Source of the DNA: an uncultured Acidimicrobiales bacterium
GTDB lineage: Bacteria; Actinomycetota; Acidimicrobiia; Acidimicrobiales; SZUA-35
DNA: 58,687 nt
NCBI GenBank assembly: GCA_937997485.1
Contig: CALKTH010000020.1
Location: 1-58,687 of the forward strand
Direction: 5' to 3'
Shown: one piece after another, positions 1 to 58,687 of the stretch
Numbering within the stretch: the stretch's first letter is position 1
How the letters are laid out: each line of letters starts with the position of its first letter
The notes under the pieces: model-generated
What the model saw: the letters and a program-made list of their open reading frames with translations, nothing else
Databases searched by the model: none
What the model was told of the DNA's origin: nothing
Made by a program: the position numbers and the translations under genes

Positions 1-54
1 GTGAAGTCGCCGACCGCAGCAGTGGGGCATCTCTGAGCCTGAAGGGTTTCGAGC

Positions 55-579
55 ATGTCTGCAACAAACGCGGTCACTAGTGCATCGTTGGGGGTGATGA
101 AGAGATCCTCGTCAACGTCGAAACCTGCAGACGCTGCGCTGTCGTCGTTGTTCGAGTCTGAGCGCCGGCCGATGCTTCGGATGGCGACGTTGCTGGTCGG
201 TTCGCCAGCTGTCGCCGAGGAGGTTGTGCAGGATGCGTTCGCTGTGGTCAGCGAGCGCTGGGAAACGCTCGAGCGGCCGGGCGGCTATCTACGGACCTCC
301 GTGGTGAACGGATGTGCCCAGGTCCTCCGGCGCCGAGCGACCGAAGACAAGGCGAGTCGCCGGATCGCGGTCGTGGACACCATCGAACTCCCGATTCACT
401 TACTGGAGTTGAAGGACGCCCTGGATCGGTTGAACCAACGGCAGCGAATAGTTGTCGTCCTTCGCTACTTCGTCGACATCAGCGATGAAGAGATTGCCGA
501 GGTCATCGGCGTAGAACCGTCAACGGTTCGATCTCTTGCGCACCGCGCCTTCGCCGTCTTGCGAAAGGAACTGACGTGA
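55..579 (+). CDS. ECF-family RNA polymerase sigma factor (SigE-like)
   Basis: This 174-residue protein should direct RNA polymerase to a dedicated set of promoters. An N-terminal extension of about 25 residues precedes sigma region 2 (roughly residues 30-95, with AEEVVQDAF and the WETLERPGGYLR stretch) and region 4 (roughly 115-170, RQRIVVVLRYFVD then the helix-turn-helix EEIAEVIGVEPSTVRSLAHRA). The size and two-domain plan fit the ECF class. The ATG at 55 is used; a later ATG at 97 is possible. Its stop overlaps the start of the next gene by 4 bases, the usual sign of a sigma/anti-sigma pair. Its target promoters cannot be read from this window. Confidence 0.9.
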   Translation: MSATNAVTSASLGVMKRSSSTSKPADAALSSLFESERRPMLRMATLLVGSPAVAEEVVQDAFAVVSERWETLERPGGYLRTSVVNGCAQVLRRRATEDKASRRIAVVDTIELPIHLLELKDALDRLNQRQRIVVVLRYFVDISDEEIAEVIGVEPSTVRSLAHRAFAVLRKELT

Positions 580-1859
580 ACAACATCGAAGATCGGTTGC
601 GAACCGAACTGGCCGAACTCGCCGACGCCCTCATCGAACGACACGAGGCGTCGTCCGATACGCCCGGGAATGCTCCCGCTGGCGAACTCGATCTTGACTT
701 CGCGAACGATGCTCCGCTCGCTCACCGCACCCGCACATCGAAGCTCCTCGCGATCGCAGCCAGCAGTCTCGTCTTGGTAGGGACCGGATACTTGGCGGTC
801 AACTCTGCCAATCCCGAGGTCACCGTTCTCGCCCAAGGGTCTGTCGCCGCACCGAACGGCTTCGGCACCTGGGAGCCAATCGCCGACGCTCCAATCGAAC
901 CGCGACCGTTCGCAGTCACTGCTTGGACGGGTTCTGAGGTCGTGGTCTGGGCCGGCTCAAGCTTGACTCGAGGTTTCGCCTACGGCGACGGTGCCATCTA
1001 CCAACCAGAGACCGACTCCTGGGAGCTGATGGACGTGCCGGGTTGGGGACATCCGGGACTCAGCGGAGCATTCTTCGATGGCGAGCTCTACGCGCTGGCC
1101 AAGGGAAGCGGCACCCGGTTTGACCCGGCGGCTGGGCAATGGAGTGACCTGTCGACTGTCGAAGGGATGTTCCTCGCCGCGGCCGTGGCCACTGACGACG
1201 GCGTTTGGGGCCTCGGCCCGGCTGCCACCAACAACGCCGGCCAGCCAGACCTCGCGATCGCCGAGTTCGATCGAGCGTCGAATCGTTGGGTCTACGGGCC
1301 CCAGTTCGAGGGGACCGATGCTCAGGCAGAGATCGTTGCTGGACTCGGACTGCTCGAGAGCACGACACTCTGGACCGGTGCCGAGATCGTTGTTTGGCGA
1401 AGCGCCGACGGCGGCATTGCCTTCGACCCAGCCTCCGAGTCTTGGCGCACGATTGCTCATCCTCAACCTGTGTCCGGTCTCGTCCGCAGCAGTGTTGCTG
1501 TTGAACGCGACGACGGAATGGCAGTCGTAGCAGAGGTCGAGACCACGAGCGGGCGCGCCATGAGCGTCGCAGTGATGAAGGAGAACGGTTGGCAATGGCT
1601 CGACGCCAACATTCCGGTGTCGGACTTCGAGTCGATCACGGTCGCAGGAGCTGGAGATTGGGTCGTTGTGTTCTCCGCCGACCAGGCTCCGGTCATGGTG
1701 CACCTGCCATCAGGTGAGTGGCAACGAAGCACCGCAGGCCCCCTCGGCGGGGTCGAAGCACCCAATACGGCCTGGACCGGCGACCACCTCATCGTCTGGG
1801 GTGGCGTGAAAGCCGATGTCGATTCCGTCGACGGCGCAAAATGGACTCCGCCCGAGTGA
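576..1859 (+). CDS. Membrane-anchored Kelch-like protein, putative anti-sigma partner
   Basis: A 427-residue protein starting with GTG at 576 inside the sigma factor's stop (GTGA overlap), so the two are translationally coupled. Residues 1-50 form an acidic cytoplasmic segment, a single membrane helix follows near residues 52-74 (LLAIAASSLVLVGTGYLAV), and the remaining 350 residues look extracytoplasmic. That part has recurring W-x-G, VVW and FDPAS..W motifs typical of Kelch/beta-propeller blades. Position and topology suggest an anti-sigma factor with a sensory propeller, but no zinc-binding HxxxCxxC motif is visible, so the anti-sigma role is inferred only from context. Confidence 0.65.
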   Translation: MNNIEDRLRTELAELADALIERHEASSDTPGNAPAGELDLDFANDAPLAHRTRTSKLLAIAASSLVLVGTGYLAVNSANPEVTVLAQGSVAAPNGFGTWEPIADAPIEPRPFAVTAWTGSEVVVWAGSSLTRGFAYGDGAIYQPETDSWELMDVPGWGHPGLSGAFFDGELYALAKGSGTRFDPAAGQWSDLSTVEGMFLAAAVATDDGVWGLGPAATNNAGQPDLAIAEFDRASNRWVYGPQFEGTDAQAEIVAGLGLLESTTLWTGAEIVVWRSADGGIAFDPASESWRTIAHPQPVSGLVRSSVAVERDDGMAVVAEVETTSGRAMSVAVMKENGWQWLDANIPVSDFESITVAGAGDWVVVFSADQAPVMVHLPSGEWQRSTAGPLGGVEAPNTAWTGDHLIVWGGVKADVDSVDGAKWTPPE

Positions 1860-1970
1860 GATCGGCCGATCCGCGGATTCTGCGCGCAACACTCACACCT
1901 TTCGCCGAGCCCCAAGGAGTGCGAGCGCGGGCTCTTGGCTAGTCGTCCACAATCCGACGAGCGATTGCGA

Positions 1971-2579
1971 TCAATAGTGGTCGTCACGAACAGTCTTGTC
2001 GGTGCAGTTCTCGCCGGCCGCCCATGGCTCAATGATCAGTTGGTGGCATATCACCAAGAGGCGTACGCGTTCGGGGACCGAGCTGAGTCCGCTCACTCGC
2101 CACGTTTCTTTCTGCTTCGACGACGTCGTCGCTGTCCGGCGAAGCTCAACGCCCCGAAGTTGGCCATCTTCAGGCTCCACGTATCGGTAACTCAGAAACT
2201 GAGATCCGCCAGGATTGACACGTCGGAAGACGCCGAGCGGTTTGCCATCCGCAGCCAGAAGCCGCTGGTGGATGTCCGACTGCTTGGTCTGCTCTCGCTC
2301 GACGGTTCCCATGATGCTGCCATCAGAGTCAAGAACTTGGTACTGACTCGCCATCGCCTTGAGTGCTCGCGATCTCTTCACCCGACACACCACCGTGCCG
2401 TCGTTGGTACGCAGATCGATCGGTAGGCGATGTCGGATCCCGCTCGGCCTCCAACCTGACCGTCTCGCCGTCGCAACAGTCCTTTGGCTCACGATGTCCC
2501 ACTGTCGAACCCCGTAGCAGGCATCCCTGAGTGAGAGGTTCACCTCAAGTTGATCAGCGTCCACCAGGGTCGTTGGCAT
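1971..2579 (-). CDS. LURP-one-related / scramblase-like family protein (tentative)
   Basis: This 202-residue protein is built mostly of predicted beta strands. Repeated motifs such as YQVLDSDGSIMGTV and LLAADGKPLGVFRR resemble the Tubby-like LURP-one/scramblase fold, where strands alternate with D-x-x-G-x turns. No signal peptide or clear membrane helix is seen. The ATG at 2579 is the first start. It lies convergent to the Kelch-like gene and divergent from the lipoprotein at 2772. The family call rests on pattern only, and the biochemical role is unknown. Confidence 0.5.
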   Translation of the reverse strand: MPTTLVDADQLEVNLSLRDACYGVRQWDIVSQRTVATARRSGWRPSGIRHRLPIDLRTNDGTVVCRVKRSRALKAMASQYQVLDSDGSIMGTVEREQTKQSDIHQRLLAADGKPLGVFRRVNPGGSQFLSYRYVEPEDGQLRGVELRRTATTSSKQKETWRVSGLSSVPERVRLLVICHQLIIEPWAAGENCTDKTVRDDHY

Positions 2580-2771
2580 CTCGGCGAGGTTGGTGAATCG
2601 AAGATGGGTCGGTCATTCCCGCTTCGAAGACGTCGAGAAGAACAGGGGCGTACGTCGGTTGAGACGCTGGCAGGGAGTGTGCGGGATCTCGATTTCGGTC
2701 AGTCGTTCCATGACTTCTCGTCGATGACTTGCGAATCGAGGTTGGCCACGGCCGCTGCCGATCATTAGTTG

Positions 2772-3548
2772 ATGCGCAGGCCGATCAAAGCAAGACTCCG
2801 TGCCATGGGGGGAAGATCGGTTCTGACCGTCTTGGCGATGATCGTTGCGTTTGCGGGAGCGTGCGGCTCAGAGGGCGAAGGGTCGAGCGCGCCGATAACG
2901 GAGGCAAGCCCGGAGCTGCTCCTGGTCTCGTCGGGCGCGCAGTGGGTCGCCGGGGATGGGCCGCTAACGGAGTTCGACGTCACGTCTCAAAAGACTGATG
3001 AGGACGTCTTCGGCGTGGAAGTTGAGTGGGTCTTCGAGACAACTGAGGAAGGTCCGCGCATCTCGCCAAACGTGGAGATCAGCGTGAGAATCGATGGTCA
3101 AGCAACCCCGAACGCGGTGATCCCCATCCGCCTCGGAGGCACCGACTCAGGACTTCTCGCTCCGGACGTCAATCCGGTGTATCTCGTCGAGAACGAAGCA
3201 GGCTTCACCATTCACTTCGTGTTGGGTCCCGTGCTTGGTGCTTCGGATCTGAGGAGTGAGCAGCAGATCCGGGAAGGCCTCGAGGAGAACTTCGGCGATC
3301 TCACCGACGTTGATGACGTGGAGCTCGACCCGATGCAGGACGAAGGCGATGACGGCGTTCTGAGTTACCGGGTTTCGCTGAGGGGCAGCATCGAGGTGGA
3401 CGGTGAGCCTGTAGAGGTCGAATCAACAGTTGAATTCGCCACGATCGAATCTGAGCCGGGAATCGAGGCCATGATGGTTGGGCCGAGAGCTCGAGATGCG
3501 GTCGCAACGGAACGTCGCCGAGCCCATGAGGCGGAAGCATCGGGGTAG
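2772..3548 (+). CDS. Secreted lipoprotein of unknown function
   Basis: A 258-residue protein beginning with a lipoprotein signal: a basic n-region (RRPIKARLRAMGGR), a hydrophobic core (VLTVLAMIVAF) and a lipobox ending AGAC. The mature protein is acidic and strand-rich, with no enzyme motif I recognise. TTG at 2769, ATG at 2772 or ATG at 2805 could each start it; 2772 is chosen because all three keep the signal peptide and it is the first ATG. No strong ribosome binding site is visible. It should be anchored on the outer face of the cytoplasmic membrane. Confidence 0.7.
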   Translation: MRRPIKARLRAMGGRSVLTVLAMIVAFAGACGSEGEGSSAPITEASPELLLVSSGAQWVAGDGPLTEFDVTSQKTDEDVFGVEVEWVFETTEEGPRISPNVEISVRIDGQATPNAVIPIRLGGTDSGLLAPDVNPVYLVENEAGFTIHFVLGPVLGASDLRSEQQIREGLEENFGDLTDVDDVELDPMQDEGDDGVLSYRVSLRGSIEVDGEPVEVESTVEFATIESEPGIEAMMVGPRARDAVATERRRAHEAEASG

Positions 3549-3619
3549 ACGGGAGAGCCATCCTCCGCCGAGTTGCCAGCAGGCCGAAGTCAGCATCGAC
3601 GGAAGAACTGAGACAGCGA

Positions 3620-4111
3620 GTGACCGACCACACCATCCGACCCGCTACAGCCGGTGACCTCGAACGCATCAAGGAGATCGCCGTTGCTGCCGAAATGTTC
3701 AGCACCGAGGAGGCCGAATTCTTCGACGAGATGTTGAACGGTGCGCTGGACGGCAGCCTCGAAGGTCACGAGTGGCTTGTCGTCGAGGCCAGTGATGGGC
3801 CCGTGGTGGGTGCGGCCCAGTTTGCTCCCGAGCCGTTTGCCGACCGCATGTGGAATCTGTACTTCATCGCTGTGGACCCCGCATTCCAGGGTTCGGGTAT
3901 CGGCCGCGCCGTCATGGGCCACGTCGAAGGACACCTAACGGCTCGCGGGGAAGAGCACGTCCGCACCCTTGTTGTCGAGACCTCGTCGACCGACCAATAC
4001 GCCCGGACCCGCAGCTTCTATGCCGGCATCGGTTACGACGAAGAGGCTCGTATCCGGGAGTTCTACGGACCAGGCGACCACAAGGTCGTTTTCTGGAAGC
4101 AACTCAACTGA
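3620..4111 (+). CDS. GNAT-family N-acetyltransferase
   Basis: A 163-residue protein with the whole GNAT fold: an N-terminal strand (HTIRPATAGDLERI), a central beta strand with YFIAVDPAFQGSGIGRAVM carrying the acetyl-CoA pyrophosphate loop (Q/R-x-x-G-x-G/A, here QGSGIG), and a C-terminal ARTRSFYAGIGYDEEARI segment typical of motif B. It should transfer an acyl group from acyl-CoA to an amine; the substrate is not predictable. GTG at 3620 starts it. It sits 70 bases after the lipoprotein and just before the acyltransferase gene. Confidence 0.85.
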   Translation: MTDHTIRPATAGDLERIKEIAVAAEMFSTEEAEFFDEMLNGALDGSLEGHEWLVVEASDGPVVGAAQFAPEPFADRMWNLYFIAVDPAFQGSGIGRAVMGHVEGHLTARGEEHVRTLVVETSSTDQYARTRSFYAGIGYDEEARIREFYGPGDHKVVFWKQLN

Positions 4112-4178
4112 CTCCGGCCTTGAACGCCAGCGCCCGTTTGCTACGCGCTGTCCGGTTGCGTCCACTACACAAGCGCTC

Positions 4179-5474
4179 ATGACCTCGTTCGCTCTCACCG
4201 CCGACACCGCAGACGAGCTCGATGCACTGAGTGATGCCATCAGCCAGCATCTCGATGCGAACGCCAATCTCTCCGTCGACGACGTGGCGGCAACGCTCGC
4301 CGACGTGCCGCAGCGAGCGATGCGGCGCTTCGTCTACGGCGAAGATCGCACGCACCTCGTCGATGTGTTGGCAACGAGGGGCGGCCCGTTCACCGCTGAC
4401 ATCACCGGATCGCCAAGCCCGGGCGTTGAACCACCAGGCGATGTGGTGTTCCTCTTCACCGGCCAGGGTTCGCAGCGCGTCGGCATGGGGCGTGGCTTGT
4501 ACGGCGCCTCAGCGGTGTTCACCACTGCGGTCGATCAATGCGCCGAGCTGTTCGCCGATCACATGGGCCTCGACATCAGAGATGAGATGTGGCTCGCACC
4601 CCACGCCTCGGCCGAGGAGGCGAAGGCGGCACAGGAGCGATTGGGTGAAACCTGGCTGACGCAGCCGACGATCTTCACCATCGAGTTCGCCCTTGCCCAG
4701 CAGCTGCTGTCGCACGGGGTGCAGCCGACCGCCTTGCTCGGCCATTCGATCGGCGAACTGACGGCGGCGGCGGTGGCAGGGATCGTCAGTCTGGAAGACA
4801 TGGTGCGTCTGGTCGCCGCTCGAGGCGATGCGATGTATCGGGCCGAACCTGGCGGGCTCTTGGTCATCGAGGCTGACGCCGGGACGATCGAGGGCTTCCT
4901 CGGCGACGGCATCGAGCTGGCGGTCTTGAACAGCCCCGGGTCGCTGGTCTTGGGTGGGGTGCACGCCGCGCTCGATCGACTCGAGGTGGAGTTGCAACGA
5001 CAGGAGCTCCGCTATCGAAAGCTGCGAACGTCCCATGCGTTCCACACCGAGAGCATGCAGTGTGCTGCCGACGAGATCGCCGAGCTGACGGCGTCGATCG
5101 CACATCACGAGCCATCCATCCCCCTCATCTCGAACGTGACCGGCGATTGGTACGGCGATCGCGAGCTGAACGACGTCAACTATTGGGCGAAACAAATTCG
5201 CCTCCCCGTGCGATTCGCTGAAGGACTCGACCTCCTGATCGGTGAAGAGCCCCGAGCCTTCATCGAGATCGGTCCAGCAGCCACGTTGACCGCGCTGGTG
5301 ACCACACATGAGCGGCGGACAGGGAGACACCAGAGTCGGTCGACGCTGCCGCCGCGTACCGGCCAGGTCGATGATCACGCGTTCCTGAACTCAACCCTTG
5401 CCTGGCTCAGCGCGGTCGGCAGTGCGAGCGCGGAACCGATCACGGGCTCGGTGGTGGAGTTGCCGAGCTTCTGA
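4179..5474 (+). CDS. Stand-alone malonyl-CoA acyltransferase with polyketide KS-AT linker
   Basis: A 431-residue acyltransferase. Residues 1-85 resemble the linker joining ketosynthase to acyltransferase in type I polyketide synthases (SVDDVAATLADVPQRAMRRF). The catalytic part follows: LFTGQGSQRVGMG near residue 90, GHSIGE with nucleophile Ser190, and SHAFH with His289. GHSIGE and HAFH are the motifs associated with malonyl-CoA specificity. It should load malonyl units onto an acyl carrier protein, but no ketosynthase or carrier protein lies in the window. An open frame reaches upstream to 3969 inside the GNAT gene; ATG at 4179 is chosen because it follows that gene's stop and begins the linker cleanly. 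Confidence 0.85.
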   Translation: MTSFALTADTADELDALSDAISQHLDANANLSVDDVAATLADVPQRAMRRFVYGEDRTHLVDVLATRGGPFTADITGSPSPGVEPPGDVVFLFTGQGSQRVGMGRGLYGASAVFTTAVDQCAELFADHMGLDIRDEMWLAPHASAEEAKAAQERLGETWLTQPTIFTIEFALAQQLLSHGVQPTALLGHSIGELTAAAVAGIVSLEDMVRLVAARGDAMYRAEPGGLLVIEADAGTIEGFLGDGIELAVLNSPGSLVLGGVHAALDRLEVELQRQELRYRKLRTSHAFHTESMQCAADEIAELTASIAHHEPSIPLISNVTGDWYGDRELNDVNYWAKQIRLPVRFAEGLDLLIGEEPRAFIEIGPAATLTALVTTHERRTGRHQSRSTLPPRTGQVDDHAFLNSTLAWLSAVGSASAEPITGSVVELPSF

Positions 5475-5493
5475 CGACGCTGGCGGATGACGC

Positions 5494-5527
5494 CCTGGAG
5501 GCAGACCCAACGGGGCCCGCCTCCAGG
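5494..5527. terminator. Bidirectional terminator-like hairpin
   Basis: Perfect 9-base arms CCTGGAGGC and GCCTCCAGG enclose a 16-base loop. The hairpin sits between the convergent acyltransferase and YHS genes. There is no clear U-run, as is common in actinobacteria. Confidence 0.55.
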
Positions 5528-5583
5528 AACGATCCTTCAGCACGACGTCGCGAACACCGAGCCCAGTCGAGCCCATGCTCGGA

Positions 5584-6015
5584 CTACGCAGCGATTGGTT
5601 CTGCTGCTGCGGTTTCGATGCCTTGGTCCGCTCGCACTTTGGCGGACAGGCGGTGGATCCGCTTGGTCAGCGGCTTGTGCAACGCGGACGCAAGCGGGTC
5701 TCGGTTCACGTACAGGTGGCCGTTCTCGATCCGCCAGTGCTTGGGCGAGCCTGACACGATGTTGTGTCCGGTCGCAGAGGCGACGGCGCAGCTTCCGCCG
5801 AACTGCGGGGCGTAGCTGGTTGGGTTGTTGATGAAGAGGTCTCGGTGCTCGGTGGTCGCGAACAACCACTCGGCGTCGGACCAGCGATAGCTGATATCGG
5901 GGGAGCCCTTCGTGGCTTCCCCGAGCGTGAAGTACGCCAGGGGGTCATACCCCTTGAGCGCGAGACCCTTGCGGTTCGTACGAACCTTGAATTTGTCCTT
6001 CGTGTTGTTGCTCAC
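5584..6015 (-). CDS. YHS-domain protein, copy 1
   Basis: A 143-residue protein whose first part is a YHS domain: GYDPLAYF near the N-terminus, YRWSDAEWLFATTEHRDLF, then YAPQFGGSCAVA. YHS domains are small and often metal-binding, and occur in copper transport and secreted or redox proteins. An SxKHWRIENGHLYVNRD segment follows. GTG at 6015 is chosen because AAGGAAGAA lies just upstream; an open frame runs back to 6171 but through the operator. It is a paralogue of the gene at 51860-52222. The palindrome at 6049-6064 suggests repressor control. No signal peptide is visible. Confidence 0.8.
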   Translation of the reverse strand: MSNNTKDKFKVRTNRKGLALKGYDPLAYFTLGEATKGSPDISYRWSDAEWLFATTEHRDLFINNPTSYAPQFGGSCAVASATGHNIVSGSPKHWRIENGHLYVNRDPLASALHKPLTKRIHRLSAKVRADQGIETAAAEPIAA

Positions 6016-6048
6016 TTCAATTCTTCCTTTGGTTCTGACCGTCCGTAA

Positions 6049-6064
6049 TACCGAACGTTCGGTA
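6049..6064. promoter_or_regulatory. TetR-type operator palindrome upstream of YHS gene 1
   Basis: TACCGAACGTTCGGTA is a perfect 16-base palindrome. On the minus strand it overlaps a -10-like TATTAC at 6050-6045, about 35 bases upstream of the YHS start. The same 16 bases recur at 47357-47372 before the NTF2/H-NOX pair. Placement over a core promoter implies repression. The repressor is not identified. Confidence 0.7.
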
Positions 6065-6214
6065 CAGAACCCTGCAACACTCTCACTCATTCCGTAGAAG
6101 CTCGTGCTGCGGGCCACCAAGGGCATCGCTCGTTGTGGGCGGAGCGCCGGCAGCGAGCGAGCCGGTTCCAAGTGTCAAGGTCGCGATGGCTCCCTCTATT
6201 GGGCTGAGGCAGGC

Positions 6215-6568
6215 TCAGCTTCCGCTGATGGCGATGATGTAGAGAACGGCGGCAGCGCCGACGACGACGGTCGGGATGATCTCAAAACGGTCGCCTGCTC
6301 GAATGTGGAAGCCGGCGGCGCCGATCATCATGAGAATGACGCCCGCCGCGGCAGCGATCCCCAGCCATTCCAAGTCGGTGAATGCCGCGCCGATGAGCAC
6401 GCCAGCGGCGGCGGCCACTTCGGCGATTCCGATTGGAATTCGGATCTTGTCGTACCCGAGTCGCTTGGCCTGTTCGATGCCGTCCTTGTTGCCGACGAGC
6501 TTCATGCCGCCGATCCCGGTCATCGCGATGACGAGAATCCCCGTTGTGATCCATTCGAGCACTGACAT
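6215..6568 (-). CDS. DoxX-family membrane protein
   Basis: A 117-residue protein with four hydrophobic helices (starting at about residues 6, 45, 68 and 98), matching the small DoxX family. MKLVGNKDGIEQAKRLGY after helix 1 is the family-typical loop. DoxX proteins sit in the cytoplasmic membrane and are linked to thiol/oxidative stress in mycobacteria. It is divergent from the MarR regulator at 6718, and the near-perfect dyad between them suggests MarR represses it. A second, unrelated-looking DoxX-like gene is at 10807. Confidence 0.8.
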   Translation of the reverse strand: MSVLEWITTGILVIAMTGIGGMKLVGNKDGIEQAKRLGYDKIRIPIGIAEVAAAAGVLIGAAFTDLEWLGIAAAAGVILMMIGAAGFHIRAGDRFEIIPTVVVGAAAVLYIIAISGS

Positions 6569-6631
6569 GTAGACCTCCGAGGTCTTGGGTACCGGGTGCT
6601 CCAGTGCTGATCTCGAATGTAGTATGCCGGA

Positions 6632-6690
6632 TCAATGGTTGAGTTACTCAACGATTGACTATTCCAACGGTAGCAGTCGTCAATGGTTGA
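6632..6690. promoter_or_regulatory. MarR operator in the doxX/marR intergenic region
   Basis: Arms TCAATGGTTGAG (6632-6643) and CTCAACGATTGA (6647-6658) form a 12-base inverted repeat with one mismatch and a TTA centre. A third half-site TCAATGGTTGA lies at 6680-6690. Both divergent start codons are within 65 bases of the dyad, so one regulator could control both genes. Confidence 0.7.
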
Positions 6691-6717
6691 TGCGCCGCGC
6701 TCGGTAGCATCGCTGGC

Positions 6718-7149
6718 ATGGCGAACGAACCAGACGCGGCATCGGAGGCGGCAGAACTTGCTGAAACGCTCTACACCGTCATGCCGATTGTTGTTGAGCA
6801 CGTCAGTCGTCGCCTTGAAGCATTCGGTCTGACGCATACCGACTACTGGGCGTTGCGAAGTGTGGAGGGAGCCATGCCGATGAAGGATCTCGCCCAGTGC
6901 ATGGAAATCGATCCGTCTTATGTCACGCTCCTCGCCGACCGCCTCGAAGGGCTCGGACTCGTGGCGCGTCAGCCTCACCCAACTGACCGCCGCGTGAAGA
7001 ACCTCGTTCTCACCGCGAAAGGAAAGCGGCTGAAGAAGTCCATTCCTGACAAGATCTGGGACGGCCCCAATACCTTCTCAAGCCTGACGGCCACGGAACG
7101 AGCGAAGCTCAAAGCCCTGCTATCGAAGCTCCTCGGCGAGAACAGCTAG
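6718..7149 (+). CDS. MarR-family transcriptional regulator
   Basis: A 143-residue winged-helix repressor. Residues 30-100 carry the MarR core: THTDYWALRSVEGAMPMKDLAQCM, recognition helix DPSYVTLLADRLEGLGLV, and the wing RQPHPTDRRVKNLVLT with the conserved D-R-R. The C-terminal helix SSLTATERAKLKALLSKL forms the dimer interface. Its own intergenic region holds a dyad with a repeated TCAATGGTTGA unit, so autoregulation and control of the divergent DoxX gene are likely. A -10-like TAGCAT ends 7 bases before the ATG, so this transcript may also be leaderless. Confidence 0.88.
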   Translation: MANEPDAASEAAELAETLYTVMPIVVEHVSRRLEAFGLTHTDYWALRSVEGAMPMKDLAQCMEIDPSYVTLLADRLEGLGLVARQPHPTDRRVKNLVLTAKGKRLKKSIPDKIWDGPNTFSSLTATERAKLKALLSKLLGENS

Positions 7150-7235
7150 GGATGCCTGGCCCGGCGACGCGTCGTTGACGCCCTCTGTTCGGTGTCGATC
7201 CGCGACCTCATGGCTGTCGTAGCCGCCAGAACAGC

Positions 7236-7712
7236 GTGACCGAGATCGGAGATCTCGACGCGGAGTGCCATGCCGAGGTCCGGGGCCTGATTCTGTCCGG
7301 GCTCGCTGAACATTGGGGTCCTGTCGACCCCGGGCTGAATCCTGACCTCGACGACATGCTCGTCACCTACGCGTCAGGTCGAACCGTTGTTGCTCGGGAC
7401 GATGACGGCCACGTCGTCGGTACTGGCACCGTCGTGCCGCGTTCAGCCACCGTCGCCGAGGTGCTTCGGATGTCCGTGCATGCCGACAGTCGCAGGGGTG
7501 GAATCGGGAGCCTCGTCCTCACTGAACTGATCGAAACGGTGAGGCGGTGGAATCTCGAGACCGTCGTTCTTGAAACATCGTCGGCCTGGACCGAGGCGAT
7601 CTCGTTCTACCGAGACTTCGGATTCCGCATCACACATCTCGAAGAAGGTGAGTTCGGGTCCGACACATGGTTCGCTCTTGACCTGAGTAGGCGAGACGGC
7701 GAGCCGTTGTGA
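7236..7712 (+). CDS. GNAT-family N-acetyltransferase
   Basis: A 158-residue acetyltransferase. VLRMSVHADSRRGGIGSLVLTELI near residues 78-100 holds the acetyl-CoA binding loop (R-R-G-G-I-G), and AISFYRDFGFRIT is the usual C-terminal GNAT motif. Start is GTG at 7236. The substrate is unknown. It follows marR by 86 bases with no evident shared operator, and precedes the TetR relic. Confidence 0.85.
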   Translation: MTEIGDLDAECHAEVRGLILSGLAEHWGPVDPGLNPDLDDMLVTYASGRTVVARDDDGHVVGTGTVVPRSATVAEVLRMSVHADSRRGGIGSLVLTELIETVRRWNLETVVLETSSAWTEAISFYRDFGFRITHLEEGEFGSDTWFALDLSRRDGEPL

Positions 7713-7730
7713 GATCAGTGGTGAGCTTCT

Positions 7731-8120
7731 TTGGTGGCGTCCCATGCCGCGACGCGCTCGGTGGTTGCTCAGGCACAGGATCCGGCGGCCGCGTACACCG
7801 AATTCTTCGCCGGCGCGGCCGCGGTTCTCGAAGAGTCAGACTTTATTGACCCATGCCCCATCGGATCGATTGCTCGGGAGGTAGCGAACACCAGCGAGCC
7901 GCTACGCATCGCAGCTGAAGCAGTGTTCAACTCTTGGGTCGACGCCGCTGTGGAGCACCTGACTGGAGTTGGCGTCGGAGCAGAAGATGCACGCCAGCTT
8001 GCTCAGGTCTTCGTCGCCACCGTCGAGGGAATGTTCGTGCTCAGCAGAACGCTGCGATCAGCGGGTGCTGTCCTCAGCAGACTGGTCACAGAAGCAATCG
8101 GAGCAACAACGAGAACCTAG
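7731..8120 (+). pseudogene. TetR regulator remnant lacking its DNA-binding domain
   Basis: The readable 129 residues match only the C-terminal ligand and dimerisation half of LmrA/YxaF-type TetR regulators: AYTEFFAGAAAVLEESDF, CPIGSIAREVAN, VFNSWVDAAVEHL and the closing GMFVLSRTLRSAGAVLSRLV. Members normally start with about 50 residues of helix-turn-helix, which are absent. The space upstream is occupied by the GNAT gene, so the 5' end appears deleted. It may still be translated as a small ligand-binding protein, but it cannot bind DNA like its relatives. Confidence 0.65.
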
Positions 8121-8154
8121 AGATCGTCGCCCGTATATCTCCCAACTCTCAGCT

Positions 8155-8964
8155 CTACGAGGCGGAGATCGGCACTTGCACTTCGACGATCTGCTCTGGT
8201 GCACCGAGGTGAGGATCTGCGAGCAGCACTTCGCGGACGGGGCCTGAGATCTGCGCTGATTCGTGCTCGATCCACCGACCGATGGCGGCATTGGTGACGT
8301 GCAGATCGTCGGAGTCGGTCGAACGAATGGTGGACACCACCTCGACCTGGGGGAGGGTCTCCTCGACGAAGCCACCACGAGCGGCGGCTTCTTCAAGGCG
8401 AGGGTCGAGGGGCACGGCGAACTCCATCGGGAATCCTTCCTCGTCGTAGTCCGCCGTCCATCGGGCAATGCCATAGGGAGGCACTGGATCTTCGATGTGC
8501 TGGCTCATCTCCTTGACCATGCACGAGAGCGCGTCGAGCGCTTCGCCGAGATGCGCTGTCTGGTACGGCATTGTCCAGACCGTCATGGCCGGCACGGTCT
8601 TGCGAACGAGATCGATCGACGGCGCGCTGTCTTCGAGTTGCAAGATGCGCGAGTCGATTCCTCGCAGGCGTCGTTCGGCCGCTTCGAGTTCAGCCTTGGC
8701 CTGCGCCTGTTTGAGCGTGAGCATCGCACGGAGTTCAGAGGGCGACATGCTCGTCTCAAGCAAGTCACCGATCTCGGCCAGGCCGAATCCGAGATCGCGG
8801 AGGGCGACGATGCGGTTGATGTCGGCGAGCTGGGCTGCGCCGTAGAAGCGGTAGCCGGTCGACTGGTCGACATGGATGGGGTGGAGAAGACCGATCCGGT
8901 CGTAGTGACGCAGCACCCGTGTCGACACTCGGGCGAGTTGGGCGAAGTCGCCGATCATGAACAT
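8155..8964 (-). CDS. MerR-family regulator with GyrI-like effector domain
   Basis: A 269-residue BmrR-type regulator. Residues 1-70 are the MerR winged helix (MIGDFAQLARVSTRVLRHYDRIGLL, TGYRFYGAAQLADINRI). Residues 75-115 form the coiled-coil linker (LKQAQAKAELEAAERRLRGIDSRI). The C-terminal half resembles GyrI-like multidrug-binding domains, so the ligand is probably a small hydrophobic or cationic molecule; there is no cysteine cluster for metals. ATG at 8964 is 7 bases from the -10 of its own operator promoter. Five promoters with this operator form its likely regulon. MerR proteins activate by untwisting long-spacer promoters, which these are. Confidence 0.88.
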   Translation of the reverse strand: MFMIGDFAQLARVSTRVLRHYDRIGLLHPIHVDQSTGYRFYGAAQLADINRIVALRDLGFGLAEIGDLLETSMSPSELRAMLTLKQAQAKAELEAAERRLRGIDSRILQLEDSAPSIDLVRKTVPAMTVWTMPYQTAHLGEALDALSCMVKEMSQHIEDPVPPYGIARWTADYDEEGFPMEFAVPLDPRLEEAAARGGFVEETLPQVEVVSTIRSTDSDDLHVTNAAIGRWIEHESAQISGPVREVLLADPHLGAPEQIVEVQVPISAS

Positions 8965-8970
8965 GCCGCG

Positions 8971-9001
8971 ACCGTAGGGGTTGTCACAGTGTCAAGGTCA
9001 A
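8971..9001 (-). promoter_or_regulatory. MerR operator/promoter for merR itself
   Basis: Reading the minus strand: TTGACC (9001-8996), 19-base spacer with the dyad TTGACACTGTGACAA (one mismatch), then TACGGT (8976-8971). The merR ATG at 8964 begins 7 bases downstream, so the message should be leaderless. Confidence 0.8.
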
Positions 9002-9048
9002 CCGTTGGCTCGAAAGAACCTCCCGCGTGGTGTGGTGTCGAGAGGTGT

Positions 9049-9079
9049 TTGACCTTGACACCGTGTCAACCCCTAGCTT
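9049..9079 (+). promoter_or_regulatory. MerR operator/promoter for the selenoprotein operon
   Basis: TTGACC (9049-9054), a 19-base spacer, TAGCTT (9074-9079). The spacer carries TTGACACCGTGTCAA, a perfect dyad and the best copy of the five. A 19-base spacer is the hallmark of MerR-activated promoters. The ATG at 9086 lies at the expected transcription start. Confidence 0.85.
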
Positions 9080-9085
9080 GACCGC

Positions 9086-10228
9086 ATGACTCACCGAGCG
9101 GCGCCGTTCACTCCCGGAGAACCGAATGCCACACGGACGTCCTCTGGCTGGTGGGCAGACGACTACGGCATCGTCGGCCCGTACAAGCCAGGTCACGGCC
9201 CGAGAAGCGATCCGCGAGAAGCGTTTTCGACCGGCCCGTCCGTCGGCGAAGTGTTCCCGGACATCTCAGCGATGGACCAGACCGGCACCATGGTGGATGT
9301 ACACGAAGCGCGGTCGGGCGCACCAGCAGTGGTGGTGTTCTCGCGAGCGACAGTGTGGTGACCTCCCTGCCGCACGCAGCTGGTCGAGCTGCAATCACAC
9401 CTTCATCACTTCGAGTCTGCGGGCATCTCCGTGTTCGTCGTCTTCTACGAGACCGTCGAGCAACTCGGTTCGTTCTCTGACGAGTTCGACATCACGATTC
9501 CGCTGCTCTCCGATCCGGGAAGCACCATCATCACCGAGCTCGGGATTCTGAACACGACGCTGGATGAGTCCGACGCACCCTTCTACGGGATCCCGTTTCC
9601 CGGGAGCTACGTCATCGGTGCCGACGGAACGGTGATCGGAAAGTTCTTTGAACAGAATTCACTCGTTCGCACCCACCCCGACACGTTGCTTCGCGCTGCG
9701 CAGGGGCATGCGATCGACGACGTGCCCACGCCGTTACCCGAACCCGTCGAACATGTTGAAGCGCATGTTGGGCTCAGCGCCGACTCACTTCGAGCGATGC
9801 TGCTTACCGATCTGTTGATCGACGTGAGAGTGCCAACCGGTCAACACCTCTACGGCCCACCAGTTCCCGACGGTCTGACGATCACCTCGGTAGAGCTGGA
9901 CACCAACGAGTTCGTCGCTGCGCAGCCAGCGCACTTCCCGCCGACCCACGAGATGACGCTCAAAGGCACGGGTGAGACCTTGCACGTCTACGAGGGTGAC
10001 GTCCGAATCCGGATGCCGTTGCTCTACAACGGCGGCCGTGTGGCCCCGAACAACGATGGGGCGCGCACGGTCGACATCCACGGAACCATCCGGTGGCAGT
10101 CCTGTGACGATCACACGTGCCACATTCCGCGGACTGAACGCTTCGCGCTGACGATCAGTGTCGAGCCTCCGAACGTTCAGAAGCGGCTGCTCGATCTCAA
10201 CCCCAACAAACCGCCGACAACCGCATGA
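9086..10228 (+). CDS. Selenocysteine-containing AhpC/TSA-like redoxin fused to a DsbD-alpha-like domain
   Basis: One 380-residue protein if the TGA at 9359-9361 is read as selenocysteine 92. Frame and homology continue across the TGA: GPSVGEVFPDISAMDQTG and VVVFSRATVW before it, PPCRTQLVELQ, then SVFVVFYETVEQLGSF, PLLSDPGS and FYGIPFPGSYVI after it. That is the normal order of peroxiredoxin-like thioredoxin folds, which carry W-C-P-x-C there; here it is W-U-P-P-C (Sec92, Cys95). Residues about 255-370 resemble DsbD-alpha/cDsbD, with WQSCDDHTCHIP carrying the cysteine pair. A SECIS-like hairpin follows the TGA. It should reduce peroxides or electrophiles, perhaps taking electrons via the DsbD-like part. 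No signal peptide is evident. The DDN-like gene follows 25 bases later. Confidence 0.85.
9359..9392 (+). promoter_or_regulatory. Selenocysteine TGA codon and bacterial SECIS-like hairpin
   Basis: The in-frame TGA is at 9359-9361. GCAGCT (9376-9381) pairs perfectly with AGCTGC (9387-9392) around a GGTCG loop. The loop starts at base 21 after the TGA. In the known E. coli fdhF SECIS a GGUC loop starts at about base 19, so both sequence and distance agree with SelB recognition. Confidence 0.8.
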
Positions 10229-10253
10229 CCGATCCCGTTGGAGGATTCTTCGA

Positions 10254-10706
10254 ATGAGCTTTGCCCAGAAACGTATGGATGTGATGGTGAAGATCGCCAA
10301 CGCTGGCCACAAGGGGCTGATCGCCGTCTCCGGTGGGCGCCTCGGCAAGTCCGCGGCCAACATGCCGGTGGTGAAGCTGACCACCATCGGTCGGCGGTCA
10401 GGCAAGCCGAGAACCGTCATGCTCACGACGCCCGTCAAGGGAGATGACCGTTACATCGTGGTGGCGTCCAAAGGCGGCGACGATCGTCACCCGGACTGGT
10501 ATCACAACTTGGTGGCCAATCCGGAGGTCACGCTCGAGCCGATCGGCGGAGACGGACCGCTCACGCTCATCGCTCGCACCGCATCGGCTGAGGAAAAGGC
10601 CGAGCTGTGGCCCAAGATCGCCGTCAGCGAGAAGGGCTACGCGGCGTACCAGAAGCGAACTGATCGCGACATTCCCGTCGTGATCTGTGAGCCACCCGGG
10701 TCTTGA
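10254..10706 (+). CDS. F420-dependent nitroreductase-like (DDN family) protein
   Basis: A 150-residue protein of the deazaflavin-dependent nitroreductase family. The core reads LTTIGRRSGKPRTVMLTT, YIVVASKGGDDRHPDWYHNLVANPEVTLE and ARTASAEEKAELW, the family's split-barrel signature with the G-R-x-S-G-K/R phosphate-binding turn. These enzymes use F420H2 to reduce quinones, nitro compounds or enones. ATG at 10254 follows a good GGAGGA site. It lies 25 bases behind the selenoprotein, so both should be on one MerR-driven transcript, which fits defence against quinone-type electrophiles. Confidence 0.88.
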   Translation: MSFAQKRMDVMVKIANAGHKGLIAVSGGRLGKSAANMPVVKLTTIGRRSGKPRTVMLTTPVKGDDRYIVVASKGGDDRHPDWYHNLVANPEVTLEPIGGDGPLTLIARTASAEEKAELWPKIAVSEKGYAAYQKRTDRDIPVVICEPPGS

Positions 10707-10745
10707 GCCGAGCGGCAGGCAAACAACCGAGTTGAGAGTCAACGA

Positions 10746-10768
10746 GGGCCGCTTCTGGTGAGCGGCCC
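10746..10768 (+). terminator. Terminator-like hairpin ending the selenoprotein operon
   Basis: GGGCCGCT (10746-10753) pairs perfectly with AGCGGCCC (10761-10768) around a 7-base loop. It ends two bases before the -35 of the next MerR promoter, insulating the two units. Confidence 0.55.
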
Positions 10769-10769
10769 C

Positions 10770-10800
10770 TTGACCTTGACACGATGTCAATCTCTAGCTT
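10770..10800 (+). promoter_or_regulatory. MerR operator/promoter for the DoxX-like gene
   Basis: TTGACC (10770-10775), 19-base spacer containing TTGACACGATGTCAA (one mismatch), TAGCTT (10795-10800). The ATG at 10807 starts 7 bases after the -10. Confidence 0.8.
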
Positions 10801-10806
10801 CGTGTG

Positions 10807-11247
10807 ATGATCAAGAACGTCGTCGCAAAGACTCTCCCGGTCCTGGCTGCAGCTGCGCTGCTCTTCCCGTCCTCCCGCAAGCTCTTCGATAGTGCCTGGC
10901 GCGAAGAACTCGGCTCGACGTACCAGCTGGCTGGCCAAGACTTCGGCGCGTTGTTCTTCGTCGCCGTCGGTCTCCTCGAGGCTGCGATGGCGGTTCTCAT
11001 CCTGTGGCCGAAGACGCGCGTTCCCGCGGGACTTGCCATGGCCGGCTTCTTCGTTGGTGCACTGGTGTTCAATCTTGGCTTGAGGGTGGACCACGACGTG
11101 CTGCCCGCGGACAGCCCGACCTTGAGCACACTGATCCCGCTCGACGTCTCCCACATCTTGCTCGGTTTGGCTGTCGCTTGGTTGTGGCGGAGCGTTGGGC
11201 AGCCCACTCACCTGTGGGTTGATCGCGCCGCCAGCTCAACGAGATAG
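10807..11247 (+). CDS. DoxX-like membrane protein
   Basis: A 146-residue protein with four hydrophobic stretches: about residues 5-20, 48-66, 72-92 and 108-128. The pattern SSRKLFDSAWREELG after helix 1 resembles the DoxX/DoxX-like family. It should reside in the cytoplasmic membrane. ATG at 10807 is preferred over GTG at 10804 because it coincides with the predicted transcription start of the MerR-type promoter. Within the regulon it may be the quinone- or thiol-linked membrane component, but that role is inferred from relatives. Confidence 0.72.
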   Translation: MIKNVVAKTLPVLAAAALLFPSSRKLFDSAWREELGSTYQLAGQDFGALFFVAVGLLEAAMAVLILWPKTRVPAGLAMAGFFVGALVFNLGLRVDHDVLPADSPTLSTLIPLDVSHILLGLAVAWLWRSVGQPTHLWVDRAASSTR

Positions 11248-11310
11248 GCGACCTGTCGGCACGGCGAGCTGGTTGCTTCGAATGCCTGTCAAGAAGTCGA
11301 GAACAACCTC

Positions 11311-11341
11311 TTGACCTTGACACGGTGGCAATCCGTACCTT
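11311..11341 (+). promoter_or_regulatory. MerR operator/promoter for the dehalogenase-like lipoprotein gene
   Basis: TTGACC (11311-11316), 19-base spacer with TTGACACGGTGGCAA (one mismatch), TACCTT (11336-11341). The ATG at 11349 is 8 bases on. The longer open frame from GTG 11325 would begin inside this operator, which argues against it. Confidence 0.8.
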
Positions 11342-11348
11342 CGGTCAG

Positions 11349-12515
11349 ATGACTAGAACACGGAAGACTCGCCTTGCTCCGTTGGCGCTCGCGACCGCTC
11401 TCGCCTTGGTGGCGGCTGCGTGCGCCGCCGACGACGACACCGATGCAACACCCACAAACGAGTCCGAAACCGAGGTCACTCAAGAGAGTGCAGAGGGGGA
11501 GGGCGCGGAGCCCACCACGACCGCGGAACCTGTCGACGAGGATGCTGCCATGGAGGAGGAGACGGCGACGACCGAGCCGAATGCGCCTGGTGTTGACATC
11601 GCCGCCTTCGAACAGCTCCCGTTGCCCGACTACGCAGCGGCGTTCGTTGACGAGGACTATGCGAGCTATCTCGTGGAAGTCGAGCCCGGCGTCAACGTCC
11701 ACGTCCTCGAAGTTGGATCGGGATACCCGGTCTACCTCCAGCACGGTGCCCCCACCTCCGGGTTCCTCTACCGCAAGATCGCGGAGCTCCTACCGCCGGA
11801 CCAGTTCCGGGTGATCATGCCAACGATGGTTGGGCTCGGGTTCTCGAGTCAGGCCGCAGCCGAAGAGCACACCCTGGACAACCACGCCCGGTGGATGAAT
11901 GAAACGCTGAATCAGCTGGGACTCGAGGAACTCATCTACGTAGGCCACGACTGGGGCGGCCCCGTCGGCCTGGGCGCGCTCGAGCGATCGCCCGAACTCC
12001 TTGCCGGTGCGGTCATCCTCAATACGGCCCTCGGTGCGCCGACCGGACCCGTCGAACTGACGCCCCAGCTCCAAGCCATCCTTGCGCCACTGCCACCCGA
12101 AGCCGAACTCATGCTCTCCGTTTCAGTTTTCGATCAGCTGCCAGCGATCCAGAACGACCCGGCGTCGATCTCGCCTGACGTCCTCGACCTCTACCGACGT
12201 CCCGTCGCTGAGAGCGACAATCCCATCGGGCCACTGTCCATTCTCCGCATGGCGGCGACCGGGCCAGAGCACCCGACCGCCGAAGTGCTCCGAGCGATCG
12301 ATGCGTACACGGCGCAACTCGACGTGCCTGCCGAGATCGTCTGGGGCATCAACGATCCCCTCCTCGGGAGTCGACTGGCCGAGATGACGGCCGTGTTCCC
12401 GAACGCTGGCGTCACCGAAACCGATTCGGGTCACTTCCTGCAAGAGGAAGGCGACGCTCCAGAAGCGATCGCCGCGGCGATTCAGCGAGTCCACGAGCAA
12501 GTCCAAGCCCAGTAA
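11349..12515 (+). CDS. Exported lipoprotein alpha/beta hydrolase, haloalkane-dehalogenase/epoxide-hydrolase-like
   Basis: A 388-residue protein. Residues 1-24 form a lipoprotein signal ending in a V-A-A-A-C lipobox, followed by an acidic Thr/Glu-rich tether to about residue 75. The catalytic domain has the oxyanion motif LQHGAPTSGFLYR and the nucleophile elbow YVGHDWGGPVG. H-D-W-G-G puts aspartate rather than serine at the nucleophile, as in haloalkane dehalogenases and epoxide hydrolases. IVWGINDPLLG and TDSGHFLQEE hold the acid and the catalytic histidine. It would detoxify alkyl halides or epoxides outside the membrane. MerR control is indicated by its promoter. Confidence 0.8.
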   Translation: MTRTRKTRLAPLALATALALVAAACAADDDTDATPTNESETEVTQESAEGEGAEPTTTAEPVDEDAAMEEETATTEPNAPGVDIAAFEQLPLPDYAAAFVDEDYASYLVEVEPGVNVHVLEVGSGYPVYLQHGAPTSGFLYRKIAELLPPDQFRVIMPTMVGLGFSSQAAAEEHTLDNHARWMNETLNQLGLEELIYVGHDWGGPVGLGALERSPELLAGAVILNTALGAPTGPVELTPQLQAILAPLPPEAELMLSVSVFDQLPAIQNDPASISPDVLDLYRRPVAESDNPIGPLSILRMAATGPEHPTAEVLRAIDAYTAQLDVPAEIVWGINDPLLGSRLAEMTAVFPNAGVTETDSGHFLQEEGDAPEAIAAAIQRVHEQVQAQ

Positions 12516-12521
12516 GCCTCT

Positions 12522-14159
12522 TCAGCCGCCGCTCGCGGTGAGCCGCTCTTCGACAATGAGGCTGACGTTCACCGTGATGCTCTGGTCCAGCTTGTCGGCC
12601 AGGACATCGGCCACGATCGAAACGTCGGGGAGGCCTTCGGAGGGCCCGACGATCACGGCATTCACGGTGCCGTCGTCGAGGTCAGCCGAGACGAGACGAT
12701 GCAGGCCATCGTCGGGCAGCCAGTCGTCGATCGTGGACTCGACGGCGGATTGGTCGAACGTGTCGGCGGTGATCTGAGCGCCGTTCAACAGCAGTGCTCC
12801 GAATACGAGCACCGCGCCAGTGCAGGTCGTGAACACTGCAGTCCGGACTCGGTACTGGTTGTCGGTCGCTCGCTGCAACGGCGTGACGCCGGTGAACACG
12901 AAGGTGATGCCTCCGACAATCAAGATCGCGATCATGTTGGTGGCGAAGAGCAAGAGTGCGCCGTTGCCCGAGGCCCAGTCACCCTGCGAGTAGGCGATTC
13001 CCACGACGGTCAGGGGAGGCACGAGGGAGATTGCGATCGCCACGCCGGGCAGCGAATCGGAAACGTCTGGTCGGGACAAGCCGTAGGCGCCAGCGGCACC
13101 GGCCGCGGTTGCAGTGATGAGATCCAGCACGGTGGGGCTCCGCCTGGCGAGGATCTGCGTGTTCGTTGCTGTGTCGATGACGGCCGGCGCCACAAGTCCG
13201 AGAAGTACGCCAATGCCGATCGCAAACAGGATCCCGCCCAGTGCGAGCAGCGACGAGCGAGCCAACCGGTTCGGCCAACCCATCACCAGCGAGATCGCCA
13301 TCCCCATCAGCGGCGTCATCAGAGGGGCAACGAGCATTGCGCCGATCACCACAGCGGTGGAGTCGGTGATGATGCCCATCGATGCAATGACTGCGGCGAA
13401 GCCCATCAGAGCGAAGAACCTGATGACCCGCGTCGGAGCCGTCTCACCCTCGTAGAGAATCTTGGCGTAGAGAGAGTGGCGAGCGTCGACGGACTTCGGT
13501 CGGTCTCGAAGCCAGCCAGACACGAGGTCCACGGTGTCCGCGTAGGTCGCGGTGCCTTCCGTACGGGCGTCCAGCGAGATCACCAGCGTCAGTAGCGAGA
13601 CGCCCACCACACCGACGGCTCCCAGTGCAATCAGCGCGCCGAGCGTTGAATCGGTGGCCACGAACAGCACGAGCCCGACGGCGGCCACTAGCCCGAACCA
13701 GGAGAGCCTTGCCCACTCCCATGCCGACGTCCGACGCATCCGCACGACCGAGAGCAGCGCATGACCAATCAATGCGGCTCCAACCACGCGGCCGAGAAAG
13801 ACGGTCGACTGGTCAGGGTTCAGCACCAGCGCCACTCCAGCCAGGAGCGTCAAAACTGCGCCGGCGGCGCTGAGCCATTGCATCGGACGCTGGTGTGACC
13901 AGCGACGGATCGAAGCGACAGCAAGCCACGCAAGGCTGAGGCCAATCAGTCGGCTCAGCACCCGATCGCTTCGATCCGGCCACGCCAGCACACTGAGCCC
14001 GATCGTGACTCCGGCGATCGATCGAAGAACCGCCGGACTGGTCAGCAGCGAGGTGTCGATCGTGGCGAAGCTGAACGCCTCGTCGCTGCCGTCCTCGAGC
14101 TCAGCGCTGCCGTCCTCGAGCTTCGCGTTGTTGGTGATCGAATCCAGCTCGTCGCTCAT
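12522..14159 (-). CDS. DUF389-family membrane protein with DUF308-like N-terminal half
   Basis: A 545-residue polytopic protein. Residues 45-185 contain six helices like HdeD/DUF308 proteins (SIAGVTIGLSVLAWP, LLAGVALVLNP). From about residue 245 comes the DUF389 block: FFALMGFAAVIASMGIITDSTAVVIGAMLVAPLMTPLMG, then further helices and a C-terminal soluble region (SAVESTIDDWLPDD, TVNVSLIVEERL). The function of DUF389 is unknown. The acidic N-terminus holds a short tandem duplication. It converges on the hydrolase gene with only 6 bases between stops. Confidence 0.85.
   Translation of the reverse strand: MSDELDSITNNAKLEDGSAELEDGSDEAFSFATIDTSLLTSPAVLRSIAGVTIGLSVLAWPDRSDRVLSRLIGLSLAWLAVASIRRWSHQRPMQWLSAAGAVLTLLAGVALVLNPDQSTVFLGRVVGAALIGHALLSVVRMRRTSAWEWARLSWFGLVAAVGLVLFVATDSTLGALIALGAVGVVGVSLLTLVISLDARTEGTATYADTVDLVSGWLRDRPKSVDARHSLYAKILYEGETAPTRVIRFFALMGFAAVIASMGIITDSTAVVIGAMLVAPLMTPLMGMAISLVMGWPNRLARSSLLALGGILFAIGIGVLLGLVAPAVIDTATNTQILARRSPTVLDLITATAAGAAGAYGLSRPDVSDSLPGVAIAISLVPPLTVVGIAYSQGDWASGNGALLLFATNMIAILIVGGITFVFTGVTPLQRATDNQYRVRTAVFTTCTGAVLVFGALLLNGAQITADTFDQSAVESTIDDWLPDDGLHRLVSADLDDGTVNAVIVGPSEGLPDVSIVADVLADKLDQSITVNVSLIVEERLTASGG
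14085..14122 (-). repeat. 21-base tandem duplication inside the DUF389 gene
   Basis: GCTGCCGTCCTCGAGCT occurs at 14085-14101 and again at 14106-14122, period 21. It encodes ELEDGSAELEDGSDE near the N-terminus, an in-frame repeat-slippage product. Confidence 0.8.
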
Positions 14160-14225
14160 TGCGTCCTCCTCGACCGCCCAGAGGTATGAAGACCACAGGA
14201 AGAACAGGGAGGAAACCGACGAACG

Positions 14226-15104
14226 TCAGCGATGGCGAATTGCAGGCATCCAACGGGCTCCCGCCGTGGCGTCAATACGCGCCAAGAAGGCGGCCTGGTG
14301 TGCCTCCACTGCATCGCATAACGTAAGCGACGCGGCCTCTCCGACCTCCTGCCAGGCTGGGGCAGTCAACTGGTTCGTTCGGTGTTCGAGATCCAGGCGA
14401 AAGGCTCGGCCGGCTTCGTTCAAGCTCGAGCCGTCGGCGAAGCCCTTTGAGGCGAGTCGTGCCCAACCGCTGCTGATGGCTTCGTCGTCGTTGCCGCGGC
14501 TGCGCGCAATCCATTCCTCGTCGCCGTACTCATCGATATCCACCATCGCCGAGTGGAGGAGTCCGACCTCGACGGCGTCGAGATCTGCTGCGGCGCACAA
14601 CGCCCAATGGTTGTCGCCGCGCAGCTCTCGGAGGCAGTTGATTGCTAGCCACGCCGACAGCGTCGGCTCTGTTGCCTCGGACCGAGGCTCGCTTCGAAAC
14701 GCCGAGAACATTGGACGAGCGCCGAAGTGGACGGAGTCGACGCCGCGCCAGAGATCGGCTGCGAGCGGTGCGATCTGGTCGGCGAGGCCCGGAGCAATCG
14801 CATCCAAACCCGCCAGCGCTGACTCGTTACGAACCGCTGCGATGCTGTCGCTGTCCGTCACATCGCGATACATGCTCATGACGAGTTCGATCACGCTGGC
14901 GTCGATCGAGTAAGTCGCGGATGCCGCCGCAGCCGGACTGATGTCGCCAAGTGGGGCGAGCCGCCATGCGATGATCCAGCCTGCACCGTTCGGAACGCCG
15001 AGAGCTTCGTAGCGTTGGATGGCATCGGCGTCCCACATGAGCCAGCCAACGAGATCGTGGGCGCAGCGTCCGGCTCGGGCGCTCAGTTCGTTCCAGTCGG
15101 TCAC
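14226..15104 (-). CDS. SCO6745-family protein
   Basis: A 292-residue all-helical protein with no signal peptide. Motifs such as GAGWIIAWRLAPLGDISPAAAASATYS and LPALAADLWRGVDSV-like segments match the actinobacterial SCO6745 family, which contains a divergent helix-turn-helix-like C-terminus. Start is GTG at 15104. The molecular role of the family is not established. It stands between DUF389 and the broken esterase gene, all on the minus strand, but gaps of 43-66 bases make a common operon uncertain. Confidence 0.65.
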   Translation of the reverse strand: MTDWNELSARAGRCAHDLVGWLMWDADAIQRYEALGVPNGAGWIIAWRLAPLGDISPAAAASATYSIDASVIELVMSMYRDVTDSDSIAAVRNESALAGLDAIAPGLADQIAPLAADLWRGVDSVHFGARPMFSAFRSEPRSEATEPTLSAWLAINCLRELRGDNHWALCAAADLDAVEVGLLHSAMVDIDEYGDEEWIARSRGNDDEAISSGWARLASKGFADGSSLNEAGRAFRLDLEHRTNQLTAPAWQEVGEAASLTLCDAVEAHQAAFLARIDATAGARWMPAIRHR

Positions 15105-15147
15105 TTCTTGAGGTTAGGGCCGGGGCCCGAACCGGGCCAATATTCGC

Positions 15148-16111
15148 TCAGAGGTAGAGGTCGTAGAACTCGGCGAAGGCGCTGCCCTGGAATTCGATGG
15201 CTTCCTGGGAGACGTCCGCTTTGGGAACGAGGATCTCGAATCCGTGGAACCCGCCTTCGAAGAGCTTGAACTTGGTGGGCACGCCGGCTGCCTCGAGCGC
15301 ATTGATGTAGGCGATGGTTTCGTCCTTGAAAGGCTCGACCGTGCCGACCCAGCTGATGGTCGGGGGCAGTCCGCTGAGGTCTGTGCGCAGCGCCGGTGAG
15401 GCGTACTCCGGAACATCGCCGTCGAGGTGGCCGAGATAGTTCTCCCATGCGAGTGCATTGGTCCGCCGATCCCACACCGCTGTGCCGTCGATCTGGGCAG
15501 AGGCCGTCTGCATGCGGTGATCGAGCATCGGATAGATCGGCATCTGGAATGCCACATCGACGACGCCGGCGTCGACCACACGGTGGGTGACGGCGGCCGT
15601 CATACCGCCTCCGCCGCTGTGTCCGGCGATCATGATCTTGTCGTCGCGGATGCCGAGTTTCTCGGCGTTGTCCTTCATGTACTTGACGGTGTCGAAGCAG
15701 TCGTCGAGGCCGGCAGGGAACGGGTGTCCGGCCAGGGATAGGCGGTAGGCGGGAGCGATGATCGCTACGTCACGTCGCTTCAGCAGATCCTCGAAGAAGT
15801 CGTGGGCCTGCTCTGGAACGCCGACCTGATACCCGCCGCCGTGGGCGTAAAGCATGGCGGGAAGTAGAACCCTTGGCGTTTGCCGGCTTGTACACACGAG
15901 CACGAATCGAATGCCCGGGCGTCGAGGAGCTGGGGATGAAGATCTCGTCGTTGGATACGCCTTCGATCTCGTTGCCGATCATCGGCTTCATGCCGAACCG
16001 ATGCATCATTCGCAGACCCCAGCGACGGCGGGCGATCCACGTGACGGCCCGTCCCGCGGTGGCACCGGACTGGAGGTCTTCGTGGTAGCTGGACTTCGTG
16101 ATCTTGGTCAT
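15148..16111 (-). pseudogene. Alpha/beta hydrolase fold-3 esterase split by a single-base frameshift
   Basis: Two overlapping frames together make one hormone-sensitive-lipase-type esterase of about 320 residues. The first frame, starting ATG 16111, gives the N-terminal cap (MTKITKSSYHEDL to RVYKPANAKG). The second continues with LPAMLYAHGGGYQVG (oxyanion HGGG), IMIAGHSGGGG (Ser nucleophile), VEPFKDETI and GGFHGFE (His). The switch needs one base removed near 15865, within 15862-15872. Everything else is intact, so this is either a recent mutation or a sequencing error. The AraC regulator is divergent and may control it. Confidence 0.75.
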
Positions 16112-16323
16112 GGGATGCGACTGCTCCGTGAGGCGTTGGGTGTTCTGATTTGGGCACCGTAGGAATCGCTGAGCGAGAGCGGAATGACAGATCCTGCCAG
16201 ACTTGTGGCAAAGACTGCCGTCCGACGTTGTCGGGCTTTGTCAGTGGATTGGCAGGAGTTGCACTCATCTTCGGGGAGGTCGCCGGTAGTTTCGATCGTC
16301 GGTCTCGAAGAGATGGAGGAGTG

Positions 16324-17319
16324 GTGAGCGGCAAGTACGCATTGGAACCGAGCACGCGAGCGATGCTCACCGACCTTGGGCTAAACCCCACCACTGTGAT
16401 GTTGCGGGCCGGGCTCCGTCCCGAGCTCCTGGCGGGCGGACCGATGTGGCTCAGCCAGGATGAACTGTTCTCGCTGTGGCGTGCGATCGAGGTGGAAGTG
16501 GCGCAACCGAATCTGCCGCTGTTGCTCGAAGAAGTCCTGTCGCCAGAAGTGTTCGCTCCACCAGTGTTCGCCGCTCTCATGAGCTCCGATCTGAACACGG
16601 CGGCGCAACGCATCGCCCAGTACAAGCGCCTGGTCGGGCCACTCCGCATGACCGTCGACATTCGTGCTGAGCACACCGAGGTTGCGTTCGAATGGCCAGG
16701 CGGCGCCGTCGAGCCGCCGCCAACGCTCGTACTCACCGAGCTGCTGTTCTGGGTGACCCTGGCCCGCATTGGTACGCGAGAGCGGGTGGAGCCACTGACC
16801 GTCACGGCGTTCACTGCACCTGACGACCTCGAGGCCTATCGGAAGGTTCTCGGGGTGAACGTGGAGGAAGCCAGTCGAGTGTCGGTGAGCTTTTCCGCGA
16901 TCGACGCAGCCCGTCCGTTTCTCACGGCGAACGAGGCGATCTGGCAGGTCTTTGAGCCCCAGCTGCGCCAACGACTGGCCGATCTCGACCTCAATGCCCG
17001 TACGGGCGAACGCGTTCGGGCTGTGCTGTTGGAGTCGCTCCCCGTTGGTCGGACCACGGTTGCCGATGTCGCCTCGGCGCTTGCGATGAGTGGCCGAACC
17101 TTGCACCGTGAGCTCGAGGCCGAGGGCGTCAGCTTTCAACACATCCTGAACACCACTCGTGAACAGCTCGCCCGTCACTATCTTGGCGACCCTGCGCTTT
17201 CCGCCGCCCAGATCTCTTTCCTCTTGGGCTACTCCGAGCCGAGCTCGTTCTACCGAGCGTTCCGAAATTGGACGGGCGAGACACCTGAACAAGCACGGTC
17301 GGCGTTGCAGGGCGCCTAG
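16324..17319 (+). CDS. AraC-family transcriptional regulator with Arabinose_bd-type N-terminal domain
   Basis: A 331-residue regulator. The N-terminal 190 residues match the sensor domain found in OruR/ArgR-like AraC proteins (MWLSQDELFSLWRAIE, then LPLLLEEVLSPEVF). The C-terminal 100 residues hold two helix-turn-helices: TVADVASALAMSGRTLHRELEAEG and AAQISFLLGYSEPSSFYRAFRNWTGETP. GTG at 16324 is chosen because GGAGGAG lies just upstream at about 16316, although an ATG exists at 16150. It is divergent from the esterase gene, the usual arrangement for a regulator and its catabolic target. Confidence 0.85.
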   Translation: MSGKYALEPSTRAMLTDLGLNPTTVMLRAGLRPELLAGGPMWLSQDELFSLWRAIEVEVAQPNLPLLLEEVLSPEVFAPPVFAALMSSDLNTAAQRIAQYKRLVGPLRMTVDIRAEHTEVAFEWPGGAVEPPPTLVLTELLFWVTLARIGTRERVEPLTVTAFTAPDDLEAYRKVLGVNVEEASRVSVSFSAIDAARPFLTANEAIWQVFEPQLRQRLADLDLNARTGERVRAVLLESLPVGRTTVADVASALAMSGRTLHRELEAEGVSFQHILNTTREQLARHYLGDPALSAAQISFLLGYSEPSSFYRAFRNWTGETPEQARSALQGA

Positions 17320-17688
17320 CAGGGGCCCTTTGTTTCGACCCACCGTTTCGACCCATCGGGAGCGTTCGCCGTCGCCCTCTCGTCGTGTCGTGTGCGACGC
17401 TGGTCGTGGCGATGGTCGCCGCAATCTCGACGGGCTGAGCGTTTGCCCGTACTGAGGCCGGCCTCCGCACCTCGAGCCCTCGAGATGATTCTGAAGAATT
17501 GATTGCGGTGAGTCTCCACACAATCTTCATGACCTGCGCTCTCCCGCACTCGATGATGAACGTGACCCACACCTTCTGATCGAGGAGTCACCCATGCCCC
17601 GCCATCTAGCGACAACTGCCCGCACCGTGTTCGAGCCCTCTTCGGCCGGCTCAGATGCGTTCGTCACGCCTTGGAAAGGAGCGATGCG
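17320..17688. other. Intergenic stretch without a recognised gene
   Basis: These 369 bases hold no frame with recognisable protein similarity. Near the start GTTTCGACCCA occurs twice (17333-17343 and 17346-17356). I see no tRNA, strong hairpin or operator. The distal end carries the ribosome site AAAGGAG for the glutaredoxin gene. Confidence 0.5.
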
Positions 17689-18144
17689 ATGAGCTTCATC
17701 CAGCTGCATGACTACCGTCAGAACACCGCATGCTTGGGTCTCATGGTCGGCTTGATTTGGGGCGGCACTCACGTTGTCCTCGGCAACTTCTTCAGAGCTG
17801 CGATCATCGTTGGTATCGCCGCGATCGCCTATCTCGTTGTCAGTTGGTTGGTCCGACGGGAGCGGCCGAGTGTGCGGCATCGTGATGCCCTCGATGCAGT
17901 CGGCCCCGATGATCTGATCATCTACTGGCGACCGGGCTGCATCTACTGCGATCGGTTGATGTTCGCCCTCCGAAATGTCAGCGATGATCTGGTCTGGGTC
18001 GACGTCAGCGAAGACCGCGAGGCGGCGGCGTACGTGTCCTCACTCAACGACGGCAACGTTCTCGTCCCGACCGTAGTAACGCCGGCGGGCGACGTGCTTG
18101 CCCCGGACGCATCGGCGATTCGCTCCCGACTGAGGGTGGCGTAG
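17689..18144 (+). CDS. Membrane-anchored glutaredoxin-like protein
   Basis: A 151-residue protein with two hydrophobic helices at about residues 13-30 and 35-55, then a basic linker (RRERPSVRHRD) and a C-terminal glutaredoxin fold. LIIYWRPGCIYCDRLMFAL carries the redox pair C-x-x-C, and VLVPTVVTPAGDVL supplies the cis-proline (V-P-T-V). It should perform thiol-disulfide exchange at the cytoplasmic face of the membrane. ATG at 17689 has an AAAGGAG site 8 bases upstream. It converges with the HxlR regulator. Confidence 0.82.
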   Translation: MSFIQLHDYRQNTACLGLMVGLIWGGTHVVLGNFFRAAIIVGIAAIAYLVVSWLVRRERPSVRHRDALDAVGPDDLIIYWRPGCIYCDRLMFALRNVSDDLVWVDVSEDREAAAYVSSLNDGNVLVPTVVTPAGDVLAPDASAIRSRLRVA

Positions 18145-18192
18145 CGCGCCCGAGCGCTGAGCCGAACACAGCTTGCGCCGTCTTGACGATCG

Positions 18193-18211
18193 CCGCGCGC
18201 CAGCAGCGCGG
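18193..18211. terminator. Short hairpin between convergent genes
   Basis: CCGCGC (18193-18198) pairs with GCGCGG (18206-18211) around a 7-base loop, between the glutaredoxin and HxlR stop codons. Small but well placed. Confidence 0.35.
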
Positions 18212-18236
18212 TGCACCCCTGCCAAATGAACAGCCG

Positions 18237-18626
18237 TCAGTGATTGGATGCGCTGGCAGCGAATTGGTCGCGAGCGAGCCGGACGTCGGGGAGATGCTGC
18301 TCGGTCCACGTGCGGATGGCTTCGAGCGGCTCGGTGATGGTTTGGCCCAGCTCAGTGAGCGAGTACTCGACACGAGGCGGTCGCATTTCGGCCAACACCT
18401 GTCGGTTGACCATGCCGTCCTCTTCGAGCCGCCGCAGCGTCTGCGTCAACATCTTCTGGGTGATGCCGGGCACGGCGCGTCGAAGTTCGCCGAAACGGTA
18501 CGGACCCTCCTCGAGTCGTCCGATCACCAGCACCGACCACTTCGACCCGATGAGATCAAGCACATCGCGACACGGGCAGTCCATCGAATAGAGGTCGCCG
18601 GTGTCGTCCGCAGCGGCTTTCGACAT
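18237..18626 (-). CDS. HxlR-family transcriptional regulator
   Basis: A 129-residue winged-helix regulator. Near the N-terminus MDCPCRDVLDLIGSKWSVLVIGRL is the HxlR signature, with Cys residues that in relatives sense electrophiles or quinones. FGELRRAVPGITQKMLTQTLRRLEEDGMV is the DNA-reading part and RVEYSLTELGQTI the wing. ATG at 18626 is preferred because a dyad ends 15 bases upstream; an alternative ATG at 18656 would lie inside that dyad. It is divergent from the SDR/oxygenase/amine oxidase run and may govern it. Confidence 0.82.
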   Translation of the reverse strand: MSKAAADDTGDLYSMDCPCRDVLDLIGSKWSVLVIGRLEEGPYRFGELRRAVPGITQKMLTQTLRRLEEDGMVNRQVLAEMRPPRVEYSLTELGQTITEPLEAIRTWTEQHLPDVRLARDQFAASASNH

Positions 18627-18640
18627 GGCGGTTTCTTCTG

Positions 18641-18665
18641 GGTACCTACTAGTCATCAAGGTGCC
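18641..18665. promoter_or_regulatory. Putative HxlR operator
   Basis: GGTACCT (18641-18647) and AGGTGCC (18659-18665) make a 7-base inverted repeat with one mismatch around an 11-base centre holding ACTAGT. It lies between the divergent HxlR and SDR genes. Confidence 0.5.
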
Positions 18666-18760
18666 TTCTTGCGTTTGGATACCGTTGAAATGATGATTGA
18701 TGTCGGCCCGATTCGCAAGCTTCATCGGTCGCCTTCACGCTCGCTCGAGAGGACTCACCC

Positions 18761-19585
18761 ATGACAAAGACCATCCTCATCACCGGCTCAACCGATGGCA
18801 TCGGCCTGGCTACGGCCAAGGCGCTCGCTCTCCAAGGCCACACCGTGCTGCTGCACGGACGGAGTGACGGAAAGCTCGCCGACGCCGAGAAGCAGATCCG
18901 CGCCGAAGGCGGGGTCGGAACAGTGGAGCGATACCAAGCGGATCTGTCCGGTATCGACGGAGTCGAGGCCCTCGCGACAGCCGTCGCCGCCAACCACGAC
19001 CGACTCGACGTGCTGATCAACAATGCCGGTGTCTTCCGCTTGGCGGAACCCGTCGCAGCCAACGGGCTCGATCTCCGGTTCATGGTCAACACGATTGCTC
19101 CGTATGAGCTGACGCGGCAGCTGCTGCCGCTACTCGATCGTGAAAGCAGAGTGGTCAACTTGTCGTCAGCTGCTCAAGCGCCCGTGGACCTCGAGGCGTT
19201 GGCCGGGGCGACATCGCTCGACGACAGCACCGCCTATGCCCAAAGCAAGCTCGCACTGACCATGTGGTCGAACCACATGGCAGAGGAGTTCGGTTCCGAA
19301 GGCCCCGCGGTCATCGCCGTGAACCCCGGCTCGTTCCTCGGCACGAAGATGGTCAAGGAGGCGTACGGCACGGCCGGCAACGACATCAGCATCGGCGCAG
19401 GCATCTTGGTCAGAGCAGCTACCTCCGCCGAGTTCGCCAGCGCCTCAGGCCGCTACTTCGACAACGACTCCGGTCGTTTTGCAAACCCCCATCCCGATGC
19501 ACTCGATCAACGAAAGATCGCCGCTGTGGCCCGCCGCATCGAGGCGTTGGTTGCAGCACTCGCTGACCAATCAGACAAGGACTGA
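18761..19585 (+). CDS. Short-chain dehydrogenase/reductase (SDR)
   Basis: A 274-residue NAD(P)-dependent oxidoreductase with the classical SDR layout: TGSTDGIGLATAKALA as the dinucleotide-binding glycine motif near residue 8, LINNAGVF (N-N-A-G), VNLSSAAQ (catalytic Ser) and YAQSKLALTMWS (Y-x-x-x-K). VNPGSFLGTKMV follows as the usual P-G turn. The substrate is unknown. It starts at ATG 18761, divergent from HxlR, and only 4 bases separate its stop from the next gene, so the two are co-transcribed. Confidence 0.9.
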   Translation: MTKTILITGSTDGIGLATAKALALQGHTVLLHGRSDGKLADAEKQIRAEGGVGTVERYQADLSGIDGVEALATAVAANHDRLDVLINNAGVFRLAEPVAANGLDLRFMVNTIAPYELTRQLLPLLDRESRVVNLSSAAQAPVDLEALAGATSLDDSTAYAQSKLALTMWSNHMAEEFGSEGPAVIAVNPGSFLGTKMVKEAYGTAGNDISIGAGILVRAATSAEFASASGRYFDNDSGRFANPHPDALDQRKIAAVARRIEALVAALADQSDKD

Positions 19586-19589
19586 GGAC

Positions 19590-20513
19590 ATGACGTTGAA
19601 TCAAACAGCCGATCAACTCGAGCGCGCCCGCCGCCTCGTTCTTCCCGAGCGGGAGGCCATGCTGCGGCGAGACCCCTCGGTGCAGAAGTTCTGGACCGAG
19701 AACCGTGAGTTGCTCGTCAGTGCCTGGCAAGAATGGGATGCAGCTCGGCCAGCCCGGCCGGTTGCCCTCGACGATTCGTTGCTCGACGGCCGCCTCCGGG
19801 CAGCGGTCACCCGAGCATGGGAAGACCCAACGAGTGAGTCCGCCGTACTTGATCTCCTTCACGAAGCGGCTCCTGGCGTCTTCTCGTTCCAGTTCTTCGA
19901 TCCGGAACGCGTTGCCGACCTCAGGGACTACCTCGAGGAGGTATGGAACGCCGAGATCCCGCTCCGTCCGCCCTACGGCATCGTGCTGAACAGGCGAGGG
20001 GCCATGCTCGACCTCAAGTCCGAGGGCTCGTTGGCCGCTCCGACGTTCCAGGCCTTCTACCGCATGGTGCTGGACACCTACATGCGTCCGATCGCCCGGA
20101 TGCTCTTCCCGGACATCATCGGGCTCGATACTCAGACGTTCGGTTTCTCGATTCACTACCGACCGGAGACCGACACATCGATTCGCCCCCACACCGACGC
20201 CTCATCGGTGACGCTCAACATCAACCTCAATCTCCCGGACGAAGGGTTCACGGGTTCGACCGTTGACTTCTTTGATCACACGACTGGAGAGGTGAGCGTC
20301 CTCACCTTCGAACCGGGCAGCGCAATGATCCATCACGGAAACGTGCCGCACACCGCCCAGCCAATCACGAGCGGGGAGCGGACGAACCTCGTGCTCTGGC
20401 TCTTCGGAGAACAGGGGCAGGTCCCAAGGCCGGGAATGCAGGTGGCGGAAGTCTCTGCCAACGAGCGATGGACAGTGCCAACAGCGACGCAAGGCACGTA
20501 TTCACCGTTCTGA
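19590..20513 (+). CDS. 2-oxoglutarate/Fe(II)-dependent oxygenase-like protein
   Basis: A 307-residue protein whose C-terminal half shows the double-stranded beta-helix of 2OG-Fe(II) oxygenases. IRPHTDASSVTLNINLN supplies the H-x-D iron ligands, and GSAMIHHGNVPHTAQPITSGERTNLVLWLFG supplies the distal His and the Arg that binds 2-oxoglutarate. The N-terminal 110 residues are helical. It should hydroxylate an organic substrate. It follows the SDR by 4 bases, so hydroxylation followed by alcohol oxidation is a plausible pairing. Start is ATG 19590. Confidence 0.8.
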   Translation: MTLNQTADQLERARRLVLPEREAMLRRDPSVQKFWTENRELLVSAWQEWDAARPARPVALDDSLLDGRLRAAVTRAWEDPTSESAVLDLLHEAAPGVFSFQFFDPERVADLRDYLEEVWNAEIPLRPPYGIVLNRRGAMLDLKSEGSLAAPTFQAFYRMVLDTYMRPIARMLFPDIIGLDTQTFGFSIHYRPETDTSIRPHTDASSVTLNINLNLPDEGFTGSTVDFFDHTTGEVSVLTFEPGSAMIHHGNVPHTAQPITSGERTNLVLWLFGEQGQVPRPGMQVAEVSANERWTVPTATQGTYSPF

Positions 20514-20563
20514 CGGACAACAGCACTGCGAGCCGCCGAGGCAGGCGAGCTAGGTTCTGAGCC

Positions 20564-21733
20564 ATGACCCCGCTCGATCGACGACAGTTCCTGACCCTCG
20601 CCGGCATGTTGGGTCTCGGCGCTGTCGGTTCGAGTGTCTTGGCCGCATGCTCTGATGCCGAGCCGACGGGATTCGATGGCAAGGTCCTCATCATCGGTGC
20701 TGGCCCCGCCGGAATGGCGGCAGGCCATCTGCTTGCCCAGCGAGGCGTGGATTTCGAGATCCTCGAAGCCCTGTCCACCTACGGCGGCCGCATCAAGCAC
20801 AAGACAGACTTCGTGGACTATCCGATTTCGCTGGGCGGCGAGTGGATCCACGTAGACACCAGCGTTCTTGACGAGATCGTGAACGACTCCAGCGTGGAGA
20901 TCGCCACTCGCACCTCGATGTACGACCAGGACCGTGACGTCGCCTTCTACGAGGGCTTCGAAATCACCATGGAGGATGTCGGCTTCACCATCGACAGCAA
21001 GTTCATCGGCAGCTCGTGGCTCGGGTTCTTCGAGGAGTATGTGCTGGCCTCCGTTTCCTCCCGCATCACCTACGAGACCATCGTCGAGTCGGTCGACTAC
21101 AGCGGTGATGCGGTGACCGTCGGAACGAGTGACGGCAGTGTCTTCGAGGCCGATCGCGTCATCGTTACGGTCCCCGTGAAGATGCTGCAGAACGGTGCCA
21201 TCGACTTCTCGCCGGCCCTGCCGGACGACAAGAGGGACGCCATTGCCGAGGTGAAGGTGTGGGAAGGCTGCAAGGCCTTCATCGAGTTCGAGGAGAAGTT
21301 CTTCGCCACGGCGGTCGCGTTCGAGGAACCGGACGGAGGAGGTCAGAAGCTCTACTACGACGCGGGATACGGCCAAGACTCGTCCCGCCATGCTCTTGGC
21401 CTGTTCGCCGTTGGTAACGACACCGTTCCCTACGTTGACCTCCCCGACGACGAGCTCATTGCGTACATGCTCGACGAACTCGACGACCTCTTCGACGGGC
21501 AGGCCACACCCAACTACATCCAACACGTCTTCCAGAATTGGAACGCCGAGCCCTTCGCCAACGGCGCCTACGTGCACGACTCTGAAAACTGGAGGCGGGT
21601 CCGAGAGCTCGGCAAGCCAGTCGGCGACAACCTCTTCTTCGCCGGCGACGCCTACACCGAGGGCGAGGACTGGAGCAGTGTGCACACCGCTGTTCGGTCA
21701 GCCAGACGCGCCGTCGACACCATCACGGGCTGA
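20564..21733 (+). CDS. Tat-exported flavin amine oxidase-like lipoprotein
   Basis: A 389-residue FAD enzyme. The N-terminus reads DRRQFLTLAGMLGLG, a twin-arginine signal, and ends in a lipobox-like VLAAC, suggesting Tat export and lipid anchoring. VLIIGAGPAGMAAGHLL and FEILEA form the FAD-binding Rossmann motif. GGRIKHK and GGEWIH are typical of monoamine oxidase relatives, and NLFFAGDAYTEGEDWSSVHTAVRSARRA is the C-terminal FAD contact. It should oxidise an amine outside the membrane, yielding peroxide. It is the third gene in this direction after SDR and oxygenase, 50 bases downstream. Confidence 0.85.
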   Translation: MTPLDRRQFLTLAGMLGLGAVGSSVLAACSDAEPTGFDGKVLIIGAGPAGMAAGHLLAQRGVDFEILEALSTYGGRIKHKTDFVDYPISLGGEWIHVDTSVLDEIVNDSSVEIATRTSMYDQDRDVAFYEGFEITMEDVGFTIDSKFIGSSWLGFFEEYVLASVSSRITYETIVESVDYSGDAVTVGTSDGSVFEADRVIVTVPVKMLQNGAIDFSPALPDDKRDAIAEVKVWEGCKAFIEFEEKFFATAVAFEEPDGGGQKLYYDAGYGQDSSRHALGLFAVGNDTVPYVDLPDDELIAYMLDELDDLFDGQATPNYIQHVFQNWNAEPFANGAYVHDSENWRRVRELGKPVGDNLFFAGDAYTEGEDWSSVHTAVRSARRAVDTITG

Positions 21734-21750
21734 TCCGGCTCCGCATTCGC

Positions 21751-23019
21751 TCACAGGAGCGTGTCTTCGTCGATGAAGGAGATGATCTCGACGTTGGTGA
21801 GGGTGTCGGTGCCGTCGGGGCCGGTGACGGTGGTGACGTCTCCCGTAGATGTGACGGTGTACTGACTTCGGCTGTTGCAATACACGGCGGTGTCGCTGCC
21901 GTCGCTGCCATCAAGATTGTTGTTGCCACTGTTCCCTCGAAGGGTGTTGTCCCGTTCGTTGCCGATGAGATCGGCGCTGTTCGAACCAGTGAGGCGGGCG
22001 CTACGGAGGTATTGGGACTTGTGCGTATAGGGCTGGGTCTCGTCGAACGAGAGTGAGAACGTGCCGGTGAAACGAGGGTCGATGAACGCCTCGTAGTCGA
22101 GCGTGTCGGGCAGGAACGCCCGGAGGAGCGCGGCGCCTTCAGGGTCGAGCGTCCCCACATCGGTGCGGGTCTTTGCGATGTAGCTGCCCCACATGCCCCG
22201 CTCTCCATCGAAGGGTCCCCATAGCCCGTACCAGCTGTCGATCACGGCAGCGATGTACTCCTGGGCCAGGCTTCCTTCAGCGCTCAGCTCGGAGATCCAA
22301 TCGGCAGAGTCGAGCGCCCAGACCGTTCCTGCGGTGGCCTCGGCGCGAGCGAGGAGATCCGACTGATACTCGGGTAGCGCACCTGGCTGGTTGGTTCCGA
22401 TGCCGACATCGTGCACCTGATGGAAGATCTCCTCCATCGCTGCATCGCGGTGATTGAAGTCATTCTCGATGTACCACGGAGACCCTTCGGCAGCGATCTC
22501 GTCGGCGTAGAGCTCCTGCCCGGGAAGGCCAATGTCGTTGCCCTCGACGTGCGCCCCCTTGGGGATGATCATCGTGGCGCCGTTGGCAGCGAGCGTGTCG
22601 CGGACGGTCGACTTGTCCTCACCGTGAAGGCTGTTTGGTACGTCTTGGAGGTAGAAGCGAGTGAGCCGCACCACTCGCTCGACTTGAGCGTCGGTGACTT
22701 CAGCCCCGATGGCGAAGCGCATCACCGTCTGCCCGTCCATGGTCAGCTCGGTGTAGCGAGACAGATCGTCGCTCCGAAGATCTTCTGGCAGGGTGCCGTA
22801 GACCACGTCGCTGCCGCAGGAGATCTCGGCGGCGGAGCCGACCGGCGTCGCAGTTTGCGCGGAGCTTGGAGACGCCTCGGCCCCGACGCCAGGGGCCGAG
22901 CTTGAAGAACACGACGCCGCGGCCAGCACAGCGACTGCGACTGCGAGCGCTGTCGATCGCGTGGGAGCGAATCGAGCGAAGACCGTTCGCTCGTTGGGTT
23001 CATGCCCAGGTTGCCTCAT
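21751..23019 (-). CDS. Secreted lipoprotein with C-terminal RTX-type calcium-binding repeats
   Basis: A 422-residue exported protein. Start is ATG 23019, overlapping the upstream gene's stop (ATGA). A signal peptide with lipobox L-A-A-A-S-C is followed by a globular part. MEEIFHQVHDVGIG in its middle looks like a metal-site helix, though not a canonical HExxH. Near residue 345 nonapeptide-like repeats begin (GSNSADLIGNERDNTLRG, NNNLDGSDGSDTAVY), then the usual RTX tail ending TDTLTNVEIISF. RTX repeats fold on calcium outside the cell. It is the last gene of a three-gene coupled operon. Function unknown; a peptidase-like activity is speculation. Confidence 0.75.
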   Translation of the reverse strand: MRQPGHEPNERTVFARFAPTRSTALAVAVAVLAAASCSSSSAPGVGAEASPSSAQTATPVGSAAEISCGSDVVYGTLPEDLRSDDLSRYTELTMDGQTVMRFAIGAEVTDAQVERVVRLTRFYLQDVPNSLHGEDKSTVRDTLAANGATMIIPKGAHVEGNDIGLPGQELYADEIAAEGSPWYIENDFNHRDAAMEEIFHQVHDVGIGTNQPGALPEYQSDLLARAEATAGTVWALDSADWISELSAEGSLAQEYIAAVIDSWYGLWGPFDGERGMWGSYIAKTRTDVGTLDPEGAALLRAFLPDTLDYEAFIDPRFTGTFSLSFDETQPYTHKSQYLRSARLTGSNSADLIGNERDNTLRGNSGNNNLDGSDGSDTAVYCNSRSQYTVTSTGDVTTVTGPDGTDTLTNVEIISFIDEDTLL

Positions 23020-23246
23020 GACCGAGATCCTACTGAGCCCACATTCTTCGATTTCACCAGGTTCTGCCGCCGGACCCGCCAAGCGACCACCACCGCAGCT
23101 CCGAGACAGGTGCCGAGAATGACGCCATACCAACGCCAATCTTGCGTCAGCGCGGCGGCGGCCACACCGAGCCCGCTGCCCACACCGAACGCAGTGCCGA
23201 CGAAGGTTCCGTTTCGCCAGCGTCTTGATTCGTGTCGTGTGCTCAT
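23016..23246 (-). CDS. Small membrane protein of unknown function
   Basis: A 76-residue protein with a basic N-terminus (MSTRHESRRWRNG) and two hydrophobic segments at about residues 15-30 and 37-54, ending in a basic tail. Its ATG at 23246 overlaps the stop of the beta-lactamase-like gene (TGATG), and its own stop overlaps the start of the RTX lipoprotein gene. Such double overlap makes it a real, translationally coupled gene despite its size. Confidence 0.7.
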   Translation of the reverse strand: MSTRHESRRWRNGTFVGTAFGVGSGLGVAAAALTQDWRWYGVILGTCLGAAVVVAWRVRRQNLVKSKNVGSVGSRS

Positions 23247-24922
23247 CAGTCGGTGATGGCGAGACACGCGAGCTCGGCCGGGTCGGTTGCGTCGAAGCCC
23301 ACCGAGAACAGGATGTCGCCTGCTGGTCCGGTCATGAGCACGTGGAACTGCTGCTCGTCCTGCTGAAGCACGCGCTCAACGGTGTAGCCGCCGAACTGAC
23401 GCTGCAGCCCGGCAAGATCCTGCGCAAGGAGGGCCGGGTCGTCACCGCCGAGGTCCGCCGACACATGCTTGGTGGCGAAGTCGAGCCGACCTGCCGCGTC
23501 CCCATCTGCGAGGAGGCCGAGAAGGAGCGCCGTTGCCTGTCCCGCAGGTGAGTCTGGCAAGGTCTCGATCTCGGGATAGCTCGGGAGCGTGTCGATCGTG
23601 AGTTCGGCAAACTCGCAAAGGGCCACCTCCGGCTCATCTTCACCGTCTTCCAGCTCGTCCAAGAGTCCGCCGAGTGCATGGTTTGCGATATCGAAGCCAA
23701 GACTGGCGTCCGCCGCTTCGAAGGAGTTGGTGGCGACAAAGACGGTGACGTCTTGGTCGGTGAAGCGCCAGAAGTCGGCCCAGAAGATTCCGTTCCCGCC
23801 GTCGTGCGTGACGACCGGCGTACCTGTCGGCGTCGGAATCACGAGCCAGCCGTAGCCGTAGCTGGCGCTCTCGTCCGAGTCCACCGCCACATGCGGTTGG
23901 AAGAACTTCGCCTTTGCGTCCGCATTGAGTACGTCGTCGGTGTTCAGCGCCTCGTCCCACCGAAGCATGTCGGCGGCGGTCGAGAGGAGGCCACCGTTGG
24001 CCCGCAAGTTCCAGTACGGACCGTCGGCATCCCACGGCTGTTCGTTCGGTTGACCGAACCGAGTTCCATTCGGCTCCTCGTAGCCGACAGCGATCGTGTG
24101 ATCTGACCAGTCAGGCAGCACGTAGCCGGTGTCGAGCATGCCGGCGGGCTCGAAGAGATTCGTGTGTAGGTACGTCTCGTATGGTTCGCTCGTCTCGAAT
24201 TCGATCACGGCGCCGAGCAGCGCGTAGCCAACGTTCGAGTAGGCGAACTGATCACCCGGTTCGCTCTCGAGCGGAGCGTCGGCAACTCGAGCCAGGAAGT
24301 CGGCTCGGCTCAAGGGTTCTTCGTCGGGCCCGAGCGCATTGGGCACGCCCGCCGTGTGCGTCAGCAGCTGGTGCAAGGTGATCGCTGCTTTGTCGTCCGG
24401 GAGTCCGCGCACGTGTTCGCCGAGCGTGTCGTCGACAGACAGCCGGCCGTCCATCTCCATGTGCAGGATCGCCGCCGCAGTGAACTGCTTGCTGATCGAG
24501 CCGATATCGAACACCGTCTCGGTGTCGACCTCTACGTCACTTTCTCGATCGGCAACGCCGAACGCCCGGGTGGCGATGTTCTCGCCGTCTCGGACGGCGA
24601 CCACGCCATCGAATCCGCTCGCCGCGAGCTGATCCAGGTAGGCGTCGATGTCACCGTCGCCAGGGGCCGTGCTCGGTGGAGCGGTGGTTGTCGGCGCCGA
24701 TGTGGTGGGAGCGGTGGTGGGAGCGGTGGTGTTGGGCGGCGCGGTGATGGGCGGAGCTGTCGTCGCGGACGATGGAGCGATCGTTTCAGACGTGTCCGGC
24801 GCGAGCGACGTGGCGCTCTCGCTCGAACACGCTGCCGCGACGAGTCCGACGCTCAGTAGGGCGAGTGCCAGGAAGCGGCCGCTTGTGGCCTTGTGGTGTG
24901 GGGCATGAGACATTCGATTCAT
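23246..24922 (-). CDS. Lipoprotein serine hydrolase, class C beta-lactamase/DD-peptidase family
   Basis: A 558-residue protein. A lipoprotein signal (FLALALLSVGLVAAAC) leads to a 60-residue Thr/Pro/Ala-rich spacer (repeated TTAPP/APTT), likely an extended linker across the envelope. The catalytic domain has FDIGSISKQFTAAA (S-x-x-K), YSNVGYALLG (Y-x-N) and a late VVTHDGGNGIF (H-x-G) motif. About 130 extra residues follow, a small C-terminal domain. It likely acts as an esterase or D-amino peptidase; true beta-lactamase activity is not implied. ATG 24922 or 24913 may start it. First gene of the operon with the two downstream genes. Confidence 0.85.
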   Translation of the reverse strand: MNRMSHAPHHKATSGRFLALALLSVGLVAAACSSESATSLAPDTSETIAPSSATTAPPITAPPNTTAPTTAPTTSAPTTTAPPSTAPGDGDIDAYLDQLAASGFDGVVAVRDGENIATRAFGVADRESDVEVDTETVFDIGSISKQFTAAAILHMEMDGRLSVDDTLGEHVRGLPDDKAAITLHQLLTHTAGVPNALGPDEEPLSRADFLARVADAPLESEPGDQFAYSNVGYALLGAVIEFETSEPYETYLHTNLFEPAGMLDTGYVLPDWSDHTIAVGYEEPNGTRFGQPNEQPWDADGPYWNLRANGGLLSTAADMLRWDEALNTDDVLNADAKAKFFQPHVAVDSDESASYGYGWLVIPTPTGTPVVTHDGGNGIFWADFWRFTDQDVTVFVATNSFEAADASLGFDIANHALGGLLDELEDGEDEPEVALCEFAELTIDTLPSYPEIETLPDSPAGQATALLLGLLADGDAAGRLDFATKHVSADLGGDDPALLAQDLAGLQRQFGGYTVERVLQQDEQQFHVLMTGPAGDILFSVGFDATDPAELACLAITD

Positions 24923-24938
24923 GCCCTCATCGTGAAGA

Positions 24939-25003
24939 CGGGCGCTTCCGCCCGCATCGGCTGCTCGGCTACGAATCGACGTTGCGAAATGGCCGAAAGG
25001 CCA
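24939..25003 (-). terminator. Pair of hairpins after the NarL-type response regulator
   Basis: CGGGCG-CTTC-CGCCCG lies at 24939-24954 and TGGCC-GAAA-GGCCA at 24990-25003. Both are compact stable-loop hairpins between the response regulator stop and the beta-lactamase-like gene start. Confidence 0.5.
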
Positions 25004-25043
25004 AGAGCAGCGGGCCTCGGCGCCAGGCCGGTCAGCGAAGGCG

Positions 25044-25688
25044 TCAGCCTGTGAACCCGTGCTCGTAGGCCCAGATCACCAGCTCCACTCGATTGCGAGC
25101 GTCGAGCTTCGTCATCGCCGACGCCACATGGGCCTTCACGGTGCTGAGCGAGACGTGGAGCTCGTCCGCGATTTCGGCGTTCGAGAAACCACGAGCTACG
25201 CAGGCGAGCACGTCGCTTTCGCGGTCGGTGAGCGGACTCTCCTCGGCCGGCAGGGGAGCGTTCGGCACCACGACGTGCTGAAGCAACCGCTTCGTGATCT
25301 CCGGCGAGATCAGCGAATCTCCATTGGCTGCGGCTCGAATGGCGGCGATGAGCATCTCGGGGCCAGCGTTCTTCAGAAGGAAGCCGATCGCTCCGGACTG
25401 AAGCGCGCCGTAGACGTACTCGTCGAGGTCAAAGGTGGTGATGATCACGACCTTCAACGGCTCCTCGACGTCAGGGCCGGCGATCAGCGCAGCGGCAGCC
25501 AGGCCGTCGAGATCCGGCATGCGAATGTCGAACAGGCACACATCAGGCCTGAGGTGCTTCGCCTTCGTGACGGCATCTCGCCCGTTGTCGGCCTCGCCCA
25601 CAACGCTGATGCCCTCGGTGGCATCGAGAATCATGCGGAAACCGGCCCGCACCATCTCTTGATCATCGGCAATCAGTACTCGGATCAT
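25044..25688 (-). CDS. NarL/LuxR-family response regulator
   Basis: A 214-residue regulator. The receiver domain (about 1-120) shows ADDQEMVRAG with the acidic pocket, LFDIRMPDLDG with the phospho-accepting Asp, and FLLKNAGPEML with the conserved Lys. The C-terminal LuxR helix-turn-helix reads LTDRESDVLACVARGFSNAEIADELHVSLSTVKAHV. ATG 25688 overlaps the kinase stop (ATGA). Its cognate kinase is just upstream, and the divergent ABC transporter is the probable target. Confidence 0.93.
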   Translation of the reverse strand: MIRVLIADDQEMVRAGFRMILDATEGISVVGEADNGRDAVTKAKHLRPDVCLFDIRMPDLDGLAAAALIAGPDVEEPLKVVIITTFDLDEYVYGALQSGAIGFLLKNAGPEMLIAAIRAAANGDSLISPEITKRLLQHVVVPNAPLPAEESPLTDRESDVLACVARGFSNAEIADELHVSLSTVKAHVASAMTKLDARNRVELVIWAYEHGFTG

Positions 25689-26821
25689 CGGTCGACTCTC
25701 GCCAGGGGGATTGAGGTGTTCGTGCGCCAACCGGATGCCGGCCGAGCGAACGACTCGAAGGTGCCGCCCAGTGCTTCCACTCGCTCTCGCATGCCCACCT
25801 GGCCATAGCCACTGCCTGAGTTCCGGGTGGTCGGCGTGCCGTCATTGTCGACGGTCATCTCGACACGGTCGCCGTGACGTTCCACGGCCACATCAACAAA
25901 GGTGACGTCTCGGCTGTGTCGTCGAGCGTTCGTGATCGATTCCTGCGCGATGCGAAATAGGGCGGCACCTACGCCGGCCGGGAGAGAGTCGAGCTGGATG
26001 TCGCCGGTGACGTGGATCGTAGGTGTGCCGTTCGATGTGGAAAGTACATCGAGCGAATCAGGAGCAACGGTGCGGGCGTGGTCCTCCTCGCTGCGCAAGA
26101 TGCCAACCATGCGGCGCATCTCGTCGATCGATTCGTTGGCGATCGCCTCGATCGAACGGAGCACCTCAGCGGCGGCGCTTGGATCTGACTCCACGACGTA
26201 CTGACCGGCCTGTGCTTGAACAGCGATGGCCGACACATGGTGCGCGACGGTGTCGTGCAGCTCTCGAGCAAGCGAGTTTCGTTCGGCCAGACGAACCTGT
26301 TCGTATCGACCTTCGATCGCCCGGGCTCGGTAGCGCATCGCAAGAGCGAAGGCAGCCAGGACGAACCACGGCAGGACCAGCACCCAGTCCTGGGCCTCCA
26401 AGCCTCCGGTCGCCCAGAGGATCGCTGCCTCGCTCGCGACACTGATGACGAAACCAAGAGCGACGCGAAGTGGCGTGGACCAGCGACAGAGTGCATAGAA
26501 GAGCACCACGTCGGTGAGCCCGGCCGGCGACCCGACGTCGGCGACAGTTGATCCCTGGATGGCCAACGCCACCGCTGCCGCTGCTACGACACTCACGCTC
26601 GCCACCGCGACCAAGGGGATGCGCCGTCGGAACGGAACGAAACCAACGGCGATCGCAGCTGGGACGATTCGCGCCCACAGCGGCAATGCATCGTCCAGGA
26701 TCAAGAAGGCGATGGCTGCGAGCGCCAGCAGTGCAGTCAGGACCCAGTCCCAACGCCGGAGGGGCGGAACCGGCTCAACGACCGCAACGGCATCAAGACG
26801 GTCACTGATCTGCAATCGCAC
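25685..26821 (-). CDS. NarL-type sensor histidine kinase (HisKA_3)
   Basis: A 378-residue kinase. Residues 25-165 contain about five membrane helices and little extracytoplasmic sequence, so sensing is probably within the membrane. The dimerisation/phosphoacceptor helix is RNSLARELHDTVAHHVSAIAVQ (His in E-L-H-D). The ATPase lies at the end: ALFRIAQESITNARRHS (N box) and SGSGYGQVGMRERVEALGG (G box). It is coupled to the response regulator by ATGA overlap. Divergent placement beside an ABC exporter is common for antibiotic or envelope-stress sensing modules. Confidence 0.92.
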   Translation of the reverse strand: MRLQISDRLDAVAVVEPVPPLRRWDWVLTALLALAAIAFLILDDALPLWARIVPAAIAVGFVPFRRRIPLVAVASVSVVAAAAVALAIQGSTVADVGSPAGLTDVVLFYALCRWSTPLRVALGFVISVASEAAILWATGGLEAQDWVLVLPWFVLAAFALAMRYRARAIEGRYEQVRLAERNSLARELHDTVAHHVSAIAVQAQAGQYVVESDPSAAAEVLRSIEAIANESIDEMRRMVGILRSEEDHARTVAPDSLDVLSTSNGTPTIHVTGDIQLDSLPAGVGAALFRIAQESITNARRHSRDVTFVDVAVERHGDRVEMTVDNDGTPTTRNSGSGYGQVGMRERVEALGGTFESFARPASGWRTNTSIPLARVDR

Positions 26822-26951
26822 GACGTCACGTTACTCATCTCGAGAACGTCGACGATCGGACGTTCGGCCATCTTGGCGACCCAGCTCTCGTACTTTTGGT
26901 CAGGGAAGAGCGGCCGTCGGGCTGTATCGCTCGTTCTCAGCGCAGCGCACG

Positions 26952-27956
26952 ATGAGACCCATGAGATCCACTGAACCCCCTGCGGCCACTTCTTCCGTCA
27001 GCCCGTGCGAAGTCCGACACCTGTCCAAGCGCTACGGCGCACACACCGTCGTTGATGACCTGACGTTCTCGATCCCTCGGAACCACGTCGTTGGTCTCAT
27101 CGGGCCCAACGGCGCCGGCAAGACCACCACGATGAAGATGCTGCTCGGGCTCGTGCGGCCGAGCGGTGGGGACATCTCGCTGCTCGATCAAACACTCGGA
27201 GAGCCTCGCTGGGGTGATGTTCTGAAACGGGTTGGTTCGATGATCGAGGCCCCGCCGATCTACGACCGGCTTACCGCCCGCCAGAACCTGCAGTACCAAA
27301 GCCTCGCGGTCAGTGGCTCCATCGACGACGCCGAGATCGGCGAGCTCCTCCGCCTCGTTGACCTCGCTGATCGTGCAGACGACCGACCTCGGGGCTACTC
27401 GCTTGGTATGCGTCAGCGACTCGGCATTGCCATCACCCTCGTTGGACAACCCGAGCTCGTGATCCTCGACGAGCCAGGCAACGGCCTCGACCCGGCTGGC
27501 ATCATCGAGATCCGCAACCTGATGGGCCGTCTCCCGGAGATGGGCACCACCGTGCTCGTTTCATCTCACCAGCTGGCAGAAGTGCAGCAGGCCTGCGACC
27601 AACTCGTCATTCTCGCCAACGGCCGCACCGTGGCCCAGGGCACGACGGCGCAGATTCTCTCGGGACGTGCGCAACACATCTTCCATGTGACCGTCGATGA
27701 CAGCGACGCACAGCGCGCTTCGGAGGCGTTGCGAACCGCTGGCTTTGCAGTCGTTGACCGCATCGACACGACCTTCGTCATCGAGCCTCCCCGCTCCGTC
27801 GGCGGGCGGGATCTCAACTGTCTTCTTGCATCGGACGGCATCTACGCATCAGCGATCAACCAGCCGCTGGTCTCGCTCGAAGACGCCTTCCTTGATCTCG
27901 TCCAACAACCCGAGCCCGTACACGCAACCGCCACCCACACCCAGGAAGTCGCCTGA
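26952..27956 (+). CDS. ABC transporter ATP-binding protein
   Basis: A 334-residue ATPase. Walker A is GPNGAGKTT near residue 53, the signature is YSLGMRQRLGIA (L-G-M-R-Q), Walker B is LVILDEPGNGLDP, and the switch His is in VSSHQLAEV. The C-terminal 90 residues form the accessory domain of drug- and lantibiotic-type ABC-2 exporters. ATG at 26952 is chosen; ATG 26961 is equally possible and no ribosome site is seen. Its stop is two bases before the permease start. It is divergent from the two-component system that likely regulates it. Confidence 0.9.
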   Translation: MRPMRSTEPPAATSSVSPCEVRHLSKRYGAHTVVDDLTFSIPRNHVVGLIGPNGAGKTTTMKMLLGLVRPSGGDISLLDQTLGEPRWGDVLKRVGSMIEAPPIYDRLTARQNLQYQSLAVSGSIDDAEIGELLRLVDLADRADDRPRGYSLGMRQRLGIAITLVGQPELVILDEPGNGLDPAGIIEIRNLMGRLPEMGTTVLVSSHQLAEVQQACDQLVILANGRTVAQGTTAQILSGRAQHIFHVTVDDSDAQRASEALRTAGFAVVDRIDTTFVIEPPRSVGGRDLNCLLASDGIYASAINQPLVSLEDAFLDLVQQPEPVHATATHTQEVA

Positions 27957-27958
27957 TC

Positions 27959-28678
27959 ATGACTCGCACCGAACTCTTCAAACTCCGCACTCACCGCACG
28001 CCATGGGTGCTTCTTGGCATCTTGGCTTCAGCGCTCGCCGTCGCCCCGGTGTACTACGCGTTCAGGCCGCCGGCCGATAGCTCGGCCGTCATCGAAACCT
28101 TCGTCGGGGTGTTCACCGTGATGACACCACTTCTCGGCGCCGTGTTCGGAGGCTGGATCGTTGGCCACGAGTTCCGGCAAGGGACGCTGCGTCGGGTACT
28201 CGGCAACGATGCTCGGCGCGGTCGGCTGATCGCGACGAAGGCATCGATCGGGCTCGGAGCCATGGTCGCCGGAATGTCGGCCGCCGCCGGGGTTGCGGCG
28301 TTGGCATCGGTCGCTTCTGCGTCGTCGTTCGACCAGAGCCTCGTCTGGGACGGCGTCTTCCGAGACATGCTCAGCGGAGGCTTTCTCGCCGTCGTTGTCG
28401 CCGCCATCGCCTTCGGTCTCAGCATCCTGCTTCGCAGCGACACCTACGCAATGCTCGGTTCGCTTGGCCTCATGATCATCGTCGGCCCGCTCCTCACGTT
28501 GATCCCGAAGGTCGGGAAGTACGTGCCGTCCGCACTCGCCGACGACGTGTCGTTGTGGATTAGCGGATCTGGAGAGCAGCTCAACGTGGCCATCGCCCCC
28601 GCTGCGCTCGGACTTGCCGCATCACTCGCCGTCCTGTCTGCCGCAGCAATGGCAGCGTTCTCGCAGAGCGACATCTGA
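27959..28678 (+). CDS. ABC-2 type permease
   Basis: A 239-residue membrane protein with six hydrophobic helices (for example VLLGILASALAVAPVYYAF, TPLLGAVFGGWIVGHEF, LSGGFLAVVVAAIAFGLSILL and the final AALGLAASLAVLSAAAMAAF). The conserved EFRQGTLRRVLGNDARRGRLIATK loop is typical of ABC-2 permeases. It partners the ATPase upstream to form an exporter. Two hairpins follow its stop. Confidence 0.88.
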   Translation: MTRTELFKLRTHRTPWVLLGILASALAVAPVYYAFRPPADSSAVIETFVGVFTVMTPLLGAVFGGWIVGHEFRQGTLRRVLGNDARRGRLIATKASIGLGAMVAGMSAAAGVAALASVASASSFDQSLVWDGVFRDMLSGGFLAVVVAAIAFGLSILLRSDTYAMLGSLGLMIIVGPLLTLIPKVGKYVPSALADDVSLWISGSGEQLNVAIAPAALGLAASLAVLSAAAMAAFSQSDI

Positions 28679-28680
28679 GA

Positions 28681-28706
28681 GTTCCCCGGTCCCGAAGACC
28701 GGGAAC
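28681..28706 (+). terminator. Terminator hairpin directly after the permease
   Basis: GTTCCCCGGTC pairs with GACCGGGAAC with one bulged C and a CCGAA loop, two bases after the stop codon. Confidence 0.6.
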
Positions 28707-28722
28707 CTTGAACCAGAGACGA

Positions 28723-28755
28723 CGAAGGTTCGGTGCATGTGGCACCGAACCTTCG
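28723..28755. terminator. Strong bidirectional terminator hairpin
   Basis: CGAAGGTTCGGTGC and GCACCGAACCTTCG are perfect 14-base arms around a 5-base loop. It serves the convergent permease and coiled-coil genes. Confidence 0.7.
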
Positions 28756-28797
28756 CACGTCTGGGGAGCAGTGTTTCGCTGCTGGTGTGTCGAGCGA

Positions 28798-29595
28798 TCA
28801 GCCGACGGTCGGACCGACGACTGGGGGGAGACCCGGGCTGGCGGCGTTCACGTTGTCGACGAGTGCGTCGACGGCATTGAAGGCGATGGGCCGGAACTCG
28901 TTGCGAACGGCGTTGAAGTCTGCGAAGGAGACATCACCGCGAACGAGGAAGAAGCTGAACGACTGAACGATCGAGCTCTCGAGCTGATCCGCCGACTGCA
29001 CGAAGGAGAAGAACGAACTCTGCTGCGTCTCCGGACGCAAGCGGACGAGGTTGCCATCGCCGTTGTTCATCCAACGCAGGTCGGCGTCGGGCTGGGAGAC
29101 GACCGGGTTGATGCGAGGTGCGTTCGTCGCCGTGTTCAGCAGGCGCTCGTTGATCTCGGCCTCGGCGCCCGGGTTCGCATCGAGAATGGCTTGGGCCGCG
29201 GCTGACAGCTGGAGGTCAGCCACGGTGATGCCATCAACCGGCTGGGGCTGTGGTTCTGGCTGGGGCTGTGGTTCCGGAGCCGGGACCTGATCGAGTTGCG
29301 CTTGCAGGTTCGTAATCCTGGAGTCGATGCGATCGATTCGGGTCCGGAGGGTGGCGGCTCGGGAGTCGAGGCGAGCGGCGCGCCGAGGGTTTCGAGTGCG
29401 GTCCGCTCGGGCCTCGAGACGGTCGGCCCGGGAGTCAAGGTCATCGACCTGTTGTTCGAGCACGGCGATTCGGTCCAGGAGCTCTTGCTCGGTCTGCGTC
29501 TGAGCACTCGCGGGTGCGACGAGAGCTGAAGCGAGGAGGGTCGTGATGACGAGAAGGAACGCACGGGCACGCCGCCCTACTGCGATGGCAGCCAC
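28798..29595 (-). CDS. Secreted coiled-coil protein of unknown function
   Basis: A 265-residue protein. GTG at 29595 gives a classical signal peptide (FLLVITTLLASALVAPASAQ, cleavage after ASA). Residues about 35-95 form a heptad-rich coiled coil with repeated D-R/L-E-R units (LEQQVDDLDSRADRLEARAD). A PQPEP repeat linker follows, then a globular domain of about 150 residues containing LRWMNNGDGNLVRLR and FADFNAVRNEFRPIAFNAVD. An upstream open frame reaches 29817 but crosses the divergent gene. I do not recognise the globular domain. It is probably cell-surface or periplasm-like. Confidence 0.7.
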   Translation of the reverse strand: MAAIAVGRRARAFLLVITTLLASALVAPASAQTQTEQELLDRIAVLEQQVDDLDSRADRLEARADRTRNPRRAARLDSRAATLRTRIDRIDSRITNLQAQLDQVPAPEPQPQPEPQPQPVDGITVADLQLSAAAQAILDANPGAEAEINERLLNTATNAPRINPVVSQPDADLRWMNNGDGNLVRLRPETQQSSFFSFVQSADQLESSIVQSFSFFLVRGDVSFADFNAVRNEFRPIAFNAVDALVDNVNAASPGLPPVVGPTVG

Positions 29596-29616
29596 GCCCA
29601 GTTCGCTGATGAGCAA

Positions 29617-30933
29617 GTGGGCACCGACGGCACCGGAGGGGGAGTCATCGAGGAAACCCCGGTGGCGCTCGAACCGTCCGGAGCTCCTGCGGCCCGGGCG
29701 ACGCCGGAGGAACCCACGGTGGCGTTCATTCACGAACTTGCGCGCGATGGCCTCACCAAGCTCGGCCATCACGGGCCCATGACGTCGATGGGAGTGCCTC
29801 GCAAAGACTTGCCGCACTGGGACGATCTACAAATCATGGCGGCCCAGATGGCCCGCAAGCCGCTGCTCGATGATGCGGCGGTTGGCACCGAGCTGGTGAT
29901 CGGGCCAGAGGCGGACAAGCCGCTGCGCCTCGAGATTCCGTTGTTCGTGTCCGACATGAGCTTCGGTGCGCTGTCCGAAGAGGCCAAGGTCTCGTTGGCC
30001 ATGGGCGCCGAGCTCGCCGGTACTGGCATCTGTTCAGGAGAAGGCGGCATGCTGCCGGAGGAGCAGCAAGCCAACAGCCGCTACTTCTACGAATTGGCCA
30101 GCGCCCAGTTCGGCTACAACGAGGAGCTCCTCCCGCTCGTTCAGGCGTTTCACTTCAAGGGCGGGCAAGGAGCCAAGACGGGGACCGGCGGGCATCTGCC
30201 TGGCTCGAAGAACATCGGCAAGATGTCTGAGGTTCGCGGGACCCCCGCGGGCGAGCCGGCCATCTCGCCATCCACGTTCAAAGAGCTCAACACTGTCGAC
30301 GACTTCCGTCGCTTCGGTGATCGGGTGCGCGAAGTCACCGGCGGCATCCCGATCGGAATGAAGCTCAGCGCACAACACATCGAAGAGGACATGGGCTTCG
30401 CCCTTGACGCTGGTGTCGACTACATCATCCTCGACGGGCGCGGTGGGGGGACCGGGGCGGCGCCCGAGATCTTCCGCAACCACATCAGCGTGCCAACCAT
30501 CCCCGCCCTTGCTCGGGCCCGTCGATTCCTGGATGAGCGAGGAGCGAGCGGCAAGGTCACGCTGATCATCACTGGCGGCCTGCGAGTCCCGGTCGATTTC
30601 GTGAAGGCCATGGCGCTGGGCGCCGACGGTGTCGCGCTCTCGAATTCTGCAATGCAGGCAATCGGGTGTGTCGCAGCACGTATGTGCAACTCGAACAATT
30701 GTCCTGCCGGCATTGCGACACAGAAGCCAGAGCTCAGAGCCCGCTTGGACGTAGAGGCGTCAAGTCAGCGCCTGGCGACCTTCTTCTCCGCGTCGACTGA
30801 ACTCATGCAGGTGATGGCTCGAGCGTGCGGGCACGACCATCTGAGCCAGCTCGAGAAGCGTGATCTGGCGACATGGGATGACCAGATGGCCAAGCTCACC
30901 GGCGTCCGATACTCAGGTTTCGCCACACCCTGA
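29617..30933 (+). CDS. FMN-binding glutamate synthase family protein
   Basis: A 438-residue protein of the glutamate-synthase-like flavoprotein family, homologous to the central FMN domain of GltB but without the glutaminase domain. KDLPHWDDLQIMAAQM and SDMSFGALSEEAKVSLAMG open the TIM barrel. YIILDGRGGGTGAAPEIFR binds flavin phosphate, and ARMCNSNNCPAGIATQKPELR carries the cysteines for a 3Fe-4S cluster. GTG at 29617 is the first start in frame, only 21 bases from the divergent coiled-coil gene start. The true electron partner and product are unclear; glutamate formation is not assured. Confidence 0.85.
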   Translation: MGTDGTGGGVIEETPVALEPSGAPAARATPEEPTVAFIHELARDGLTKLGHHGPMTSMGVPRKDLPHWDDLQIMAAQMARKPLLDDAAVGTELVIGPEADKPLRLEIPLFVSDMSFGALSEEAKVSLAMGAELAGTGICSGEGGMLPEEQQANSRYFYELASAQFGYNEELLPLVQAFHFKGGQGAKTGTGGHLPGSKNIGKMSEVRGTPAGEPAISPSTFKELNTVDDFRRFGDRVREVTGGIPIGMKLSAQHIEEDMGFALDAGVDYIILDGRGGGTGAAPEIFRNHISVPTIPALARARRFLDERGASGKVTLIITGGLRVPVDFVKAMALGADGVALSNSAMQAIGCVAARMCNSNNCPAGIATQKPELRARLDVEASSQRLATFFSASTELMQVMARACGHDHLSQLEKRDLATWDDQMAKLTGVRYSGFATP

Positions 30934-31044
30934 GCAAGCCTTTGCAAAGCCTTGATGTTCGGACGGGGAAACCATTGATGTTGGGTTGCTTCCATGTGAG
31001 GTGCCGCCGGGGAAACGCCTCGGCGGAACCGAAAGGAAACTCAC

Positions 31045-31452
31045 ATGATGCTGTTTGCCCTCGAGCACGCAGGTCGCGGGGGCGAACGAGGCCCCCACTT
31101 CATCTTCCCGCTCCTCTTCTTGCTTCTCCTCGGACTGCTCGTGTCCAAGGTGATTCGCCGCCGAGGCGGTGGCAAGAACTGGCACACGCATGGCTCGCCC
31201 ATGCAGACGCTGAACGATCGTTTCGCCCGAGGTGAGATCGATCGGGAGGAGTTCGAACATCGCAAAGCGGTCTTGGAGGGCGCCGACGTCATCCCACCGG
31301 CGCCGCCGCGGGCAGGGCCGACCTCTGCACCCAGCGCCCCGCCGGCGACCGAGGCTCCGGAACCAACAGACACGCTGGTTGCCGACGTCGATGAGGTTGA
31401 TGTCGTCGACGGCGATGATGTCGAAGCCGGCGATGAGGACGGGAAGGTCTGA
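31045..31452 (+). CDS. SHOCT-domain membrane protein
   Basis: A 135-residue protein with one membrane helix at about 20-38 (FIFPLLFLLLLGLLVSKVI), then a SHOCT motif (LNDRFARGEIDREEFEHRKAVLEG), and a Pro/Ala-rich and very acidic tail. SHOCT modules are short helical hairpins found at protein ends and thought to mediate assembly. ATG at 31045 follows AAAGGAAA. A strong hairpin separates it from the two-component system. Confidence 0.85.
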   Translation: MMLFALEHAGRGGERGPHFIFPLLFLLLLGLLVSKVIRRRGGGKNWHTHGSPMQTLNDRFARGEIDREEFEHRKAVLEGADVIPPAPPRAGPTSAPSAPPATEAPEPTDTLVADVDEVDVVDGDDVEAGDEDGKV

Positions 31453-31473
31453 TCATCACCATCCACTAGCGTT

Positions 31474-31504
31474 CGGAGGGCTGGCCGCTCGGGCCAGCCC
31501 TCCG
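31474..31504 (+). terminator. Strong terminator hairpin after the SHOCT gene
   Basis: CGGAGGGCTGGCC pairs perfectly over 13 bases with GGCCAGCCCTCCG around a 5-base loop. Confidence 0.75.
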
Positions 31505-31532
31505 TCAACGTCTTGGTGAACGGCGAACCGTC

Positions 31533-32222
31533 ATGGCTTCACGAATCTTGATTGCGGACGACGAACCCGAGATCCGCCAGCTCGTTTCGAGCTATCTCAT
31601 CGCTGACGGGTTCGTCGTTGAAGAAGTGAGCACCGGACAGGCGGTCCTCGATCGGCTGCGGCGTGGTCCGGATGTTGAACTCGTCGTGCTCGACATTCGA
31701 ATGCCCGGCCTGGACGGCATCGACACCTTGCGAGAACTTCGCCGCTTCTCCGAAGTTCACGTGATTCTGCTCACCGCAGCAGCGGAAGAGACCGACCGCC
31801 TGATCGGGCTGTCCGTGGGCGCTGACGACTACGTGGTGAAACCGTTCTCACCCCGTGAGGTCGTGGCCCGGGTCAAGGCGGTGCTTCGTCGAGCCCGAAC
31901 CTCTGGCCCCGAACCGATGGCAGCGCCGCTCGTCTTTTCCGGCATCTCCGTTGACATCGAGCGTCACCTCGTCAACGTTGATGACGTGCCTGTTGATCTC
32001 TCAGCGCTTCAGTTCTCTCTGCTGCAAGCACTCGTTGAGAGCCCGGGTCGAGTCTTTGCTCGGCATCAGTTGATCGACCGTGTGTGGGGTCGTGACTTCT
32101 TCGGCGAGGAGCGCATCGTCGATGTCCACATCGGCAATCTGCGCAAGATGCTCGGTGACTCCGCAGCGTCGCAGCGCTTCATCGAAACCGTTCGTGGTGT
32201 CGGCTACCGGTTCGTCGCATGA
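31533..32222 (+). CDS. OmpR/PhoB-family response regulator
   Basis: A 229-residue regulator. Receiver: LIADDEPEIRQLV, LVVLDIRMPGLDG (phospho-Asp) and DDYVVKPFSPREVVARVKAVLRR. Winged-helix output: LSALQFSLLQALVESPGRVFARHQLIDRVWG then RIVDVHIGNLRKML and TVRGVGYRF. ATG at 31533. Its last four bases overlap the kinase start (ATGA). It is the cytoplasmic output of a two-component pair whose targets are not visible here. Confidence 0.94.
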   Translation: MASRILIADDEPEIRQLVSSYLIADGFVVEEVSTGQAVLDRLRRGPDVELVVLDIRMPGLDGIDTLRELRRFSEVHVILLTAAAEETDRLIGLSVGADDYVVKPFSPREVVARVKAVLRRARTSGPEPMAAPLVFSGISVDIERHLVNVDDVPVDLSALQFSLLQALVESPGRVFARHQLIDRVWGRDFFGEERIVDVHIGNLRKMLGDSAASQRFIETVRGVGYRFVA

Positions 32223-33271
32223 AGTCGGCCGAGAAGACACTTCGCCGCAGACTGTTCGGTTCCCACCTCCTCGTCATGCTGGTCGCCCTTGGAGTTCTTG
32301 TTGCCGGCGCGGTGCTCGTCGTGGGCTTCCTCGGAGCGGTCGGCGAAGGGCGTGCTCTCGACAAAGGACCTCGGAGCGACGGCGGCCCCTTGGGTCTCCT
32401 GGTCGTGGTCGTCGCCGCGATGATTGCCTCTGGCATCGTGTCGTGGCGCATGACCCGCCGGCTGGCGGAGCCGCTCGAGGCCATCAGCCTGGCCACGAAG
32501 GAACTCGCCGCAGGCCGGTACGACGCACGGGTTCCCGAGTCGGACACGGTTGAGCTCAGCGCCGTGGCCTCGGACGTGAACCAGCTCGCCGACGAACTCA
32601 GAACAACGGAAGAGCGGCGTCTTCGGTTGATCGGGGACGTTGCTCATGAACTCCGCAACCCCTTGAGCACGATCGAGGGGACGATGGAAGCACTGGTGGA
32701 TGGCGTCGTCGACGCTGATGAAACCACCTTCCTTCGAGTCGGCAGGGAGGCAGCACGCCTCCGCCGACTCGCCGATGACTTGTCGTCGTTGTCGTCAGCC
32801 GGCGAGTTCGGCGTTGACGAGAAGCGAGTGGTTGACGTGGCTGCGTTGTCTCGCCGAGCCGTTGCTCAGCTGGCGCCTCAGGCGGAGGCCAAGGGCCTTT
32901 CCCTCTCGGTCGACGCGAATTCCTCAGCGGACGTGCTGGGCGATGCTGACCGTCTCACGCAAGTGATGGTCAACGTGATCGGCAACGCCATTCAGTACAC
33001 AGAGAACGGCCTTGTCGAGGTGAAACTCTCCGTCGGATCACAGGTCGTGATCGAGGTGATGGACACGGGACGAGGTCTCGAGGCGGCAGATCAGACGCTG
33101 ATCTTCGAGCGGTTCCACCGAGTCGATGAGCAGTTCTCCGATGGCACGGGCGTCGGGCTTGCCATCTCCAAGCTCCTGATCGAGGCACACGGTGGCAACA
33201 TCAGCGCCACAAGCCCCGGGCTCGGACAGGGGAGCACGGTCCGCATCGAACTCCCCAAATTGCCGCGCTGA
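32219..33271 (+). CDS. HAMP-domain sensor histidine kinase
   Basis: A 350-residue kinase. Two membrane helices (about 15-40 and 57-77) flank a very short external loop of about 18 residues (EGRALDKGPRSDGG). HAMP follows (MTRRLAEPLEAISLATKELAAGRYDARV), then the phosphoacceptor helix with DVAHELRNPLSTIEG and the ATPase: NVIGNAIQYTE, DTGRGLEAAD, FERFHRVDEQFSDGTGVGLAISK. The short loop argues against a large external ligand. The last codons (KLPR) form the left arm of the 33257-33303 hairpin repeat. Confidence 0.93.
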   Translation: MKSAEKTLRRRLFGSHLLVMLVALGVLVAGAVLVVGFLGAVGEGRALDKGPRSDGGPLGLLVVVVAAMIASGIVSWRMTRRLAEPLEAISLATKELAAGRYDARVPESDTVELSAVASDVNQLADELRTTEERRLRLIGDVAHELRNPLSTIEGTMEALVDGVVDADETTFLRVGREAARLRRLADDLSSLSSAGEFGVDEKRVVDVAALSRRAVAQLAPQAEAKGLSLSVDANSSADVLGDADRLTQVMVNVIGNAIQYTENGLVEVKLSVGSQVVIEVMDTGRGLEAADQTLIFERFHRVDEQFSDGTGVGLAISKLLIEAHGGNISATSPGLGQGSTVRIELPKLPR

Positions 33272-33303
33272 TGTACCTCTCAGGTACATGAGCGCGGCGA
33301 TTT
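33257..33303. repeat. 47-base hairpin repeat, copy 1
   Basis: 22-base arms around a CTC loop. The inner part ATGTACCT-CTC-AGGTACAT is shared with copies at 57180 and 58604. Two positions are non-Watson-Crick, one of them a T-G pair. It overlaps the kinase 3' end and lies between convergent genes, so it could act as a terminator in both directions. Confidence 0.8.
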
Positions 33304-33316
33304 GGCTCGCGGCGGT

Positions 33317-35377
33317 TCAGGTCTCGGCGTTTGCTGTTGGCACGCTGAGGATCTCGCTCGGGTTACTCCACTCGTCGCCGTGAACGTGGTGAGCGAGGAA
33401 TGCGAAGACCGTTGCGTACCAAGCCTGGGCGTTGTTGGGCGTCAGGATCCAATGGTTCTCGTCCGGGAAGTAGAGGAAGCGGTGTGGTGTGTCGCCGTTT
33501 TCGTCTGCTGACTCCCGAACCAGTTCGTACCAAAGGCGAAGCGCCTCGCCGATGGGTACTCGGTAATCGCGGTCGCCGTGGATCACGAGCATGGGCGTTT
33601 CGATCCGCTCGAGATGGTGGTGCGGCGAATTCGCATCGGCCATCTCGGCTGTCATCTCTTGAGCCCAGTAGAAGGCGGCATCGGTCGTCGGACCGAACTG
33701 GTCGAGTGCCCACAGGCTGGCGTGGGTGACGATCGCCTCGAAACGGTTCGTGTGGCCAGCGACCCAGTTCGCCATGTAGCCACCGAACGAGCCACCCATT
33801 GCCGCGGTCCGCATCGAGTCGAGATCGTCTCGCTCGAGCGCGGCATCGGTGATGCGCATGAGATCGTCGTAGGGCGGGCCACCCCAGTCGCCCCAGCCTC
33901 GCTGGATGAACTCTTGGCCGTAGCCGGTGGAGAGGGCAGGGTCGGGCAAGAGCACGGCATAACCCTGAGCTGCCATCACCCACGGGTTCCAACGCCACGA
34001 CCACGCGTTCCACGACCCGAGGGGACCGCCGTGGATCCACAACAGGAACGGTGCTGGCTTCTCCGCCGAGGCCCCCTCGGGAACAATGAGGAACGAGCGC
34101 AGCGGACTGCCGTCTTCAGCCTCGCCAACAACCTCTTCAACTCGACCCGGAACCGAAAGCGCAGAAGCTGGTGAGCGGAGTGTGCGGCTCTCGCCCCCGT
34201 CGATTGCCACACGTACGGGCTCGTCGGGATGGCTCATCGAGCTCCGCAGCGCATAGACCCAGTCACCTTCCGCCGAGACATGGTGCGATCGGAAGGCGCC
34301 ATCGTCAGTGAGACGCGTTCGTTCTCCGCTCTCGATGTTCACCCGGTACAGCGGCGCATGCCCGAGCTCGTCGGCGACCACAATCACCGAGGCGCCATCT
34401 GGTGTCCACACCGGTGCTGACGGCCACAAATCCCAGTCGCTCGCGACATCGCGCACGTCGCCGCCGTCGATCGACACCACCGCAAGCCCGACCTCGGGCG
34501 CCTGCGTCGGAGTTGGCCTCGATGACCAGATCATCACCACGGTTGTGCCATCGGGACTGAGCTGAGGAGACAAGTAGGAGCGCTCCGCGCTGTCGGCCAA
34601 TGCAATGACCGCGCCGTCGGCGAGGTTGATCCGCACCACCGTGGCACGGTTGTCAGCGCGAGCGAGGTGTCGTTGCCACGTCGCGACGGCAATCGTGCCG
34701 TCGGCTGAAACGTCGAAACTCGCCTCGTCGCCAAAGCGGCCGGGGACGTGCCCCAACACGTCTCGCAGCTGGAGTTTCTCAGTGTCTTGGCCGACCACAG
34801 CGTCGTCGGTGGGTGCGGGTGCGGTGAAGAGTCTCGGCGTTGCTGGCCCGAGATCATGATCCCAATACCGAACGGGATAGCGGTCATGCAGGATGGCTGA
34901 GACCTTGGACTTCTGTCGAGCTTCGGCGACATCCGAGTCATCACCCGTGTCGCCCTCGACGCCAGGCAGCGTGGGTGAGGCGAGCAGAAGCGTGCCTGCC
35001 TCTCGCGCCGTCGTGATCGAAGACACCCCGCCGGCTCGCTTGGCGATCATCCGTGCCTCACCACCGCTCCGGGGAAGGAGATAGAGCGACGGGCCGGACC
35101 CGCCACCGTCGGCGTCCCGCTTAGCGTTGAAGAGCACGTCGCCGCCTGCCGTGAAGCCCACCAGCGATTCGCTCGATGTGCCGCGTGTGAGCCGAGACGG
35201 TGCGCCGTCTCCGGACGGATCGATCTCCCAGAGGCTGGTGACATAGCCGCTTCGGTCCTTGTCGAGACTCTGCACCGTCGCGACGAGGCGCTCACCGTCG
35301 GGCGACAAGTTGAGCGCGGCCAAACGAGGGATGGCCACGTAGTCAGCAAGATCGGAGAACGGAGAGGAGCTAGACAT
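33317..35377 (-). CDS. S9-family (prolyl oligopeptidase/acylaminoacyl-type) peptidase
   Basis: A 686-residue serine peptidase. The N-terminal 400 residues form a beta-propeller with WD40-like/TolB repeats (LSPDGERLVATV, LSPDGTTVVMIWSS, WTPDGASVIVV). The C-terminal catalytic domain has LLWIHGGPLGSWN, the nucleophile elbow MGGSFGGYMANW, HGDRDYRVPIGEA with the Asp, and DENHWIL with the His. It should cleave short peptides or release N-acyl amino acids in the cytoplasm; no signal peptide is seen. ATG 35377 is chosen over a frame reaching 35452 because the propeller begins there and GGAGAGGAG precedes it. Confidence 0.92.
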   Translation of the reverse strand: MSSSSPFSDLADYVAIPRLAALNLSPDGERLVATVQSLDKDRSGYVTSLWEIDPSGDGAPSRLTRGTSSESLVGFTAGGDVLFNAKRDADGGGSGPSLYLLPRSGGEARMIAKRAGGVSSITTAREAGTLLLASPTLPGVEGDTGDDSDVAEARQKSKVSAILHDRYPVRYWDHDLGPATPRLFTAPAPTDDAVVGQDTEKLQLRDVLGHVPGRFGDEASFDVSADGTIAVATWQRHLARADNRATVVRINLADGAVIALADSAERSYLSPQLSPDGTTVVMIWSSRPTPTQAPEVGLAVVSIDGGDVRDVASDWDLWPSAPVWTPDGASVIVVADELGHAPLYRVNIESGERTRLTDDGAFRSHHVSAEGDWVYALRSSMSHPDEPVRVAIDGGESRTLRSPASALSVPGRVEEVVGEAEDGSPLRSFLIVPEGASAEKPAPFLLWIHGGPLGSWNAWSWRWNPWVMAAQGYAVLLPDPALSTGYGQEFIQRGWGDWGGPPYDDLMRITDAALERDDLDSMRTAAMGGSFGGYMANWVAGHTNRFEAIVTHASLWALDQFGPTTDAAFYWAQEMTAEMADANSPHHHLERIETPMLVIHGDRDYRVPIGEALRLWYELVRESADENGDTPHRFLYFPDENHWILTPNNAQAWYATVFAFLAHHVHGDEWSNPSEILSVPTANAET

Positions 35378-35454
35378 CACTCCGTAGTAGCCGCATTCGG
35401 GGCCCGAGACGAGGCGTACGCCCACAGAACCTACGCTCGCCCGCACCGCCAATC

Positions 35455-35521
35455 GCTCCAGAACCCTTCTGGAGCCGCCAGCGGCGACAGTCCGCCGCTG
35501 TTCGCCCCAGAACAGTTCTGG
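35455..35521. promoter_or_regulatory. Tandem CCAGAA-NNN-TTCTGG operators upstream of the S9 peptidase
   Basis: GCTCCAGAA-CCC-TTCTGGAGC (35455-35475) is a perfect dyad, and CCAGAACAGTTCTGG (35507-35521) is a second with the same core. Centres are 49 bases apart. GCGGCG/CGCCGC (35481-35498) forms a small hairpin between them. The nearest starts are 35377 (minus) and 35654 (plus). Confidence 0.6.
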
Positions 35522-35653
35522 AGCGGTTTCGTCGGCGGGAAGAGGTGAGGTCGGTCACCTAGTGTGCCGAGGTGGGTCGTCGGGCTGGGCTTCGGCGACC
35601 GTCACTCAAGCGAGGGAGCGAAACATGAGGACACTGCTGGAAGGGCGCTGCTG

Positions 35654-36214
35654 ATGGAGCCGTATGAGATCGCGCTGCTTGTTGCGGTCGTGGTCGGGGC
35701 TCTCGGGTATTCGATGTGGAGTGGCCGAAAGGAAACGGCCGCAATCTCTCAGGTTCGCGAGAATCTCGGAGGGGAGGGCAACAACATCGACGTCGAGGGG
35801 ACCACGGTCAACGTCCGCTACAAGATGGTCGGAGCGACGAATCACAAGAGCGCCCTCACGTGGTTCACCATCGCCACGCCGTCGGCGCCGGCCGGGACCC
35901 TTCGTCGCAAACCGGTTCCAAGGATGGGAGACGGCGGCACGAAGAAGCTCATCGCAGAGAGTGTTCGAACCGGTGATGTGGAGTTCGACGACAGGTTCCT
36001 CATCACCACTGACGATCATCCGGCATGGCTGGGTTACCTGACGCCGGATCGCAAGCAGGCACTCCTCGAACTGCTCGAGGGGTTCGATCGGGTGAAGATC
36101 GAGGAGGGGCAACTCGTGGCCGAACTCAGTCGGGTCGAGCGTGATCCGGCGAAGGTGGAGGCGAGCGCCAAGCTTGCTGGAGCGGCGGCCAAGCGACTCG
36201 CCCTCTCTCGTTGA
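35654..36214 (+). CDS. Membrane-anchored protein of unknown function
   Basis: A 186-residue protein with an N-terminal membrane helix (IALLVAVVVGALGYSMW) and a cytoplasmic alpha/beta domain. VRYKMVGATNHKSALTWFTIATP and DDRFLITTDDHPAWLGYLTPDRKQALLELL are its most conserved-looking parts. I recognise no enzyme motif. ATG at 35654 has GGAAGGG upstream. It converges with the AcoR-like gene and is divergent from the S9 peptidase, possibly sharing the tandem operators. Confidence 0.65.
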   Translation: MEPYEIALLVAVVVGALGYSMWSGRKETAAISQVRENLGGEGNNIDVEGTTVNVRYKMVGATNHKSALTWFTIATPSAPAGTLRRKPVPRMGDGGTKKLIAESVRTGDVEFDDRFLITTDDHPAWLGYLTPDRKQALLELLEGFDRVKIEEGQLVAELSRVERDPAKVEASAKLAGAAAKRLALSR

Positions 36215-36241
36215 TGCCCCGCTCAGCGGCCGGCCAACGGG

Positions 36242-37957
36242 CTAGCTGGGAGGGTTGAGCCCGTACGTCTTGATCCGTCGAAAGAGGGTGGCTTTGGAGA
36301 TGCCGAGCTTCTCTGCTGCCTCTTTCCTGGTCGTTGACGACTCGATTGCAGCGACGATGGCTTCCGCCTCCTGAAGGCGCAACCCATGAAGAGGCATGCG
36401 GTTGTTCGCTTGGCGCACATGGGCAGGCAGATGAGAAACGGAAATGGTCTCACTCCGTGCCGTGGTGCTCGCCGTTCGAAGAACTTGACTCAGCTCAGCA
36501 ACGTTCCCTGGCCAGCCGTAGCGGTAGAGGGCGTCTGCGACCAACGGCTCGAGATGCGTACGTCCGCGACGGGCGAGGAGATGTCGAGCGATGGGAGCGA
36601 TATCAGAGCGCCGTTCCCGCAGCGCTGGGATCGCGATGTGGAGCACGTTGAGTTGGCGAAGCAGAGCATCAAGTCCCGGCTCGACGCTGGACGTTGCTTG
36701 GGTCGTAGCGAGGATCGATGGTGCATCGGTGCGAGCCTCCAAGAAGGCGACCGCCGCCGCCACGTCGCCTGGCATCTGGTCGAGGTCACGAAGCACGATC
36801 ATCGCTCCAGACGTGAGCGCGGCCTGAAAGCGAAGGAGCCATTGCTGCGCTCCTGCGAGGATGATCTCGGCACTGGAGAAGACCTCAACCTCCCCGAGTC
36901 GCCGTTCTCCGGCAATAGCCTCGGCGACGCTGCATCGGCCGGTTCCCCGCTCTCCAGAGATCAGAACAGGTTCATCGACGAAACCTGCGCGCACTGACTC
37001 CTTCACCACTGTTTGCCAGGCCGTGCTCACACCGACGAGGTCTCCGAGTGTCTCAGAGGGCGTCGAGCGTCGTCGACGGTTGCGGGGTTTCGGTTCGCGA
37101 ACGAATTCGACGGTCGCACCTTCGAGCTGGCCCCCACGGTGCAACGGCCGGCATCGCAGCCGAAGGGCTTCGCTCGATGCCGTATCGAAGATGGTCTCGA
37201 CTTGCGTGCCTTTTCGGAGGGCACTTTGAAGGTGTCTCCACAACTCCTGATGATCCACATCGACGAGGCGACGTTGTGCCGATGGCGTAGCGATCAGGAC
37301 TCCAGCGCCGATGGTGGCGACTGCGTTCCGCGGGCTGCGGCGTGACTTCAGGAACTGCTCCAGCAAGAATCGCTCCTCTGGCGTCGCCTGTTCGGCAATC
37401 AACTCACTGATCTGAGCCGAGAGTTGCAAGGCGGTCGGCAGGAGAAGCGCACTGGTGTCCGCTGTTGGGCACATGACACCCACCGAGCCTTCGAGCTTGC
37501 ACGTGATCGGGTGAATGATCGGCGCGTTCGCACAGGTGAAGCCATGGAAGCTCTCGAGGTAGTGCTCGTCGCCAACCACGACCGCTGGCTGTTTGGTCTC
37601 GAGCGAGGTCCCGACGCCGTTTGTCCCGACGTCGCGCTCGGCAAGCGAGAAGCCGACGTCGAGACTCCGTTCATCCATGGCTTGTCGCGTTGTCGTCGAC
37701 ATCGCTGTGCGTCGCGTGAGACGAGCCGTCCGGTCAGCCAAGACGAGTGCGAGCGAGGAGCCCGTGATCCGTGTGCTCAACTCATCGATGACGGGGCCGC
37801 TCAGTTCTGTGAGCGCACGCGCTGACGGGCCGGGATCGCCAACGTGAGGCACGTGCAGTCTGCTTGCGTCCAGGCCGTAGCCGACCGATCGGTGTCGAGC
37901 TGCTGTCACGTCGGCGAGCGCAGTACGTGGTGATGATTCGGTGGCGTCGAGACTCAC
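36242..37957 (-). CDS. AcoR-like GAF / AAA-type / Fis regulator
   Basis: A 571-residue regulator in the style of the acetoin operon activator AcoR. A GAF-like sensor occupies about 60-200 (ERDVGTNGVGTSLE, FTCANAPIIHPI), followed by a degenerate AAA domain (ISGERGTGRCSVAEA as Walker A, IVLRDLDQMP as Walker B), and a C-terminal Fis helix-turn-helix (EAIVAAIESSTTRKEAAEKLGISKATLFRRIK). The loop that should read GAFTGA for sigma-54 contact is missing (SSAEIILAGAQQ). Start GTG 37957. It is divergent from the acoX-acoA-acoB run it probably controls. Confidence 0.85.
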   Translation of the reverse strand: MSLDATESSPRTALADVTAARHRSVGYGLDASRLHVPHVGDPGPSARALTELSGPVIDELSTRITGSSLALVLADRTARLTRRTAMSTTTRQAMDERSLDVGFSLAERDVGTNGVGTSLETKQPAVVVGDEHYLESFHGFTCANAPIIHPITCKLEGSVGVMCPTADTSALLLPTALQLSAQISELIAEQATPEERFLLEQFLKSRRSPRNAVATIGAGVLIATPSAQRRLVDVDHQELWRHLQSALRKGTQVETIFDTASSEALRLRCRPLHRGGQLEGATVEFVREPKPRNRRRRSTPSETLGDLVGVSTAWQTVVKESVRAGFVDEPVLISGERGTGRCSVAEAIAGERRLGEVEVFSSAEIILAGAQQWLLRFQAALTSGAMIVLRDLDQMPGDVAAAVAFLEARTDAPSILATTQATSSVEPGLDALLRQLNVLHIAIPALRERRSDIAPIARHLLARRGRTHLEPLVADALYRYGWPGNVAELSQVLRTASTTARSETISVSHLPAHVRQANNRMPLHGLRLQEAEAIVAAIESSTTRKEAAEKLGISKATLFRRIKTYGLNPPS

Positions 37958-38014
37958 GTGCCCTGCCTTCCCGTGGGCTTCCGGTGGATCGAGCGTAGAT
38001 GGGGTGTGACCTGC

Positions 38015-38040
38015 GTCTCAAGGGAGTCTCACATTGAGAC
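38015..38040. promoter_or_regulatory. Inverted repeat between acoR-like and acoX-like genes
   Basis: GTCTCAA (38015-38021) and TTGAGAC (38034-38040) with a 12-base centre that holds another GTCTCA. It lies in the 137-base divergent region, a likely binding site for the AcoR-like protein. Confidence 0.5.
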
Positions 38041-38094
38041 CCTTTTGGCGTTGATTCGCGTCGGAGACTTGAGCCGTGAACGGGGGAATCTGAA

Positions 38095-39180
38095 GTGCAC
38101 GAATCGTCGACGGTCGGGATCATCGCGAACCCGGCGTCGGCGCGCGACATTCGCCGCATCGTCGCTGACGGAGGGTCCGTGACGACACACGACAAGCTGA
38201 GCAGGCTCCGTCGAGTGATGAGTGGGCTCGGCTCGGTCGGGGTCAGGCGCGTGATCTCGATGGCCGATCGTGGGGGAATCATGGCCGGGCTCCTCCGAGC
38301 GTCGGCTGGCGTGTCCGCAAAAGGCTGGCCAACGCTCGAGTTCGTTGAGCAGCCCGTCACTCACTCCCCGGAAGACACAACGACGGCTACCCGAGCCATG
38401 GTCGAAGCGGGCGTGGGATCGCTTGTTGTTCTCGGCGGCGACGGGACGAACCGGTTGGTCGCCAGTCACTCGGCTGAGACGCCGCTCGTATCCATGTCAA
38501 CCGGCACGAACAATGCGTTCCCGAGACCCGTAGAGGCGACGGTCGCCGGTATGGCCGCAGGACTGGTGGCCACGAGCGAAGGGTGTCGCGACGCTGGCAC
38601 CTACCGCGCCAAGAAGCTCGAGGTTCGGGCCGGCGACCGATTGGAGCAGGCGCTCGTTGACGTCGCAATCAGTGAGGACGGCTCCGTCGGATCTGGCGCG
38701 CTGTGGGATGTGGCGGACCTTTCGGAGTTGTTCCTGTGTTTCGCGGAGCCGGGATCGATCGGACTCTCGGCGATCGGAGCACACATGCAGACGTCTTCAC
38801 GTCGCTCGAAGACTGGCCTGCATCTCGTTCTTTCCCCTCAGTCACCGACGCGGGTTCTTGCTCCGATTGGTCCTGGCCTTGTCTCCGCCGTCGGCGTGCA
38901 GTCTGCATCTGTGCTCGAAGCGGGAGCTCGTCAAGATCCCAGATCGCCACGCGGCGTCATCGCCATCGACGGGGAGCGGATGGTTCCGTTCGGACCCGGC
39001 AATCGGCCGAGCGTCACGCTTCGAACGAACGGTCCTGTCGTCGTTGACGTGGAGGCGACGCTTCATGCCGCTTCCAGCGAAGGGCTTCTGAGGTCAGTGG
39101 CGCGTGGCTCTCCGCTCGACGACAACTCGAACACACGAACAAAGAAACAGACAGCCGAACCCTGGGAGGTATCGACGTGA
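38095..39180 (+). CDS. AcoX-like protein (NAD/ATP kinase-fold)
   Basis: A 361-residue protein of the AcoX/ATP-NAD kinase superfamily. VGIIANPASARDIRRIVADGG opens it and VVLGGDGTNRLVASH gives the G-G-D-G-T/N nucleotide motif; MSTGTNNAFP is the second kinase-fold signature. AcoX is found in acetoin-dehydrogenase operons, its reaction unresolved. Start GTG 38095. Its stop overlaps the E1 alpha start by 4 bases, so expression is coupled. Confidence 0.82.
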   Translation: MHESSTVGIIANPASARDIRRIVADGGSVTTHDKLSRLRRVMSGLGSVGVRRVISMADRGGIMAGLLRASAGVSAKGWPTLEFVEQPVTHSPEDTTTATRAMVEAGVGSLVVLGGDGTNRLVASHSAETPLVSMSTGTNNAFPRPVEATVAGMAAGLVATSEGCRDAGTYRAKKLEVRAGDRLEQALVDVAISEDGSVGSGALWDVADLSELFLCFAEPGSIGLSAIGAHMQTSSRRSKTGLHLVLSPQSPTRVLAPIGPGLVSAVGVQSASVLEAGARQDPRSPRGVIAIDGERMVPFGPGNRPSVTLRTNGPVVVDVEATLHAASSEGLLRSVARGSPLDDNSNTRTKKQTAEPWEVST

Positions 39181-40151
39181 ATCCAATGAATCGACTCGAG
39201 CTCTACACCGAAATGGTCCGTATTCGACAATACGAATCCCGAATCCTGCAGGAGTACCACGGCGACAAGGCTCCGGCCTGGGACATCGGTGCCGGATTGA
39301 TTCCAGGCGAGATGCACCTGTCGGCTGGCCAGGAGCCAGCGGCGGTCGGGGTCTGCGCTCACCTGAAGAAGGGAGATGCCATCACGGCACCCCACCGTCC
39401 GCACCACTTCGCTCTCGCTCATGGCGTGGACATGAACGCAATGACCGCTGAGATCTACGGCCGGACCACAGGACTCTGCAAAGGTAAGGGCGGCCATATG
39501 CATCTGTTCGATCCGGAGAATCACTTCTCTTGCTCGGGGATCATCGCGCAGGGGTACCCGGTCGCATGCGGCCAGGCCCTTGCGATGAAGCGGCGTGGGA
39601 CAGACAACGTTGCGATCGCGGTTGCCGGCGAGGGGGCGGCGAACCAAGGAGCGTTCCATGAGTCGCTCAATCTCGCCGCGGTCTGGAATCTGCCCGTTGT
39701 CTTTGTCATCGAAGACAACGACTGGGCCATCTCTGTGCCGAGATCGGATTCGACCGCCACGACTTCGAACGCCGACCGTGCAGCGGGCTACGGCATTCCG
39801 GGTGTCCGCGTCGAGAACAACGATGTTGAGGCCGTGTTCGAAGCGGCTGGTGCCGCGGTTGATCGCGCCCGCGCTGGCGAGGGCCCGAGCCTCATTGAAG
39901 TGCACACGCTGCGCCTTTGGGGACACTTCGAAGGCGATGCTCAGGCCTACCGGACTGATCTCGAGACCGTCGATGAACGAGACCCGATTCCCCGCTACGC
40001 CCAGGCCCTGTTGGCGTCTGGTGACCTCGTCGAGGAGCAAGTGCAACAGATCGCCGAAGCGGCTGACGCCGAGGTTGATGCAGCCATTCAGTTCTCCCTG
40101 AACAGTCCCATCCCCGCGGCGGAAGACGCCCTGCTCCACGTCTTTGCGTGA
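39177..40151 (+). CDS. acoA: Acetoin/2-oxoacid dehydrogenase E1 component, alpha subunit
   Basis: A 324-residue thiamine-diphosphate enzyme subunit. SAGQEPAAVGVCAHL and GRTTGLCKGKGGHMHLFD mark the E1 alpha family. VAIAVAGEGAANQGAFHESLNLAAVWNLPVVFVIEDN is the ThDP motif (G-E-G...N-N/D-N). It forms a heterotetramer with the beta subunit and decarboxylates or cleaves the keto substrate. GTG 39177 with GGGAGG upstream is preferred over ATG 39186. The link to acetoin rather than a branched-chain or other keto substrate rests on the AcoX and AcoR neighbours. Confidence 0.85.
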   Translation: MNPMNRLELYTEMVRIRQYESRILQEYHGDKAPAWDIGAGLIPGEMHLSAGQEPAAVGVCAHLKKGDAITAPHRPHHFALAHGVDMNAMTAEIYGRTTGLCKGKGGHMHLFDPENHFSCSGIIAQGYPVACGQALAMKRRGTDNVAIAVAGEGAANQGAFHESLNLAAVWNLPVVFVIEDNDWAISVPRSDSTATTSNADRAAGYGIPGVRVENNDVEAVFEAAGAAVDRARAGEGPSLIEVHTLRLWGHFEGDAQAYRTDLETVDERDPIPRYAQALLASGDLVEEQVQQIAEAADAEVDAAIQFSLNSPIPAAEDALLHVFA

Positions 40152-40173
40152 GCGACGATCGAAAGGAATCAGC

Positions 40174-41196
40174 ATGACTGCAACAGAGACACCAACCCGC
40201 CGGATCACCACAGCCAAGGCCATGGCGGAGGCCATCGGACTCGAAATGCGTGCCGACCCCGACGTGTTCGTCATGGGTGAGGACGTGGGTGCCTATGGCG
40301 GAATCTTCGGCTCGACGACCGACCTGTTTGCCGAGTTTGGCGCTGACCGCGTGATTGACACCCCCATTTCGGAAACGGGATTCATTGGCGCCGGGATCGG
40401 CGCCGCGGTGGAGGGACTCCGTCCGGTTGTCGAGCTGATGTTCGTCGACTTCTACGGCGTCTGCATGGACCAGATCAGCAACCACATGGCCAAGATCCAC
40501 TACGAGTCGGGTGGAGCCGTCAAGGTCCCGATGGTTCTCATGGCGGCAACTGGAGCCGGGTATTCAGACGCCGCACAGCACTCGCAGTGCCTGTGGGGCA
40601 CCTTCGCTCATCTACCCGGGATGAAGGTCGTGGTGCCGTCGAATCCTTACGACGCCAAGGGATTGATGGCCTCGGCGATTCGCGATGACAACCCGGTGAT
40701 CTTCCTGTTCCACAAAGGGGCACAAGGCCTGGTGTGGATGGAGAAGAACCCCCGCTCGATCGCACACGTACCAGAGGAAGCGTTCACCGTTCCGATCGGT
40801 GAGGCTGCGATTGCGAGAGAAGGCAGCGATGTCACAATCGTGACGCTGTCCCTGTCCGTTCAGCACTCGCTGGACGTCGCAGAGGAGTTGGAAGGCGAAG
40901 GCATCAGCGTCGAGATCGTGGATCTACGAAGTCTCGTACCGCTCGATCGTCAAACGGTTCTCGACTCGGTGGCGAAGACGGGCAAGCTCCTCGTCGTCGA
41001 CGAGGACTACAAGAGCTTCGGCCTGACGGGCGAGATCGCCGCGATTGTCGCGGAGACCGACCCGACAATGCTCAAGAAGCCGGTCAAGCGCCTCGCCGTT
41101 CCTGACGTGCCGATCCCGTACGCCCGCTCCCTCGAATACGGAATCCTCCCAACGCGAGAGCGCATCGCAGCCGCCGTCAAGGACCTGATGGCGTGA
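40174..41196 (+). CDS. acoB: Acetoin/2-oxoacid dehydrogenase E1 component, beta subunit
   Basis: A 340-residue transketolase-type subunit. VFVMGEDVGAYGGIFGSTTDL and DTPISETGFIGAGIGAAVEGLRPVVELMFVDF match E1 beta, including the glutamate that activates ThDP. IVDLRSLVPLDRQTVLDSVAKTGKLLVVDED lies in the C-terminal domain. ATG 40174 follows GAAAGGAATC. It is 22 bases after acoA, and its stop overlaps the lipoyl-domain gene (GTGA). Confidence 0.9.
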   Translation: MTATETPTRRITTAKAMAEAIGLEMRADPDVFVMGEDVGAYGGIFGSTTDLFAEFGADRVIDTPISETGFIGAGIGAAVEGLRPVVELMFVDFYGVCMDQISNHMAKIHYESGGAVKVPMVLMAATGAGYSDAAQHSQCLWGTFAHLPGMKVVVPSNPYDAKGLMASAIRDDNPVIFLFHKGAQGLVWMEKNPRSIAHVPEEAFTVPIGEAAIAREGSDVTIVTLSLSVQHSLDVAEELEGEGISVEIVDLRSLVPLDRQTVLDSVAKTGKLLVVDEDYKSFGLTGEIAAIVAETDPTMLKKPVKRLAVPDVPIPYARSLEYGILPTRERIAAAVKDLMA

Positions 41197-41432
41197 TCAC
41201 CGAAGTCTTGTTTCCCGTCATGTCCGAGGACGATCCGACCGCCGAGGGAGTGGTCGGTACTTGGTTCGTGAACCACGGCGAGACGGTGGCCCAGGGCCAA
41301 GTGATCGCTGAGGTTCAAGTGGACAAGGTCTCACAAGACGTCGAGGCGCCAATCGCCGGGGTCATGTATCAGTACGTGGCGGAGAGCGTGGGTATTGCGC
41401 AAGGCGCCCCACTGGCCCGGATCGATTCCTGA
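41193..41432 (+). CDS. Stand-alone lipoyl carrier domain
   Basis: A 79-residue protein consisting of a single lipoyl/biotinyl domain: LFPVMSEDDPTAEGVVGTW, then VDKVSQDVEAPIAG, in which Lys45 is the lipoylation site. In normal complexes this domain is the N-terminus of an E2 acyltransferase of 370-450 residues. Here the peripheral-subunit-binding and catalytic domains are absent and the stop is followed by a different gene. It probably shuttles the lipoyl-bound intermediate to another enzyme. GTG 41193 overlaps acoB. Confidence 0.88.
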   Translation: MITEVLFPVMSEDDPTAEGVVGTWFVNHGETVAQGQVIAEVQVDKVSQDVEAPIAGVMYQYVAESVGIAQGAPLARIDS

Positions 41433-41481
41433 GGACCACCAGCAAGACAAGTTTCGCAAGCAACCGAAAGGAAAGAAGTTC

Positions 41482-41784
41482 ATGCCCTCCTATTCCGTAC
41501 TCGAGGTCACGCCAACCGACGATGCCTGGATCCCCGGCTATCTCGGCCCGGCCGGCGACATCATCGCTGGACACGGCGGCAAGTACCTCGCTCGAACGGC
41601 GACCCACGAACGCCTCGAAGGCGCCGGCGACGAGGTTGGTCTCCGGATCATCCTCGAATGGCCAGACATGGACGCAGCAAAGGCATTCATGAACGATCCG
41701 GCGTACGCGCCCCTCCTGGCGGCTCGGCATGCCGGATCAATCAGCCATCACGTACTCATCGACGGCGTGGATGACCTTGCCTGA
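41482..41784 (+). CDS. DUF1330-family protein
   Basis: A 100-residue ferredoxin-like alpha/beta-barrel protein. YSVLEVTPTDDAWIPGYLGPAGDIIAGHGGKYLART and LRIILEWPDMDAAKAFMNDPAYAPLLAARHAGS are characteristic of DUF1330. These dimeric small proteins resemble EthD and may bind or isomerise small metabolites. ATG 41482 follows GAAAGGAAAG. It is embedded between the lipoyl domain and the LLM oxidoreductase in one directional run. Confidence 0.85.
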   Translation: MPSYSVLEVTPTDDAWIPGYLGPAGDIIAGHGGKYLARTATHERLEGAGDEVGLRIILEWPDMDAAKAFMNDPAYAPLLAARHAGSISHHVLIDGVDDLA

Positions 41785-41838
41785 CGCAATGGCACGCCGG
41801 AATCGACCAACGAAACAACGAGAGAGGTAACCCACATC

Positions 41839-43008
41839 ATGCGATTTGGCATCTTCATGGCGCCCTTCCACCCCATGGCTGGACAGGACCCCATCGCCGC
41901 ACTTCAACGAGATCTCGAGACCGTTCAGCTTCTCGACCGCCTCGGCTACGACGAGGTCTGGATCGGTGAACACCATTCAGCGGGGACAGAGATCATCCCC
42001 GATCCCTTCATGTTCATCTCCTACGCCGCTCCCCAAACCCGGCACATCAAGCTCGGTACGGGTGTGGTGTCTCTGCCGTACCACAACCCGTTGTGGGTCG
42101 CAGACCGAGCGTTCTTTGCCGACCAGCTGACGCGAGGTCGCTTCATGCTTGGTCTCGGGCCAGGAGCATTGCCGGGTGACGCCGCCATGATCGGCATCTC
42201 GATCGAGGAGCAACGCTCAGCGCTCGAGGAGGACACCGATGTTCTGATGCGCCTGCTGCGGGCGGAGGGACCGGTAAGCCATGAGACGTCGCGCTACAAG
42301 CTCGTCGAGGCGGAATCTCAATACCGCCCCTATCGCGACGGTTTCGACATCACGGTGGCGGCTATCGCTTCGCCCACCGGACCGCGTATCGCTGGACAGC
42401 AGGGCATTGGGTTGCTCTCGATCGGTGCGACGTCAGTCGATGGGTTCGACGCGCTCGGTTATCACTGGGACGTCGTCGAAGAGCGAGCGGCCGAGTTCAA
42501 CCAGACGGCCAATCGGGACCAGTGGCGCCTGGTCGGACCCATGCACATCGCTGAGAGCAGAAAGCAGGCGATCGAGGATGTGAAGTTCGGCCTGAACGAT
42601 TGGTGTCACTACACCCAGAAGATCCTCGCCGCCCCACACTTCCGTGCCGCCGGTGAGAGCTTCGAAGAGCGGGTCGCTTGGGTCAACGAGACCGGCCTGG
42701 GAGTGATCGGCACACCAGACGACGCCATCGAGCAAATCGAGAGGCTGGAAAAGCAGTCAAACGGCGGCTTTGGCTCATACCTGATGATGGACACCGAGTG
42801 GGCGAATCCTGTCGCCCAGCAACGGCACTACGAACTCTTTGCTCGATACGTCAAGCCACACTTCCAAGGTGTCGCCGCCGGGCCAAAACGCTCCGAGGAG
42901 CGAGCCATTCGACAGCACCAGGAACTCGGTGATCGAGTCGAACGCGCAGTGCAGGCCGCGACCGATGCCCACTTTGAGGGGGCGGCCGCGAACCAATCGG
43001 AGAGCTGA
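41839..43008 (+). CDS. LLM-class flavin-dependent oxidoreductase (luciferase-like)
   Basis: A 389-residue monooxygenase-like protein. MRFGIFMAPFHPMAGQDP opens the TIM barrel. RLGYDEVWIGEHHSAG, KLGTGVVSLPYHNPLWVADRAFFADQLTRGRFMLGLGPG and GVIGTPDDAIEQIERL are standard LLM/alkanal-monooxygenase motifs. The cofactor may be FMN or F420; the sequence alone does not decide. ATG 41839 follows GAGAGGTAA. As the last gene of the aco-like run it may oxidise the substrate before E1 or process the aldehyde product. A hairpin follows. Confidence 0.88.
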   Translation: MRFGIFMAPFHPMAGQDPIAALQRDLETVQLLDRLGYDEVWIGEHHSAGTEIIPDPFMFISYAAPQTRHIKLGTGVVSLPYHNPLWVADRAFFADQLTRGRFMLGLGPGALPGDAAMIGISIEEQRSALEEDTDVLMRLLRAEGPVSHETSRYKLVEAESQYRPYRDGFDITVAAIASPTGPRIAGQQGIGLLSIGATSVDGFDALGYHWDVVEERAAEFNQTANRDQWRLVGPMHIAESRKQAIEDVKFGLNDWCHYTQKILAAPHFRAAGESFEERVAWVNETGLGVIGTPDDAIEQIERLEKQSNGGFGSYLMMDTEWANPVAQQRHYELFARYVKPHFQGVAAGPKRSEERAIRQHQELGDRVERAVQAATDAHFEGAAANQSES

Positions 43009-43066
43009 CAGCGCCGAACGGGTCTTGCGGCAGCGGGACCGGTGGGTCGGACTCGGTTCTTGAGGC

Positions 43067-43092
43067 GCTGGTGCAGCCATTCCTGCACCAGC
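43067..43092 (+). terminator. Terminator hairpin after the aco-like operon
   Basis: GCTGGTGCAG pairs perfectly with CTGCACCAGC around a 6-base loop, between the LLM gene and the next operon. Confidence 0.65.
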
Positions 43093-43135
43093 ACCTCCAG
43101 TTCGTGGCGGTGTGGTCAGCGACTATGTTCAGGCG

Positions 43136-43939
43136 ATGGCGATGGAACAACCGCCTTCGGCTCGTCGCCCGCGTGAGAATGCGCAGGCGAGAGAGATTGA
43201 GTCGGTGGTGGACAGCGCCGCGCCGAGCAACCAACCGAACCGGGCGTGGGCCTGGCCTCTCGGATTCCTCTTTGCCCTGTGCCTGGTGCTTGCCGCATCT
43301 TCTGACCCGGTCGACCTCTGGCGCGCGCCGGTGTCCAGCCCCGAGGTGTCGGTCCCGGTAACGATCGACGACGTAGCGACGAGCCCCACGCCGTCTAACC
43401 CACTGGACTCAGAGACCAGTCCGCTCAGCTTCGTCGTCTTGCTGGTGGTGGCCTTGGTCGCGCTGTCTCTCTTGGGGGACCGTCTTGGGGGTGGAGCGTT
43501 CGTGAGCCTCGCGAAGCGTCGCTTTGGCTGGTCGTCGAACGACCAGGTGCAGCAAGACCCCCTTCCTCCCGTGCCCGCACGAGACGTCGACTCGCAGATC
43601 ACCGAAGCCCGAGCGGCGCTGTTCGGTGGCGATGCCCGAAACGGGATCGTCGCGTGCTGGATGCGCTTGGAACACGGTGCGTTCGAGGCGGGGCTCGCTC
43701 GCCAGGCGGCTGAGACAGCGGAGGAGTACTCGCGTCGTCTGATCTCCACAGCGTCGATTGACTCGACGGCGATGTCGGAGCTGGCCGGCCTCTACCGGGA
43801 AGCTCGATTCTCCTCCCACCGGCTCACGGAGGCGCACCGCGCCCGCGCGTCGGCTGCACTCGATGACGTGGGCCGTGCCCTCGAATCGTCCGGGATCAAC
43901 ATCGGCCGGCTCGCATCGGATCGAGCAGCGTCATCATGA
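43136..43939 (+). CDS. DUF4129-like membrane protein
   Basis: A 267-residue protein with membrane helices at about 33-50 (WPLGFLFALCLVLAAS) and 95-115 (LSFVVLLVVALVALSLL), and a C-terminal cytoplasmic domain of the DUF4129 type: ITEARAALFGGDARNGIVACWMRLEHGAFEAGLARQAAETAEEYSRRL then ELAGLYREARFSSHRL. DUF4129 usually occurs with MoxR and DUF58 genes, as here. ATG 43136 or 43142 may start it. Its stop overlaps the next start (ATGA). Confidence 0.72.
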   Translation: MAMEQPPSARRPRENAQAREIESVVDSAAPSNQPNRAWAWPLGFLFALCLVLAASSDPVDLWRAPVSSPEVSVPVTIDDVATSPTPSNPLDSETSPLSFVVLLVVALVALSLLGDRLGGGAFVSLAKRRFGWSSNDQVQQDPLPPVPARDVDSQITEARAALFGGDARNGIVACWMRLEHGAFEAGLARQAAETAEEYSRRLISTASIDSTAMSELAGLYREARFSSHRLTEAHRARASAALDDVGRALESSGINIGRLASDRAASS

Positions 43940-44397
43940 GTTGCTCCCGCCTGCTGATCGTGCTGACTGTTTGGTTCGTCGTTGCTGGTTCGCTTCTGGC
44001 TTCGAGCGCTGAGCCGCAGGTGCTCGTACTTGGCGGCATCATCTTCGTCATCATGACCGTTGGCTTCATCGGCTTCGATCTTGTCCGCGTCAGCGCCCCG
44101 GTTGCGTGGGCACAGGCGCCTCAGCCGTTCGCCGCTCGTGAAAGCGATGAGGCAATCATCCAGTTGGTTCGTGACATCGAGCGGGCGCATCGATCGCCAT
44201 CGGACCTTCGGGGCACGCTGTTGTCCTTGGCCGACGACCGGTTGCTCGACCACCGAAACCTTGATCGGCGCACGAATCCAGCAGCAGCAGCGGAGTTTCT
44301 CGGCCCGAGGCTGAGCGCCCTCGCTGAGGATCGGCGAACCCCGATGTCTGATCTCGACGAACTCCACCGACTGCTCGACGAAATCGAGGCGATATGA
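43936..44397 (+). CDS. Small membrane protein of a MoxR/DUF58 operon
   Basis: A 153-residue protein with two close membrane helices at about 5-25 and 30-50, then a cytoplasmic helical domain (ESDEAIIQLVRDIERAH, TPMSDLDELHRLLDEIEAI). I do not recognise the family. ATGA overlaps at both ends bind it into the operon, so it is likely a structural partner of the MoxR system. Confidence 0.7.
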   Translation: MSCSRLLIVLTVWFVVAGSLLASSAEPQVLVLGGIIFVIMTVGFIGFDLVRVSAPVAWAQAPQPFAARESDEAIIQLVRDIERAHRSPSDLRGTLLSLADDRLLDHRNLDRRTNPAAAAEFLGPRLSALAEDRRTPMSDLDELHRLLDEIEAI

Positions 44398-45383
44398 GCG
44401 AAGCAACAGGCCCCGGCCAGAACGTGGCTGACGTCGCGCGCCTCGCCGGTGAGGTGCTGGACGAGGTTGGCCGAGCGATCGTCGGCAAGCGGCAGGAACT
44501 TACATTGATGCTCAGCGGCATTCTGGCCGGCGGGCATGTTCTGCTGGAAGACCTTCCAGGCCTCGGGAAGACGCTGGCCGCTCGCTCGTTCGCGCAGACA
44601 CTCGGGCTTGAGTTCTCTCGAGCGCAGTTCACGCCCGACCTGCTCCCGGCCGACCTGACCGGGGCGTTCGTCTTCGATCAGCGAACGAATGAGTTCGTCT
44701 TCCGTCGGGGTCCGATCTTTGCTGGTCTGCTTCTTGCCGATGAGATCAATCGCACGCCACCCAAGACGCAATCCGCACTGCTCGAGGCAATGCAGGAAGG
44801 ACAAGTCACTGTCGAGGGCGAGACGTTCGTACTCGACGCACCCTTCATCGTCCTGGGAACAGCGAACCCGGTTGAGTACGAGGGGACGTATCCACTCCCG
44901 GAGGCGCAGCTCGATCGGTTCCTGCTTCGGATCAGCTTCGGGTACCCGACGCTTGAGGAAGAGCGCCTTGTCCTCGCTCGCCGGATGGAACGAGGACAGG
45001 AGACGCAGGACCTCCGGCAGGTCGTGACCGCGTCAACACTGCAGAGCATGCAGTCGGTGCTTGAGGCCCTGACCGTCGACGACGACGTTCGTGACTACTG
45101 CGTCGATCTCACCGCCGCCACACGTGAGCATCAACACGTGATGATCGGTGCGTCGCCCCGGGGAGCGCTGGCTTTGCTCCTCTGCTCCCGTGCGTACGCG
45201 GCGATCGCTGGCCGTGACTACGTGACGCCGGAAGATGTGAAGGCGGTGGCGCCCGCTGTGCTTGCCCACCGCATCAGCACCAAGCCCGAGCTGTGGCTGA
45301 CGACGGCATCGGGTGCGTCGGTCGTTGCGGACGTCTTGGGATCGGTGGCGACTCCCCGGGCAGGAACCTCCGGCACCTCGTGA
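44394..45383 (+). CDS. MoxR-family AAA+ ATPase
   Basis: A 329-residue chaperone-like ATPase. HVLLEDLPGLGKTLAARSFA is Walker A, GLLLADEINRTPPKTQSALLEAMQEGQVT holds Walker B and the sensor region, and PLPEAQLDRFLLRISFGYP is the second region of homology. The lid domain ends near GREYVTPEDVKAVAPAVLAHR-like sequence. MoxR proteins help mature or insert metal into partner proteins together with VWA/DUF58 proteins. Overlaps on both sides (ATGA, GTGA) show it is co-translated with them. Confidence 0.93.
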   Translation: MSEATGPGQNVADVARLAGEVLDEVGRAIVGKRQELTLMLSGILAGGHVLLEDLPGLGKTLAARSFAQTLGLEFSRAQFTPDLLPADLTGAFVFDQRTNEFVFRRGPIFAGLLLADEINRTPPKTQSALLEAMQEGQVTVEGETFVLDAPFIVLGTANPVEYEGTYPLPEAQLDRFLLRISFGYPTLEEERLVLARRMERGQETQDLRQVVTASTLQSMQSVLEALTVDDDVRDYCVDLTAATREHQHVMIGASPRGALALLLCSRAYAAIAGRDYVTPEDVKAVAPAVLAHRISTKPELWLTTASGASVVADVLGSVATPRAGTSGTS

Positions 45384-46723
45384 CGGACGGCGCTGGCTGG
45401 TCAGCCACTGCCGCTCACGCCAGGGCCGTGGTCGGGAGCATGATCTTGGCTGGCACCGCTGTTGTTCTTCGCCGTCCGGATCTCCTGGTGTTGGCCGCCC
45501 CGTTGTTTGTCGCACTCCTCGCCGGAAGGCAAGCGAAACCGACGCACAGTCCTGTCGTGCGGCAAGGGCTCGGCAACCGAAGCCTGACTGAGGGTGAAGC
45601 CACGACCTATCGAATGCAGATCGACGAGGTGGCCGAGGTCGATGGGGAAGGCCAGGCAGCCAGGCCCCGCGGCGCAGAGACGGTTGCCGCTGTCCTCGAA
45701 CCGCAACGACTGATCGAGCTCAGCCCGGCCGACGGTCAACTCGTCGCTCTTGCCAACGACAGAGCGGAACCGTCGGTGCTTGAGCTCGTAGTGCGGCCGA
45801 CTCGGTGGGGGAACCACAGCATCAGAGAACCGCTGATCATTGCCACATCTTCGTGGGGCTCCTACCGGTGGACGGCCCCCAGACGCGGGGCGACCCAGCA
45901 TCTTCAGGCGCTCCCGCGCGCTGCGAACGGGTCTGGCAGCCCGAGCACGCCGGCCTCGGCTCCCGGACTTGTCGGCTCGCATCGCTCACCCAGGCACGGC
46001 ACCGGAGTCGAGTTTGCGAACATCCGCCCATTCGTGGCCGGCGACCGCCTCCACCGGATTCGTTGGCCGCACTCGCTCAGGACAGGAACGCTCCACGTGG
46101 CTTCGACGTGGGCCGATCAGGATCGCCACGTTGTCCTCATCGTGGATGCCGTGGTCGATGTCGGTCGAAGCGCTGGCGTTGGTGGGGCGCCATCCAGTCT
46201 TGACATCACTGTTCGTGCGGCGGCAGCGCTGGCGGAGCATCACGTGGGGCAGGGCGATCGAGTCTCGTTGGTCACGGTGGGCTCACAGCGACGAGACCAC
46301 CTGCCGCCGGCAACCGGACCCCGCCATGTTCGCCGGGTCCTCTCCACACTCGCCGCCATCGAGCCCGCTGGCGTTCTGGTTGGGCCAGATCGCATCCCGA
46401 AGAATCTCGGACGTGGCTCGCTCGTGATCATCTTGTCTCCGCTTCGCACTCCGTGGGCGCTGGCTCGGGCGGTCGCGATGAGCAGCCAGGGCCTCGTGCC
46501 CGTTGTTGTCGATTGTCTCCCGCCCGACCTCGAGAACCGGCCCGAGCTCAATCCTCACGAAGCGGCGGCTTGGAGAATCGAGCGGATGCGGCGTGATCAT
46601 GAGGCCCGGCGGGCGGGGGAGCGGGGCGTGCCTGTTGTTCCGTGGAGAAGCCCGGCCGATCTCGAACGTGTGGTTCGAGACATGCACCGTCACCGGCGCG
46701 TTCGTTCAGGTTGGTCGGCATGA
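45380..46723 (+). CDS. DUF58-domain membrane protein
   Basis: A 447-residue protein with two N-terminal membrane helices (about 10-45) and a large cytoplasmic part. GTGVEFANIRPFVAGDRLHRIRWPHSLRTGTLHV is the DUF58 signature; a degenerate VWA-like region follows (HVVLIVDAVVDVG), lacking the complete D-x-S-x-S site. DUF58 proteins pair with MoxR. GTG 45380 overlaps the MoxR stop; the upstream open frame is a shadow. Confidence 0.88.
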   Translation: MTDGAGWSATAAHARAVVGSMILAGTAVVLRRPDLLVLAAPLFVALLAGRQAKPTHSPVVRQGLGNRSLTEGEATTYRMQIDEVAEVDGEGQAARPRGAETVAAVLEPQRLIELSPADGQLVALANDRAEPSVLELVVRPTRWGNHSIREPLIIATSSWGSYRWTAPRRGATQHLQALPRAANGSGSPSTPASAPGLVGSHRSPRHGTGVEFANIRPFVAGDRLHRIRWPHSLRTGTLHVASTWADQDRHVVLIVDAVVDVGRSAGVGGAPSSLDITVRAAAALAEHHVGQGDRVSLVTVGSQRRDHLPPATGPRHVRRVLSTLAAIEPAGVLVGPDRIPKNLGRGSLVIILSPLRTPWALARAVAMSSQGLVPVVVDCLPPDLENRPELNPHEAAAWRIERMRRDHEARRAGERGVPVVPWRSPADLERVVRDMHRHRRVRSGWSA

Positions 46724-47259
46724 GTGGGCTTCGCCTCGATGATTCCGCTTGGTTGCTCACTCGAACAAGAGGGCCGGCGCGTGCCACCCGCCTCATCATT
46801 GCTCTTGCTCCGTTGCTGGCGACGCTGTGTACCAGTCTCGCCGCAGGCCGCCCGTACCTCCTCAGCAGCGCAATCATCGTGGTGTTGGGCGCCATAGCAG
46901 CGGTTGCGCCCGACACGCATCTCGGTCTGGTCGTGATCGTGGCGTTGGCTGCGGAATGGATGCTCCGGGTCCCGGATTCGCTCTCCGCGTGGTTGATCGC
47001 GATCGCCGCGCTGATTGGGGTCTTTCATCTCGCCCTGACCTTTGCGGCGACGGCCCCTGCTGGGGCGGCTCTCGGCCGCGACCTCTGCCTTCGCTGGGTT
47101 CAACGGGGCTTGGTGCTGGCGGCCGCACCCGCCCTGGTCTGGGCCTCCGCCGTCGTGCTTCGCCGGGTGGAGTTGGGTGCGCAAAGCGTGTTGGTCACGG
47201 GAGCGCTCGTTGCCGTGTCGGCTGTTGGTGTGTGGGGAGCCTCGGCCCAACGATCCTGA
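46720..47259 (+). CDS. Polytopic membrane protein closing the MoxR operon
   Basis: A 179-residue protein with six hydrophobic segments (for example ATRLIIALAPLLATLCTSLA, HLGLVVIVALAAEWML, WLIAIAALIGVFHLALTF and SVLVTGALVAVSAVGVWGA). No family recognised. ATG 46720 overlaps the DUF58 stop (ATGA). It is the last gene of the five-gene coupled run. Confidence 0.72.
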   Translation: MSGLRLDDSAWLLTRTRGPARATRLIIALAPLLATLCTSLAAGRPYLLSSAIIVVLGAIAAVAPDTHLGLVVIVALAAEWMLRVPDSLSAWLIAIAALIGVFHLALTFAATAPAGAALGRDLCLRWVQRGLVLAAAPALVWASAVVLRRVELGAQSVLVTGALVAVSAVGVWGASAQRS

Positions 47260-47354
47260 CGCCCAACGATTCTCATCTCCGACGATCGAGGACTGGGGTG
47301 TGTGAGGCGGCGGTCAAACATTGGGGAATGGTCTTCTTCTCACGCGAGTTGTCG

Positions 47355-47374
47355 TGTACCGAACGTTCGGTACA
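47355..47374. promoter_or_regulatory. TetR-type operator palindrome before the NTF2/H-NOX pair
   Basis: TGTACCGAACGTTCGGTACA is a perfect 20-base palindrome containing the 16 bases at 6049-6064. It fills the space between TTGTCG (47349-47354) and a -10-like TACAAT (47371-47376), the position of a repressor site. Confidence 0.75.
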
Positions 47375-47439
47375 ATCGAACATCAACCGATCGGCTCTCG
47401 TATGAAGGCCGAAGCAACCAAACGATGAAGGAGCGAACA

Positions 47440-47799
47440 ATGAGCGAGCAAGCAGACATCACGAAGGTGATCGAGCGGTACGTGGAGGCGGGTGTGAAGG
47501 GCGATGCAAAGCTCATGGCCCAGTCGTTCCATGACGACGCCACGATCTACGCCGTGACGCCAGACGGCGCAACGGAGGGCGGGCCCATCCAGATCCTGTT
47601 CGATGCGGTCGACGGCCAGCCTGCCCCGAACCTGACCGGTGAGATCGGACCCATCGATGTGAACGAGACCACGGCGACGGCAAAGATCGTTCTCACCGAC
47701 TGGGCCGGTGCTGACTACACCGACCAGTTCACCCTCCTCAAGGCGGGCGATGAGTGGCAGATCCTGTCGAAGGTGTACCACGACCGGACCAAGGCGTAG
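47440..47799 (+). CDS. NTF2-like (SnoaL/lumazine-binding type) protein
   Basis: A 119-residue protein with the cone-shaped NTF2 fold. ITKVIERYVEAGVKGDAKLMAQSFHDDATIYA is the usual helical start; TATAKIVLTDWAGADYTDQFTLLKAGDEWQILSKVYH is the curved sheet that closes the pocket. Such proteins bind or isomerise small hydrophobic molecules. ATG 47440 with AAGGAGCGA upstream is chosen over earlier in-frame starts that would include the operator. The H-NOX-like gene follows by 5 bases. Confidence 0.82.
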   Translation: MSEQADITKVIERYVEAGVKGDAKLMAQSFHDDATIYAVTPDGATEGGPIQILFDAVDGQPAPNLTGEIGPIDVNETTATAKIVLTDWAGADYTDQFTLLKAGDEWQILSKVYHDRTKA

Positions 47800-47804
47800 C
47801 CGCC

Positions 47805-48329
47805 ATGCACATCTCACTCCACCAAGCATTCAAGGGCTATCTGAGCGCCCTCGGCCAGCCCGGCCTCTATGAGGACTCACTGGCCAAGGCGGGCCTCACC
47901 GTCGAGCAATTCGAAACCGAGGACTACCACGACGATGCCGAGATGCAGAACGCCATGGCCGCAGCGGCCGGCATTCTCGACAAGCTCACCTTTGAGTTCC
48001 TCACCGAGTGGGGCATCGGCATCTCGCAGTCGCTCCTCGATTCCTATGAGTCGGCGATCGATGTTGAATGGAAGCTGCTCGACCTGCTCGAGCACATCGA
48101 ATCCCGGATGCACACGCACAGTCGCGAAGAGTTCGGGGCCCGCCCGCCTGTGTTGGTCACTGATCGGCTCGGTGAGAACCAGCTCCGGATCGATGTCGAG
48201 ACCGACAAGGGTATGACTGGGCTGGCTCATGGCTTTGTGCACGGGTTTGCGCAGAGCTTGAACGAGACTGTCGATGTTGCCATTGAAGAACGGCCCGACA
48301 GTTTCACGTTCCTCATCACGACCTCGTGA
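47805..48329 (+). CDS. H-NOX-like heme NO-binding domain protein
   Basis: A 174-residue protein resembling H-NOX gas sensors: LYEDSLAKAGL early, an internal helical run, MHTHSREEFGARPPVLV, and the closing GMTGLAHGFVHGFAQSLNETVDVAIEE. MHTHS aligns with the proximal-histidine motif L-H-D-H-L of soluble guanylate cyclase, so His103 or His105 could bind heme iron. The propionate-binding Y-x-S-x-R is replaced by V-x-T-x-K, so heme binding may be weak or altered. It shares the palindrome-controlled unit with the NTF2-like gene. Confidence 0.68.
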   Translation: MHISLHQAFKGYLSALGQPGLYEDSLAKAGLTVEQFETEDYHDDAEMQNAMAAAAGILDKLTFEFLTEWGIGISQSLLDSYESAIDVEWKLLDLLEHIESRMHTHSREEFGARPPVLVTDRLGENQLRIDVETDKGMTGLAHGFVHGFAQSLNETVDVAIEERPDSFTFLITTS

Positions 48330-48374
48330 TTCGAGCGGGCGCTGTTGATGGCTGACGTCAGTCGTCTGTAAGAG

Positions 48375-48407
48375 CGCAGGTGCCGGCTGGTTCAGCCCGC
48401 ACCTGCG
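48375..48407 (+). terminator. Terminator hairpin after the H-NOX-like gene
   Basis: CGCAGGTGC/GCACCTGCG plus inner GGCTG/CAGCC give a 15-base arm with one C-C mismatch and a GTT loop. Confidence 0.65.
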
Positions 48408-48491
48408 TCGGCGCGTTCGTGGGTGAGGTTTGTTGTCAGCGAGGGCGCGCCGCGGAACGCGTTCTGTTGGCGATCGAGACGCTCCTGATTC

Positions 48492-48905
48492 TCACTCGCT
48501 GAGTACCTCGTCACCCATCGCCGCCCTGCTGTCCCGGCCGACCAACGCGAGCTGGAGCAGGGTCAGGGCGAAGGCGATCCAAGTGACGAAAACGTTGGTG
48601 CCGCTCTGCGCTCCTGCGTTCACATCGCCCATCTGCATCACGAGCAGCATTGCCATCGCGGTGAGAACGAGCGTGCGAAACCGGGTGACCGTGGCGATGA
48701 CGAGACCGACGAGGATGGCCGTGTTCTTGCCGCCCCAGCTCCACAAGAGGAACTCGTTCGTTGGCGTCGGGATCTCCATGCTCTCGTAGAAGAAGCTCTG
48801 ATTCCCGAGCGACAAGACCGACAGCATGGCGTAGATCGCGATGAGGAGCAGGGACGGGAGGATGACCGCCCACGAGAGGATCGGAGTGGTGTGCGTTCGT
48901 TGCAT
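48492..48905 (-). CDS. Four-helix membrane protein
   Basis: A 137-residue protein with helices at about 10-32, 57-75, 78-92 and 103-122. The loop between the first two (GNQSFFYESMEIPTPTNEFLLWSWGGKN) should face outward. It is unrecognised but reminiscent of small DUF membrane proteins in Acidimicrobiia. It is divergent from the TetR gene at 48998, and the shared inverted operator pair suggests TetR control. Confidence 0.68.
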   Translation of the reverse strand: MQRTHTTPILSWAVILPSLLLIAIYAMLSVLSLGNQSFFYESMEIPTPTNEFLLWSWGGKNTAILVGLVIATVTRFRTLVLTAMAMLLVMQMGDVNAGAQSGTNVFVTWIAFALTLLQLALVGRDSRAAMGDEVLSE

Positions 48906-48923
48906 GGCTGACCCTTCAGGTAT

Positions 48924-48988
48924 GCGCTACAAGTTGTATCGGTTCACCTTACGCACCTCTCGTGGGTTTCCGCAACAACTTGTAGCGC
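48924..48988. promoter_or_regulatory. Inverted pair of TetR operators
   Basis: GCGCTACAAGTTGTATCGG at 48924-48942 and its reverse-oriented copy at 48970-48988 share 14 exact bases (GCGCTACAAGTTGT); each contains a TACAA-G-TTGTA-like dyad. They occupy the space between the divergent membrane protein and TetR genes. Confidence 0.65.
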
Positions 48989-48997
48989 TGGGTTAGT

Positions 48998-49594
48998 ATG
49001 GGAGAGATGACGGACCGAGCCGGAGGTCGACCAGCGGGGCCGACGGAGGAGACGGCGGGCCGAGTGCTCAAGGCTGCGTTCGAGTTGCTGGCCACGGAGG
49101 GCTCGGCTGCCCTCACGCCCGTCCGTCTTCATCAGGAAACCGGAGTCGCTCGCACGACCATTTATCGACACTGGCCAACTCCTCGCCATCTGCTCCTGGC
49201 CATTCTTGGCCCGGCGACGAAGCGCCACGAGATCGACGATCTCGTGGGCGAAATCGGTGCGGACCTTCGCACCGCCGTGGGAACACTCACAACGCGATTC
49301 GAGACCCGGCCGGTGCGTACGTTCTTCGACGGCTTGCGGGTGCACGACGGCAACGGCGAGAAGCCGTCGTTGAGCGAGCAGTACATCGAGGGACTCATCG
49401 CCCCTGTTCGTGCAGTGATCGCGGCTGCTGTGGAGCGCGGCGAGCTTCACGGCGAAGCAGATCGGCTCGTGCTCGAGATCTGTGGGCCGCTGCTCGCCGA
49501 GTTCCTGTTGTTGGGGCGACGGGTGAAGTCCGCTGAGGTCGAGCAGGCAATCACTGACTTCTTGGACCGCCACCAGCTGGGCGGCAGCACCTGA
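48998..49594 (+). CDS. TetR-family regulator 1
   Basis: A 198-residue repressor. The DNA-binding domain reads GRVLKAAFELLATEGSAALTPVRLHQETGVARTTIYRHWPTPRHLLLAIL (about 20-70), and the rest is an all-helical ligand/dimer domain. ATG 48998 or 49007 may start it. It is closely related to the regulator at 49625-50218 over the recognition helix (ARTTIYR-x-WPT), so the two arose by duplication, though their operators differ. It probably represses itself and the divergent membrane protein. Confidence 0.88.
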   Translation: MGEMTDRAGGRPAGPTEETAGRVLKAAFELLATEGSAALTPVRLHQETGVARTTIYRHWPTPRHLLLAILGPATKRHEIDDLVGEIGADLRTAVGTLTTRFETRPVRTFFDGLRVHDGNGEKPSLSEQYIEGLIAPVRAVIAAAVERGELHGEADRLVLEICGPLLAEFLLLGRRVKSAEVEQAITDFLDRHQLGGST

Positions 49595-49624
49595 AGCGAT
49601 CCATCTTTCTTGCCGGGCGGGGGC

Positions 49625-50218
49625 TCAGCCGCTCCGATGGAGAAGCAGGAACTCGTGAACGGCGAGCGCTCCGTCGTTTTCCGAGACTGTCTGTCCCAGA
49701 AGAACGTGCTTCGTGAGAAGCGGTCCTGTCAGGCTCAAGACGGCGTCGTCGACATCGACGAGCGTGAGGTCACCTCGTTCGCAGCCCTCCTTGAGGGCGC
49801 GAGTAATCGGAGCGAGAACTCCCTTGATGTAGCCGGCGGCGACATCACCCTGACCTTCCTGTCTGCCGTGCTCAACGAGGGCGCCGAAGAGTGGACGCAG
49901 GGGGCGGTGATTGAAACGAAAGACGAGGCTGTCGACGGCGATCAAGAGGTCGGCTTCGAGATCGCCGGTGAACGGCGGCATGTCCTGCTCGCCTGTTGCT
50001 CGCTCGAGCATGGTGGTCATGAGGTCGGCCGTGGTTGGCCAATTCCGGTAGATCGTGGTTCGGGCGATGCCGGTCTCGCGATGCACCCGCTGCGGTGTCA
50101 ACGCGTGAGCTCCCTCGTTGATGAGGATTCGAAAGGCGGCCGTCAGAACGGTCTCAAGGGTGTCGGCGCGGGGTCCGCGAGTCGCCGCTTGAGGCTGGTC
50201 AGTCCGCTGAGGTGCCAT
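49625..50218 (-). CDS. TetR-family regulator 2
   Basis: A 197-residue repressor with DNA-binding part LETVLTAAFRILINEGAHALTPQRVHRETGIARTTIYRNWPTTADLMTTML. The C-terminal domain parallels TetR 1 (GYIKGVLAPITRALKEGCERGDL against QYIEGLIAPVRAVIAAAVERGEL), supporting paralogy. ATG 50218. It is divergent from the MBL-fold lipoprotein, with a perfect dyad between them at 50290-50310. Confidence 0.88.
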   Translation of the reverse strand: MAPQRTDQPQAATRGPRADTLETVLTAAFRILINEGAHALTPQRVHRETGIARTTIYRNWPTTADLMTTMLERATGEQDMPPFTGDLEADLLIAVDSLVFRFNHRPLRPLFGALVEHGRQEGQGDVAAGYIKGVLAPITRALKEGCERGDLTLVDVDDAVLSLTGPLLTKHVLLGQTVSENDGALAVHEFLLLHRSG

Positions 50219-50289
50219 CTGGCGACTCTACTCCTGACGCCAAACAGTACAAAGTGTTGCGCGATACAAATCGTAGCGTTACGGTTCAC

Positions 50290-50310
50290 AACGCTACGGA
50301 ACGTAGCGTT
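50290..50310. promoter_or_regulatory. TetR 2 operator dyad
   Basis: AACGCTACG-GAA-CGTAGCGTT is a perfect inverted repeat. An additional half-site CGTAGCGTTA is at 50272-50281. It precedes the MBL lipoprotein start by 22 bases. Confidence 0.65.
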
Positions 50311-50332
50311 GCCTACGCAAGGAGAGTCCGCA

Positions 50333-51247
50333 ATGAAGCTCACCCGCACGAGCGTTTTCCAGTCCCTGTTCGCGATGGCATTGATCGTGTCTGCCTGTTC
50401 GAGCGACGATGCCGCAACCGACAGCACGGCAGACACGACTGCTGCCGAAGCTGAGACCTCGGCCGAACCCGGCGACGATGCCTTCACCCCCGGAGTGCTT
50501 GACTCAGGAGCCACGGTTGCCACCTTCGATGAGGGGGAAGTCAAGGTGCACACCTACACCAACCCAGAGGCGGGGTTCGGCAACTCCACGATCGTCGTCG
50601 AGACCGAGAACGCTGTTGTACTGATCGACTCTCACTTCGCTGAGTCCTCAGCTTCGGAGTTCCGAGCGTTCGCCGAGTCCTTCGGCAAGCCGATCGAGCG
50701 ACTCATCCTCACGCATGATCACCCCGACCACATCGGTGGCGTTGAGCCCGTCTTCGGAGATGTCGAGACGTACTCCTCAGCGGGCGTCGTCAGTGGCGCC
50801 GCCGGAGCTGGGACCACGATCAAGAACACCTTGGATGCCGGAACGGTCGAGATCGACGGGGTGGAGTTCGTCTTCGATGTGTTTGTCGACGCTGAAGCCG
50901 AAGAGCAAGTGGTGATCTCGGTTCCCGAGGCTGGTCTCGTCGCCGCTGGCGATCTGATCTACCACCAATACCACGCCGTCATGACACCCACGTTCGACAA
51001 CTGGATCTCGATCCTCGAACAGCTGGCCGCAGCAGACGACGTCCGCGTGGTTGTCCCTGGCCATGGCGCACCCGGTGGTCCTGAAGTCTTCGACGACATC
51101 ATTGGCTACCTGGAGACCGCGCGATCGACCTACGCCGAATCCGACGATGCCGAGTCGTTCAACGCAGCCATGGTTGACACCTACCCGGATCGTGCCGGCG
51201 CCAACCTCCTCGAATTCGGCTCTGATCGACTGTTCCCGAAGTCCTGA
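50333..51247 (+). CDS. MBL-fold metallo-hydrolase lipoprotein
   Basis: A 304-residue exported hydrolase. Lipoprotein signal FQSLFAMALIVSAC, then an acidic Ser/Thr/Asp/Glu spacer to about residue 50. LILTHDHPDHIGG is the zinc-binding H-x-H-x-D-H motif, and VAAGDLIYHQYH and VVVPGHGAPGG provide the remaining metal ligands. The substrate could be a lactone, thioester or other ester. ATG 50333 follows AAGGAGAG. Expression is probably repressed by the divergent TetR 2. Confidence 0.88.
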   Translation: MKLTRTSVFQSLFAMALIVSACSSDDAATDSTADTTAAEAETSAEPGDDAFTPGVLDSGATVATFDEGEVKVHTYTNPEAGFGNSTIVVETENAVVLIDSHFAESSASEFRAFAESFGKPIERLILTHDHPDHIGGVEPVFGDVETYSSAGVVSGAAGAGTTIKNTLDAGTVEIDGVEFVFDVFVDAEAEEQVVISVPEAGLVAAGDLIYHQYHAVMTPTFDNWISILEQLAAADDVRVVVPGHGAPGGPEVFDDIIGYLETARSTYAESDDAESFNAAMVDTYPDRAGANLLEFGSDRLFPKS

Positions 51248-51261
51248 CCTTCGCAAAGGGT

Positions 51262-51801
51262 TCAGGTGAGGGCGCGGCGGACGTGGCTGACGGTCTCGGC
51301 CTCGGCGGCGCCCTTCGGTGAGTGGTTGCCGGCAACCCACAGCATCTCAACCGGGGCATTGATCGCCCCGGTGTGCTGCTCGAACTCGGCGGGCGAGCCG
51401 AACGGATCTCGCTCGCCCGAGACGAACAGTGTGGGAACGGTGATGTCAGGGAAGTGTTCGACCCGGAGCTTCTCTGGCTTGCCGGGTGGGTGCAGTGGAT
51501 AGGACAAGAGCGCGAGTCCTCCCACGTCGAGCCCCTCGGCTGCGGCGAGCGAACATGCCCGCCCACCGAAGCTCCGACCACCGATGACAATGCTCGAGGT
51601 CTCGACATCGAGATCCGCAGCCAACTGTTCGGTGGCCTCCACAACCTTCGCTGCTGCTCGCTTCACGCTTGTGGTGCCGAGCGTCAGGCGGAGCACGGTG
51701 AGTTCGGGCAAGGCCTCCTCGATAGCGACGAGCGTCGAATGATCACGGTCTGCGCTCGCGCCCGGCGTCACCACGACCCCAGCGATGTTCGAGAATTTCA
51801 T
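51262..51801 (-). CDS. KANL3/Tex30-type alpha/beta hydrolase
   Basis: A 179-residue compact hydrolase. VVVTPGASADRDHSTLVAIEEAL is the oxyanion region, IVIGGRSFGGRACSLAA the Ser elbow (G-R-S-F-G), LLSYPLHPPGKPEKLR the family-typical loop, TLFVSGERDPFGSP the Asp, and AGNHSPKG the His. ATG 51801. It converges with the MBL gene (14 bases) and lies upstream of the YHS gene on the opposite side of a small gap. Confidence 0.82.
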   Translation of the reverse strand: MKFSNIAGVVVTPGASADRDHSTLVAIEEALPELTVLRLTLGTTSVKRAAAKVVEATEQLAADLDVETSSIVIGGRSFGGRACSLAAAEGLDVGGLALLSYPLHPPGKPEKLRVEHFPDITVPTLFVSGERDPFGSPAEFEQHTGAINAPVEMLWVAGNHSPKGAAEAETVSHVRRALT

Positions 51802-51859
51802 GCACGCACGTTAGATCGGTCCGCCTCAACGTGTTGCCGGCGGTCACCGCGTGCCTGGC

Positions 51860-52222
51860 TCAGGAACTCTCGGCGAGCTTCCTGATACGGCCGTACATCA
51901 TTCCGAACATCGACGCGGCGAGCAGGTTCTTGTTGATGAAGAGCGTGTTGTCTTCGATTCGCCACCGCTTGGGGGAACCCTTGAGGTCACTGCCCATGAC
52001 TTGGGCGACGGCACAATGGCCACCGAACGCCGGTGCGTACTTCTCGGGGTCGTTGTCGAACAGCTCCCGGTGTTCCGCTGTGGAGAACAGCCACGTGGCG
52101 TCGTTCCACTGTCGACTGATGTTGGGGTTGCCCTTCGTGGGCTCGCCGACCGTGAAGTAGGCAACAGGGTCGTGCCCCTGCAACGCGTGTCCGGCCTTGT
52201 CGGTATAGACGGTCGTGCTCAT
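51860..52222 (-). CDS. YHS-domain protein, copy 2
   Basis: A 120-residue protein with the same plan as the gene at 5584-6015: GHDPVAYFTVGEPTKGNP, WNDATWLFSTAEHRELF, YAPAFGGHCAVAQ and SPKRWRIEDNTLFIN. The shared tail beyond the YHS core shows they are true paralogues. ATG 52222 lies 8 bases after the -10 of a MerR-type promoter, making it a distant member of that regulon; an open frame from 52246 would start within the operator. Confidence 0.82.
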   Translation of the reverse strand: MSTTVYTDKAGHALQGHDPVAYFTVGEPTKGNPNISRQWNDATWLFSTAEHRELFDNDPEKYAPAFGGHCAVAQVMGSDLKGSPKRWRIEDNTLFINKNLLAASMFGMMYGRIRKLAESS

Positions 52223-52229
52223 GCGCCTG

Positions 52230-52260
52230 AGGCTAAACATTGTCACCGTGTCAAGGTCAA
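52230..52260 (-). promoter_or_regulatory. MerR operator/promoter for YHS gene 2
   Basis: On the minus strand: TTGACC (52260-52255), 19-base spacer with TTGACACGGTGACAA (one mismatch), TAGCCT (52235-52230). It repeats the 8-11 kb promoters at a distance of about 43 kb. Leaderless start at 52222. Confidence 0.8.
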
Positions 52261-52294
52261 GCGAACGAGACGAACGTCTCCGCCGAACCGGTCC

Positions 52295-53212
52295 CTACGT
52301 GACGTCGTAGTTGATGGGTGTCGTCCAACGCGAGTTGTCGTGGGCGTCCCAATAGGCCTGGCGCAGTCGCAACGTGATCGGTCCAGGTTGACCGTCGCCG
52401 AGAGTCCGGCCGTCGATCATCGTGACCGGCATGACCCCGCCCGCAGTACTAGTGATGAAGGCCTCCTCGGCTCGTGCCGCCTCGCCGACGGGCACGGGCG
52501 CGACGTGGGTGCCGAGGCCATGCTCCTCAGCCAGCTCGAGGATCGTGCGGCGAGTGAGGCCTTGCAGCACTCCGCTGTCTGGCGTGTGAAGCTCACCCTC
52601 GATGACGAGAAAGACGTTGAAGCCGGGACCCTCGGTCAGATTGCCGTCGAGGTCCGGAAGCACGGCAACGGTGCCCCCTCGGTCGTGCGCCTCGAACGCT
52701 CCTCGGGTGAGGTCGCCCCAATGGAAGTTCTTCACGGTGGGATCGACCGACGCTTCAGGAATGCGAACGGTGTCGCGAGCGATGACGAGGTGGGAGCCAA
52801 CCTCTTGATCGTCGGGCTCGACGATCCAGAGGTACGGGATCGCATAGGCGTAGAACTGATTCTTGAACGTCCAGGGATCGCGGCCGCCTCGTCCGGGCCA
52901 GCCTCGCGTTGCGATCATGTCGACGTAGGCCTCCCGGAGGCCAGACCGGCGAACGCACTCGTGCAGGATCCCTTCGATCTCGTCTCGATCGACTCGGAGA
53001 TTCATGTGGAGTCGATCCATGCTCCGCTCGAACCGATCGAGGTGTTCCTGCAGGCGGAAGAACTGCCCGTTCCACACGGCCACGACGTCGTAGGTGACAT
53101 CGGAGCGGCTGAAGCCGGCGTCGAGCAACGACATCTTCGCCTCGCGAATCGGGACAAAGCCATCCGCATGGGTCCAGGCGCATCCACGGGCATAGGGGTT
53201 GCCGTCGGTCAT
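52295..53212 (-). CDS. Class IV aminotransferase (branched-chain/D-amino acid type)
   Basis: A 305-residue PLP enzyme. MSLLDAGFSRSDVTYDVVAVWNGQFFRLQEHLDRFERSM is the class IV start, VKNFHWGDLTRG carries the Schiff-base lysine, LTEGPGFNVFLVIEGELHTP and AFITSTAGGVMPVTMIDGR complete the fold and phosphate site. It could transaminate branched or aromatic amino acids, or D-alanine; motif reading alone does not settle this. ATG 53212, divergent from the DUF6206-like gene. Confidence 0.88.
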   Translation of the reverse strand: MTDGNPYARGCAWTHADGFVPIREAKMSLLDAGFSRSDVTYDVVAVWNGQFFRLQEHLDRFERSMDRLHMNLRVDRDEIEGILHECVRRSGLREAYVDMIATRGWPGRGGRDPWTFKNQFYAYAIPYLWIVEPDDQEVGSHLVIARDTVRIPEASVDPTVKNFHWGDLTRGAFEAHDRGGTVAVLPDLDGNLTEGPGFNVFLVIEGELHTPDSGVLQGLTRRTILELAEEHGLGTHVAPVPVGEAARAEEAFITSTAGGVMPVTMIDGRTLGDGQPGPITLRLRQAYWDAHDNSRWTTPINYDVT

Positions 53213-53336
53213 CGGGTACTCCGGTCGTTCTCGATCGATCGCTGCCGCGCTGGCGTGAACTCGGACTCGGCGCCCAAGCGAACGTTGGTGACAACTGCGG
53301 TACGTTCCCTATCACGACCGAGCCGGAGATCGCTGC

Positions 53337-54218
53337 GTGAACGAGTCCTTTCCCACAACCGATGAGCTCGAAGCGCTCGAGCAGGTTGTCGTGGCCGCTC
53401 TCGAGTCGAGGGACGACTCGACGTTGAATGTCCTTGGCTATGGCGAGGTTTCCGTCGCTCTCGGCTGGCCGATTGAGGAACCGACGTTCGTGTGCAAGCG
53501 CACACCACCGTTCACACGAACCCAGTTCGCCGAGTATCAGGGCCTGATCGAGGAATACGTGGCCGGTGTTCAGGCAAGCGGTCTCGCCGTCGTCGACACG
53601 AAGGTGGTTCCCATTTCACGCGGCGACGATGTCATCTCGTATCTGGTGCAACCGAAGTTGGCCTCGACGTCGTTGGGCGACAACGTGCTCCAGTCGGCGG
53701 AACCAGATCCCGAGCACCCCTTCCTGGAAGCGCTTGCGGGAGCGCTCGACGTGGTTTCGCCGACGCTCAGCATCGACGCGCAAGTCACCAACTTCTCGTG
53801 GGACGGATCTCGACTGACCCTGATTGATGTCGGCACACCGTTCATGTGGGACGAGACGGGCGAGCTTCGCTTTGAGATGAAGCCGTTTGCTCGCATGCTC
53901 CCGGCCCCAACCCGCCTCCTGGCCACTCGTGAGCTGACGAAGCTCGTGACCCGCTGGAATGACCCTCGACGAGTCGCCGTCGACGTTGTGGCGAACCTCT
54001 ACCGAGCGAACCTTCCCGAATGGGTGGATGCAACGGTCACGGCAATGAACGGGGCGCTTGGCCGCGATTCGATCTCAGCGAAGGAAGCCCGCGAACTCTT
54101 CGAGGAGGACCTGAAGATCTGGCCGTTCCTCAAGAAGCTCCAGGCGGCTGAGCGTTGGTGGCAGACCACGGTTCGCCGGCAACCGTACGACTGGTTCATC
54201 TACTCCAGCTACGACTGA
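53337..54218 (+). CDS. DUF6206-like protein
   Basis: A 293-residue cytoplasmic protein. LGYGEVSVALGWPIEEPTFVCKRTPPF resembles the N-lobe of kinase-like phosphotransferases (glycine loop and Lys), and NFSWDGSRLTLIDVGTPFMWD is like their metal-binding D-x-G/x segment, but a full kinase catalytic loop is not obvious. The C-terminus ends in many aromatic residues (WWQTTVRRQPYDWFIYSSYD). I place it tentatively in DUF6206. GTG 53337. Confidence 0.6.
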   Translation: MNESFPTTDELEALEQVVVAALESRDDSTLNVLGYGEVSVALGWPIEEPTFVCKRTPPFTRTQFAEYQGLIEEYVAGVQASGLAVVDTKVVPISRGDDVISYLVQPKLASTSLGDNVLQSAEPDPEHPFLEALAGALDVVSPTLSIDAQVTNFSWDGSRLTLIDVGTPFMWDETGELRFEMKPFARMLPAPTRLLATRELTKLVTRWNDPRRVAVDVVANLYRANLPEWVDATVTAMNGALGRDSISAKEARELFEEDLKIWPFLKKLQAAERWWQTTVRRQPYDWFIYSSYD

Positions 54219-54256
54219 CCGGGCTTCGAGGTCTGACGGGGCGGCCTGGGTTCGAA

Positions 54257-56293
54257 TCAGACGGGCAACAAGGGGGGCATGGGCAGACGAACGGCGTCGG
54301 CGACCACCCGGATGAGTTCTGCCTCATCGGCGGTCGTCGTGTCGTCGTGCTCGACGATGACCAGCGCCGCCTCGACGAAGCGACGACGCCCGTCGTAGTT
54401 CAGATGCGAGAGCTGCTCGAGTGCATGGTCGACAACCTCGACCGAGAGCGAACCCTCGCTCTGAAGTGGCTGAGCCGGGAGACCAGCGGACTCGAGCGCA
54501 AGCTTGAAGGCTTGCTCAGCGTCGGCTGCGCCGCCACTGTTGAACCAGGCCAGGGCGGTCAACACGGTGACAGCATCTGTGCCGAGGCGGTCGAACAGCA
54601 CGTTGTGCTTGGACCGGCCGGTGTCGTGTTGATCCTCGAGGTGACGAATGAGCACGCGTCGAAGGATCCAGCGGAACAGGTCTTGGTCGGGTCGTGAGCT
54701 TTCGATGGCCAAGACGGTCTCTCGCAACGACTCCTGAAACTGCCAGGGAGTTTCCCGAATCGAGTGCAATGCGATGTCGATGGCCGGGAGCTGGAGTGGT
54801 CGATCCAGATCGCTGATGACGCCGCTGGCCGACTCGATATAGCTGGCCTCGAGGCCCGTGGCTTCGCTTGCCTGTGCGAGGTCTCGTTGACGTTGCGCTG
54901 GGTCGGCGGAGACGAGCAAGCCCAACACCGCTGCCACCGCACCACCACGAGTGTGGAGGTAGTTCTGCGTGGTCTCGGGAATTCTCGCCAGGAGTTGGCG
55001 GGCGTAGTCGATGTGTTCCTGAGTCGGCCCATCGAAGGTGGGCGGTCGGTAGGCCTGCGATCCCTCGGCCGGAGGAGCGGGCGGATGGCTCGCTGAGCCT
55101 GGCGGGGGAGGGGTGTTGGTCGGAGCGTTCGCCCCGGCGAGACCGCCGATGAGAATCGCGGGATCGAACGGGAGCGCAGGGTTCGTTGGCATCCCCGGGA
55201 TGCTCGCTTGTCCCGGCAGCATCTGGCCCGACATCGTGCCCCAGCCCGCAGCGTTCGCAGAGTTGGGGGCCTGGGCCGGCTTGGCGACTTCGGGATCCGG
55301 TGTGTGGAACTCGCCATCCCAGTTCGGAAGCAGGCGAGAAATTCGAGTTTTGAGCGGCGGGTGCGACGCGAAGGACGAGTTGAGCGGTGAGCTGAAGAAC
55401 AGGTGGCCCGCCTCGACCGCGTGGGCAGAGCGGACCTTGTTCTCTCCACCCAGCCCGCCGATCTTGCTCAGCGCCTCACCGAGGCCGTCCGGGTTGCGGG
55501 TGAATTGCACGGCCGAGGCGTCGGCCAGGAGCTCTCGCTGACGAGAAACGGCAGCCTGGATCATCCGGGCGAAGAACGTGCCAACCGCGCCGATGATCAG
55601 CAGCCCGAAGCCGAGGGCGAACATGGCGAACACGAGCCCGTTCTCCTCTTTGTTGTTGCTGTTCCGGCGTCGCGGAGCGAACCACAGCGACTCAAGCAGC
55701 ACCCGCCCGAGCACGGTGAGGATGGCGATTCCGAAGACCCATCCGATGATGCGCGTCTTGATGCGTGTGTCGCCGTTGGCGATGTGGGCGAACTCGTGAG
55801 CGACCACGCCCTGAAGCTCGGAGCGGGTGAGATGCTGAAGGGCACCCCGGGTGACGCCGATGGCCGCGTTGTCTGCTGACCAGCCCGCAGCGAATGCATT
55901 GATGCCGGGTTCGTTGTCCAGGATGTAGACGGCGGGCACCGCCATGCCAGAGGCGATCGCGATTTCCTCCACCACATTGCTCAGCTGTTTCTCCGCCGGG
56001 TCGAGCGTGTTGAAGTCAACGGCGCGTCCGCCCATCGACGTTGCGACGTAAGAGCCGCCACCGCTGCGAATCTGAGCCGTCTTCGACAGCGAGCTGCCGC
56101 CCACGATGAGCAGGGTGACAGGTGCCGCGATCCCAACCGACGTGATGGGATCGAACTCGTTCGTGGTGTACGCCAGGAGTGCTGTGGCCAGCACCGAGGC
56201 GATGGCGATGAGTCCGAGGAGTCCCGCGGAGAACAAGACGATGAGCCGCGTCGTGCTTTGGCGCGCCTCGTCTTGATGGGTCTGAAAATCCAT
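54257..56293 (-). CDS. M48-family (HtpX-like) membrane metalloprotease with long C-terminal extension
   Basis: A 678-residue protein. Two N-terminal membrane helices, then the protease core with VVAHEFAHIANGDTRIKTR (zinc motif H-E-x-x-H), two more helices near 195-245, and QREllADASAVQFTRNPDGL-type sequence supplying the third ligand. A Pro/Gly-rich linker (about 330-410) leads to a helical C-terminal domain of about 260 residues not found in HtpX. Likely degrades misfolded membrane proteins. LemA lies 41 bases upstream on the same strand, a frequent pairing. Confidence 0.9.
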   Translation of the reverse strand: MDFQTHQDEARQSTTRLIVLFSAGLLGLIAIASVLATALLAYTTNEFDPITSVGIAAPVTLLIVGGSSLSKTAQIRSGGGSYVATSMGGRAVDFNTLDPAEKQLSNVVEEIAIASGMAVPAVYILDNEPGINAFAAGWSADNAAIGVTRGALQHLTRSELQGVVAHEFAHIANGDTRIKTRIIGWVFGIAILTVLGRVLLESLWFAPRRRNSNNKEENGLVFAMFALGFGLLIIGAVGTFFARMIQAAVSRQRELLADASAVQFTRNPDGLGEALSKIGGLGGENKVRSAHAVEAGHLFFSSPLNSSFASHPPLKTRISRLLPNWDGEFHTPDPEVAKPAQAPNSANAAGWGTMSGQMLPGQASIPGMPTNPALPFDPAILIGGLAGANAPTNTPPPPGSASHPPAPPAEGSQAYRPPTFDGPTQEHIDYARQLLARIPETTQNYLHTRGGAVAAVLGLLVSADPAQRQRDLAQASEATGLEASYIESASGVISDLDRPLQLPAIDIALHSIRETPWQFQESLRETVLAIESSRPDQDLFRWILRRVLIRHLEDQHDTGRSKHNVLFDRLGTDAVTVLTALAWFNSGGAADAEQAFKLALESAGLPAQPLQSEGSLSVEVVDHALEQLSHLNYDGRRRFVEAALVIVEHDDTTTADEAELIRVVADAVRLPMPPLLPV

Positions 56294-56334
56294 GCCGGTG
56301 CCGGTCGGATCTCGTGCAGCCTGAGGGGGAAGTG

Positions 56335-56958
56335 TCAGCCGGCCGCCGGGCCGTCGTTGTCGTCGAACGACACCTGGATGTTCTCTCGCTTGTACGCCTT
56401 CTCGTCGGTATCCAAGTCGAGGTAGGCGCTGTCCTTGAAGCCGAACGTATTGGCGATGAACACGGGCGGGAACGTCTGCTTGTAGGTCTGGTAGTTGTTG
56501 ACCTGATCGTTGTAGTTCTGCCGGGCGAAGGCGATCTTGTTCTCGGTGGTGGTGAGCTCTTCGGTGAGCTGCATCATGTTCTGATTCGCCTTCAGGTCTG
56601 GGTAGGCCTCAGCCACGGCCAGCAGACGACCGAGGGCGCCACCGAGCGCTCCTTCCGAGCTGGCCATCTTGGCCATCGCTGCCGCATTCTCGGGATCGCC
56701 ATTGACTTCGACGCGGGCTTGGGTCGCCGAGGCCCGAGCGTTGACGACGGCTTCGAGCGTCTCCTTCTCGTGGCTCATGTAGCCCTTGGCCGTCTCCACC
56801 AAGTTGGGGATCAGATCGTGCCGACGTTCGAGTTGGACATCGATCTGAGCGAAGCCATTGACCGCTCGTTCACGAAACGTGACCAGTTTGTTGTAGATGG
56901 ACGCAACGAAGGCGCCGAGGGCAAGGACGATGACAACGAGGACGATCAGCAGAATCAC
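56335..56958 (-). CDS. LemA-family protein
   Basis: A 207-residue membrane-anchored helical-bundle protein: one N-terminal helix (LLIVLVVIVLALGAFVASIYN) followed by VTFRERAVNGFAQIDVQLERRHDLIPNLVETAKGYMSHEKETLEAVVNARA, the LemA signature, and the TENKIAFARQNYNDQVNNYQTYKQTFP segment. GTG 56958 is preferred as it starts just before the helix. It precedes the M48 protease; LemA/M48 pairs are widespread, the joint function being probable envelope quality control. Confidence 0.9.
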   Translation of the reverse strand: MILLIVLVVIVLALGAFVASIYNKLVTFRERAVNGFAQIDVQLERRHDLIPNLVETAKGYMSHEKETLEAVVNARASATQARVEVNGDPENAAAMAKMASSEGALGGALGRLLAVAEAYPDLKANQNMMQLTEELTTTENKIAFARQNYNDQVNNYQTYKQTFPPVFIANTFGFKDSAYLDLDTDEKAYKRENIQVSFDDNDGPAAG

Positions 56959-57179
56959 AGAAACGATCCTAGGCGCGGATACATCGCCAGTCCGGTAGAA
57001 GCGGCAGTACGGGAGGCCGACCGGCAAAGTAAGAGTGTGACGCCGGTCGGACTCCCGCCGCGGAGCCAGATCGAGTCGCCCTTCCGATCGGCCGCCCGCA
57101 AGGAGATTCTCTCACATGACGCATATCTGTCAGGCCAAGATTGGCTCAAGATCAACAGGCATCAACATGCTGTTGAACA

Positions 57180-57226
57180 GAATTGCCGCGCCCATGTACC
57201 TGTGAGGTACATGAGCGCGGCAATTC
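57180..57226. repeat. 47-base hairpin repeat, copy 2, in an otherwise gene-free 304-base gap
   Basis: 22-base arms (GAATTGCCGCGCCC... and its complement) around GTG, with a single mismatch. It is the only structure I see in the gene-free stretch 56959-57262 between LemA and NDH-2. It sits just beyond the NDH-2 stop, in a terminator position. Confidence 0.8.
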
Positions 57227-57262
57227 AGCCAGGTGCGAACGGACTGAGCGGGCTGAGCGGTC

Positions 57263-58552
57263 TCAGTTTTCGAGGTCGTTAGTGATGAGGCGAGCTTGCC
57301 GATGGCCCGTCCAGTACTGCCAACCCCATCCAGCCATGGTGCGAAGCCGATTGCGAAAGCCAACGAGCGACCAGATGTGCACCAGCCACCAGATCACCCA
57401 GGCGACATAGCCGCCGAACTGCACCCGATCGCCAACCTGCACCACTGCCTTGGAGCGGCCGATTGTCGCCATCGAGCCCTTGTCGACGTAGCGAAACGGA
57501 AGTCGCGGGCGGCCTGCCAGGTCAGCCGTGATGCTCTGAGCCACGTGTTCGCCCGCCTGCTCTGCCGCAGGGGCCACGCCGGGGACGTTCGCGCCGGCCT
57601 CGTCGACAACGGCGGCGAGGTCACCGATAACGAACACTCGATCATGCCCCTGGATGTGCAGATGCTCCGTCACCGGAACGCGCCCGGATCGATCTGTCTC
57701 GCTGCTGACCAACGACCCGATCGGGGATGCCGCCACGCCCGCAGCCCACAGCACGGTTCTTGTGGGGATCCGGCCCTGATCCGTGTCCACGCCGTCGCGA
57801 TCAATGTTCGTGACGCGAGTATTTGTCCGGACCTCGACCCCGAGCTTCTTGAGCTGTCGCTCCGCTGACTTCGAGAGCTTGGGAGAGAACGTTGGCAGTA
57901 CTGCAGGGCCGGCCTCCACGAGGATGACCGAGGCGCTGCCCGTGTCGATGTTTCGGAAGTCATCTCGGAGCGTTCGCATGGCGATCTCTTTCACCGCGCC
58001 AGCCAATTCGACACCGGTCGGTCCTGCCCCGACGATCGCAAACGTCATGTGCAGCTCTCGCTGCTCCGCACCCTCGGCCAGCTCCGCCCGCTCGAACGCC
58101 TTGAGAATGCGGGCTCGGATGTCGAGCGCATCCTCGATGGATTTGAGGCCCGGCGCATGACGTTCCCACTCGTCGTTGCCGAAGTAGGCGTGCGTGGCGC
58201 CGGTGGCGAGCACCAGATAGTCGAAGTTCACGGTGCGGCCATCAGCGGTCACGGTCCGGCCGGGAAGGTCCACACCGGTGACCTCGCCGAGCATGACCGT
58301 GCAGTTGGCTTGGTCACGAAGAATCTGGCGGATGGGTTGAGCGATGTCGGACGGATTCAACCCCGCGCTCGCTACCTGGTAAAGCAGCGGTTGGAACAGA
58401 TGGTGATTGCGGCGATCGATGATGATCACCTCAACGTCGACGTCAGCGAGCCGCTTCGCCGCTTGAAGACCTCCGAACCCAGCGCCAACGATCACCACTC
58501 TCGGCCGAACGCTGCGCTCGGTGAGACTCCCGGCGGAACCTGATTGAGGCAT
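57263..58552 (-). CDS. ndh: Type II NADH dehydrogenase (NDH-2)
   Basis: A 429-residue FAD enzyme that passes electrons from NADH to quinone without pumping protons. RVVIVGAGFGGLQAAKRLA binds FAD, FAIVGAGPTGVELAGAVKEI binds NADH, VFVIGDLAAV is the second FAD contact, and APAAEQAGEHVAQSI matches the quinone-site motif (A-x-Q-x-G/A). The C-terminal GYVAWVIWWLVHIWSLVGFRNR is the amphipathic membrane anchor. ATG 58552; hairpin repeats lie just outside both ends of the gene. Confidence 0.93.
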   Translation of the reverse strand: MPQSGSAGSLTERSVRPRVVIVGAGFGGLQAAKRLADVDVEVIIIDRRNHHLFQPLLYQVASAGLNPSDIAQPIRQILRDQANCTVMLGEVTGVDLPGRTVTADGRTVNFDYLVLATGATHAYFGNDEWERHAPGLKSIEDALDIRARILKAFERAELAEGAEQRELHMTFAIVGAGPTGVELAGAVKEIAMRTLRDDFRNIDTGSASVILVEAGPAVLPTFSPKLSKSAERQLKKLGVEVRTNTRVTNIDRDGVDTDQGRIPTRTVLWAAGVAASPIGSLVSSETDRSGRVPVTEHLHIQGHDRVFVIGDLAAVVDEAGANVPGVAPAAEQAGEHVAQSITADLAGRPRLPFRYVDKGSMATIGRSKAVVQVGDRVQFGGYVAWVIWWLVHIWSLVGFRNRLRTMAGWGWQYWTGHRQARLITNDLEN

Positions 58553-58603
58553 GGGGTTCAGGCTAGATCGCTTCAGTAGGGAGAGATCCACATACACCCA
58601 TCT

Positions 58604-58650
58604 GAATTGCCGCGTTCATGTACCTCTCAGGTACGTGGGCGCGGCACTTC
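58604..58650. repeat. 47-base hairpin repeat, copy 3
   Basis: 22-base arms around CTC, matching copies 1 and 2. Of five non-identical pairings four are T-G, which still pair in RNA of the plus strand. It lies 52 bases upstream of the NDH-2 start, near the right edge of the window. Confidence 0.75.
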
Positions 58651-58687
58651 TGGGAGGCAGGGGAGGGCTGGCGAGGGGGCTAGAGCG

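Follow-up and report, generated by a model that had tools for sequence, protein, structure and literature searches.

A 2026 review (PMC13188914) lists 119 selenoprotein families and subfamilies, among them UxxC Prx-like, Redoxin and rhodanese/DsbD-like proteins. The Prx-like thiol:disulfide oxidoreductases and the 'Redoxin family protein' selenoproteins of that review (PF00578 / PF08534) share with the protein described here an AhpC/TSA or Redoxin domain and a selenocysteine (Sec) in a UxxC motif. Our protein adds to these a C-terminal DsbD-alpha domain with a C-x4-C pair, whereas the review's table gives them no DsbD domain. TsoB (NF045694) is likewise a selenoprotein and is described as rhodanese/DsbD fusion-like. 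However, it carries two Sec residues, as UxxxxU, and a rhodanese domain, in contrast to the one predicted Sec in a redoxin UxxC and the two cysteines in a DsbD domain found here; NF045694 did not appear in our NCBIfam scan and no rhodanese match was obtained. Table 1 of the review holds no entry that combines a redoxin with DsbD_N, and no Sec redoxin-DsbD_N fusion was found among the entries listed in the selenoprotein and DsbD-fusion literature that we searched.

The second part of the protein has its own known counterparts. The N-terminal domain of DsbD (nDsbD, or DsbD-alpha) has the same fold and a redox cysteine pair, and reduces partners of the Trx fold (PMC7347389). In E. coli nDsbD the two cysteines, C103 and C109, are separated by five residues (PMC7347389), whereas our protein has a spacing of four, lacks transmembrane and gamma domains, and shows no export signal by eye. 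Fusions of AhpC/TSA with DsbD_N also exist in a cysteine form (for example the protein P0046), with the same two domains and the same cysteine pair but with Cys or Ser at the Sec position. Among the five matches of our protein in NCBIfam release 20, none of which passed its cut-off, the best was the SelL-related redox protein NF040769, of which it is not a member (43 bits against a cut-off of 120).

The gene studied here lies in a window of 58,687 nucleotides (the whole stretch of DNA analysed) from an uncultured Acidimicrobiales bacterium. In our judgement it probably encodes, with Sec at an in-frame UGA, a 380-residue UxxC enzyme of peroxiredoxin fold fused to a DsbD-alpha-like domain that is predicted to reduce it. 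Its features are as follows.

9086..10228, + strand: likely selenoprotein gene of 380 codons, with TGA read as residue 92; ATG at 9086, final TGA at 10226-10228
9242..9661, + strand: AhpC/TSA (Redoxin) domain of peroxiredoxin fold, from Pfam and fold searches
9359..9361, + strand: in-frame TGA, the predicted Sec92 of W-U-P-P-C; TGA here in all 39 inspected class members
9368..9370, + strand: Cys95 of UxxC, the predicted resolving residue; invariant in 13 aligned rows
9376..9392, + strand: SECIS-like hairpin GCAGCU-GGUCG-AGCUGC, 14 bases past the TGA, from the 39-gene comparison and RNAalifold
9809..10150, + strand: DsbD_N (DsbD-alpha) domain, from Pfam PF11412, a structure model and Foldseek
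10103..10120, + strand: C340-x4-C345, a cysteine pair of nDsbD type; invariant in the 13 rows and in 47 rows

The TGA at 9359-9361 is the single interruption of an otherwise open frame, in the context S-R-A-T-V-W-TGA-P-P-C-R. A run of 288 sense codons follows it, for which base composition gives a probability of about 3e-4, so that the frame beyond the TGA stays open for longer than expected by chance. The first-pass annotation of this DNA, made from the letters and their open reading frames, had placed a Sec codon exactly here, at residue 92 of a continuous frame and within W-TGA-P-P-C, and both its coordinates and its residue number are exact. It had also foreseen that automated annotation would split the gene, and this has indeed happened: the protein database entry P0002 is the same gene as a 265-residue fragment that starts after the TGA.

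The genome carries most of the machinery needed for Sec insertion. On contig C129, selA adjoins selB (SelA 411 bits against a cut-off of 268, SelB 309 bits against 242), and a tRNA-Sec gene on contig C25 scores 63.7 bits (gathering score 47), with ARAGORN agreeing on tRNA-SeC (tca). A second likely selenoprotein of formate-dehydrogenase type is encoded in the same genome (L101, G000:C31:93573-94142), with an in-frame TGA in ...NRTUHAPS... and a score below the cut-off of that family, for which U-H-x-P is the reported pattern (PMC13188914). The absence of the whole machinery, named beforehand as the outcome that would undo the Sec reading, is thus not what we found: of the genes whose presence had been proposed as a check, selA, selB and that for tRNA-Sec are there, and selD alone gave no match above cut-off in the assembly (G000). 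Since this assembly is 92.8% complete and in 158 contigs, a gap is the simplest reading of the missing selD; the gene was found in all 15 relatives checked, each with one TGA. Co-occurrence of the two-domain gene with SelA was considered as evidence and set aside, as SelA is too common in the class (263 of 395 genomes). Among the 13 genomes with the two-domain gene, one that is 68% complete (G345) had no SelA match and another that is 77% complete (G323) had a weak one.

Conservation of the codon was followed at two levels. In a search of 395 genomes of the class, 14 matches extended into the second domain; they come from 13 genomes, and 13 of the matches have the TGA, the other being partial and starting after the site. 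At the same W-U-P-x-C position the TGA stands in all 12 two-domain class genes that span it, that of the window included; the thirteenth is the second copy of one genome (G270). At the level of the order, 397 genomes were searched with a profile; 29 of them contained matches, 35 in all, and 30 loci were inspected (26 new and 4 repeats of earlier genes), every one with TGA at W-U-P-x-C. Counted as distinct genes and with that of the window, 39 of 39 inspected have TGA at the active-site residue; outside these, four further full-length matches were scored as having one TGA and two partial matches begin downstream of the site. Neither the 395 genomes of the class search nor the 397 of the order search yielded a Cys form of the two-domain protein. 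When contigs were searched with the pattern of our alignment A1 and a Cys codon was demanded, just one Cys-form locus, of Opitutaceae, and a weak locus of Myxococcota were recovered, and a plasmid search gave partial matches only, with none of 30 records spanning 80% of the query. Comparison of homologues at residue 92, which had been suggested as a way to check the reading, accordingly bears it out, with TGA in all 39 class genes and Cys in P0046 and 33 other listed relatives.

The alignment A1 consists of 13 rows, namely 12 of the 13 class Sec genes (the second copy of G270 was left out) and P0046. Residues U/C92, C95, C340 and C345 are invariant across the 12 Sec rows and the one Cys row, at an identity to the window protein of 28-35%. 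The remaining class matches are confined to the redoxin part; Cys or Thr occupies the site in some, and TGA in four of those retrieved. These four (L027, L030, L031 and L036) are Prx-like genes with the TGA at the matching UxxC position, and two of them, L030 and L031, have CAGCTGGTCAGC in common after it. At least two matches to the fusion gene were seen in each of the genomes G270, G431, G514, G528 and G652. One locus, L098, contains a further in-frame TGA, and the basal position of its hairpin is unpaired; it is possibly decaying or misassembled.

In the 39 genes, 99.6% of the cells of the hairpin stem are paired, against 2-39% in slid controls, and the RNAalifold consensus fold recovers the same hairpin unprompted. 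The basal pair is G-C in 25 genes, C-G in 12 and U-A in one, with a single C-C mismatch. It has 13 two-sided cells, a value that none of 500 shuffles reached; since 11 of the 12 C-G rows belong to one family code (f91, the other being of f1), these cells stand for few events and not for 13. In the first 13 genes the stem is paired throughout with wobble changes only; two-sided changes appeared once the other 26 genes were added. On the coding side, a silent change of Thr ACG to ACC is accompanied, gene for gene, by a change of the partner codon 11 from CAN to GAA. Across the 13 class genes the hairpin codons vary less than those of the remaining sequence, for which 12 of these genes were taken: GTC is used in 13 of 13 at the hairpin and in 51% elsewhere, and the first Leu is CTG in 12 of 13 against 35%. 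In the wider set the Val codon varies, being GTT or GTG in 3 of 39. Folded alone, the hairpin of the window has a stability that is unremarkable for its composition (z of -0.5 and -1.0), and an Rfam scan of the window gave no match above gathering scores. In the Cys homologue L050, by eye, the stretch is coded without the repeat of the hairpin. By comparison of the 39 genes, the locus has the putative SECIS stem-loop by which bacterial selenoproteins are recognised.

The presence of selA-selB and tRNA-Sec, a second likely selenoprotein, the TGA in 39 of 39 genes and a hairpin with a covarying basal pair make it likely that the UGA at 9359-9361 is decoded as selenocysteine, and the original proposal of a UxxC selenoprotein is in this way supported by machinery, codon position, hairpin and conservation alike. 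One may ask whether the TGA is instead a true stop in a dead gene, or a sequencing error. The window rests on a single assembly, and L098 shows that a second TGA can occur in a member, but the same codon stands in the window's gene and in 38 others from other loci and genomes, and both the frame and the active-site residues are conserved on the two sides of it; on these grounds we reject a pseudogene or a sequencing error, which we hold to be barely credible. It is also very improbable that a variant or near-cognate tRNA makes the UGA code for another residue, such as Cys or Trp. The missing selD would fit such decoding, yet the genome encodes a canonical tRNA-Sec, SelA and SelB, and the hairpin is both conserved and covarying.

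With the TGA read as Cys, Pfam finds one AhpC/TSA domain (PF00578) across it, at residues 53-183 (79 bits, cut-off 26), and DsbD_N (PF11412) at residues 242-355 (34.6 bits, cut-off 25). The AhpC/TSA-type domain together with the motif W-U-P-P-C is the combination that marks a Prx-like UxxC thiol:disulfide oxidoreductase. By fold, the nearest relatives of the redoxin domain are AhpE/BCP-type peroxiredoxins. However, the T-x-x-C signature of true peroxiredoxins is replaced by U-x-x-C, such that in alignments with single-domain Prx proteins (e.g. L028) U92 takes the place of the Thr of T-P-G-C and C95 that of its Cys, and the word peroxidase used in the earlier reading was therefore too strong. 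A model of residues 222-365 has a pLDDT of 95.8 and Foldseek matches to 1jpe, 3pfu and 1vrs; entries of the DsbD N-terminal domain occupy ranks 1-17 of that search and ScsB rank 18. The partner had been called cDsbD-like. That a DsbD domain is fused to the redoxin holds by Pfam and fold search, but it is the N-terminal alpha domain, and cDsbD is ruled out by the DsbD_N match and by ranks 1-17. A PDB sequence-profile search showed no nDsbD among the best 60 of 182 matches; nDsbD was recovered when the isolated domain was searched by fold. The model of both domains has a pTM of 0.74. The C340-x4-C345 pair was seen in 29 of 30 order-level loci and was not found in the matched stretch of L098. The transmembrane beta and Trx-like gamma domains of a whole DsbD are lacking, as Pfam gives only AhpC/TSA-Redoxin and DsbD_N in the 380 residues. 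No export signal was seen by eye in the window protein or in class relatives with readable N termini, so that the protein is probably cytosolic; the Cys homologue P0046 has, by eye, a signal-peptide-like N terminus.

The fusion had been regarded as uncommon, a view that the databases contradict. With the Cys form P0046 as query, the 7993 best candidates were scored and 3501 proteins were recovered, and the nDsbD cysteine pair is present in all of the best 120 of these 3501. At the Sec position the same 120 have Cys in 34 (P0046 included) and Ser in 5, and 81 start after the site, meaning that they are shorter than 300 residues and that no active-site motif was found. Of the 81, 74 have their first residue 7-10 positions beyond the active site, in most cases the V or M of QLVELE, and for the other 7 the distance is 24 residues; such clustering of starts just past the active site is as expected if a stop precedes. 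Among 54 database matches of the window protein with the nDsbD pair, a count that includes its own record, 53 begin beyond the active site and do not contain it, exact start positions being available for the P0046-relative set only. One of the 81 shortened records, P0162, is labelled Acidobacteriia. The records with Ser (P0083, P0084, P0086, P0089 and P0096, all W-S-P-x-C/S) lie near Cys forms in a tree of the family, from which P0089 is missing.

That tree was made by a quick method and drawn with a midpoint root from 113 of 180 rows: every second truncated row was used, and P0001, P0089, four rows with an unmatched motif and the rows without the nDsbD pair were left out. The clade with the window contains TGA-containing or truncated members only (38 rows), and in the other clade (75 rows) truncated members occur together with Cys and Ser forms. 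P0002 is the sole truncated record tied to a TGA; the other truncated records may likewise be Sec genes cut after the UGA.

Upstream of the Sec gene a MerR-family regulator is transcribed divergently, and the surrounding genes share a promoter-like motif.

8155..8964, - strand: divergent MerR-family regulator (PF13411, 60 bits)
8981..9001, - strand: MerR-type site before merR, from the motif scan
9049..9079, + strand: MerR-type promoter-like site of the Sec gene, with TTGACC, a 19-bp spacer with dyad and TAGCTT, then 6 nt to the ATG at 9086 (predicted leaderless)
10254..10706, + strand: gene of the F420H2-dependent quinone reductase family (PF04075, 122 bits), after a 25-base gap and predicted to be in the same operon
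10770..10790, + strand: MerR-type site before the DoxX-like gene, from the motif scan
10807..11247, + strand: DoxX-like membrane protein gene (DoxX_2 21.6 bits, below the 26.3 cut-off)
11311..11331, + strand: MerR-type site before the hydrolase gene, from the motif scan
11349..12515, + strand: alpha/beta hydrolase gene (PF00561, 85 bits), lipoprotein-like N terminus by eye
51860..52222, - strand: predicted fifth regulon gene, a small ORF that is YHS-like by eye, with no Pfam match
52240..52260, - strand: MerR-type site before ORF 51860-52222, from the motif scan

The 21-base dyad motif TTGACC-TTGACA-N3-TGTCAA has five sites at two mismatches or fewer in the 4.86 Mb genome, all of them in the window; a reversed-pattern control gave none, and window shuffles predict 0.03 sites at three mismatches. 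In all five, 19 bases separate TTGACC from a -10-like hexamer, as in promoters activated by MerR, and an ATG follows after 6-7 bases, as in leaderless messages. We predict that the five sites define a stress regulon of merR, the Sec gene with the F420H2 gene, the DoxX-like gene, the hydrolase gene and the YHS-like ORF. The last resembles another ORF of the window, 5584-6171 on the - strand (DPLAYF/DPVAYF, WLF.T.EHR.LF); both are YHS-like by eye, neither has a Pfam match, and a MerR-type site stands only before 51860-52222. The motif is absent from the other 50 loci scanned (partly overlapping, some with little upstream DNA), so the regulon setting is local, and rough picking of ORFs by eye showed no common MerR/F420 context among the neighbour genes of distant homologues.

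With this in mind, a catalytic cycle may be proposed. SelB with Sec-tRNA-Sec would bind the hairpin and insert Sec at residue 92. U92 would attack an oxidised substrate, a disulfide or a peroxide, and C95 would resolve the product as a selenenylsulfide. The C340/C345 pair would then reduce the U92-C95 bond within the same chain, as nDsbD does for DsbC and CcmG, and would be recharged by thioredoxin or by a route through the neighbouring F420H2-dependent reductase. The divergent MerR-family regulator would induce the Sec gene within a stress regulon. An in-chain relay from C340/C345 to U92/C95 is the likely mechanism; which way the electrons run, what donates them and what the enzyme acts on are predictions.

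It is unlikely, though less so than a misread codon, that the relay runs in reverse or does not exist, the Sec domain being fed by another donor while DsbD-alpha passes electrons to clients, or the enzyme being mainly a peroxidase with a structural second domain. E. coli nDsbD does act as the last donor to several clients (PMC7347389), but those clients include DsbC and CcmG, Trx-fold partners like the redoxin attached here (PMC7347389). A peroxidase would suit the AhpE/BCP-like fold, yet where its Thr-x-x-Cys signature should be there is U-x-x-C, and a purely structural second domain sits badly with a C340/C345 pair that is invariant in 13 rows. More serious, and a real possibility even if not the reading we favour, is that the family has already been reported, as the 'Redoxin family protein, UxxC' (or Prx-like 3) of selenoprotein reviews, in a description that omits the DsbD domain. 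Such a family is listed in Table 1 of PMC13188914 and in PMC9312934, but neither entry gives a DsbD_N domain, and for the entry Unknown_3 three conserved Cys are described, a CxxC among them, where the protein studied here has two, as C-x4-C. Sec UxxC redoxins are known, and the DsbD_N fusion is set apart from 'Redoxin family protein' (HEU0032618.1, MBA3499694.1) by the table's description only, which is the main threat to its novelty.

Returning to the Sec fusion with its own reductant, one may tentatively go further, with somewhat less than even confidence, and propose a large unrecognised family of Sec redoxins. According to this proposal DsbD-alpha, a domain familiar as a periplasmic one, was relocated to the cytosol to serve as a dedicated in-cis donor for selenocysteine, forming a selenium relay in one chain, and in at least two clades Sec forms make up most of the database members but have escaped annotation, as gene calls start just after the UGA. 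The 53 of 54 and 81 of 120 shortened records point to systematic misannotation, and if these are Sec genes, as is the case for P0002, databases greatly understate the size of the family. With the fusion the Sec redoxins gain a two-domain architecture, and the proposal of an in-cis DsbD-alpha donor for a selenocysteine active site can be put to the test. The MerR/F420H2 setting of the gene offers a concrete inducible system in which the substrate of the enzyme may be sought.
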